NCBI GenBank assembly: GCA_021648265.1
Contig: JAKITD010000026.1
Span: forward strand, 1 to 35,509
Direction: 5' to 3'
Length of the DNA stretch: 35,509 bases
Source of the DNA: Flavobacteriaceae bacterium
GTDB lineage: Bacteria; Bacteroidota; Bacteroidia; Flavobacteriales; Flavobacteriaceae
In this document: positions 1-35,509 of the stretch, piece after piece
How the letters are laid out: the number at the start of each line of letters is the position of its first letter
Position numbering within the stretch: position 1 is the first letter of the stretch
The notes under the pieces: model-generated
Seen by the model: the letters and a program-made list of their open reading frames with translations, nothing else
Database searches by the model: none
Told to the model about the DNA's origin: nothing
Made by a program: the position numbers and the translations under genes

Positions 1-2
1 CA

Positions 3-416
3 ATTAACATGATATCAACAGTTACCAATCAAGGTTTAGTTCAATTTATGATTTATAAAGAAAATATGAATGCAGATGTTTTTATTAAGTTTTTAGAACA
101 ACTAATTCTTAGTCAAGACAATAAAGTATTCTTAATTTTAGATAATTTACGAGTTCATCATAGTAAAATTGTTAAAAAATGGGAAGAAGAACATAAGGAT
201 AAAATAAAATTATTCTACCTTCCTTCATATTCTCCTGATAGAAGTCCAGATGAATATTTAAACAGTGATTTAAAATATGGGTTATCAGAAAAACCAGCTC
301 CCAAAACAATAGAAAAATTAAAGGAAAACTTAGAAAACCATATGAATATGCTTCAAGCAAACAGTACTAGGGCAGCTAAATACTTTAAACATCCAAGTAT
401 AAAATATGCCGCTTAA
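3..416 (+). CDS. IS630-family transposase, C-terminal part (cut by window edge)
   Basis: This is the C-terminal DDE catalytic half of an IS630/Tc1-mariner-like transposase, which cuts and rejoins insertion-sequence ends. The reading frame is open to the left edge (codons before the first ATG at 9 read Ile-Asn), so the gene starts outside the window. About 137 residues are visible, against roughly 340 for the family. The strand ending FLILDNLRVHHS carries the second catalytic Asp (ILDN). LPSYSPDRSPDEYLNSDLK is the DDE_3 motif, with the last acidic residue in PDEYLN. The C-terminus (KYFKHPSIKYAA) looks complete. The right inverted repeat should lie just after the stop, around 417-435, but its partner is outside the window. 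Whether the whole element is intact cannot be judged. Confidence 0.85.
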   Translation: MNMISTVTNQGLVQFMIYKENMNADVFIKFLEQLILSQDNKVFLILDNLRVHHSKIVKKWEEEHKDKIKLFYLPSYSPDRSPDEYLNSDLKYGLSEKPAPKTIEKLKENLENHMNMLQANSTRAAKYFKHPSIKYAA

Positions 417-433
417 AACTAAACTACTATTAA

Positions 434-646
434 TGCGAGATTAATAATAAACGATTTAATGTATTTCTTTCTTTATTAATTCTATCCTATCTTATACATA
501 CAACGAAGGCTTACTTTATCACAAATATTTATACAGTAAGATGGATTTTAATTGCAAATGCTACAATTCTTATCATCGCATTTTTAGATGGTATTCATGT
601 AAATGAACTACCCCGAGGCAGAGCGTCGAGGAATTCTATATATTAA
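434..646 (+). pseudogene. Membrane-protein C-terminal remnant downstream of the IS
   Basis: An open frame of 70 codons without a start codon follows the transposase. It reads two hydrophobic stretches, VFLSLLILSYLIH and WILIANATILIIAFLDG, separated by a short polar loop, then ends in a tail encoded by the REP-like repeat at 602-636 (NELPRGRASR). I infer that it is the 3' part of a polytopic membrane protein gene whose 5' part was cut off by the IS630 insertion, with the C-terminus overwritten by the repeat. The family is not recognised. The frame could be open by chance in AT-rich DNA, but the two well-formed membrane segments argue for real descent. Confidence 0.4.
602..636. repeat. REP-like hairpin, copy 1 (degenerate)
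   Basis: The sequence contains AATGAACTACC, then CGAGGCAGAG, then CGTCGAGG. The arms CCTCGA/TCGAGG of the better copy at 6100-6130 are recognisable here with one base change (CCCCGAGG). The copy lacks the second hairpin that follows the 6.1-kb copy. See the finding on the two-hairpin repeat. Confidence 0.6.
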
Positions 647-694
647 AAAATAATATGTAAATGATTACGAATATAAATTTCTAAATGCTTCGAA

Positions 695-2071
695 TTAACA
701 GAAATTAAAGCTTTGCGTTAACTCATCAATTGAAACTGTCTCTTGCTCCCCACTAATCATATTTTTTAAGGTATAGGTTTGTGAGTCAATCTCTTTATCA
801 CCAGCTAAAACCACAAACGGAATGCTACGTTTATCAGCATAACCCATTTGTTTTTTCATTTTTGCATTGTCTGGGTACAACTCACTAGCAATCCCATTTG
901 CTCTTAATTTTGAAATGGCTTGCATCGCATACAATGCTTCTTTATCTCCAAAATTAATAAACAAAACTTTGATGTTTTCGGTTACTGTTTCTGGGAATAA
1001 TCCCAACTCTTCAATCACCAAATAAATACGGTCAAGACCATACGAAATCCCAACACCACTAATATTTTTTAAACCAAAAATGCCCGTTAAATCATCGTAA
1101 CGTCCGCCGCCGCCAATACTTCCCATCTTCACTCCTTCTGGCGGACTCACTTCAAAAATAGTGCCTGTGTAATAATTAAGTCCGCGAGCAAGTGTTACAT
1201 CTATCTCTAAAGATGAAGCTTTTAGAGATAGATTATCAATAGAGTTTACAATGAATTCTAATTCTTCAATTCCTTTTAAACCCGTTTCAGAGGAGGCTAA
1301 CATTTTTTTTAATTCTGATAGTTTTTCAGAAGCAGAACCTTTTAAGCTAAATAAAGGCTGTAATTTTTCTAAGGCAGTTTCTGTAATTCCTTTGGAAAGC
1401 ATTTCGGTTTTAACTCCTTCCTCTCCTATTTTATCTAATTTATCTAAAGCTACTGTAAAGTCTATGAGTCTATCTTCGGCTCCAATAACTTCAGCAATTC
1501 CGCTTAAAATTTTACGGTTGTTTAATTTTATAGTAACTCCTTTTAAGTTAAGTTTATCAAAAACATCGTCGTATAATTGTACCAATTCTACTTCTTGCCA
1601 AAGTGAGGTTGAACCTACCACATCGGCATCACATTGATAAAACTCTCTAAATCTTCCTTTTTGCGGTCGATCGGCTCTCCAAACTGGTTGCATTTGATAA
1701 CGCTTAAAAGGAAAAGTAATTTCGTTTTGGTGTTGTACTACATATCTAGCGAAAGGCACAGTAAGGTCGTAACGTAATGCTTTTTCTGAGATTTTTGAAG
1801 TGATTTTTAAACTGTTTTTATCTGAATAAAGAGCATCATCTACTTTACTTAGAAAATCACCACTATTCAATATTTTAAAAATTAAACGATCGCCTTCTTC
1901 CCCATATTTACCCATTAAGGTTTCGCTTTTTTCAAAGGATGGAGTTTCGATTGGCTGGTAACCATAGGTTGTAAAACAGCCTTTAATAATAGTCATTATA
2001 TAGTTTCTCTTCGCCACTTCTTGCGGTGAAAAATCTCTAGTTCCTTTTGGTATGGATGGTTTTTGTGCCAT
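695..2071 (-). CDS. hisS: Histidine--tRNA ligase
   Basis: Class II aminoacyl-tRNA synthetase that charges tRNA-His with histidine in the cytoplasm. The 458-residue length is normal for Bacteroidetes HisRS. Visible landmarks are the N-terminal PKGTRDFSP, motif 2 around [13 protein letters not shown], the histidine-specific motif [13 protein letters not shown] and motif 3 region [11 protein letters not shown]-terminal HGTP anticodon-binding domain includes KVLFINFG and [19 protein letters not shown]. The ATG at 2071 gives the conserved [14 protein letters not shown] start. Upstream lies a phrase-repeat spacer, and the next gene is divergent, so hisS is probably transcribed alone. No terminator is evident between its stop and the remnant at 434-646. 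Confidence 0.97.
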
Positions 2072-2076
2072 TGTTT

Positions 2077-2190
2077 GTTTGTGGTTTCTAGTTTGTGGTT
2101 TCTAGTTTGCAGTTTAAAATTACCCCATTCTATTATTCCAGCATTAAATCATTATCCCATTCAATCATTAACCCCTTCAATCATTATATC
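2077..2190. repeat. Tandem phrase repeats between hisS and the permease
   Basis: A perfect 14-bp unit GTTTGTGGTTTCTA occurs at 2077-2090 and 2091-2104, with a third partial, diverged unit to about 2115. It is followed at about 2142-2187 by three loose copies of TCAATCATTA-like units (CATTAAATCATTA, CAATCATTA, CAATCATTAT). These occupy the 5' leader side of hisS. They have no coding content. Similar word-like microrepeats occur at 22661-22835. Confidence 0.7.
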
Positions 2191-2291
2191 TGCAAATATC
2201 CTAATTAATAAGTTAATTGATAAAGTTATTTTAAAATAATGGTAACTTTATCCACTATTATAAGTCTAACGTATCATACAAAATAAAATTT

Positions 2292-3530
2292 ATGTTTTCT
2301 CTTTTCCGTGTAAATGTAGGAATTGCTTTAAATTCTATTAAAACTCAACTGCTTCGAACCATTTTAACGGTGGTGATAATCGGTATCGGAATTTGGGCTT
2401 TAGTAGGGATTTTAAGTGCCGTAAAGGCTATGGAGAATTCTATTTCTGGAAGCTTTGCATCTATGGGTTCCAATACGTTTAATATTCAACGTTATGACTT
2501 CCAAATACAGCGACACGGTGGAAGGCGAGAAAAAGTAAACCCGACTATTAGCTACCAAAACATTAGAGAATTTATTGATATTTACGAATTTCCATCTACT
2601 CAAACTTCCCTTTCATTTTTAGGAACAAGGGCTGCCGAAATAAAATTTGAAAGCGAAAAAACAGACCCCGAAGTAAAGGTTTATGGAATCAATGAATTTT
2701 ATTTAGACAATACTGGAACTAAAGTTGAAACCGGAAGAAACTTCAATATTTTTGATGTTCAAAACAATAATAAAGTTTGTATTATTGGTTCCGATTTTCT
2801 GAAAAGTTTGTTTATAAATGAGAATCCTATTAATAAAACCATCAGTATTCGTGGTGTAAAATTTAAAATAGTTGGCGTTTTAGAATCTAAGGGATCTACC
2901 TTCGGAAACAACCAAGATTTACGGGTATTAATTCCAATACAGGTGGCTCGAAGCATTTTTACGCAACCCAATATTAATTACACCATTAGTATTATGGTGA
3001 AGAATAAAGAGATGATGGAGGCTGCACAAGATGAAGCTATTATTACTTTTAGAAATATTCGTGGATTAACACCTATTGAAAAAAATGACTTCGGAATGGA
3101 ACGTAGCGATGACCTAATTAATCGTGTGGCGAGCATCACTGGGTATTTAGAAGTTGCTGCTTGGATTATTAGTATTATTACTATTTTAGGCTCCTCTATT
3201 GCACTAATGAATATTATGCTGGTTTCGGTGACAGAAAGAACCCGAGAAATTGGAGTCCGTAAAGCAATGGGAGCAAAAAACTCTACCATTTCCACTCAGT
3301 TTTTTATTGAAACTATTGTTATTGGACAAATGGGAAGTATTCTAGGAATCATTCTTGGAGTTTTAACTGGTTGGGGATTTTCTGTATTTTTTAAATCTGA
3401 TTTTTCCCTTCCGTGGGGACCTATGATATGGGCAACAATAATTACATTTTGTGTAGCTGTTATTGCCGGTTCTTACCCTGCATCCAGGGCTGCAAAATTA
3501 GATCCTATTGAGAGTTTACGATATGAGTAA
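2292..3530 (+). CDS. ABC transporter permease, MacB/FtsX type
   Basis: A 412-residue inner-membrane permease. Domain order: TM1 (about residues 18-42), a MacB-type periplasmic core domain (about 45-265, with the KVKIVGVL-like strand FKIVGVLESKGSTFG), then three C-terminal TM helices of the FtsX domain (about 285-405). The cytoplasmic coupling motif VTERTREIGVRKAMGAK and the closing SYPASRAAKLDPIESLRYE are textbook features of the family. Such permeases work with a MacB-type ATPase to move or release peptides, lipids or drugs across the envelope by mechanotransmission. No ATPase or membrane-fusion protein is visible next to it, so the substrate is unknown. Its stop overlaps an ATG (ATGAGTAA at 3523-3530) that starts the acetyltransferase frame. 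Confidence 0.92.
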   Translation: MFSLFRVNVGIALNSIKTQLLRTILTVVIIGIGIWALVGILSAVKAMENSISGSFASMGSNTFNIQRYDFQIQRHGGRREKVNPTISYQNIREFIDIYEFPSTQTSLSFLGTRAAEIKFESEKTDPEVKVYGINEFYLDNTGTKVETGRNFNIFDVQNNNKVCIIGSDFLKSLFINENPINKTISIRGVKFKIVGVLESKGSTFGNNQDLRVLIPIQVARSIFTQPNINYTISIMVKNKEMMEAAQDEAIITFRNIRGLTPIEKNDFGMERSDDLINRVASITGYLEVAAWIISIITILGSSIALMNIMLVSVTERTREIGVRKAMGAKNSTISTQFFIETIVIGQMGSILGIILGVLTGWGFSVFFKSDFSLPWGPMIWATIITFCVAVIAGSYPASRAAKLDPIESLRYE

Positions 3531-4058
3531 TACTGATTTCTCAGAATTAAATACAGAAAAGTACTTAGAAAATTAGCAATTAAAGATGCTCCACAAATAC
3601 TCTTCTTACGATCTGACGAAGATGTAAATAAATATATAAAGCGAAAACCAATGACCTCATTAAAAGCCGCTAAACAATTTATTTTAGATCGAAATAAAGG
3701 TATATCTCAAAAAGCCATTTATTATTGGGGAATTACTTTAAAAGAGAACCCTCAACTAATTGGAACTATTTGTTTATGGAATTTATCTAAAGACAGAACC
3801 TATGCAGAAATTGGTTATGATTTAATGCCAGAATTTCAACACAAAGGCATTATGAATGAAGCTTTTAAAGAAGTTGTTTTATTCGGAATTGAAACCCTAA
3901 AACTTCATAAAATTGAAGCATATACTCAATATAAAAACGAAGGTTCTATAAAACTTTTATTGAAACATAAATTCATCCTTCAAAAAAACAAACGAGAAGA
4001 AGGCTTTCCTGATAATAGGATTTATTTGTTAGAAAAAATTAGTTCAGAAACACTTTAG
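3523..4058 (+). pseudogene. GNAT acetyltransferase (RimJ/RimL-like), frameshifted near the start
   Basis: GNAT N-acetyltransferase of the Acetyltransf_3 type, which transfers acetyl from acetyl-CoA to an amine. The natural start is the ATG at 3523, overlapping the permease stop and reading MSNTDFSELNTEKYL. The frame then hits TAG at 3574. The rest (RKLAIKDAPQILFLRSDEDVNKYI, then IGTICLW, AEIGYDLMPEFQHKGIMNEA, IEAYTQYKNEGSIKLLLKHKF) continues to 4058 in the -1 frame. That frame has no upstream start before an in-frame TGA at 3534. Restoring one base near 3567-3570 (TTAGAAAATTA to TTAAGAAAATTA) gives a protein of about 178 residues, the usual length. The ATG at 3651 would give only 135 residues without the first strand. 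I infer a recent one-base deletion, a sequencing error or, less likely, a -1 shift site. Confidence 0.75.
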
Positions 4059-4079
4059 AAAGAGCTATCACGTATTGAT

Positions 4080-4224
4080 AGTACTTTATTAACGGTTTGT
4101 GTAAGATTTCGTTGCGTGAAATTAGCGATTAACTTCATAAATACAAAACCAACTTGAAAATCCGATAGGATTTTCCTAAGTAAGCCGAAACTTAGCAATG
4201 AATTTTACACGTTGTTGCCACCAG
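4080..4224. repeat. Cassette-boundary repeat with hairpin
   Basis: A non-coding stretch with an imperfect extended palindrome. GTGTAA near 4099 is answered by TTACAC at 4205-4210. A perfect hairpin GAAAATCC-GATA-GGATTTTC lies at 4156-4175. The segment ends in ACGTTGTTGCCACCAGT, whose GTTGCCACCA (4214-4223) is exactly complementary to TGGTGGCAAC at 5183-5192 on the far side of the next gene. From memory this resembles boundary repeats that flank single-gene units in many flavobacterial genomes; that comparison is recall, not a search. Confidence 0.55.
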
Positions 4225-4232
4225 TATTTTTT

Positions 4233-5180
4233 TCAGAGTTGGTATTTAATTATATTATTATATTCAGATTTGGTTTGCTTTTCCCAATCAAAATATGTGA
4301 CTACTACATTTAAAATTGCGTTTTTTGGAATTCCATTTTTCTTGAATTTGAAAAGATTGGAATTATCTTTTTCTACATATTCTGGAAAAATCGATTCGTT
4401 AATTTTATTTTCAGAGTCGTATGTAAGTTTGGTCAACCAATTATTACTTTCAATTTTCGGGAATTCAATGTAGTAGTACTCTTCATCTTTCGTTAATTGT
4501 GGTAATTCTCCAAAACCAGTATCAAAATAGAAAGAATGAACGTAAGGCTGTTTGTTAAATTCCTTAATCGTAATGGGATTTTCCATTAGTTGCCATTTAT
4601 TCTCTTCTGGGTAATGTGAAAGAATTAATCTTTTAGGTGAAGTATTAAAATAAAAATCTGAAATACTTTCTTCAAATTGTTGCGACCAAGTTGTGTCCAC
4701 TAAAAGCCAAAAATTATTTATTTTTATTGTATTCCAAGCGTGTCTGTAGTTATCATCTAATTCAAGTTCTAATGTAAGGTTTTCAATGGTTTTTACGTGT
4801 CCAGTAATAATTACGCAATCAATATCTGACGAATCCATAAACATTTTGTAAAGACTGGAAAAACCAATACAAACTGCTTTTTTTTCTTCAAACACTAATA
4901 TTGGATTTTCCGAACCGTTTATTTCTTCATCAGTTGCAATTTCAGTTCTCCATTTATCTCTTTTTTCAAAATCGTAAGTTATGTTTAGATTTATCCAATA
5001 ATAATAGAATTTTGCTATTTCCTCTTTGTCCGAAATGTTATTTGTTACAAAATCTGTTAAGTCACTAATTCCAACTTCTGTATTACTCATTGATTTAGCC
5101 ATTTCCAAAGTCGGATTAGTTTGACTATTTGAAATGCTAAAAATTAATAGGAATAATATTTTAAGTACGATTTTGTTCAT
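4233..5180 (-). CDS. Secreted transglutaminase-like (cysteine protease fold) protein
   Basis: A 315-residue protein with a signal peptide (MNKIVLKILFLLIFSISNS) and a transglutaminase-core domain. The Cys-His-Asp triad is intact: Cys104 in AVCIGFSSLYKMF, His147 in YRHAWN and Asp162 in LLVDTTW. The segment before the Cys (KFYYYWINLNITYDFEKR) matches the 'IYYWIATNITYD' lead-in of microbial transglutaminase-like proteins. The C-terminal 130 residues are beta-rich and not recognised. Family members act as peptidases, amidases or cross-linking enzymes, and no substrate can be assigned here. The gene stands alone, opposite to its left neighbour and bounded by inverted GTTGCCACCA repeats, which suggests acquisition as a cassette. 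Confidence 0.85.
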   Translation of the reverse strand: MNKIVLKILFLLIFSISNSQTNPTLEMAKSMSNTEVGISDLTDFVTNNISDKEEIAKFYYYWINLNITYDFEKRDKWRTEIATDEEINGSENPILVFEEKKAVCIGFSSLYKMFMDSSDIDCVIITGHVKTIENLTLELELDDNYRHAWNTIKINNFWLLVDTTWSQQFEESISDFYFNTSPKRLILSHYPEENKWQLMENPITIKEFNKQPYVHSFYFDTGFGELPQLTKDEEYYYIEFPKIESNNWLTKLTYDSENKINESIFPEYVEKDNSNLFKFKKNGIPKNAILNVVVTYFDWEKQTKSEYNNIIKYQL

Positions 5181-5182
5181 AT

Positions 5183-5233
5183 TGGTGGCAACGTAAATAT
5201 ATCAGCAGTTTACTATTTAAATTGACTGATATA
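5183..5233. repeat. Right boundary of the transglutaminase cassette
   Basis: TGGTGGCAAC at 5183-5192 lies immediately upstream of the transglutaminase start codon and is the exact inverted copy of 4214-4223. Next to it, TATATCAG (5198-5205) and CTGATATA (5226-5233) form a second inverted pair with a 20-nt loop. The promoter for the transglutaminase gene must lie within or beyond this element. Confidence 0.5.
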
Positions 5234-5304
5234 CACTGTTATAAAGTTAGCTAAAAAAAATGACAAAGTCAAGTGAAAAATTAAATGTTATTGCCTTGTA
5301 AAAC

Positions 5305-5778
5305 CTAATTAACAATTCCATCAAAAAAACCATACAAAGCTCCTTTTGTAATAACTGCTCCTTGTTTTATTAATGAAAAAATATCTTGGTTTTTTTCTTC
5401 TGAAAAAGCTTTACTTGAAGTAAAAAATTCTACTTCATCACTCGCAAAATTTTTCTGTAACCATTGATAACCTTCCGCAGTAGTAATATCGATTGTTTCA
5501 TTTTTCGATTTTACCACAATTAGTTTCATTTCGTTTACTTCAATTTTAAAAAGAAAAAGTTGTTGTGCTGAAATGTTTTCAAGATACGTTGCGTTTTTTA
5601 ATGCACCTTCCCAAATAAGGTCGCTAAAAATATCCATTTCTTCTTCTGCGGCTTCTGGATGGATTTCTTTTAAAGTCTTCCATTCTTTCGCAGTAATAGA
5701 CTGTGTTGCTAAAAAATTAATGAACTCTTGGTGAAGTTCTTCAAATTGTTCCTTGGTAAGCCTGCTATATTTCATCAT
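5305..5778 (-). CDS. DUF6495-like small cytoplasmic protein
   Basis: A 157-residue soluble protein without signal peptide or membrane segment. It opens with (M)MKYSRLTKEQFEELHQEFINFLATQSIT, contains EEEMDIFSDLIWEGALKNATYLENIS and ends with SLIKQGAVITKGALYGFFDGIVN. I recognise this pattern as a conserved flavobacterial family of unknown function (DUF6495 in my recollection). The second Met is the more usual family start. Its ATG follows directly on the T-tract of a terminator-like hairpin (5786-5804), leaving no room for a normal leader, so translation may be leaderless or start at the second ATG. Function unknown. Confidence 0.75.
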   Translation of the reverse strand: MMKYSRLTKEQFEELHQEFINFLATQSITAKEWKTLKEIHPEAAEEEMDIFSDLIWEGALKNATYLENISAQQLFLFKIEVNEMKLIVVKSKNETIDITTAEGYQWLQKNFASDEVEFFTSSKAFSEEKNQDIFSLIKQGAVITKGALYGFFDGIVN

Positions 5779-5804
5779 AAAAAAACGCCCCTAAATTAGG
5801 GACG
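5779..5804 (-). terminator. Intrinsic terminator of the decayed TonB-receptor gene
   Basis: On the minus strand a hairpin (arms CGTCCCTAA / TTAGGGGCG with one mismatch and a 3-nt loop) is followed by seven T residues. The T-tract runs straight into the ATG of the DUF6495-like gene. It sits about 30 bp past the stop of the TonB-receptor remnant at 5834 and most likely once ended that transcript. Confidence 0.65.
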
Positions 5805-5833
5805 TAAAATTAAACAATTAATTGGTCATATTT

Positions 5834-6099
5834 TTAGAATATGTAACGCAATCCAAATTGTATTTGCCATCTTGAAGCAAGACTAACATCATAACCAAAA
5901 GCTTCTTATTCTGGATTAAATGAATATCTTGGTTCGTTTGTCGAAGGGTCAACAGTAACACTAATTGGTTGCACATTATTTGGTTGTTGGATCAATCTCC
6001 AATCTGAACTTATTTGGTCTCCTACACTATAACATATCAACACTAAATTGTAACGTATTGGTTCTTTTTTCAGAAACTTTAAAATTAAAATCTTGTAAT
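5834..6099 (-). pseudogene. TonB-dependent receptor, C-terminal remnant
   Basis: Reading the minus strand gives LLQDFNFKVSEKRTNTLQFSVDML, a frame break, then GDQISSDWRLIQQPNNVQPISVTVDPSTNEPRYSFNPE, an in-frame TAA, and EAFGYDVSLASRWQIQFGLRYIF-stop. This is the last beta-strand region of a Bacteroidetes TonB-dependent outer-membrane receptor (carboxypeptidase-regulatory-like type). The end SRWQIQFGLRYIF with terminal Phe is the barrel-closing signature. At least one frameshift and one nonsense codon show it is dead. Its upstream end abuts the REP-like element at 6100, which probably marks the deletion joint that removed the remaining part of the gene, some 900 or more codons for this family. 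Confidence 0.8.
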
Positions 6100-6180
6100 A
6101 ATGAACTACCTCGAGGCAGAGTCGTCGAGGTATTGAATTGAAATTTATTTATTATTTCAATGCAGAGCATTGGGAAATTA
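6100..6180. repeat. Two-hairpin REP-like element, copy 2
   Basis: The first hairpin spans ACCTCGA-GGCAGAGTCG-TCGAGGT (6108-6131). After ATTGAATTG and an AT-rich spacer comes a second one, TTTCAATGC-AGA-GCATTGGGAAA (about 6155-6177). Both loops carry GCAGAG. Two linked palindromes of this sort resemble the BIME/REP arrangement mobilised by RAYT (REP-associated tyrosine) transposases. No RAYT gene is in the window. The first hairpin shares its flank AATGAACTACC and its core with copy 1 at 602-636. Confidence 0.65.
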
Positions 6181-6201
6181 AACTCTAAAACGATTAATCA
6201 T

Positions 6202-6232
6202 AAAAAAAACCATTCGAATAAATCGAATGGTT
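6202..6232 (-). terminator. Terminator of the rpsF-rpsR-rplI operon
   Basis: A perfect 10-bp stem AACCATTCGA (6208-6217) / TCGAATGGTT (6223-6232) with a 5-nt loop. On the minus strand it is followed by a T-run (A-run 6202-6209 on the plus strand). It lies 38 bp beyond the rplI stop. Confidence 0.85.
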
Positions 6233-6270
6233 TATTATGCTAACATAGTATTGTTAGTTATTAACAATAC

Positions 6271-6729
6271 TTATTTTTTTTTCTTTTCAGCTACTACGTC
6301 AAAAGAAAAATTTGAAATCACATCTCTGTGGAAACGAATTTTCGCTTCATATTGCCCAGTACGTTTAATTAAACCACCAGCAATAGAAATAAATTTCTTA
6401 TCGATTGAAACATCTTCTTTTTTAAGAGCTTCTGCTAAATTAGCGTTAGAAACAGATCCAAATAATTTGTCTCCTTCTCCTGTTTTAGAAGCGATTTTAA
6501 TTTCTAAACCGTTCAATTTATTTGCTTCACTTTGAGCATCTTCAATTATTTTCTTTTCTTTAAAAGCACGTTGTTTTAAAGTTTCAGCTAATACTTTTCT
6601 AGTAGAAGGTGTTGCTAAAACAGCTAAACCTTGAGGAAGTAAAAAGTTTCTTCCGTATCCGTTTTTTACAGTAACTAAGTCGTCTGTAAATCCTAGATTT
6701 TCTACGTCTTGTTTTAATATAAGTTCCAT
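6271..6729 (-). CDS. rplI: 50S ribosomal protein L9
   Basis: L9 binds 23S rRNA near the base of the L1 stalk and helps maintain reading frame. Its 152 residues agree with the family (about 148) plus a lysine-rich tail EKKKK. The N-terminal domain MELILKQDVENLGFTDDLVTVKNGYGRNFLLPQGLA contains the signature GYGRNFLLP. A long connecting helix (about residues 41-74) leads to the C-terminal RNA-binding domain with GDKLFGSVSNANLAEAL. It is the last gene of rpsF-rpsR-rplI, 13 bp after rpsR, and is followed by a strong terminator. Confidence 0.97.
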   Translation of the reverse strand: MELILKQDVENLGFTDDLVTVKNGYGRNFLLPQGLAVLATPSTRKVLAETLKQRAFKEKKIIEDAQSEANKLNGLEIKIASKTGEGDKLFGSVSNANLAEALKKEDVSIDKKFISIAGGLIKRTGQYEAKIRFHRDVISNFSFDVVAEKKKK

Positions 6730-6742
6730 ATCTATCTAGTTT

Positions 6743-7039
6743 TTATTTTAATAAATCTGCTACATATGGCATTAAAGCTATATGACGTGCTCTTTTTACA
6801 GCAACTGCAACTTTACGTTGGTATTTTAATGAAGTACCTGTAAGTCTTCTTGGTAAAATTTTACCTTGCTCGTTAATAAATCTCATTAAAAAATCTGCAT
6901 CCTTGTAATCTACATACTTGATTCCAGATTTCTGAAACATACAATACTTCTTTTTCTGAGAAGTTTCTATATTTAAAGGAGTAAGATATCTAATCTCACC
7001 GTCTTTCTTTCCTTTTGCTTGTTGTTCTATAGATGACAT
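6743..7039 (-). CDS. rpsR: 30S ribosomal protein S18
   Basis: S18 pairs with S6 on the platform of the 30S subunit. The 98-residue protein has a Bacteroidetes-type N-terminal extension of about 25 residues ([22 protein letters not shown]). The core is [52 protein letters not shown], the ribosomal S18 signature. It lies 3 bp after rpsF and 13 bp before rplI in one operon. Confidence 0.97.
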
Positions 7040-7042
7040 AGC

Positions 7043-7381
7043 TTATGCGGTTTTTTTGTTACGATTTCTTCTTTTTTCAGCCCAAGCAATTGCATGCTTG
7101 TCTAAGCTTACAGTAAGATAACGCATAATACGCTCATCTCTTCTAAACTCAATTTCTAAATTGTTGATTGCTTCACCATCAATAGTGTACTCAAATAAGT
7201 GATAAAAACCACTTTTTTTGTGTTGAATTGCGTAGGCTAATTTTTTTAGCCCCCAATTTTCTTTGGATATCATCTTAGCACCTTTAGAAACAAGAATATC
7301 TTCGTATTTCTTTACTGTTTCCTTTATCTGATCTTCAGATAAAACGGGATTTAAGATGAAAACAGTTTCATAATGATTCAT
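7043..7381 (-). CDS. rpsF: 30S ribosomal protein S6
   Basis: S6 is the S18-binding protein of the 30S platform. It has 112 residues: MNHYETVFILNPVLSEDQIKETVKKYEDIL at the start, WGLKKLAYAIQHKKSGFYHLFEYT in the middle and FRRDERIMRYLTVSLDKHA near the end, followed by a basic tail. First gene of rpsF-rpsR-rplI, preceded by a consensus Bacteroidetes promoter (7434-7463) and a short structured leader. Confidence 0.97.
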   Translation of the reverse strand: MNHYETVFILNPVLSEDQIKETVKKYEDILVSKGAKMISKENWGLKKLAYAIQHKKSGFYHLFEYTIDGEAINNLEIEFRRDERIMRYLTVSLDKHAIAWAEKRRNRNKKTA

Positions 7382-7463
7382 AAAAATCTATTTTAAAATT
7401 AATTTATTCTCTTAGCACCTCGCCAAGAGCGTGCAAAAGTACTACTTTATTTGTAATATTCAA
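7382..7463 (-). promoter_or_regulatory. rpsF promoter and structured leader
   Basis: On the minus strand TTG (7463-7461), 19 bp, then TACTTTTG (7441-7434) matches the Bacteroidetes sigma-A consensus TTG/TAnnTTTG exactly. Transcription should start near 7427. The leader then contains a hairpin CTCTT-GGCGAGGTGCT-AAGAG (about 7406-7427), a plausible site for feedback control by the S6:S18 complex known for other phyla. I do not see the conserved CCG of that motif, so the leader role is only a suggestion. Confidence 0.6.
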
Positions 7464-7558
7464 ACCATTTATTTGCCTTAAAAATTAATTTAGACAAAAG
7501 GGATAAAACCCCTTTTATCTCGATTAAAGTTAAAAATACCTTGCAGTTCATCGATAAA

Positions 7559-8305
7559 ATGAGTATAATTGCTATAAGAAAAACCAATATTGTGGACAAA
7601 ATAATTTTAAATTGTGCAATTGTAGATGACTCTACCTTGCAAAGACTATCTATAGTTAGACTAATAGATAATCATCCGTCTCTTAATCTTGTTGCTGAAT
7701 ATAATAATGCAATCGAAGCTAAAATTGGCTTGGCAACTACAGACATTGATTTAGTATTTTTAGATATTGAAATGCCTATCCTTTCTGGATTCGATTTACT
7801 AGATGATTTGACAATTAAACCACAAATTATTTTTGTTACTGGTAAAACTAAGTATGCTTTTAAAGCTTTTGATTACGATGCCGTAGATTATTTACGTAAA
7901 CCTATTTCAAAAGATCGTTTTTTAAATGCGGTACATAAAGCAATTAGTATTTTTAAAATGAAAAATGAAGATGGATTCGATGATGAAGACTTCATTTTTG
8001 TAAAAAGCAATCTAAAAAAGCGTAAAGTTTTTCTGAATGAATTAAAGTATATTGAAGCTCTTGGTGATTATGTAAAGTTAGTTACTGAAAATGATTCATT
8101 AGTTGTACTTTCAACCATGAAAGCTTTTGAGGCTTTACTTCCTGAAGATCGTTTTCTTAGAATCCATAAATCATATATCGTAAATCTTGATAAGGTGGAG
8201 CGTTATAATAGTAAAGTAATTGAATTGGAAAACCAACAGCTTCCATTAAGTAGAAATAGAAAAACCCAATTGGTTGAAGCACTTACCGCTTCGATGAATC
8301 GTTAG
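7559..8305 (+). CDS. LytTR-family response regulator
   Basis: A 248-residue two-component regulator with an N-terminal receiver domain (about 15-130). It has acidic residues Asp23/Asp24, phospho-acceptor Asp69 in LVFLDIEMP, Thr94 and Lys114 in YLRKPISK. The C-terminal LytTR DNA-binding domain (about 142-245) includes FIFVKSNLKKRKV, DYVKLVTEN, FLRIHKSYIVNLDKVERYN and LPLSRNRKTQL. The ATG at 7559 is preferred over an in-frame TTG at 7541. No histidine kinase lies next to it. An inverted repeat AAAAGGG/CCCTTTT at 7496-7516 precedes it and could be an operator or a small terminator. Its last four bases overlap the convergent priA stop. Confidence 0.93.
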   Translation: MSIIAIRKTNIVDKIILNCAIVDDSTLQRLSIVRLIDNHPSLNLVAEYNNAIEAKIGLATTDIDLVFLDIEMPILSGFDLLDDLTIKPQIIFVTGKTKYAFKAFDYDAVDYLRKPISKDRFLNAVHKAISIFKMKNEDGFDDEDFIFVKSNLKKRKVFLNELKYIEALGDYVKLVTENDSLVVLSTMKAFEALLPEDRFLRIHKSYIVNLDKVERYNSKVIELENQQLPLSRNRKTQLVEALTASMNR

Positions 8306-10752
8306 TAATTATCTACATCTATTAGCACTCTTACACTTGAGAATTCTTTTATTGAATTAAAACTTCTTACAATATGATTGATGTATTCCTTTGTTTTAGG
8401 AATGGATTGTCCTATAGGAATTTTTACCAAAACATTGGATATAAATAAATTTCTAATTCTTCCAACTGCTGGTGCTTCTGGTCCCAAAACATTTCTTTTT
8501 AACTTTACTTTTAAAGCTTGGCTAAACCAAATGGAGGCTTTTTCCATTTTCTGAAAACTTCGTTCTTTAAAAGTAATTTTAATCATTCTAAAATGTGGTG
8601 GGTATTTAAATTGATGTCTTTCTTCTAATTGCTGTCCGTACATTTCCTCATAACTATTAGTACTTACCTGCTGTAAAATTTGATGGTGCGGGTTATAGGT
8701 CTGAATAATTACCTTACCTTGTTTTTTAGTACGTCCTGCTCTTCCTGCTACTTGCTGCAACAATTGAAAACTACGTTCGTGAGCTCTAAAGTCTGGAAAA
8801 TTAAGTAAATTATCCGCATTCATTACTCCTACCAAACTAATATTTCTGAAATCCAATCCTTTTGCCAACATTTGTGTTCCTACTAAAATATCGATTTCTT
8901 CATTTTCTAAGGCCTCGATTATTTTTGCATGTGCGTGTTTTCGTTTGGTGGTATCCTGATCCATTCTCGCTATTCGAAAATCTGGAAATAATTCTTTTAA
9001 TTCTACTTCAATTTGCTCGGTTCCGAAGCCTTTATTATCTAGTGTTTCACTTCCGCAAGCCAAACAGGAAACTTGCATAGGGATTGTATGCCCACAATAA
9101 TGACAACGCAATTGGTTTTTATATTGATGAAAAGTCAAGCTCACATCACAATTAGGACATTGTGGTGAAGTTCCGCAAGTAGTACATTCAACCACCGGTG
9201 AAAATCCTCTTCTATTCTGAAAAATAATTACTTGTTCTTTATTTTTTAATGAAAGATTAATTTCTTCTAATAAACGGTCACTAAAATGACCCGTCATTAA
9301 TTTTTTCTTGTATTTCTCTTTTATATCTACCAACTCTATTGCTGGCATTTGAACATTTCCGAAGCGTTTTTTTAAAACAACCAATCCGTAGCGGTTATTT
9401 TTGGCATTGTGATAACTCTCTAAGGAAGGAGTTGCAGAACCCATTAATACTTTTGCATCATGAATTTTCGCCAAAACTACCGAGCTGTCTCTTCCATTAT
9501 AACGTGGAGATGGAGCAAATTGTTTAAATGAAGGTTCGTGTTCTTCATCCACAATTACCAATCCTAAATTTGAAAAAGGTAAGAAAAGAGAAGATCTTGC
9601 TCCAATAATTAATTGTGCTTTGGGTTTATTTTCTAACACATTTCGCCAAACCTCTACCCGTTCATTTACTGAAAACCTGGAATGAAATACAGTTATTTTC
9701 TCACCAAAATACTCTTGCAATCTTGTTATTAATTGCGTGGTTAATGCAATTTCGGGAAGCATATAAAGCACTTGTTTTCCTTGTGAGATTGCTTCTTCAA
9801 TTAACTGTACATAAATCTCTGTTTTACCACTGGAAGTAACTCCGTGTAATAAACAGACTTCTTTTGTTTCAAACGATTTCTTTATTTCGATTAAAGCGTT
9901 TTCTTGAGCTTCATTTAATTTTTTAATTCCAACAGAATCCTTTCCTTCAAATTCAATTCTATCTTTCTGAATAAAATATTCTTCTAAAATACCTTTATCT
10001 ATCAATGTTTTAATTACCACTGAAGTAGTTTCACTTTTCTTTTGAAGTAGTAGTGATTCAATTGGTGATTTTTCTTGAGCTGAAAGCATAAACAAAGTCA
10101 TTATCACATGCTTTTGTTTGGGTGCTCTTGATAATGTATCTAGTATGTTTTTTAAATTTTCTTCAGAAGAATATGCCGCAGATAATCTTACATACCGTTT
10201 TACTTTTGGGCTGTATTTTTCATAAACTTCTTCCTGTACTCCTATAATTCCTCTTTCAACTAATTTCTGAATAACACCTACTACATTTTTACGATCTAGT
10301 ATGTTTCTAATGTCATTAATATGAATTGAAGATTGATGTTGTAAGGCTTCGTAAACCAAATATTCATCATCACTAAAATTAGATTCATCTTGAACTTCTT
10401 TAGATAAAAGAACGATAATTGTTTCACTTTCTAATAAAAATGCATTAGGTAAAGCGGCTTTAATTACCTCGCCCAAAGTACACATATAATAACTTGCAAT
10501 CCATTGCCAATGCTTTAATTGGCGACTTGTAATAACAGGAGTTTCATCTAGAATCTGGTCGATAGATTTTGTTTCATAACCCTGAGGTGCTTCTTGGTGA
10601 ATAGCAAATACAATTCCGGTGTAAATTTTCGACTTCCCAAAAGGAACAGCAACACGCATTCCTTGTTTTAAAAAGTATGCTTCATCCTTATTTACACTAT
10701 AAGTAAAGGTTTGTTTTAAAGGGATTGGAAGTATGACGTCTATAAAATACAC
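8302..10752 (-). CDS. priA: Primosomal protein N' (replication restart helicase PriA)
   Basis: PriA recognises stalled forks and D-loops, unwinds DNA 3' to 5' and loads the replisome. The 816 residues comprise an N-terminal 3'-DNA-binding domain (1-100), a helicase core with Walker A GVTSSGKTE (about 304-311) and DEEH box (402-405), and a zinc-binding insertion between helicase motifs. That insertion has eight Cys in four CxxC-like pairs: CTTC/CPNC/CHYC/CLAC. Motif VI is AGRAGR. It is the distal gene of nadC-yihY-priA, 5 bp after the yihY stop. The stop overlaps the LytTR regulator stop on the other strand (8302-8305). Confidence 0.97.
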   Translation of the reverse strand: MYFIDVILPIPLKQTFTYSVNKDEAYFLKQGMRVAVPFGKSKIYTGIVFAIHQEAPQGYETKSIDQILDETPVITSRQLKHWQWIASYYMCTLGEVIKAALPNAFLLESETIIVLLSKEVQDESNFSDDEYLVYEALQHQSSIHINDIRNILDRKNVVGVIQKLVERGIIGVQEEVYEKYSPKVKRYVRLSAAYSSEENLKNILDTLSRAPKQKHVIMTLFMLSAQEKSPIESLLLQKKSETTSVVIKTLIDKGILEEYFIQKDRIEFEGKDSVGIKKLNEAQENALIEIKKSFETKEVCLLHGVTSSGKTEIYVQLIEEAISQGKQVLYMLPEIALTTQLITRLQEYFGEKITVFHSRFSVNERVEVWRNVLENKPKAQLIIGARSSLFLPFSNLGLVIVDEEHEPSFKQFAPSPRYNGRDSSVVLAKIHDAKVLMGSATPSLESYHNAKNNRYGLVVLKKRFGNVQMPAIELVDIKEKYKKKLMTGHFSDRLLEEINLSLKNKEQVIIFQNRRGFSPVVECTTCGTSPQCPNCDVSLTFHQYKNQLRCHYCGHTIPMQVSCLACGSETLDNKGFGTEQIEVELKELFPDFRIARMDQDTTKRKHAHAKIIEALENEEIDILVGTQMLAKGLDFRNISLVGVMNADNLLNFPDFRAHERSFQLLQQVAGRAGRTKKQGKVIIQTYNPHHQILQQVSTNSYEEMYGQQLEERHQFKYPPHFRMIKITFKERSFQKMEKASIWFSQALKVKLKRNVLGPEAPAVGRIRNLFISNVLVKIPIGQSIPKTKEYINHIVRSFNSIKEFSSVRVLIDVDNY

Positions 10753-10757
10753 AGTAA

Positions 10758-11660
10758 TTATTTTTGATTCCGAAGAGATTGTAAGGTAGCGTTTAACTCA
10801 AAACCTAAGAGTAGTAAATTGGAGTTAATCCAGATGTAAAGCATCATAATCAGTAAAGCTCCAATAGATCCATATAACTCGTTATAATTGGAGAAATTGT
10901 TGATATAAACTCCAAAAATATAGGTTGTAAGTATATATGAAAGGGTTGTTACTAATGAACCTATCGAGAAAAAACGAAATTTTTTACCTTCTTTAATACC
11001 AAAGTAATATAATGTCGCGATAACTAAATAAATAAGAAAAATAAAAATTGAGTACTGCAATATATTTATCTCCCCTAAATATTGCTTGCTATAAACCAAA
11101 AGAGTTATAGCGAAAAGTAATAAAATTGCTAATGATATAGACACTCCTAATGCTACAAAATATTGTTTAAAAAAAGTACGGTTAATTTTTACATGGTATG
11201 AATATTCAAAACCACTAAAAATTGCATTCACGCCATTGGTCATTAAAAATATGGTTAAGAAAAAAACGAATGAAAGCAATCCACCGCGAGGGTTTTCAGA
11301 AATATCTCGAATAACAGGTAGAAAAAACTCAGTGGTATGTGGAGGTAATATTTCCTCAACAAATGCTATAAAGTGATAAGGTTCTATTGGTAAATATGGA
11401 ATTAAGTTCAGTAAAAATAATAAAAACGGAAACAGCGCCATAAAAAAACTAAAGGCGATAGATCCTGCCCTTGATGAAAAGGTTCCTTCAATAATTCCAA
11501 AAACATAGGTGTAAATTAAATCCCATAAAGTCAAACCCTCAAATCGTGGAAGCCTTATTTTTTTAGGAATAATTACCAAATACCTAATTATTGGAATCTT
11601 TAATATTGTAGCTACAACTTGTTCTTTTATTAAGATTTCTTTTTCTAATTGATCGCTCAT
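10758..11660 (-). CDS. YihY/BrkB-family inner-membrane protein
   Basis: A 300-residue polytopic membrane protein with about six TM segments, of the YihY/virulence factor BrkB family (once mis-assigned as RNase BN). Family landmarks visible here are the entry FSSRAGSIAFSFFMALFPFLLFLLNLIPYLP, the central NGVNAIFSGFEYSYHVK and the closing YGSIGALLIMMLYIWINSNLLLLGFELNA. The molecular function is not established, though a transporter role is often suspected. Its ATG overlaps the nadC stop by 4 bp (11657-11660), and priA follows 5 bp after its own stop, indicating one transcript. Confidence 0.92.
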   Translation of the reverse strand: MSDQLEKEILIKEQVVATILKIPIIRYLVIIPKKIRLPRFEGLTLWDLIYTYVFGIIEGTFSSRAGSIAFSFFMALFPFLLFLLNLIPYLPIEPYHFIAFVEEILPPHTTEFFLPVIRDISENPRGGLLSFVFFLTIFLMTNGVNAIFSGFEYSYHVKINRTFFKQYFVALGVSISLAILLLFAITLLVYSKQYLGEINILQYSIFIFLIYLVIATLYYFGIKEGKKFRFFSIGSLVTTLSYILTTYIFGVYINNFSNYNELYGSIGALLIMMLYIWINSNLLLLGFELNATLQSLRNQK

Positions 11661-12514
11661 AAAGCTTTCAAACTTAAGTCCATATTATATACAGAATGAG
11701 TAATCGCACCACTAGAAATAAAATCTACGCCACAATCTGCATATTTCCTTGCAGTTTCTAAGGTTATTCCTCCACTTGATTCGGTTAAACAAGTATCCCC
11801 AATCATCGCAACCGCTTTACGAGTATCTTCGTAATTAAAATTATCGATTAATATTCTGTAAATTCCTTCCGATTTTAATATTTCTTCAATTTCTTGAAGG
11901 TTTCTTGCTTCAACTATAATTTTTAATATAAAGTGATTTTCTTTTAAATATTGTTTGGTTTGATTGATTGCTTTAGTTATTCCGCCACAAAAATCAATAT
12001 GATTGTCTTTTAACATAATCATATCATACAAAGCAAAGCGATGATTTTCACCTCCTCCAATTTTTACCGCCCATTTTTCTAAAGCTCGAATTCCGGGGGT
12101 TGTTTTACGAGTGTCTAAAATTTTTGTTTTGGTTCCTTCCAATAAATCAACAAACTTTTTTGTTTTGGTAGCAATAGCACTCATACGTTGCATTGCATTT
12201 AATATTAAACGTTCGGATTTTAATATAGATTGTGAATTTCCTGAAACATAAAAGCAAATATCACCATACTTCACTTCGCTCCCGTCTTCTATTAATGTTT
12301 CAACCTTTAAACCTGGATCTACATAATCAAATACTCGTTTTGCAAAGTCGATTCCTGCAATAATTCCATCTTCTTTTACCAATAGCTTTGCTTTACCTTG
12401 GGCATCATACGGAATACAAGCTAAGGAACTGTGATCGCCATCACCAACATCTTCTCTAATAGCATTGACTATTATTAAGTCTATTTCTTTATTAAACTTT
12501 GCTTTTGAAATCAT
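11657..12514 (-). CDS. nadC: Nicotinate-nucleotide pyrophosphorylase (carboxylating)
   Basis: Quinolinate phosphoribosyltransferase of de novo NAD synthesis: quinolinate + PRPP gives nicotinate mononucleotide, CO2 and PPi. It has 285 residues, the normal length. Signature elements are EDVGDGDHSS, the PRPP/quinolinate loop LDTRKTTPGIRALEKWAVKIGGGENHRFALYD, MIMLKDNH, the acidic IIVEARN strand, and ESSGGITLETARKYADCGVDFISSGAITHS at the end of the barrel. It is the first gene of nadC-yihY-priA. A TATTTTTG -7 box lies 17 bp before its start. nadA and nadB are not in the window. Confidence 0.96.
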   Translation of the reverse strand: MISKAKFNKEIDLIIVNAIREDVGDGDHSSLACIPYDAQGKAKLLVKEDGIIAGIDFAKRVFDYVDPGLKVETLIEDGSEVKYGDICFYVSGNSQSILKSERLILNAMQRMSAIATKTKKFVDLLEGTKTKILDTRKTTPGIRALEKWAVKIGGGENHRFALYDMIMLKDNHIDFCGGITKAINQTKQYLKENHFILKIIVEARNLQEIEEILKSEGIYRILIDNFNYEDTRKAVAMIGDTCLTESSGGITLETARKYADCGVDFISSGAITHSVYNMDLSLKAL

Positions 12515-12530
12515 GACAGATGGTTTTAAA

Positions 12531-12538
12531 CAAAAATA
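12531..12538 (-). promoter_or_regulatory. Probable nadC -7 element
   Basis: TATTTTTG on the minus strand fits TAnnTTTG and lies 17 bp upstream of the nadC ATG. A matching -33 TTG is not evident at the right spacing, so support is partial. Confidence 0.4.
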
Positions 12539-12581
12539 CTAAAAGAAGTTGAAAAAGGGATTAGTTATTTTGCTTTCTAAT

Positions 12582-12610
12582 TTGGAGGTTCGTTTTAATT
12601 TGTATTTTTG
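12582..12610 (+). promoter_or_regulatory. rlmH promoter
   Basis: TTG at 12582-12584, an 18-bp spacer and TATTTTTG at 12603-12610 fit the Bacteroidetes sigma-A consensus. The start would be near 12617, giving a leader of about 80 nt that contains the hairpin at 12657-12679. Confidence 0.6.
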
Positions 12611-12656
12611 GATCTTAATAATAAAATTTCTGATTTAGTAGGAATTAAAAAAATAC

Positions 12657-12689
12657 CCGCTGAAGTTTATATTGAGCGGAGTCGAAATG
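12657..12689 (+). repeat. Hairpin with TTGAGCGGAGTCGAAA word in the rlmH leader
   Basis: CCGCTGAA-GTTTATA-TTGAGCGG forms a stem with one mismatch, followed by AGTCGAAATG. The word GAGCGGAGTCGAA resembles half of a dispersed palindromic repeat common in flavobacterial spacers (recall, not searched). It lies inside the transcribed leader and just before an in-frame ATG (12687) upstream of the chosen rlmH start. Confidence 0.45.
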
Positions 12690-12698
12690 CAGGCATTT

Positions 12699-13172
12699 AT
12701 GAAAATAAAACTACTAGCCATTGGCAAAACGGATTCAAAACATCTTCAACAACTAATTGAAGAATACACCAAGCGTCTTGGTTTTTATGTTTCGTTTAAT
12801 TTGGAAATTATTCCTGATATTAAAAACTCCAAAAACTTATCGGAAGCCCAACAGAAAAAAGCAGAAGGTGACGAAATTTTAAAACGAATTGACAAGCCTG
12901 ATACTTTGATTTTACTGGATGAAAACGGAAAAACTTATAGTTCAGTTCAATTTTCAGAATACCTTCAGAAAAAAATGAACAGCGGATTAAAAACCTTAGT
13001 ATTTGTAATTGGTGGTCCTTATGGTTTTAGCGATGAAATTTACAAAAGAGCTAACGGAAAAGTATCACTTTCTACGATGACTTTCTCACACCAAATGGTA
13101 CGTTTATTCTTTATTGAGCAGCTGTACCGAGGCTTTACCATTTTACGAAACGAGCCTTATCATCATCGGTAA
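12699..13172 (+). CDS. rlmH: 23S rRNA (pseudouridine(1915)-N(3))-methyltransferase RlmH
   Basis: SPOUT-class methyltransferase that adds the N3-methyl to pseudouridine 1915 of 23S rRNA helix 69, using SAM. The start at 12699 gives MKIKLLAIGKT and 157 residues, the standard length. The earlier in-frame TTG (12672) and ATG (12687) would add family-foreign residues taken from the repeat. Conserved elements: KLLAIGK at the N-terminus, LILLDENGKTYSSVQFSEYL, the knot motif FVIGGPYGFSDEIY, and the C-terminal SLSTMTFSHQMVRLFFIEQLYRGFTILRNEPYHH, with the catalytic-region YHH end. Its stop abuts the convergent ferritin stop with no gap. Confidence 0.97.
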   Translation: MKIKLLAIGKTDSKHLQQLIEEYTKRLGFYVSFNLEIIPDIKNSKNLSEAQQKKAEGDEILKRIDKPDTLILLDENGKTYSSVQFSEYLQKKMNSGLKTLVFVIGGPYGFSDEIYKRANGKVSLSTMTFSHQMVRLFFIEQLYRGFTILRNEPYHHR

Positions 13173-13679
13173 TTATTCCATTGGTTTTTGAGCAATCATA
13201 GCACGAACATCTTTATCAAATAGATAGAATCCACTTTTATCGTCGCCTATTAGATTGATTTTATCTAAGATATTTCTTGCGGTTGCTTCTTCTTCTATTT
13301 GTTCTGCAACATACCATTGTAAAAAATTATGTGTTGCAAAATCTTTTTCATCAAAAGTAATTGACACCAAGTCATTGATAGATTCTGAAACAAATATCTC
13401 GTGTTTTAACACTTTTTCAAACATCGCTTTTGGTGAAGTAAAATCTGAAGGAGGTTTACTTAATTCTGAAACAACAGCTGATCCTCCCCGTTCTATTAAA
13501 TAGCGTAATAAACGAAGCATATGTTCGCGTTCTTCATCTGCTTGTGCAAACATAAACTCGGCAACCCCTTCAAAGCCTTTAGATTCTGCCCAACAAGCCA
13601 TTGATAAATATATTTGAGAAGATTCTGCTTCAATTCTAATTTGCTTATTCAACGCATTTTCAATATTTTCTGACATCAT
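13173..13679 (-). CDS. Ferritin (non-haem, FtnA type)
   Basis: Cytoplasmic iron-storage protein that oxidises Fe(II) and forms a 24-subunit cage. The 168-residue four-helix bundle carries ferroxidase ligands at the positions known from FtnA: Glu17 in RIEAESSQIY, Glu50 and His53 in ADEEREHM, a Glu near 94 in HEIFVSES, and the QWYVAEQIEEE segment in helix D. A TAATTTTG -7-like box lies 24 bp upstream (13703-13710), so it is probably transcribed on its own. No Fur box was recognised. Confidence 0.95.
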   Translation of the reverse strand: MMSENIENALNKQIRIEAESSQIYLSMACWAESKGFEGVAEFMFAQADEEREHMLRLLRYLIERGGSAVVSELSKPPSDFTSPKAMFEKVLKHEIFVSESINDLVSITFDEKDFATHNFLQWYVAEQIEEEATARNILDKINLIGDDKSGFYLFDKDVRAMIAQKPME

Positions 13680-13723
13680 AACTTTAGCTTTTTAATGAAT
13701 TACAAAATTACGAAATCACTTTT

Positions 13724-15253
13724 TTAATTTACTATAATTTTCACATTATAAGTTGTTTCAGAATCAGTAATATTCAGAAAATAAATACCCGTGTTTAAAT
13801 GGTGATTTATTGAAATTTCATCAGATAGATTCTGAAGTCTTTCTGAAATTATTTGCTGACCTGAAGTATTAAAAACCGAATATTTTACATTATTATACGA
13901 ATGTGCAGAATTTAATTTTAGTCGAATTTGTTCTCCAACTGGATTTTTCATTAAAGCATATTTAGTTGAAAAATTGTTTTCAGAAACACCTAAGATTGGA
14001 TTCTTAAAAACCCTTACATGACCTGAATCTATCCCATTTCCATCATTTTTAGGCGCACCAATTGCCACTACAGAACCATCGGAACTCAAACTAACTGACC
14101 AACCACCAGACGCATCACCAGCAGCCTCGCCATTAATATCTTCTCCTATTTGTATCCAAATTTCGTTTTGGTTTTGGTAAATACGAGTATGACCAGAATC
14201 AATACCGTTTCCATCGTTCCAAAAAGCCCCAATTGCCACCATCAAACCATCAGAACTTAAACTTACAGAGTTTCCAAAATTATCTCCTGAAGCCTCGCCA
14301 TCAATATCTGTTCCTATTTGCGTCCATATTTCGTTTTGATTCTTGTAAATACGAACATGACCCGAATTTATACCATTTCCATCATTCCAAAAAGCCCCAA
14401 TTGCTACTACTGAACCATCGGAACTTAAACTTACAGATCTACCTGACCTGTCCCCTGCATCTTCTCCATCAATATCTTGTCCAATTTGTGTCCATACTCC
14501 GCTTTGGTTATGGTAAACACGCACATGACCTGATTCAGTTCCATTTCCGTCATTCCTTCTAGCACCGATTGCTACTACAGAACCATTTGAATTTAAACTT
14601 ACTGACCCAGAAAAATCTCCTGAAGTTTCTCCGTCAATATCTGTTCCAAACTGGGTCCAAATTTCGTTTTGGTTTTGATAAATACGAACATGTCCTGCAT
14701 CAATTCCATTTCCATCATTATAACTAGCTCCAATTGCAACGACTAATCCATCAGAACTTAAACTTACAGACCAGCCAAACCAGTCACCAGAAGATTCTCC
14801 TTCTATATCTTGTCCAATTTGTGTCCATACTCCGCTTTGAATTCGATAAATGCGAACATGACCGTTTCCGTTATTGTAAGGTGCACCTATTGCCAAAACT
14901 AATCCATTGGAACTTAAACTGATTGAATAGCCAAATTCATCATTCTCAGCTTCTCCATCAATATCTTGTCCTAATTGCGTCCATATTCCATTTTGGTTTT
15001 GGTAAATACGAACATGACCTGAATTATTACCATTTCCATCATTATAACGAGCACCTACTGCCATAATAGAGCCATCAGAACTTAAACTTACAGACCAACC
15101 AGATTGATCATTCATGGTTTCTCCGTCAATATCTTCTCCTATTTGTGTCCAATTTTGTGCAATTAAATTGTTTATCGCAAATAGAATTATAAAAATAAGT
15201 GCAATTTTTTTGTTCAAAATGTGTTTTTTTTTATCCTTATTTTTAAGATGCAA
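13724..15253 (-). CDS. Secreted beta-propeller-like repeat protein with T9SS type A sorting domain
   Basis: A 509-residue exported protein. It has a signal peptide with a long basic n-region (MHLKNKDKKKHILNKK then IALIFIILFAINNLIAQ). Seven tandem repeats of about 56 residues follow, each of the form WTQIGxDIDGExxGDxxGxSVSLSSDGSVVAIGAxxNDGNGxxSGHVRIYxNQ; repeat 2 is a few residues shorter. Seven units of this kind (FG-GAP/integrin-alpha-like) should close into a seven-bladed propeller. The C-terminal 85 residues (from GVSENNFSTKY) form a T9SS type A sorting domain that directs secretion across the outer membrane. The function is unknown; binding or adhesion is plausible. It starts 6 bp after the stop of the hydrolase-like gene and shares its sorting tail almost exactly. 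Confidence 0.85.
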   Translation of the reverse strand: MHLKNKDKKKHILNKKIALIFIILFAINNLIAQNWTQIGEDIDGETMNDQSGWSVSLSSDGSIMAVGARYNDGNGNNSGHVRIYQNQNGIWTQLGQDIDGEAENDEFGYSISLSSNGLVLAIGAPYNNGNGHVRIYRIQSGVWTQIGQDIEGESSGDWFGWSVSLSSDGLVVAIGASYNDGNGIDAGHVRIYQNQNEIWTQFGTDIDGETSGDFSGSVSLNSNGSVVAIGARRNDGNGTESGHVRVYHNQSGVWTQIGQDIDGEDAGDRSGRSVSLSSDGSVVAIGAFWNDGNGINSGHVRIYKNQNEIWTQIGTDIDGEASGDNFGNSVSLSSDGLMVAIGAFWNDGNGIDSGHTRIYQNQNEIWIQIGEDINGEAAGDASGGWSVSLSSDGSVVAIGAPKNDGNGIDSGHVRVFKNPILGVSENNFSTKYALMKNPVGEQIRLKLNSAHSYNNVKYSVFNTSGQQIISERLQNLSDEISINHHLNTGIYFLNITDSETTYNVKIIVN

Positions 15254-15259
15254 ATAATA

Positions 15260-16852
15260 CTATTGCACTACTATCTTCACATTAAATGAAGTTTCAGAAT
15301 CAGTAATATTCAGAAAATAAATACCCGTGTTTAAATGGTGATTTATTGAAATTTCTTCAGATGGATTCTGAAGTCTTTCTGAAATTATTTGCTGACCTGA
15401 AGTATTAAAAACCGAATATTGTACATTATTATACGAATGTGTGGAATTTAATTTCAAACGAATTTGCTCTCCTACTGGGTTTTTAATTAAGGTGTATTTA
15501 GTCGAAAAATCGTTTTCAGAAACACCTAATGGTTCTTGTCTAATTTCAGCCAAAGCAAAAGCAGCTTTTTGTGCGGTAATAGTCAAATGAAATTCATTAT
15601 TATTAGAAATTGAACTAGCTACAAATGGAGAATCACCCATATTTGGAGATACATACCAATCGTTTTCAGTTTCAATTGCCAAAGCGCTCATTGTTGGAAT
15701 TGAAGAAAACTCTTCTTGTTCCAAAGCAGCTAAAAACGCAATTATTGTTGGATCGGTTATTCCTTCAAGTCCAGCACTAAAACTACCCATTCCTCCAGGA
15801 GTACTATCCAATCCTGCAGTATAACTGAACGATTCTGAATCTGCACTAAAAGATGCCACTGGAAAACCAGCAAAATAAGCAGTAAAATCGGTTACATTAT
15901 TTGTTTGATTTACAGGAGGTGTAAAATGTAAAATAATATCTGCTGTAACTCCGCCACCTAAATCCAAAGTCGTATCTATTATTTGTAAACCTGGTGTTCC
16001 AATGGTTGTTCCATTATTACTTCCGTTTACTAAAGAAACATTTCTAACATTTTGAGGAAAACCTAAATTATCTAATTCTGTTTGAAAAGCATTTCTAAAG
16101 CCTGGTGCACCTGTTGGTAATAAAATACTTGGATCTTGTTCGAAATCAGATCCATTTGCTAAATGAGCCAAATAATGATCAATAAGCATTTCTTTTGAAG
16201 CTGGGCTATTTAAAACACTTTCAACAATTAAATCTGCTTCTGCATTATTCTGTTCTTTTCCAAAATAATTTAATAAATACTGAAAACTAACTGGAGAATT
16301 GGCTCCTAAATGAGGAGAATCAAACGAAATAAACAAGCGTGTTTCGTGATCCATCCCGTTCTGTTCCATATAAGATAATCCGTATTGTGAAATTAATCCA
16401 CCCATACCTAATCCAAAAACAACTAATTCTTCACTTCCTACTTTTTGGGTGTTTATCACATCAATTAATTCTCTTAATACCATTGCATTTCTTTGAATAT
16501 AATCGGCACCTCCATCAATGTCTTTTCCATCTGTTATATATTGTGGAGCGTTTAATATGATAAAATCGAACCCTTCATTACGTAATATATCTGCAATATT
16601 TCCGCCATCAAAATCTAAAACACTATAAATTCCAGCTAAATCTCTTGTATCGCCAGGATCAAAATCATCTACTAATATCACTGGTTTATCCAATACACCG
16701 TCAACATTATCTAAAAATATTTGATATTCACCTTCACCAAAATAGGCTTGTCCTTCATCATAACCCTGATATTCAACAGTTGAAGTAATTTGAATTTGAG
16801 AATACGCTTGAATTGAAATTAACGCAATAAAAAGTAAGTAGATTTTTTTCAT
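15260..16852 (-). CDS. Alpha/beta-hydrolase-fold T9SS protein with a glycine in place of the nucleophile serine
   Basis: An exported protein of 530 residues when started at the ATG at 16852 (MKKIYLLFIALISIQAYSQ signal peptide); an upstream ATG at 16876 would add eight residues. The region PVILVDDFDPGDTRDLAGIY...FDFIILNAPQY...ADYIQRNAMVLRELIDVINTQ leads to VVFGLGMGGLISQYGLSYMEQNG and TRLFISFDSPHLGAN. Together these match the lipase/PGAP1-like alpha/beta hydrolase core found in many flavobacterial T9SS proteins. The nucleophile elbow should be GxSxG but reads G-L-G-M-G. A sorting domain fills the last 85 residues. Probably membrane- or surface-directed, and catalytically altered or inactive. 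Second gene after the beta-lactamase-fold hydrolase, same strand. Confidence 0.75.
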   Translation of the reverse strand: MKKIYLLFIALISIQAYSQIQITSTVEYQGYDEGQAYFGEGEYQIFLDNVDGVLDKPVILVDDFDPGDTRDLAGIYSVLDFDGGNIADILRNEGFDFIILNAPQYITDGKDIDGGADYIQRNAMVLRELIDVINTQKVGSEELVVFGLGMGGLISQYGLSYMEQNGMDHETRLFISFDSPHLGANSPVSFQYLLNYFGKEQNNAEADLIVESVLNSPASKEMLIDHYLAHLANGSDFEQDPSILLPTGAPGFRNAFQTELDNLGFPQNVRNVSLVNGSNNGTTIGTPGLQIIDTTLDLGGGVTADIILHFTPPVNQTNNVTDFTAYFAGFPVASFSADSESFSYTAGLDSTPGGMGSFSAGLEGITDPTIIAFLAALEQEEFSSIPTMSALAIETENDWYVSPNMGDSPFVASSISNNNEFHLTITAQKAAFALAEIRQEPLGVSENDFSTKYTLIKNPVGEQIRLKLNSTHSYNNVQYSVFNTSGQQIISERLQNPSEEISINHHLNTGIYFLNITDSETSFNVKIVVQ

Positions 16853-16889
16853 AATTTTGTTTTTAATGATATGCAAGATAGTTGTTTTA

Positions 16890-18239
16890 TTAATAATCGA
16901 TGGTTGAAATGATTCCGCTTAAAAATTCATTGACATTAAAATTAGATTCTCCTTTTACTCCCGTTCTAACTACCACTAAATCTTTTGAAGGAATAATATA
17001 CACTCGTTGTCCTTGAAATCCATTTAACGAATACATATCTCTCGGAACATCAGGATATTTTCCGCCAGCATTCATCCAAAAATGTCCACCGTAAACTCCA
17101 TCAGAGCCATTAGTCGGTTTTCTGGTAAAATCTATCCAAGATGGATTTAAAATTTGTTCACCATTCCAATTACCATTGTGTAAATACAGTAAACCAAATT
17201 TTGCCCAGTCTCTTGTAGTTGCCCACGCATAAGAGCTTCCTATATAATTATCGCTAAAATCGGTTTCGATAATCATCGTATGCATTCCTATTTTATCAAT
17301 CACAGATGAATACCAATAATCTAAATATTCTTGTTGCGAATTGAATTGATTCCGAATAAAACCGCTTAATAAATTACTGGTACCACTTGAGTAATTCCAA
17401 GATTCGTTTGGCGTTCCTATTAATGGTTTAATTAATTGAGATTTAGTCATATCTTCATCTAAAAACAACATTTCTGTTACATCACAGATTTTAGTATAAT
17501 CTTCTTCCCATTCCAAACCACTATTCGTATTTACTAAATTGGCAAGGGTAATATTTTTACGATCATCACCTTCCCATTCTTTAAATAAATTTGTCTGATT
17601 CAAAGTAACTTTACCTTCTTTTTCCAAAGCACCTAAGACAGCACTTGTAATACTTTTTGCCATAGACCAACCCAACATCATTGAATTTTTGTTAAAACCG
17701 TACGTATATTGTTCGTTAACTATATGGTCTTTATATATTACAATTACCGAACGTGTTTTCTGTTCATTTGCTTCAGTATCTGTAAAAACTTTGGTCACTT
17801 TGCTTTGTAACAATGGATAATCTACATTTTTAAAAACGGTATCCTTTTCAGGTAAATTCCCCATTGGATAAGGAAGGTTTATAGGAGTTAAATCTCTGTT
17901 TGGTTTGGCATTAGAAACGTTTTCTCTTTTTTTATCTGAAGGAATTAAAACCACACCAACACCTTCTCTATTTACTGCCCAGCGTTTTTTCATTCCGAAG
18001 GCATCAGATTTGGCTGCATTTTCACCTTCTAGAAGCATCGTACTTGCCATTCCCATAGTTGGTTCTATATTGTCTTCTGCTTCAGTTTGTAATTTTTCTC
18101 TTCCTGCAATAAAGTAATGAGAAGCTACACTTTTAGCTGCAAATCCGCTAACAATATCTAATTTAGGATAGGTTGTATAAGTAAAATATCCTCCAACAAT
18201 AAGAGCGATAATAAAGGTGTACTTAAGTAGTTTTTTCAT
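16890..18239 (-). CDS. Class C beta-lactamase-fold serine hydrolase
   Basis: A 449-residue protein of the Beta-lactamase (PF00144) family, anchored or exported by an N-terminal hydrophobic segment (TFIIALIVGGYFTY). The nucleophile motif SxxK is S192-M-A-K195 in GWSMAKSITSAVLG. The second motif Tyr is Y283 in WNYSSGTSN, and GVYGGHFWMNAGG near the C-terminus stands where the KTG-like strand lies. This layout is closer to esterases such as 6-aminohexanoate-dimer hydrolase than to true AmpC enzymes, so antibiotic resistance should not be inferred. The ATG overlaps the TGA of a remnant frame (ATGA, 18236-18239), indicating former coupling to an upstream gene. The substrate is unknown. Confidence 0.88.
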   Translation of the reverse strand: MKKLLKYTFIIALIVGGYFTYTTYPKLDIVSGFAAKSVASHYFIAGREKLQTEAEDNIEPTMGMASTMLLEGENAAKSDAFGMKKRWAVNREGVGVVLIPSDKKRENVSNAKPNRDLTPINLPYPMGNLPEKDTVFKNVDYPLLQSKVTKVFTDTEANEQKTRSVIVIYKDHIVNEQYTYGFNKNSMMLGWSMAKSITSAVLGALEKEGKVTLNQTNLFKEWEGDDRKNITLANLVNTNSGLEWEEDYTKICDVTEMLFLDEDMTKSQLIKPLIGTPNESWNYSSGTSNLLSGFIRNQFNSQQEYLDYWYSSVIDKIGMHTMIIETDFSDNYIGSSYAWATTRDWAKFGLLYLHNGNWNGEQILNPSWIDFTRKPTNGSDGVYGGHFWMNAGGKYPDVPRDMYSLNGFQGQRVYIIPSKDLVVVRTGVKGESNFNVNEFLSGIISTIDY

Positions 18240-18421
18240 TTTTTTTCATTTTTTTTATATTCATATTCTATACTAATATCATCAAACATTAACACAACAC
18301 TATTCCCTTCAATTCTAAGGTTTTTGATATTAAAATCAATATCTTTTGTTATAAGAGCTTCACTATCGTTTAACGATAATCTAACCTGAGGTGAGAAAGG
18401 CGTAGATGAATAAAAAACTCT
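18236..18421 (-). pseudogene. Remnant of the gene formerly upstream of the serine hydrolase
   Basis: A minus-strand frame with no usable start reads GRVFYSSTPFSPQVRLSLNDSEALITKDIDFNIKNLRIEGNSVVLMFDDISIEYEYKKNEKK and stops at TGA overlapping the hydrolase ATG. The composition looks like a beta-rich coding tail, and the ATGA overlap is typical of coupled genes. Its 5' part is missing; the frame runs back into the uspA terminator hairpin. No family was recognised. It may be only the 3' end of a gene lost by deletion. Confidence 0.45.
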
Positions 18422-18452
18422 TCCAATTTTTTTTTTAAAAATTGGAAGAGTT
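18411..18452 (-). terminator. uspA terminator
   Basis: A perfect 16-bp stem AACTCTTCCAATTTTT (18416-18431) / AAAAATTGGAAGAGTT (18437-18452) with a T5 loop. On the minus strand a T-run follows (A-run 18412-18417 on the plus strand). It lies 36 bp past the uspA stop. Confidence 0.85.
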
Positions 18453-18488
18453 CATTTTTTAAGGTTTAACAAAAACAAACAGTTGATT

Positions 18489-19625
18489 TTAAAAATCATA
18501 TCGCTTACGTAACTCATCTTCTATTTTCCTATCCCACAACTGTCCCATAACATCTTTAGTTAAATATTTATACTTTTTAGCTTTAATATCATCCCCTGTT
18601 TTTTTATAAACTTTTGCCAGTCCACTTAAAGCAGGTATATACATATCATTAATTTTCAGACATCTATTGAATTCATTAATTGCTTCCTCAAAATAACCAT
18701 CTTTAATTAATTGAGTTGCTGTTTCATAATAATTATGAATATCTCTAGCTCTTGATTCTATTTTTAGGTCTATCACATCTTCAGACTTTAACGTTATAAA
18801 AGAACAAGGAACCTCTCTAACTACTTTTTCTGTAACACTGCCCATAAAAAATCTACTTAAACCAGATTTACCAGTAGTACCCATCATTAATAATTCTGGT
18901 TTGTATTTTTTTATTGCTTTAAGTATTCTTTTGGCAGGATCACCGCCTTTTACTTTTACAGAGCATTCTAAATCTGTAAAATTAAAATCTGTTAAAAATT
19001 CTTCTAATTCAGCTAAATGATTTGTTTTTCTGTATTCATTTATTTCTTCCCAATTTAACTTTACTGATGGTTTAAAGGAAGTATCATAAACACTAAAAAC
19101 AATTATCTTCGCTTTTAATCGTCTTGCAATTGTACTAGCATTTTTTAAAGCTCGTTTAGATTCATCTGAAAAATCAACTGGACAAAATATTGTCTTTATT
19201 TCTGAAAAATTACCTTTTTTCACAACCCAAACTGGTTTATTACTATTCCTAATAATGGTCTCTGCTGTATTACCTAATTGAAATTTCTCATTCTTGGTTT
19301 TATTTCCAGCACCAATTAAAACTATGTTTACTTTCAAATCTTCAGAAACCTCAACAACTTTATCACTATACCTGCCAAATTCTATCAATGACTCATCAGT
19401 AAATACTCCTTTTTCTTTAATAAAATCATTTGCGATTTTTAAATGATTTTCTGCACTTTCAATAAGAAGAGATTTCGCCTTTTCGTTTTCGATATCATCA
19501 GGTAATATATGTAAAACAGTAATTTTTGATTGAAATGTTTTTGCCAAATAAATTGCATTATTCAAAACACTATCTGAGGCCTTACCAAAATCTGTTGCCA
19601 ATAATATTTTTTCTAATAATTTCAT
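18489..19625 (-). CDS. Tandem universal stress protein with TPR tail
   Basis: A 378-residue cytoplasmic protein with two UspA domains (about 1-145 and 146-282). The first begins MKLLEKILLATDFGKASDSVLNNA and has the nucleotide-loop GAGNKTKNEKFQLGNTAE. The second begins IKTIFCPVDFSDESKRALKNA and has the clearer ATP-binding signature GTTGKSGLSRFFMGSVTEKVV (G-2x-G-9x-G-S/T). Residues about 290-365 look like two tetratricopeptide helices (YYETATQLIKDGYFEEAINEFNRCLKINDMYIPALSGLAKVYKKTGD), an unusual addition that could mediate protein contacts. USPs sense ATP/energy state under stress. Single gene with its own terminator. Confidence 0.9.
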   Translation of the reverse strand: MKLLEKILLATDFGKASDSVLNNAIYLAKTFQSKITVLHILPDDIENEKAKSLLIESAENHLKIANDFIKEKGVFTDESLIEFGRYSDKVVEVSEDLKVNIVLIGAGNKTKNEKFQLGNTAETIIRNSNKPVWVVKKGNFSEIKTIFCPVDFSDESKRALKNASTIARRLKAKIIVFSVYDTSFKPSVKLNWEEINEYRKTNHLAELEEFLTDFNFTDLECSVKVKGGDPAKRILKAIKKYKPELLMMGTTGKSGLSRFFMGSVTEKVVREVPCSFITLKSEDVIDLKIESRARDIHNYYETATQLIKDGYFEEAINEFNRCLKINDMYIPALSGLAKVYKKTGDDIKAKKYKYLTKDVMGQLWDRKIEDELRKRYDF

Positions 19626-19778
19626 AATATCATATTTAGATAAATTAATGTCTTTTTATAGTTCTTCAAACACTTAACTAACGAGGTTTTAACGCGCTAA
19701 TACCATACGCTAATATAATAATTTTTGCCTAAAAAAGAAGTAATTAAAGGCTAAAATACCGTTAAAAACAGTGGACTA

Positions 19779-19871
19779 TTATAATTCTCCGTTCATCAAT
19801 TTTTGATAATATTCCAAGTGTTTTGCAATATAAAATCCATCTACCAACGCATGATGCATAAATAGCAACAT
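19779..19871 (-). pseudogene. Chloramphenicol-acetyltransferase-like C-terminal remnant
   Basis: Thirty codons on the minus strand read MLLFMHHALVDGFYIAKHLEYYQKLMNGEL-stop. The segment HHALVDGFYIAKHLEYYQ matches the catalytic HHxxxDG motif and following helix of the trimeric chloramphenicol acetyltransferase (CatA-like) family, which sits close to the C-terminus. Everything upstream of the motif is gone; an in-frame TGA lies immediately before. It is a fossil of an acetyltransferase gene between uspA and the formate dehydrogenase operon. Confidence 0.7.
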
Positions 19872-19914
19872 TCATTTAATGTTTTTTTCGTTTCTAAGTG
19901 GATTTATCAAAATA

Positions 19915-22641
19915 CTAAACCAATTCTTTTTTATATTTTCTTTTACTTTTTCTTATTCTTACAGCAACTACTTTATATTCAGGACATTTTGCTTCGCTAT
20001 CGTGAACATCACCGGTAATATTATTAATCATAATATCTGGAAAATGAAATGTGGTGCTTATTATTCCTTGCTTAACCTCGTCTGTAATTTTTGCCTTTAC
20101 ATCTACTTTTCCACGAGGAGATTCTATGCAAACAAAATCACCTTCATTTATAAGTTTGTCCTTTGCATCTTGTGGATTAATTAATAAATAATCATCCTGT
20201 AAAATCTGTTCATTTGCTGTTCTTCTGGTCATTGCACCACAATTATAATGTTCTAATTCCCGATTGGTGGTCAAAATAAACGGATAGTCTTTTGCGTGCG
20301 ATACGAGTTCTTGAGTTTCTTCCCAAGCGTGAAATTCAAAATAACCCTTTCCTCTTGAAAAGTTTTCTTTATGAAGGATTTGGGTTTCAGTTCCGTCTTT
20401 AGCAACAGGCCATTGCATTCCGTTTTTACCTAATTTATCCCAAGTAATTCCTGCGAAGAAAGGAACAATTTGTGAAATTTCTTCCAACATTCCGTTTGGA
20501 GTATAATCGGGTTGAGCATAGCCCATTTTGTTCATTATATCTACAATAATTTGCCCATCGGCTTTAGCTCCTGGTCTAGCTTCAACAACTTGCCGAACCG
20601 CTTGTACTCTTCGTTCTCCATTGGTAAATGTTCCGCTTTTTTCAAGGAAAGAAGCTCCTGGTAAAATAACATCTGCATATTTTGCGGTTTCGGTCATAAA
20701 TAATTCCTGTACAATCAACAAATCAGTTGCTTCTAATGCTTTGATTACTTTTTTTGTATTCGGATCAGTTTGTACAATATCTTCTCCTATTACCCATAAT
20801 GCTCTTAGCTTTCCGTCGAGGGCTGCATCAAACATTTCAGGAATTTTATATCCTATTTCTTTAGGTACATCAACTCCATAAAAAGCTTTGTACTTTTTAT
20901 TTACTTCTTCGTTGGTAATATCTAAATATCCAGCTCCTTGATGTGGCTGAACGCCCATATCTGCTGAACCTTGCACGTTGTTTTGTCCTCGTAACGGATT
21001 TACACCAACTCCTCTTCTACCTATATTTCCAGTAATTAATGCTAAATCAGCAATCTGAACTACCGTAAATGTTCCTTGTGAATGTTCCGTAACTCCCAAT
21101 CCGTGAAAAGACATTGCATTTGGTGCCGAAGCATACGCCATCGCTGCTTCACATACTAAGTTACGATCTACTCCTGAAACTTTTTCTAATTTATCTATAT
21201 CTATATTTAAGATTTCTTTCTTAAATTCTTCAAATCCTTCGGTTCTATTTTTAATAAATTCTGAATCTACCAACCCTTCCGTAATAATATAATAAAACAT
21301 CATATTCAATACCGCAACATTGGTTCCTGGGCGTAATGCTAAATGAAAATCAGCATATTTCGCCATTTCAGTACGACGAGGATCTATCACAATCGAAACA
21401 TTATCCTGTTTCATTGCAAATTGTTTCAACTTCGCTCCTGTTACTGGATGAGCATCGGTTGGATTGGCTCCTATAACCAAAATACAATTGGTATCCTTTA
21501 TATCGTCTATAGAATTTGTTGCAGCTCCCGTCCCAAAGGTAGTTTGCATTCCCAGAGCAGTTGGCGAATGGCAAACACGCGCACAACCGTCAATATTATT
21601 GGTTCCGATGACTGCTCTTATAAACTTTTGCATCAAATAATTTTCCTCGTTTGTACATCTTGCTGAAGAAATCGCAGCTATAGAATCAGGTCCAAATTCT
21701 GTTTTATAGGAATTTAATTTTGTTGCAATATAATCGTAGGCTTCCTCCCAAGAAACTTTTTCAAATGCTCCGTTTCTTTTAATCATTGGCGAATCCAAAC
21801 GATCAGGATGGTTATAAAACTTGAAGGCATAGCGTCCTTTTAAACAAGTATGGCCTTGGTTTACTTCGGCATCAAAAGGTGCGGTAATACTTAGTATTTC
21901 TCCGTTTGAAGTGGCAACATCAAGGTTACAACCTACGCCACAATACGTACAAATAGTACGAGTGGCATCGGTTGCTTTAATTGCTTTCGACTGAAATATA
22001 TCTGAAATTGCCGAAGTTGGACAAGCCTGCGAACAAGCACCACAGCTCACACAGTCTGAATCCATAAACGATTCGTCCAATCCTTTTATAATATGCGTAT
22101 CGAAACCACGACCTGCCATACTTAATACAAACTGACCTTGAACCTCATCACATGCACGAACACAACGATAACAATTAATACATTTTGATAAATCTGAAGT
22201 CATATAAGGATGACTTAAATCCTTTAATCGATACAAATGATCGTCACCTTTTGGATACCGAACTTCTCTAATTCCAACTTGAGCGGCAACAGTTTGTAAT
22301 TCACAATTTCCGTTGACTTCACAGGTTAAACAATCTAATGGATGATCGGTTAATACTAACTCTATAATGTTTTTCCGAAGCTCTTTAATTGCTTCCGAAG
22401 AGGGATAAATATATTGTCCTTCAGCAACAGGAGTATGACAAGAAGCCATCGTTTTAGTATGTCCGTTTTCTTGTAAAGCAATTTCAACACTACAAACTCT
22501 ACAGGACCCAAAAGGATCTAAATTTGGTGCATCGCATAAGGTTGGAACAAGATTTTCTTCCTTATATCTTTTAATGAAATTGAGGACGGTTTCTCCTTCT
22601 ACAATTTCGAACGGTTGGTTATCTATGTATGCTGTTTTCAT
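19915..22641 (-). CDS. fdhF: NAD-type formate dehydrogenase, molybdopterin catalytic (alpha) subunit
   Basis: A 908-residue cytoplasmic Mo(W)-bisMGD enzyme subunit oxidising formate to CO2. It has an N-terminal [2Fe-2S] ferredoxin domain (Cys36, 47, 50, 68) and a NuoG-like His-Cys3 cluster (His100, Cys104, 107, 113). Two 4Fe-4S clusters follow (Cys154/157/160/164 and Cys197/200/203/207). The Mo domain has its own 4Fe-4S motif (Cys231, 234, 238, 266). The Mo-ligating residue is Cys357 in ARVCHSPTAL, so this is the cysteine, not the selenocysteine, form. The C-terminal molydop-binding domain starts near YPFILTTNRELEHYNCGAMTRRT. Domain order matches the soluble FdsA type. Last gene after fdhD and the diaphorase subunit, about 200 bp downstream of the latter. 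Confidence 0.95.
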   Translation of the reverse strand: MKTAYIDNQPFEIVEGETVLNFIKRYKEENLVPTLCDAPNLDPFGSCRVCSVEIALQENGHTKTMASCHTPVAEGQYIYPSSEAIKELRKNIIELVLTDHPLDCLTCEVNGNCELQTVAAQVGIREVRYPKGDDHLYRLKDLSHPYMTSDLSKCINCYRCVRACDEVQGQFVLSMAGRGFDTHIIKGLDESFMDSDCVSCGACSQACPTSAISDIFQSKAIKATDATRTICTYCGVGCNLDVATSNGEILSITAPFDAEVNQGHTCLKGRYAFKFYNHPDRLDSPMIKRNGAFEKVSWEEAYDYIATKLNSYKTEFGPDSIAAISSARCTNEENYLMQKFIRAVIGTNNIDGCARVCHSPTALGMQTTFGTGAATNSIDDIKDTNCILVIGANPTDAHPVTGAKLKQFAMKQDNVSIVIDPRRTEMAKYADFHLALRPGTNVAVLNMMFYYIITEGLVDSEFIKNRTEGFEEFKKEILNIDIDKLEKVSGVDRNLVCEAAMAYASAPNAMSFHGLGVTEHSQGTFTVVQIADLALITGNIGRRGVGVNPLRGQNNVQGSADMGVQPHQGAGYLDITNEEVNKKYKAFYGVDVPKEIGYKIPEMFDAALDGKLRALWVIGEDIVQTDPNTKKVIKALEATDLLIVQELFMTETAKYADVILPGASFLEKSGTFTNGERRVQAVRQVVEARPGAKADGQIIVDIMNKMGYAQPDYTPNGMLEEISQIVPFFAGITWDKLGKNGMQWPVAKDGTETQILHKENFSRGKGYFEFHAWEETQELVSHAKDYPFILTTNRELEHYNCGAMTRRTANEQILQDDYLLINPQDAKDKLINEGDFVCIESPRGKVDVKAKITDEVKQGIISTTFHFPDIMINNITGDVHDSEAKCPEYKVVAVRIRKSKRKYKKELV

Positions 22642-22660
22642 TTTTTAATTTTTTATATCC

Positions 22661-22835
22661 CGCAGATCTCGCAGATATTCGCAGATTTTATTCTTTTCTC
22701 TTTTTTCTCGTAAAGCCGCAGCTGCAAAGATTTTAATTATTACCCCTAATTTCACTATTATAGACAATTTATAACTCTGCATTCATAACTCATAACTCTG
22801 CACTTTCTCTTCTCTCTATTCTTTTCTCTCTTCTC
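22661..22835. repeat. Phrase-repeat spacer inside the formate dehydrogenase cluster
   Basis: Three copies of CGCAGAT at 22661, 22670 and 22680 are followed by a pair of ATAACTCTGCA-like words (about 22771-22802) with TCATAACTC between them. A C/T-rich run of TCTCTT/TCTCTC words then fills 22804-22835. It is non-coding and lies between the diaphorase subunit and the catalytic subunit. No terminator or promoter consensus was seen in it. Confidence 0.6.
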
Positions 22836-22839
22836 TACA

Positions 22840-24492
22840 TCAATCAAAATACGCTTCCAATTCACTTTCAAAATATTGCATCGCATTTCGTACTGGCAAA
22901 GGTATTCCGCCTCCGTGAGCACAAAGTGAGCCTTGTTCTAAAGTTGTTAATAAATCATTGAATAAGGTTCTGTTTATTTTATAATCTGAATTAATTGCCT
23001 TTACCGAAAGTTCGTGTCCTCGTTTGGTTCCTAATCGACAAGGAAAACATTTTCCGCAACTTTCATAAGAAGCAAAATCGAATAAATGCTCAATAAATTT
23101 CATTATAGGAAATGTTTTTGGAACACAAACTATTGAAGCGTGACCTAATAAAAAACCTTCATTTGCAAAGGACTCAAAGTCTATTTCTAAATCATCAATT
23201 TTTGAAACAGGTACCAATCCTCCCAAAGGTCCTCCAATTTGTAATGCTTTTACTTCGGTTTTAAATCCGCCACCCAATTCGTTTACTACTTTTGAAAGTG
23301 GTGTTCCCATTTCAACTTCATAAATTCCAGGATTGTTAAAAAAGCTATCCAAACATACTAATTTAGTTCCCGATGATCGTTCGGTTCCAATATCTTTCCA
23401 CGCTTGTCCTCCTTTTTCAATAATAAAATGAAGCGCAGCTAAAGTCTCTACATTATTGACAATAGTTGGTTTATTGAATAATCCTTGTTGTGCAGGAAAT
23501 GGTGGACGCACTCTAACTTCGGGACGTTGCCCTTCGATAGAGTTTATTAAAGCAGTTTCCTCTCCACAGATATAAGAACCTTGAGCTCGAATGATTTTAA
23601 AATCGAAATTAAATCCGCTTCCATCAATGTTTTTACCAATTAAGTTTTCTTTCCGAAGCTCATTAATTGCGTTTTGAATAATCTCTGCAGCTTCTGGATA
23701 TTCTGCTCTAATATATAAGATTCCGTAATTAGCGTGGGTTACATAACCTGCAATCAACATTCCGAACAAGACCGAATGCGGCTGTTGTTCTAATAAATAT
23801 CGATCTGAATAAGCTCCCGGATCTCCTTCATCAGCATTACAAATAATAAATTTGGTATCGCTTTCTGCAGTTCTACAGAAATCAAATTTTAATCCCATTG
23901 GGAAACCTGCTCCACCTCTACCACGAACATAAGATGTTTTTATTTCATCTAAAATAGCTTCGGAATCTCGTTTTAAAGCATCTTTAAATGGTTGGTAATA
24001 TTCTGAAACTGAAGTGAAATCCTGAGTTAAAATCTTCTTTCCTGAAGCTTTAACAATATGATTATCTTTATTTAAGGAAGTTTCAGATGAAAATATTTCT
24101 TTTAAATTATCGGCTTCTTTCCCTGAATAGTTTTTTCCGTTGTAATTAAAGGCGTTGTTTTCGTGACATCTTCCGAGGCACGTCATATGCCCAATTTCTT
24201 CGGCAGTAACTTCTTCCTTTAAATTTTCGATTAAAGCTTCTTGAGTTCCTGCACAAACACAAGCGGTTCCGTTGCAGACATAGACTTTTTTTCCCTTGTT
24301 TTCGGGTTTCATAAAATCATAGAACGAAGCTGTTCCGTAGGTATTTGCTTTTCCTATTAAAAACTCATCGGCGAGTTTTGCTAATTCCTCTTTATTGGGT
24401 GTTCCTTCTGCTTGAGAAAGTTTTCCCATTTTATCGAAAAGGTTGTTGTCCAATCCTTTTTTTCCTAGTAATTCACTTAAATTATTTGACAT
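22840..24492 (-). CDS. Formate dehydrogenase diaphorase subunit (NuoE-like + NuoF fusion)
   Basis: A 550-residue protein that transfers electrons from the formate dehydrogenase clusters to NAD via FMN. The N-terminal thioredoxin-like [2Fe-2S] domain (about 1-135) has Cys73, Cys78 (VCNGTACVC) and Cys105, Cys109 (CLGRC). The NuoF/51-kDa part has the NADH/FMN loops GRGGAGFPMG (191-200) and NADEGDPGAYSDR (219-231), and the 4Fe-4S ligands Cys479, 482, 485 (ESCGKCFPC) and Cys524 (LCAHGG). This equals FdsG+FdsB of Ralstonia-type enzymes fused in one chain. The fdhD stop lies 3 bp upstream, so the two are co-transcribed. Confidence 0.93.
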   Translation of the reverse strand: MSNNLSELLGKKGLDNNLFDKMGKLSQAEGTPNKEELAKLADEFLIGKANTYGTASFYDFMKPENKGKKVYVCNGTACVCAGTQEALIENLKEEVTAEEIGHMTCLGRCHENNAFNYNGKNYSGKEADNLKEIFSSETSLNKDNHIVKASGKKILTQDFTSVSEYYQPFKDALKRDSEAILDEIKTSYVRGRGGAGFPMGLKFDFCRTAESDTKFIICNADEGDPGAYSDRYLLEQQPHSVLFGMLIAGYVTHANYGILYIRAEYPEAAEIIQNAINELRKENLIGKNIDGSGFNFDFKIIRAQGSYICGEETALINSIEGQRPEVRVRPPFPAQQGLFNKPTIVNNVETLAALHFIIEKGGQAWKDIGTERSSGTKLVCLDSFFNNPGIYEVEMGTPLSKVVNELGGGFKTEVKALQIGGPLGGLVPVSKIDDLEIDFESFANEGFLLGHASIVCVPKTFPIMKFIEHLFDFASYESCGKCFPCRLGTKRGHELSVKAINSDYKINRTLFNDLLTTLEQGSLCAHGGGIPLPVRNAMQYFESELEAYFD

Positions 24493-24495
24493 ATT

Positions 24496-25335
24496 TTATG
24501 AACTCGCTTTTGTGTCGAGATTGTGTAATGGTATTGTAGTTTTTATTCGTTGTGGGTTTGAATAACAGGTTGCTCTGTTGTCTCTGCAAAATGCAAACAA
24601 TGTGATTCCTAGTTCTTTAGCATAATCTACTGCCAAAGATGAAGGTGCCGAAACTGCTGCTAAAAACGGGATTCCTGCTTTAAAACACTTAATGACAATT
24701 TCGTAAGAAACTCGTCCACTCACCGTTAAAATTGATGCTTTTTTTAGTTTTTCTGAAAGGATTAATTTTCCAATTACTTTATCAACGGCATTGTGTCTTC
24801 CGATGTCTTCCATCGCAAAAAGCAATTCGCCTTGAATAGTGAAAGCTGTTGCCGCATGGGTTCCTCCCGATTGATGAAAACTGTGTTGTTGGGCGTTCAT
24901 TTTATCGAATAATCCGTTGAGTAAATTGACATCTATTTTCTTTTCTTCGTCAATGGTTTTCCCTATAAAAGATAAGTCTGCTAATTCTGTTTTTCCGCAG
25001 ATTCCGCAAGAAGAAACCGATAATAGTGTTCTGCTGTTGGAATATCCTTCACCTAATTCTTCTGTAGGAATGGTAAGGTTTACTACGGTTACAATACCAT
25101 CTTCGTTTTCTTTTTTTAGAATTAAATCTGGAATAAAATGGGGTTTTTTTATAATTCCTTCAGAATGCAACATACCACGAACCAAACTAATATCATCACC
25201 CGGAGTTCGCATCGAAACTGTAAAGGGTTTTTTATTGATATTAATCTGTAAAGCTTCTTCAACAGTTAAAGCATCTACAGCTTTTTTCATCGAATTGCTT
25301 TCAAATTTTTGTGCTTGGTATTTTCTTGTTGCCAT
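24496..25335 (-). CDS. fdhD: Formate dehydrogenase accessory sulfurtransferase FdhD
   Basis: FdhD carries persulfide sulfur from IscS to the molybdenum cofactor of formate dehydrogenase, a modification needed for activity. The 279 residues include the persulfide-carrying motif SSCGICG (Cys110, Cys113), the opening TVEEALQININKKPFTVSMRTPGDD, GGTHAATAF, the GDP/cofactor-contacting EDIGRHNAVDKVIGKL and GRVSYEIVIKCFKAGIPFLAAVSAPSSLAV. It is the first gene of the cluster fdhD-(NuoE/F)-fdhF, so the maturation factor is made ahead of its client. No consensus TAnnTTTG was found directly upstream. Confidence 0.96.
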   Translation of the reverse strand: MATRKYQAQKFESNSMKKAVDALTVEEALQININKKPFTVSMRTPGDDISLVRGMLHSEGIIKKPHFIPDLILKKENEDGIVTVVNLTIPTEELGEGYSNSRTLLSVSSCGICGKTELADLSFIGKTIDEEKKIDVNLLNGLFDKMNAQQHSFHQSGGTHAATAFTIQGELLFAMEDIGRHNAVDKVIGKLILSEKLKKASILTVSGRVSYEIVIKCFKAGIPFLAAVSAPSSLAVDYAKELGITLFAFCRDNRATCYSNPQRIKTTIPLHNLDTKASS

Positions 25336-25514
25336 TTATATTGGAATATGGTTTACGAAAATAATGCATTTTATCGGTACTAGCAACCTAAGTTTAGGAA
25401 GCTTCAATTTTAACTTTTGTAGTACACTAATGGTTTTTATTTAGTACAAACAATAGATTTTCAAAGTAGTATAAAGTTTTTTTTTTGATTTTGACTAAAA
25501 TTAATTTATAATTA

Positions 25515-25622
25515 TTGGAAGATAAAACAGGACATCGTTATATAAGTTCAACAGAAAGGTGCTTGCAAGACGATTTAGAAAACTTGCATGAAATAGTAAA
25601 CAACTCCCATCCAATAAGTTAA
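25515..25622 (+). pseudogene. Possible tyrosine-recombinase C-terminal remnant
   Basis: A 35-codon frame reads LEDKTGHRYISSTERCLQDDLENLHEIVNNSHPIS-stop. TGHRYISSTER resembles the LGHxSxxTTERY box at the end of tyrosine recombinases. If so, the catalytic Tyr would be replaced by Cys (TGC for TAC). Upstream stops and the lack of the remaining catalytic residues show it is a fossil. The remaining spacer 25336-25514 shows no further coding signal. It lies just before a toxin-antitoxin pair, compatible with former mobile DNA. Confidence 0.4.
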
Positions 25623-25631
25623 ATATTAAAT

Positions 25632-25671
25632 AAAAAGTACGTAATTAAGTACTTTTTATTATCTTTGCAAT
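25632..25671 (+). promoter_or_regulatory. yefM-yoeB promoter with palindromic operator
   Basis: AAAAAGTAC (25632-25640) and GTACTTTTT (25649-25657) form a perfect 9-bp inverted repeat with an 8-bp centre, directly against the -7 box TATCTTTG (25660-25667). Transcription should begin within a few bases of the ATG at 25672, so the mRNA is nearly leaderless. The palindrome sits where YefM-type antitoxins bind and repress. Its GTAC core recalls the TGTACA core of the E. coli yefM operator. Confidence 0.7.
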
Positions 25672-25920
25672 ATGGAAACAGTAAATTACACAGACTTTCG
25701 TTCAAATCTAAAGCATTGGTTCGATAAGGTCGTCAATGATGTAAGCGATATTATTATCAAGCGTAAAAGCGGTAAAGATCTCGTATTAATATCATTAGAT
25801 GAATACAACTCATTAAAGGAAACTACATACTTACTAACAGGAAAAAATAGAGATATTTTATTAAACTCTATTAAAGAACTTGAAGCAGGTAAAGGTGTTC
25901 AAAAAGACTTAATCGAATAG
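25672..25920 (+). CDS. yefM: YefM/Phd-family antitoxin
   Basis: An 82-residue antitoxin that binds DNA with its N-terminal Phd/YefM fold (METVNYTDFRSNLKHWFDKVVNDVSDIIIKRKSGKDLVLISLDEYNSLKET) and neutralises YoeB with its flexible acidic C-terminus (LLNSIKELEAGKGVQKDLIE). Its stop is immediately followed by the toxin ATG, the standard coupled arrangement. Expected to autorepress through the palindrome at 25632-25657. Confidence 0.93.
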   Translation: METVNYTDFRSNLKHWFDKVVNDVSDIIIKRKSGKDLVLISLDEYNSLKETTYLLTGKNRDILLNSIKELEAGKGVQKDLIE

Positions 25921-26181
25921 ATGAAATTAACTTGGTCTACATCTTCTTGGAAAGATTATTTGTATTGGCAAAAAGCAGATAAGAAAATAGTAAAACGAAT
26001 TAATGAACTTATTAAAAGTTGTATGCGAACACCTTTTGAAGGCATAGGAAAACCCGAAACTTTAAAAGGTGATTTACGAGGTTATTGGTCAAGACGAATA
26101 ACATCAGAACATCGATTAGTTTATAAATACGAAAAGGAAGAAGTATTGATAGCAGCTTGTCGTTATCATTATGGAAAATAA
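25921..26181 (+). CDS. yoeB: YoeB/Txe-family mRNA interferase toxin
   Basis: An 86-residue ribosome-dependent endoribonuclease that cleaves mRNA in the A site. It aligns with E. coli YoeB along its length (MKLTWSTSSWKDYLYWQKADKKIVKRINELI, RTPFEGIGKPE, GYWSRRITSEHRLVYK, AACRYHYGK). The catalytic Glu46, Arg65, His83 and Tyr84 are all at the same numbers, so the toxin should be active. Directly downstream of yefM with no gap. The spacer after it (26182-26414) holds the palindrome at 26278-26299. Confidence 0.95.
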   Translation: MKLTWSTSSWKDYLYWQKADKKIVKRINELIKSCMRTPFEGIGKPETLKGDLRGYWSRRITSEHRLVYKYEKEEVLIAACRYHYGK

Positions 26182-26277
26182 AATCCCCACAAAACAAAAC
26201 CCAGTTTTTTCGTTCCTCAAAATTGGAATGTCTACCTAAAGAAGGGTATTTTAGTGAATTTTTAGAAATTAATGATT

Positions 26278-26299
26278 TTTTACGGTTTTTCCCGTAAAA
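26278..26299. promoter_or_regulatory. 22-bp palindrome, copy 1 (upstream of the RHS-like gene)
   Basis: TTTTACGG-N6-CCGTAAAA with centre TTTTTC. The same 22 bases recur exactly at 35295-35316 upstream of the pilin operon. It ends 115 bp before the ATG at 26415. Candidate operator for a dimeric regulator, or a small mobile hairpin. Confidence 0.6.
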
Positions 26300-26414
26300 T
26301 AGATTCTTTACACTTCTGTAATTTTACCAAAAAATTGATTAAATAAAAAGTTATTACTTCCAATTTAGCACAAATTACAAATCAAATATATAATCATTTA
26401 TTAAAATAAATTTT

Positions 26415-29400
26415 ATGAGATTTCATTTTACTTCACTCGCTGTTGCTTTATGCATTCTTTCAATACCAATATTAAATGCCCAAAATCATATTGGAGATTA
26501 TGCTGTAAAGCCTCCTGATGTTAATGCATTTGAAACTATCAATTTTGTTGAGGCAAATGAATATAGTGGTAAAATAGCAATATCAGTACCCATTTTTAGC
26601 TTTTCTATTGATGGGGTTACAATTCCAATATCTATAGATTATAATTCCCGTGGAATTTTAGTTAATGAGAGTTCTTCAAGAGTAGGGATGGGATGGAGTT
26701 TACAAGCAGGGGGTATGATATCTAAATCAGTTAAAGGGTTTGATGATTTTGAACTGTCAAGTGATATCGGGGAAAGTGGAGGCTCAACAAGTGATGCAAC
26801 TCTATTTACGTCGGCCATGGGTAGTAGTGTTTTAGATGTATCAGGTAATATAACTGCTGTTTATACTAGAATGGGGTCTTTGATGTATTGTGATCCTTCG
26901 ATTTGTACATATGAGGTGAATGCATTAGGTCGAGAGAGAGAACCAGATATTTATAATGTTAGAGTTTCTGGATTAAATACTAGTTTCACTCACAAACGAG
27001 TTGGACCTGTAATTACACCAGTATAAATTTCACCAAAAGGAACTATTATATCTTCAAACATTAGTAATTTAGGGCAGGACTATGCAGGTATTTATGGTTA
27101 TACAATTTATAAACATCTCTATAGATCAGGTGAATCAGATTTTGAAAATTCTGCGGATGTACAAAGTATAAACATGATTTCTAATACTGGGATTCGATAC
27201 GAGTTTAAAGATGTAGAACATGTTCTTAATAAAAAAAATTACCCCAAATGCAGATTGGGGTAGTTATTCTCCAGTAATTTCTAGATATCACAGTAATGTC
27301 TCTTATCCTATTTCTAAAATTTCCTCTCAAAGGACTAGTCAAGAGGTAAGCTTTCATTATGAAAATGTGGAATTAGTTGAATTTGAAAATTATGTTGAAA
27401 GAATTGTGAAACGTGGAAAAATAAATACTTATTCTAAAATAGAACACAGTAATAGTTTATGGCTTAAAAAGATTATTAAAATAAATTTTGATGAAGGAAC
27501 TATTTTGTTCCATTATGACCATGATCGACTTGACATTCCAAGAGAAACAGCACTTACTGAAATCGAAATAAAAACCATAACGGGTGAAACTATCAAAAGA
27601 GTCTTGTTTGATTATAGTTATTATACAACACCTGGTTCAACCTCATTTCTAGGAAAAAGATTAAAATTAGATAGAGTGTATTTTGAAAACAAAGAAAGAG
27701 AAAATTTACCTGGCTATAACTTTACCTATAATTCCACCCCACTTCCTGAAAGGTATGCTGCCAGTACTGATTTTTCTGGATATAATAATGGTGCCAATTT
27801 TATTCAAGACCCAAGTGATTTTCCAACACAGTATTTTTATCTTGACCCAAATAAATCCACTTTACCTTTTCAAATTAATGGTGATGCTAACTTCTATAAA
27901 ATACAAGGAACCTATTCTCTTGAAGCAAATGAAACTTATGCTAAGGGTCTGTTACAAAATAATCTTTACATTTTGCCTTGTTCTTTTGCACACTAACAGT
28001 GTTAAAAATACTCACTTTAGCTAAGGCTATACCTGCGTTTTTTGCCTCGTTATTGCACAAAATAACGTCGCCAATTCTGTAAACTTTATTTTGTAACAGA
28101 CCCTAAGGCAGGAATACTTAACCAAATTGAATATCCAACTGGAGGTAAAAGTGTATTTAATTATGAGCTTAACAGCTTTAAGTACCTAGGGCAAGAAGTC
28201 CAAGGAGGAGGGTTAAGGATAAAAAGAAATACACTTTATAATACAGATCAAACAATACTTATGGACATTTCCTATAAATACAAAAAGACAGATGGTAGCA
28301 CTTCAGGTTCAATACTAACTTTACCTAAACATTCAACTGCGGAATTATACGATGGTGACCATGTTACTTATTTTGTGATTTCTAATTTTGTTGATTACAG
28401 TAATTTATCAATATCAAATGTACCGTCTAAAATATTATTTAAGATATCTAATTCTAGTTTGAACAGATTAAACTATACTAAAGGTAATTTAGTTGGTTAT
28501 TCACGAGTTAAAAAAGAAGAGTTTGGAAATGGGCATGAAATAAAAGAGTATTCTTCCCCTTCGAGTATTTCAGACACCTATGGTGTAGCAACGATTCATG
28601 CTTCTGGATCCTGGGAAAATGCAGTATCTAATTGGATTCAATTTCAAATAGATTATGGTTTTTTTCCATCAATATCTGAAAGTAATGAAGTCTTAAGAGG
28701 AAATCTGCTTAATCATTATATTTTTAATAATGAAGATAAGCTTTTAAAACATACCAATTATATCTTTGATAGAAAAAAAATCGATTCCATTAGAATATCT
28801 GAAAATAGAAATTATTCTATTAATTGTCTTATTGGGTTAAGTGGAAATATTTATCGCAACATAGAAAGGAACGAATTAGTAGCTATTAATAAGTATGATT
28901 ATCTTCAAGGAAATATATTAGAAAATAAGGAACAGTATACTTATAACCCATTAAATGGGTTAATTACAGAGAAGTCATTTCTGACTTCTAACCAACGTAC
29001 AGCAAAATTGACATTTACTTACCCTAAAGAGAATAGTACAGAAAATTTTATCCAGAATTTATTTACCCAGAACAGAATTAGCACGCCAATAAAAACAATA
29101 AATTATATTGATAACACTAAAATTAAAGAGACCAAAATTAATTATAATGAATTTAATGGAAAAATTGAACCAAGCTTGGTTGAAGTTTTCTATGGTGAAA
29201 GTATAGAAGCAGTTCCAGTGATTACATTTGAAGCCTATGACTCTAAAGCAAATCCCCTTCAGTATAAAACAACTAACAATATTACTACAGCTTTATTATG
29301 GGGAAATAATAAAACAAAACTGGTTTCAAAAGTAATTGGAGCCACTTATAACGAACTTATTGCTACTAATATTGATCTTGGAATTGTGAACAATCCTAAT

Positions 29401-30234
29401 AGTGAAAATGAATTAAATATTGAACTGAATAAAATACAAAATTCATTTGAAAACAATCCTCTAGTACATGTTGAAACTTATATTCACAAACCCCATGTTG
29501 GTGTAGCACACATTACTGATACTAGAAATCAGACGAGTAGTTTTCAATATGATAATTTTAATCGTTTTTCATTATCTAAAGATAATAATGGGAACATTAT
29601 TACTAAAAGTGATTATCATTTAAAAAAATTGCAAACTTACCCTATTTCATTATCTGGCTTTCTTGACTTTAAGTACATTGGAAATAATCAATACAAGGTT
29701 ACTGCAAATGCCACAGGTGGTTCTGGAAATTATTCATATCAATGGGGTGCAAATTGTTACTCTAATTTTGAAACAAGTACTTCTAGTAACATTTATATTT
29801 TACCATCGCATCAGCAGCCTCTTCCAAATATAAACAATTTCCCATGTTATGACAATCAAAATAGAAGTGTCCCTGTTACTTGTAAGATTATTGATAATAT
29901 TGAAAATATTGAAATTATTAGAACAGTAGTTATGGATAGGATTATCGAAACCCCTAGCCCTATTTTTCGTGTTTATTTAAACAAAACAGGACAAAAACAG
30001 GTAACTGTGACTACTTATGATGGATCAGAAAATTATAGTCATCAATGGAAAGAAAATAATGGTTCATATTCACCCTTATCTTCTAATAATACATACTCAA
30101 TTCAGACAATATTAGAGTGTGAAGATGAGGGGGGTGTACCTGTAGTTATTACATGTAGAACGGTTGATAATATAACAGGAGAAGTTCTTGTTGGTGTTAT
30201 TATTATTTATGAAACGGCTGGTTGTCAAGGTTAA
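26415..30234 (+). pseudogene. Large secreted RHS/YD-repeat-like protein gene, broken in three places
   Basis: It starts with a signal peptide (MRFHFTSLAVALCILSIPILNAQ) and reads NHIGDYAVKPPDVNAFETINF...GKIAISVPIFSF...PISIDYNSRGILVNESSSRVGMGWSLQAGGMISKSV, the N-terminal module of flavobacterial SpvB/RHS-like surface proteins. Three lesions follow: an in-frame TAA at 27024 (the same frame then runs on for about 70 codons), a +1 shift in an A8 run at 27231-27238, and a 159-bp MITE at 27945-28103 that brings stops but keeps frame. Across the insertion the ancestral reading is restored as ETYAKAGILNQIEYPTGGKSVFNYELN. The last open part runs to 30234 and ends in two PKD/SprB-like units (ANATGGSGNYSYQWG; TTYDGSENYSHQW). 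The ancestral length is about 1,220 residues. No T9SS domain is seen at the end. Confidence 0.88.
27945..28103. mobile_element. 159-bp MITE with 26-bp terminal inverted repeats
   Basis: The left end GGGTCTGTTACAAAATAA-TC-TTTACA (27945-27970) is matched by the inverted right end (28078-28103) with two mismatches. It is flanked by a TAA target duplication (27942-27944, 28104-28106). The host gene reads through perfectly when element and one TAA are removed. It encodes no protein. The first 47 bases strongly resemble the mobile-element end at 35386. GGG-starting ends and a 3-bp TNA duplication would fit an IS5-type family, but this is tentative. Confidence 0.85.
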
Positions 30235-30308
30235 AAAAAATATCCATATAACAACCAAAAGAGACATTAACATAATTCACCGCTACTCAAAGTCTTCCCC
30301 CGCTCCCG

Positions 30309-30376
30309 CTAGTCTGCAACTAGTGGCGTAAGTGCTAAGAAAAGCATGTTGTTACCACAAGTTGTAAACTTGTGGT
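30309..30376. repeat. Paired palindromes downstream of the RHS-like gene
   Basis: Two adjacent hairpins: CTAGT-CTGCA-ACTAG (30309-30323) and a perfect 10-bp stem ACCACAAGTT-GTA-AACTTGTGGT (30354-30376), joined by GGCGTAAGTGCTAAG. The layout resembles a REP/BIME pair. Further weak hairpins lie at 30500-30514 (CCAGTT-ACA-AATTGG) and 30565-30591 (TGACTAT/ATAGTCA). The rest of the 30235-30614 spacer shows no coding signal. Confidence 0.6.
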
Positions 30377-30400
30377 GCTAATGATTAAGAAACAAAAGAG

Positions 30401-30426
30401 AGCCACAGTAAAAGCTATGGTTTTTT
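30401..30426 (+). terminator. Likely plus-strand terminator
   Basis: AGCCACAG-TAAAAG-CTATGGTT forms a stem with one mismatch and one G-T pair, followed by TTTTTT. It would end transcripts coming from the RHS-like gene before they enter the convergent pilus operon. Confidence 0.55.
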
Positions 30427-30614
30427 AATGCAATAGATTTAGACTACCCAGTTAATCTGGATCAAGTGACGTACCAGAAAACAGATTGTGCATATACCAC
30501 CAGTTACAAATTGGCCGGTAGCTACATAGCAAGTAATTTTTGAATCAGATTTTGATTTATAAGATGACTATCTGCATTATGGTTATAGTCACCTTATGAA
30601 TAATGCTCTAATTA

Positions 30615-32753
30615 TCAATATAAAACAGTAGGTTTTATCAATATGGTTAATTTATTTTTTGAAGATGTACGTTCTTTACTACTAAAAAACCATTTTAAAA
30701 CAGGGATTCTTGAAAGTATTGGAACTCCAGATCCAGAATCATTTTTAACCTGTTTTTCTAAACCACCCAAAATAACCAAGTCTCTATCTTTTACACGAAT
30801 AATAGAATTAAATTCTCTAGAATTCATTCCAGGAGGAGCTTCAGCAGCGATCTTAATTCCGTTAAAAGTTGATTGTATAACATTGATATCTAAGGTGATT
30901 TGTCCGTCACCCGAAACCAACGGTTTTATATTTACTGCAAACTCAGCATCAATAGGTACATAATTGGTAATTTCGGAAGTTTGCGGATTTAAAGAACCAT
31001 AAATATTACGTTCGGTAACCGCATAGTAGGTCGTTTCTCCAATAGATAAGCTAGCACGATGACCATTTAAGGTAGAAAGTTTAGGCGAAGAACGTATTTT
31101 TATATTTCCATTTTTTTCCATGGCTTTCAATTGTAAATAAAAATTTGGAATTACTTGTCCTAGATTAAGTGAACCGAAACCATTAAATCCAACAATAATA
31201 TTATTAATGGTGCTAGCTCCTAAACTGATATCTAGATTAGGGAAAATTTTTCCTTGGGTTGGCGTTGGAGCTTCCCCGATACCAGCAGTTATACCTGTTT
31301 CGATAGTATAATTTTTATTTACTTCAATAACCATAACTTCTATTAAAATAACAGGTACAGGTTTATCAATGGAAGTAATAAATGTTTTAAATCGTTCAAT
31401 GTTTTGACTGGGTCCACTAACAATAAAGCTGTTCAATTCAATATCAACTTTAATATCCAAGTCATTGGTAATATCATCGGGTATAATATTGATTAAAGCC
31501 TCTGTTTGATTATTGTAATTGGATAAATTACTATTAGATCGACTGGTATTTATATTTGACTGTTGCCTATTTGAATTGTTAGTAGATATTGAATTATTAC
31601 TATTATTATTTGAACTCAAATAATTGGTATTAGATATTCTATTTGACATCACTGAAGACCTACGTAATCTCTGTTGCCCACCACCATTGGTATTCATCAC
31701 TTCAATAGAACGATGTTGCAAGGGAACGACAACCGAATTCCGTAAAGAAATATTTTTTTTATCACCAAAAAAATATATATTATTTTCCTTTTTAAAAGTA
31801 AAGGAAGTATTTTCAAAAATCTTATTTAATAGTAAATCAAAAGAAATATTTTTAGCTTTTACTGTAGCTGTACTGGCTTGATCTAAGGGTGTAGAAGTAA
31901 ACATATTTAGTTTTAAATCCAAACCAATATCATAAACAATATTCGAAATAGGCGTATTTTCAAAATCAACATCTAAAGTGTGTAGCATCGTATCTTTAAC
32001 TTTAAAATAGAAATTTGAGCGTCTTTTTCTCTTGGGTTTTTGCTGAATTTTACTGCCTTTAATTTTCTTTTCAGGAGTAGAAATAATTCCAAAATCTTCA
32101 TTTCTTTCAAACAGATAATAATTATCTCTGGTTTTGGTTACCGTTAAATCATTGGAAAAAGCAATTTTATCCATAGCACCATCAAAGGGCATATTTTGGA
32201 TATAGGAAGAGATGGTTAAATTTCCCATTCCCTGACTGAAAACTAAGTTTTCACCCGTTTTATCCATAATTTGTTTAAAGGCAACATACAAAGTGTCTTT
32301 TTTTAAATCAACACTAAATAATTCATTTTTAGCATTATATAAAATAGAAATATCACGATGTTTCGGAATTTCTTTTATCGTTTGATGTTTGCGAATTGAT
32401 AAAATATTTCCAATAAAATCAATATCCAAATTGTATTCCTTACATACAAAAAGAAACACATCTAAAACAGTAGCGTTAGAAAAATTATTGGTTATGGAAT
32501 ATGTTTCTAAGCCAGAACTTATATTTAAATTGACATTATTGGCATAAGCAATGGTTTGCAAAAATTCGGGCAAAGAAATATTGTTCACATTTACTTCCAC
32601 ATTTTCGGTAAGTCCTGGTGTGTCAACAACAATACTTTCTAATTTTGTTTTAATTTGCAACATTCTATCTTGTTGAGCAAATAGAATACTGGTATTAAAA
32701 ATGATGAGTAGCATTATCAATAAATAATGCTTTTGAGAATATTTCTTTTTCAT
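30615..32753 (-). CDS. gspD: Secretin (GspD/PilQ-like outer-membrane channel)
   Basis: A 712-residue outer-membrane pore of a type II secretion or type IV pilus machine. A signal peptide (MKKKYSQKHYLLIMLLIIFNTSILFAQ) is followed by three STN-like small domains (about 56-121, 142-217, 256-331; each with an NxxLxEFLxxIAxxxN-like helix and a short strand). Next come an Asn/Ser-rich linker (370-416), a secretin N-type segment (EALINIIPDDITNDLDIKVDIELNSFIVSGPSQNIERFKTFITSIDKPVPVILIEVMVIEV) and the secretin core. The core ends VPILSRIPVLKWFFSSKERTSSKNKLTILIKPTVLY, the family signature. Last gene of the four-gene operon, 9 bp after gspE. Confidence 0.92.
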   Translation of the reverse strand: MKKKYSQKHYLLIMLLIIFNTSILFAQQDRMLQIKTKLESIVVDTPGLTENVEVNVNNISLPEFLQTIAYANNVNLNISSGLETYSITNNFSNATVLDVFLFVCKEYNLDIDFIGNILSIRKHQTIKEIPKHRDISILYNAKNELFSVDLKKDTLYVAFKQIMDKTGENLVFSQGMGNLTISSYIQNMPFDGAMDKIAFSNDLTVTKTRDNYYLFERNEDFGIISTPEKKIKGSKIQQKPKRKRRSNFYFKVKDTMLHTLDVDFENTPISNIVYDIGLDLKLNMFTSTPLDQASTATVKAKNISFDLLLNKIFENTSFTFKKENNIYFFGDKKNISLRNSVVVPLQHRSIEVMNTNGGGQQRLRRSSVMSNRISNTNYLSSNNNSNNSISTNNSNRQQSNINTSRSNSNLSNYNNQTEALINIIPDDITNDLDIKVDIELNSFIVSGPSQNIERFKTFITSIDKPVPVILIEVMVIEVNKNYTIETGITAGIGEAPTPTQGKIFPNLDISLGASTINNIIVGFNGFGSLNLGQVIPNFYLQLKAMEKNGNIKIRSSPKLSTLNGHRASLSIGETTYYAVTERNIYGSLNPQTSEITNYVPIDAEFAVNIKPLVSGDGQITLDINVIQSTFNGIKIAAEAPPGMNSREFNSIIRVKDRDLVILGGLEKQVKNDSGSGVPILSRIPVLKWFFSSKERTSSKNKLTILIKPTVLY

Positions 32754-32762
32754 AGTAATATT

Positions 32763-34178
32763 TTAATTCGTTAATAAAGAGTACACTTCGTCAATAGAGG
32801 TGGCTCCTTTAGAAATTAAATTCATGGCGTTAATCTTTAACGTAGCAATTTTATTTTTTTCTAAATAGTCGTCTATTTCTAATTCATTTTTTTTGATACA
32901 ATCAACCAGTTCCTTTGTAATAGGAATAATTTCATAAATTGCTTTTCTGCCAGTATAACCCGTATGGTGGCATTTTTCACAACCAACAGCCTTATAATGT
33001 TCTTTTACCTCTTTGGGTAAGGAGAAATTATCGGGTAATAATTCGGTATTAATTTTTTCTTTTTGTTTACAGTGGTTGCATAATTTTCTTACCAAACGCT
33101 GTGCGATACTTACTTTTAAAGTAGCAGCAATCAAAAATGAAGGAACTCCCATATCAATGAGTCGTGAAATAGTGGCCCATGCAGAATTGGTGTGAATGGT
33201 AGATAAAACCAAATGTCCCGTAAGGGAAGCTCGTACTGCCATATTTGCTGTTGCTACATCTCTAATTTCTCCAACCATAATAATATCGGGATCCTGACGT
33301 AAAAAAGTTTTTAATGATTTTGAAAAATCCAAACCAATATTTTCTTTGAGTTGTACCTGATTAATTCCTTCTAAAGTATATTCAATTGGATCTTCAATAG
33401 TTAATATATTGGTGTCATCGGTATTGAGTAATTTTAAGGTAGCGTATAAGGTGGTTGTTTTTCCTGATCCCGTTGGTCCAGAAATTAAAATAATTCCATT
33501 GGGGTTTTTAACACTCTCCTTATAACGTTTCAATTCAACTTCTGTAAAACCTAGAGATTCCAATTCAACAACTGTAGTATCTTTAGAGAGTATTCTTAAA
33601 ACAATTTTTTCACCAAATAAAGTGGGTAATACAGATACACGAATATCAAAATCGGCATTTTGGGTATTGATATTAATTCGTCCATCTTGAGGTAGGCGTT
33701 TTTCCGAAATATCCAATTGTGCCAAAATCTTAATTCTGTTTACAATTGTTGGATACTCATTAATAGGAATAAGATAGCGTTCAATCAATTTTCCGTCAAT
33801 TCTAAAACGGACTCTACTTTTATATTCAAATACTTCAAAATGAATATCACTACTTCCAATATTTTTTGCTTCATGAATAAGGTCTAATAAAAAGTCATTG
33901 GTATAATGTAATTCGCTAGAAACTCTATTTTCGTTTTTTCGGTAGTTGAGATGTAGATATTTTTGAATATTGTCCGATGACTCGGTAGTCAACTTAATTT
34001 GTTTTCCAAGAATAATTTCCAATTCCGATTGTAAAGAAGTGAGTGTATCCGTATCGGTTACAAAACTCAAATCCCCATTATGTTTATACGTAGGAATAAT
34101 ACGATAATGATGTGCTTGTTCGGCACTTATCACTTGTTGTAATTCGGTTTTTATATTAAAATCTGTAATATTCATCAT
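32763..34178 (-). CDS. gspE: GspE/PilB-type assembly ATPase
   Basis: A 471-residue cytoplasmic hexameric ATPase that powers pilus or pseudopilus assembly. The short N-terminal domain (1-80) resembles a trimmed MshEN/T2SSE_N. The ATPase core has SSDIHFEVFEYKSRVRFRIDGKL, QDGRIN, Walker A GPTGSGKTTT (234-243), the Asp box IEDPIEY, Walker B PDIIMVGEIRD and the His box TGHLVLSTIHTNSA. A C-terminal four-Cys zinc site follows (CNHC...CEKC). The zinc motif and EDPIEY mark it as an extension (GspE/PilB), not a retraction (PilT), ATPase. The start overlaps the peptidase stop by one base (TAATG). Confidence 0.94.
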   Translation of the reverse strand: MMNITDFNIKTELQQVISAEQAHHYRIIPTYKHNGDLSFVTDTDTLTSLQSELEIILGKQIKLTTESSDNIQKYLHLNYRKNENRVSSELHYTNDFLLDLIHEAKNIGSSDIHFEVFEYKSRVRFRIDGKLIERYLIPINEYPTIVNRIKILAQLDISEKRLPQDGRININTQNADFDIRVSVLPTLFGEKIVLRILSKDTTVVELESLGFTEVELKRYKESVKNPNGIILISGPTGSGKTTTLYATLKLLNTDDTNILTIEDPIEYTLEGINQVQLKENIGLDFSKSLKTFLRQDPDIIMVGEIRDVATANMAVRASLTGHLVLSTIHTNSAWATISRLIDMGVPSFLIAATLKVSIAQRLVRKLCNHCKQKEKINTELLPDNFSLPKEVKEHYKAVGCEKCHHTGYTGRKAIYEIIPITKELVDCIKKNELEIDDYLEKNKIATLKINAMNLISKGATSIDEVYSLLTN

Positions 34179-34660
34179 TAAATAGTATATAGATTTGTGA
34201 AATTAAATATCCAGTTAGCTAGAAATACCAATCCAATAAATAGTGCTTGTAGTCCAGCCAAAGGAACTGTTTTATAGTGTAATTTAGATTTTATAGCTAA
34301 GTAAAATAATAGAGAAAAAATTAATGAAAAGGTAAATAGAATTAAAAAGCTTCCTGTAGAAAATCCGATAGCGAGTATAATAAAGAATAGAATATCGCCC
34401 AATCCTAAAGTGTCACTCAAAGATTTTTTCATTTTAAGTTTGGCATATAAATAAAGTATAGAGATAATCAATAAAACAATACTGATATTTATACTTATAC
34501 TTCCTAAAAAAATCAGGTTCATGGTCTGCTGATAATGTAAATAGCCAATAAGGATACCTACAAGAATAAAAATCCACAGATGAACTTGTCTTTCTTTAAA
34601 ATCTTGAAGAACAATAGAAAGTAGTGCAATAAGCAACCCTATTTTAATGAATACTAACAT
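34178..34660 (-). CDS. Prepilin peptidase (A24, short form without methylase domain)
   Basis: A 160-residue inner-membrane aspartic protease expected to clip the pilin leader at the cytoplasmic face. It has about five to six TM helices. The two catalytic Asp are Asp20 in VLQDFKERQVHLW (the 'xDxxxxxIP' position) and Asp89 in the GxGD motif TLGLGDILFF. It lacks the N-terminal methyltransferase domain of PilD, as TadV/FlaK-like short forms do, so the mature pilin may not be N-methylated by this enzyme. It lies between the pilin and GspE genes and is translationally coupled to GspE. Confidence 0.82.
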   Translation of the reverse strand: MLVFIKIGLLIALLSIVLQDFKERQVHLWIFILVGILIGYLHYQQTMNLIFLGSISINISIVLLIISILYLYAKLKMKKSLSDTLGLGDILFFIILAIGFSTGSFLILFTFSLIFSLLFYLAIKSKLHYKTVPLAGLQALFIGLVFLANWIFNFTNLYTI

Positions 34661-34708
34661 AGTTTATGTTTCTTAGCTTATTAATAACCCTTAGGTTTGG
34701 AATAGTGA

Positions 34709-35155
34709 TTAATCCTTAATTACTTCAATCAAATTCTGATCTTGATTAATTTCCCAAACATTAAAGATTCCGTCGCCATCAAAGTCGGTAACTGATGTGG
34801 CACGGGCTTTGAATGAGGTATTAGAAGATTCTATAATCTCATAGCTATAATTAGCATTTCCGTTTTCTTGTACATTTTTTGGCGATTCAAAATTTATATC
34901 ACGAAACGCTACACTATATTTAGAATGCATAAAAAAGTACTGTCTCTCTAAATTGTAAAGATGCTTCAATTGCGTTTGCGCTTCCAAACTTTTAGTTTTT
35001 GAAATTAATGGCATTAAGTTGGGTAAGGCAAGTAAGATTAAAATACCAATAATTACCAAAACAACAAGTAATTCTTGCAAGTTAAATGCCGATATTTTTT
35101 TCTTTTTTAAGTTAAATTTTTTAAAATTTCTTTTCATAATATTCTTTTTTAGCAA
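34709..35155 (-). CDS. Type IV pilin/pseudopilin-like protein
   Basis: A 148-residue prepilin: a basic leader (KKKKISA), a cleavage site before FNLQELLVVLVIIGILILLALP (Phe1, Glu5, then the hydrophobic N-helix), and a helix continuing LMPLISKTKSLEAQTQLKHLYNLERQYFFMHSKYS. A globular head contains an Asp-rich loop DFDGDGIFNVWEI that resembles a calcium-binding loop. The residue before the cut is Ala rather than the usual Gly, as I recall for many Bacteroidetes pilins. The ATG at 35137 (MKRNFKKFN) is an alternative start that removes six residues. First gene of the operon; the peptidase gene follows 48 bp after the stop. Confidence 0.88.
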   Translation of the reverse strand: MLKKNIMKRNFKKFNLKKKKISAFNLQELLVVLVIIGILILLALPNLMPLISKTKSLEAQTQLKHLYNLERQYFFMHSKYSVAFRDINFESPKNVQENGNANYSYEIIESSNTSFKARATSVTDFDGDGIFNVWEINQDQNLIEVIKD

Positions 35156-35294
35156 AAATCAAATCAGTTTTTAAACATATTCATAGCATAAACACAACTC
35201 TATTTGATTATATATAATTGATAATCAATGTATTATTGAATAATGTGATTTCAACAAATAATTCTCCGAATAATACTACATAATAGGGATTTGA

Positions 35295-35316
35295 TTTTAC
35301 GGTTTTTCCCGTAAAA
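35295..35316. promoter_or_regulatory. 22-bp palindrome, copy 2 (upstream of the pilin operon)
   Basis: TTTTACGG-N6-CCGTAAAA, identical in all 22 bases to 26278-26299. It lies 139 bp upstream of the pilin ATG, a distance like that at the other site (115 bp). No TAnnTTTG promoter was recognised between it and the gene. The spacer 35156-35294 holds nothing else I can name. Confidence 0.6.
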
Positions 35317-35385
35317 ATTATTTATTGATTTTTTGGGTAACAAATTAAATAAGTATTAGGAAAGAAAAAATTGAACATCTAGTTA

Positions 35386-35509
35386 GGGCTTGTTACAAAA
35401 TAAGCTGTACATTTTGTCTTGTTCTTTTGCCTTGCCAACACGCCAGCTGGCTCATCGCTAGAAATGTCCACTGGACATTTTTTTAACGCTCTGCCCTGTT
35501 AAAAAGCCT
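35386..35509. mobile_element. Terminus of an IS-like element related to the MITE (cut by window edge)
   Basis: GGGCTTGTTACAAAATAAGC opens a stretch that matches the MITE left end over about 47 bases (GTTACAAAATAA, then TACATTTTG, CTTGTTCTTTTGCC). Beyond that it diverges and shows an inner palindrome AAATGTCC-A-CTGG-ACATTT-like at about 35462-35480 and a CCAGCTGG word at 35443-35450. No transposase frame starts before the window edge. Preceded by TTA, a possible TNA target site. Confidence 0.65.

What the first reader, a model, noticed from the sequence alone, without database searches (positions are those of the whole stretch)
27945..28103. MITE that split a secreted RHS-like gene, with readable ancestral junction
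The element has 26-bp terminal inverted repeats with two mismatches, a TAA duplication and no coding capacity. Excising it with one TAA restores an uninterrupted reading through ETYAKAGILNQIEYPTGG, giving its exact boundaries. Element plus duplication is 162 bp, a multiple of three, so frame is kept and only internal stops interrupt the protein. This looks like an undescribed non-autonomous flavobacterial element.
Basis: seen in the sequence. Interest (0 to 1): 0.7.

Follow-up and report, generated by a model that had tools for sequence, protein, structure and literature searches.

The report
Palindromic jumping element with shared core
A 159-base, gene-free, self-complementary jumping element sits in a broken bacterial gene; it belongs to a large, apparently undescribed family in Bacteroidota whose central hairpin stays alike while its ends differ from lineage to lineage.

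Summary
Window 27945-28103 is a 159-bp non-coding element with 26-bp inverted ends (two mismatches) between two TAA copies. Host-gene pieces on either side align to relatives with no room for 54 extra codons. The element is palindromic along its whole length. The gene is also broken upstream, so the element is not its only lesion. In seven end families 63 of 70 bounded copies have exact 3-bp direct repeats, 61 of them TAA or TTA. A covariance model finds 16 copies in this genome and 144-150 (150 is the cap) in four others. Stem pairs covary. Best reading: a superfamily of non-autonomous foldback MITEs, moved in trans by DDE transposases, with a conserved hairpin core. Not shown: the helper transposase, the core's function, how ends became exchanged. 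The paper searches made gave no description. New variant of a known kind.

The parts
27942..27944 (+). left copy of the TAA target-site duplication
   Evidence: direct reading
27945..28103 (+). complete 159-bp palindromic MITE, no coding capacity
   Evidence: model R1 match at 27959-28089, 103.7 bits, the only one in the window up to E 10
27945..27970 (+). left terminal inverted repeat
28078..28103 (-). right terminal inverted repeat, 24 of 26 matching the left
27984..27997 (+). left arm of outer covarying stem (A1 columns 26-39)
28049..28062 (+). right arm of outer covarying stem (A1 columns 93-106)
28001..28049 (+). core shared with other end families; includes the inner hairpin with loop TAAG at 28022-28025
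28104..28106 (+). right copy of the TAA target-site duplication
26415..27026 (+). N-terminal piece of the host gene, in a separate frame (start looks like a signal peptide, judged by eye)
   Evidence: aligns within residues 38-204 of relatives L357, L358, L360; no match to L359's longest frame
27220..27944 (+). middle piece of the host gene, left of the insertion
28105..30234 (+). C-terminal piece of the host gene, right of the insertion
35386..35509 (+). second, related element (GGGCTTGTTACAAAATAA end, TTA before it), cut by the contig end
   Evidence: model R1 does not report this partial copy

Best explanation
The segment is a non-autonomous foldback MITE that inserted at a TAA in a gene, now decayed, for a secreted-type protein, and duplicated the TAA. 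It is one member of a Bacteroidota-wide superfamily of about 160-bp imperfect palindromes. Shown: boundaries, TAA/TTA duplications, copy number, palindromy, a covarying hairpin core, a preferred length, and different ends on like cores. Inferred: a DDE transposase encoded elsewhere binds the ends and moves the element with a 3-bp staggered cut at TWA. The long palindrome and preferred end-to-end length may help pair the two ends or let a strand fold into the substrate. The core is kept by selection on its folded form (single-stranded DNA or RNA hairpin, or a site for a protein), while the ends change to suit whichever transposase is available.
For: Three-bp direct repeats at 63 of 70 bounded copies in seven end families, 61 of the 63 being TAA or TTA; TAA is not palindromic, so it can be told from the inverted repeat. 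Six near-identical GGGTCT copies read in genome G451 (L192, L196, L199, L200, L203, L204) lie at different sites, with TAA or TTA. Host-gene relatives align on both sides with no space for the insert: L214, L209, L218 with E 4e-5 or better on both sides; L212, L213, L216 with short right-hand matches of E 0.005 to 0.1. Stem pairs: 79% standard against 40-47% in slid controls, covariation score 0.352 against at most 0.094. Several of the 24 copies that do not fit the search pattern keep the stem with changed bases. Thirty-five of 295 pairs with cores at least 93% alike have ends at random level; L061 and L066 have identical cores. A transposase element with a TTA duplication lies in the own genome at G000:C81.
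Against: No autonomous element with GGGTCT-type ends was found in 120 family genomes (one per genus, so no same-genus genome but the own) nor in the fetched PF01609 loci, which cover 64 of 70 matches in 12 of 14 genomes. The candidate in the own genome has different ends (GTACATGACAAAAA), alike only in layout. The number of further pair types is not above shuffles (56 against 54.8, 207 of 500 as high), and the structure was chosen on the same alignment, which favours it over slid versions. Covariation could come from DNA-level palindrome correction. G-T against A-C counts favour no single RNA strand (outer stem 5 against 58, 44 of the 58 at two mostly unpaired columns; inner stem 42 against 11). 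The 35 pairs are not independent: a few elements (L061, L066, L290) recur in them. Gene context differs little from background. The Arenibacter family has no clear direct repeat, the GGGAGT family 1 of 5, and the TA beside AGTAGG ends cannot be told from a longer inverted repeat.
Confidence: 0.85

Rival explanations
1. Same MITE, but the covarying arms are not selected for a fold: replication slippage or template switching repeatedly turns imperfect palindromes into better ones, so one arm copies the other.
For: Arms match along the whole element, not only in a compact fold. Small perfect palindromes are nested in several copies, so palindrome turnover seems active. G-T and A-C counts show no one strand favoured. 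Further pair types do not exceed shuffles.
Against: Internal mismatches recur (C-T at columns 56/78 in 27 of 42; A-G at 53/81 in 15 and C-C at 54/80 in 18 of 42). Core sequence is kept although arm copying would not require it; but the search pattern enforced much of this, and in the 24 pattern-free rows it is only partly kept.
Confidence: 0.4
2. One transposase family moves all of these elements; the ends look unrelated only because ends and transposase have drifted together in each lineage.
For: Seven end families share 3-bp TWA-type repeats, and 55 of their 70 bounded copies are 158-161 bp. Several ends share a G-rich start and an A-rich stretch (GGGTCTGTTACAAAAT, GTATCTGTTAAAAAAT, GGAACGATGCAAAAAT). 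Most pairs with like cores (260 of 295) do have ends above random level.
Against: AGTAGG ends are flanked by TA (10 of 11) and Arenibacter ends by CTAG on both sides in 7 of 20 loci, neither a TWA triplet. Identical cores with random-level ends are hard to get by drift alone.
Confidence: 0.45
3. A host regulatory or terminator hairpin spread for its function, not a transposable element: the inner hairpin has A and T tracts on both sides, as a two-way intrinsic terminator would.
For: Inner hairpin mean free energy about -8.7 kcal/mol on either strand, next to a T tract on both strands.
Against: Target-site duplications; insertion inside a gene in the window; flanking genes convergent in 14 of 59 against 52 of 302 background gaps, tandem 31 of 59 against 183 of 302 (no significance test): no clear preference for gene ends.
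Confidence: 0.08
4. The segment is coding sequence of a variable region or a chance palindrome.
For: Length with one TAA is a multiple of three.
Against: Four in-frame stops in the unmodified reading and relatives without it; fold z-scores -5.5 and -7.7; copies elsewhere.
Confidence: 0.01

Closest known systems
Bacterial MITEs in general, e.g. MITECca01 of Cardinium (PMC9769881; passages seen)
   Same: short, non-coding, inverted ends, many copies, presumed mobilised in trans; also in Bacteroidota
   Different: MITECca01 is about 240 bp, reported from one strain only, and keeps sequence of its parent IS982-family element; here no parent is found, and a core is shared by families with different ends
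ERIC (enterobacterial repetitive intergenic consensus; recalled, no call)
   Same: imperfect palindrome of about 127 bp, mostly intergenic, target duplication
   Different: ERIC is enterobacterial, has one consensus and a TA target; here TAA or TTA, another phylum, differing ends
Correia elements and similar Neisseria repeats (recalled, no call)
   Same: 100-155 bp, inverted ends of about 26 bp
   Different: TA target, Neisseria, no shared folded core with changing ends known to me
REP/REPIN palindromes (recalled; PMC3733652 seen only as search listing and start of abstract)
   Same: palindromic, high copy
   Different: 20-40 bp palindromes with GTAG or CGTC tags; here 159 bp with TAA duplication

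Membership tests
MITE | short, under about 300 bp | tested here: met
   159 bp; 55 of 70 bounded copies 158-161 bp, in a search limited to 50-260 bp
MITE | terminal inverted repeats | tested here: met
   24 of 26 matching
MITE | target-site duplication | tested here: met
   TAA on both sides; 63 of 70 in seven end families
MITE | no coding capacity | tested here: met
   no ORF of 80 aa or more is confined to it; two listed ORFs run into it from the host gene
MITE | multiple dispersed copies | tested here: met
   16 model matches in own genome; one further full and three partial or diverged copies seen by sequence
MITE | ends match an autonomous parent element | tested here: inconclusive
   none found; a TTA-duplicating transposase element in own genome has only loosely similar ends
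ERIC | TA target duplication (recalled) | tested here: not met
   TAA here; TAA or TTA in 61 of 63 repeats
REP/REPIN | 20-40 bp palindromic units | tested here: not met
   159 bp with TAA duplication
Rfam families | match to a curated covariance model | tested here: not met
   none over the element up to E 5; none at gathering score in ten loci with copies
IS5/IS4-type DDE mobilisation | helper transposase acts on these ends | not testable with these tools
   needs an experiment

The most novel reading that the evidence does not exclude
The core is an independent functional module, a conserved asymmetric hairpin, that has been carried by several different transposon end types across the phylum: one passenger, many vehicles. 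End exchange would let the module outlive the loss of any one helper transposase, and the preferred length near 159 bp would be a structural requirement of the folded or looped DNA.
Probability: 0.35. Interest if true: 0.75.

Novelty: new variant of a known kind. Interest (0 to 1): 0.56.

Why it matters
If right, a very abundant repeat in some Bacteroidota genomes has gone unnamed. It appears to break assemblies (this contig ends in a copy), can split genes, and offers natural end-swapped pairs for asking how MITEs lose and regain helper transposases and whether folded DNA structure is selected in small transposable elements.

Tried and rejected
Search for the parent element: local scan for paired ends 600-2600 bp apart (its output was cut, so not every pair was seen); GGGYYT ends in 120 family genomes (11 of 120 matched, the own one and 10 with one or two stray sites, against 3 control sites); PF01609 in 14 genomes (70 matches in 12 genomes by my count), of which 64 lie in fetched loci, scanned by a generic script that printed the two best pairs per locus: no parent. 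A lead only: IS5-like locus L259 begins GACTTGTTC, as does the Lewinella element L155. Reading CTAG as a target duplication of the Arenibacter family was dropped: CTAG is at both ends in 7 of the 20 loci fetched. Terminator reading set low on gene context (a crude ORF caller; a split gene would count there as tandem). Single-strand RNA reading not decided. An attC-like site was considered by eye only. Phage, plasmid and viral collections: no match. Right-hand host-gene piece: no relative in genome contigs; best PDB match E 0.085. (395 genomes drawn over the phylum, exact pattern): 2 of 395, one of them the own; 8 of 59 including own; the G043 match looks by eye like an ordinary terminator hairpin. 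One search printed many chance pairs for the short TACCAAATAC and TACCAATTAAAC patterns; those two sets and the Arenibacter set (1 of 5 with exact CTAG there) were left out of the 63 of 70, as were GGGAGT (1 of 5) and AGTAGG (10 of 11, 2-bp). Among the 70, a few of odd length (such as 73, 235, 238, 245 bp) may pair ends of neighbouring copies. Outputs were cut.

Full report
What is there. Its reverse strand aligns to it over its whole length at 71%, so the inverted ends are only the best-kept part of a full-length palindrome. Folding is far better than in shuffles. Rfam has nothing over it: the one weak match up to E 5 lies outside the element, and ten loci with copies gave none at gathering score.

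The host gene. The frame right of the insertion continues the frame left of it, with stops only in the element (unmodified DNA). Relatives with open frames of 944-1258 aa occur in six of 59 genomes, own included (3 of the 13 foreign matches carry one stop). Six relatives align to both pieces, and the distance between the two alignments is the same as or shorter than that in the pieces themselves, so 54 extra codons have no place. L214, L209 and L218 are the strong cases; L212, L213 and L216 rest on short matches of E 0.005 to 0.1 at the right side. ORF 26415-27026 is the N-terminal piece, in another frame (matches in 3 of 4 relatives tried). So the gene has at least two breaks, in unknown order. 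Pfam and NCBIfam name no family above cut-off for the pieces; there is a sub-threshold SprB repeat match.

Copies in the own genome. A second full copy at C25:9493-9651 is 72% identical with TAA on both sides; a diverged one lies at C8; two partial ones lie at contig ends, one of them at the right end of this window. Model R1 counts 16; of their places only the window copy was listed.

A superfamily. In same-genus genomes the middle of the element matched, inside elements with other ends. In an even draw over the phylum only 2 of 395 genomes match the exact pattern, one of them the own, so the family is patchy. Where present it can be dense: of 20 genomes chosen because they hold a copy, model matches at E 0.001 or better range from 5 to 150, with 150 candidates scored at most. 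A control of 28 loci, 92 kb, gave one match at E 0.24. Phage, plasmid and viral collections gave none.

Ends, duplications and length. Bounded copies with exact 3-bp repeats: GGGTCT/GGGCTT 16 of 16, GTATCT 6 of 7, GGGATT 10 of 11, TACCAAAAAC 13 of 15, TACCATTTTAAC 5 of 7, TACCAGTTAAAC 5 of 6, GGAACG 8 of 8; together 63 of 70, 61 of them TAA or TTA, one AAA, one TAG. GGGAGT has 1 of 5. AGTAGG ends have TA at 10 of 11, which a longer inverted repeat would also give. Arenibacter sp. P308M17 has 20 left ends; CTAG stands at both ends in 7 of 20 loci. Lengths of 158-161 bp: 55 of the 70, or 67 of 86 with the two further sets; the GTATCT family is the exception (2 of 7). Longer ones often carry small nested palindromes, and a 56-bp one (L186) lacks the core.

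Like core, other ends. Among 120 copies (5309 pairs of equal core length) 295 pairs have cores at least 93% identical; in 260 the ends are above, in 35 within, the 95% limit of shuffled ends. L061 and L066 have identical 49-bp cores with such ends. The 35 pairs are not independent, since a few elements recur, and the copies were found by a core pattern, which raises core identity.

Structure. On 42 representatives the two-stem structure has 79% standard pairs against 40-47% when slid by one to three columns, covariation score 0.352 against at most 0.094, and 21 of 30 pairs with changes on both sides against 17.7 in shuffles; the number of further pair types does not exceed shuffles. The structure was drawn on this alignment, which favours it. 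The six never-varying pairs come largely from the search pattern. In the 24 of 76 model-found copies that do not fit the pattern, several inner stems survive with changed letters (GC to CC/GG in L346-L348, A and T tracts swapped in L172:19-150, a new loop stem in L160:5706-5835), while GTT, TTTT, GCCT and AAAAT-type motifs stay common (that alignment was fitted to the model). G-T against A-C counts favour no strand, so selection on a fold and DNA-level palindrome correction both remain open.

Mechanism. Target duplications and dispersed copies fit DDE transposition in trans. The helper is not identified. The own genome has an element with two overlapping transposase frames, a TTA duplication and ends GTACATGACAAAAA, and a Draconibacterium genome that also carries the MITEs has one with the same ends and TTA; the second frame of the former scores 147.3 bits against NCBIfam's cut-off of 152 for an IS4-family model. 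It is a candidate only. Gene context shows no clear preference (of 62 elements 59 classified, 1 in an ORF, 2 at locus ends).

Literature. Searches returned 5, 2, 0, 1, 11 and 0 papers; I saw their listings and abstract starts (10 of the 11) and none names this family. One search showed passages of PMC9769881 (Cardinium MITE), a different element. A partial library makes this weak evidence of novelty.

Noticed in passing
window 35386-35509: The contig ends inside another family member (GGGCTTGTTACAAAATAA end after TTA), and contig C79 of the own genome starts inside one (L004): these repeats appear to break the assembly.
   Followed up: partly
L101, L140, L141, L145, L177, L194, L195, L197, L205: Small palindromes of about 15-22 bp (e.g. 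CCTGCCTGCCGGCAGGCAGG, TCCCGAATTCTCGGGAT, TCCGCCTAAGGCGGA) are nested in MITE copies of Saprospiraceae, Flavobacteriaceae and Bacteroidales; a 20-bp one is absent in the sister copy L084:696-826. No duplication is evident by eye. They look like a second, smaller class of palindromic insert.
   Followed up: no
L186 (G451:C94); also G450:C12:624854-624909 and C22:335325-335380: A 56-bp palindrome of ends without core between TTA copies (L186, read). Two G450 pairs of ends have the same 56-bp spacing (from positions; sequence fetched but not read).
   Followed up: partly
G450:C12:320960-321409 (L324): Two elements abutting at a shared CTAG, judged from the end positions.
   Followed up: no
window 25672-26181: Phd/YefM antitoxin and YoeB toxin pair just upstream of the broken gene.
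   Followed up: no
G000:C81 about 41837-43036 (L181:918-2117): Transposable element with TTA duplication and two overlapping transposase frames; possible helper.
   Followed up: partly
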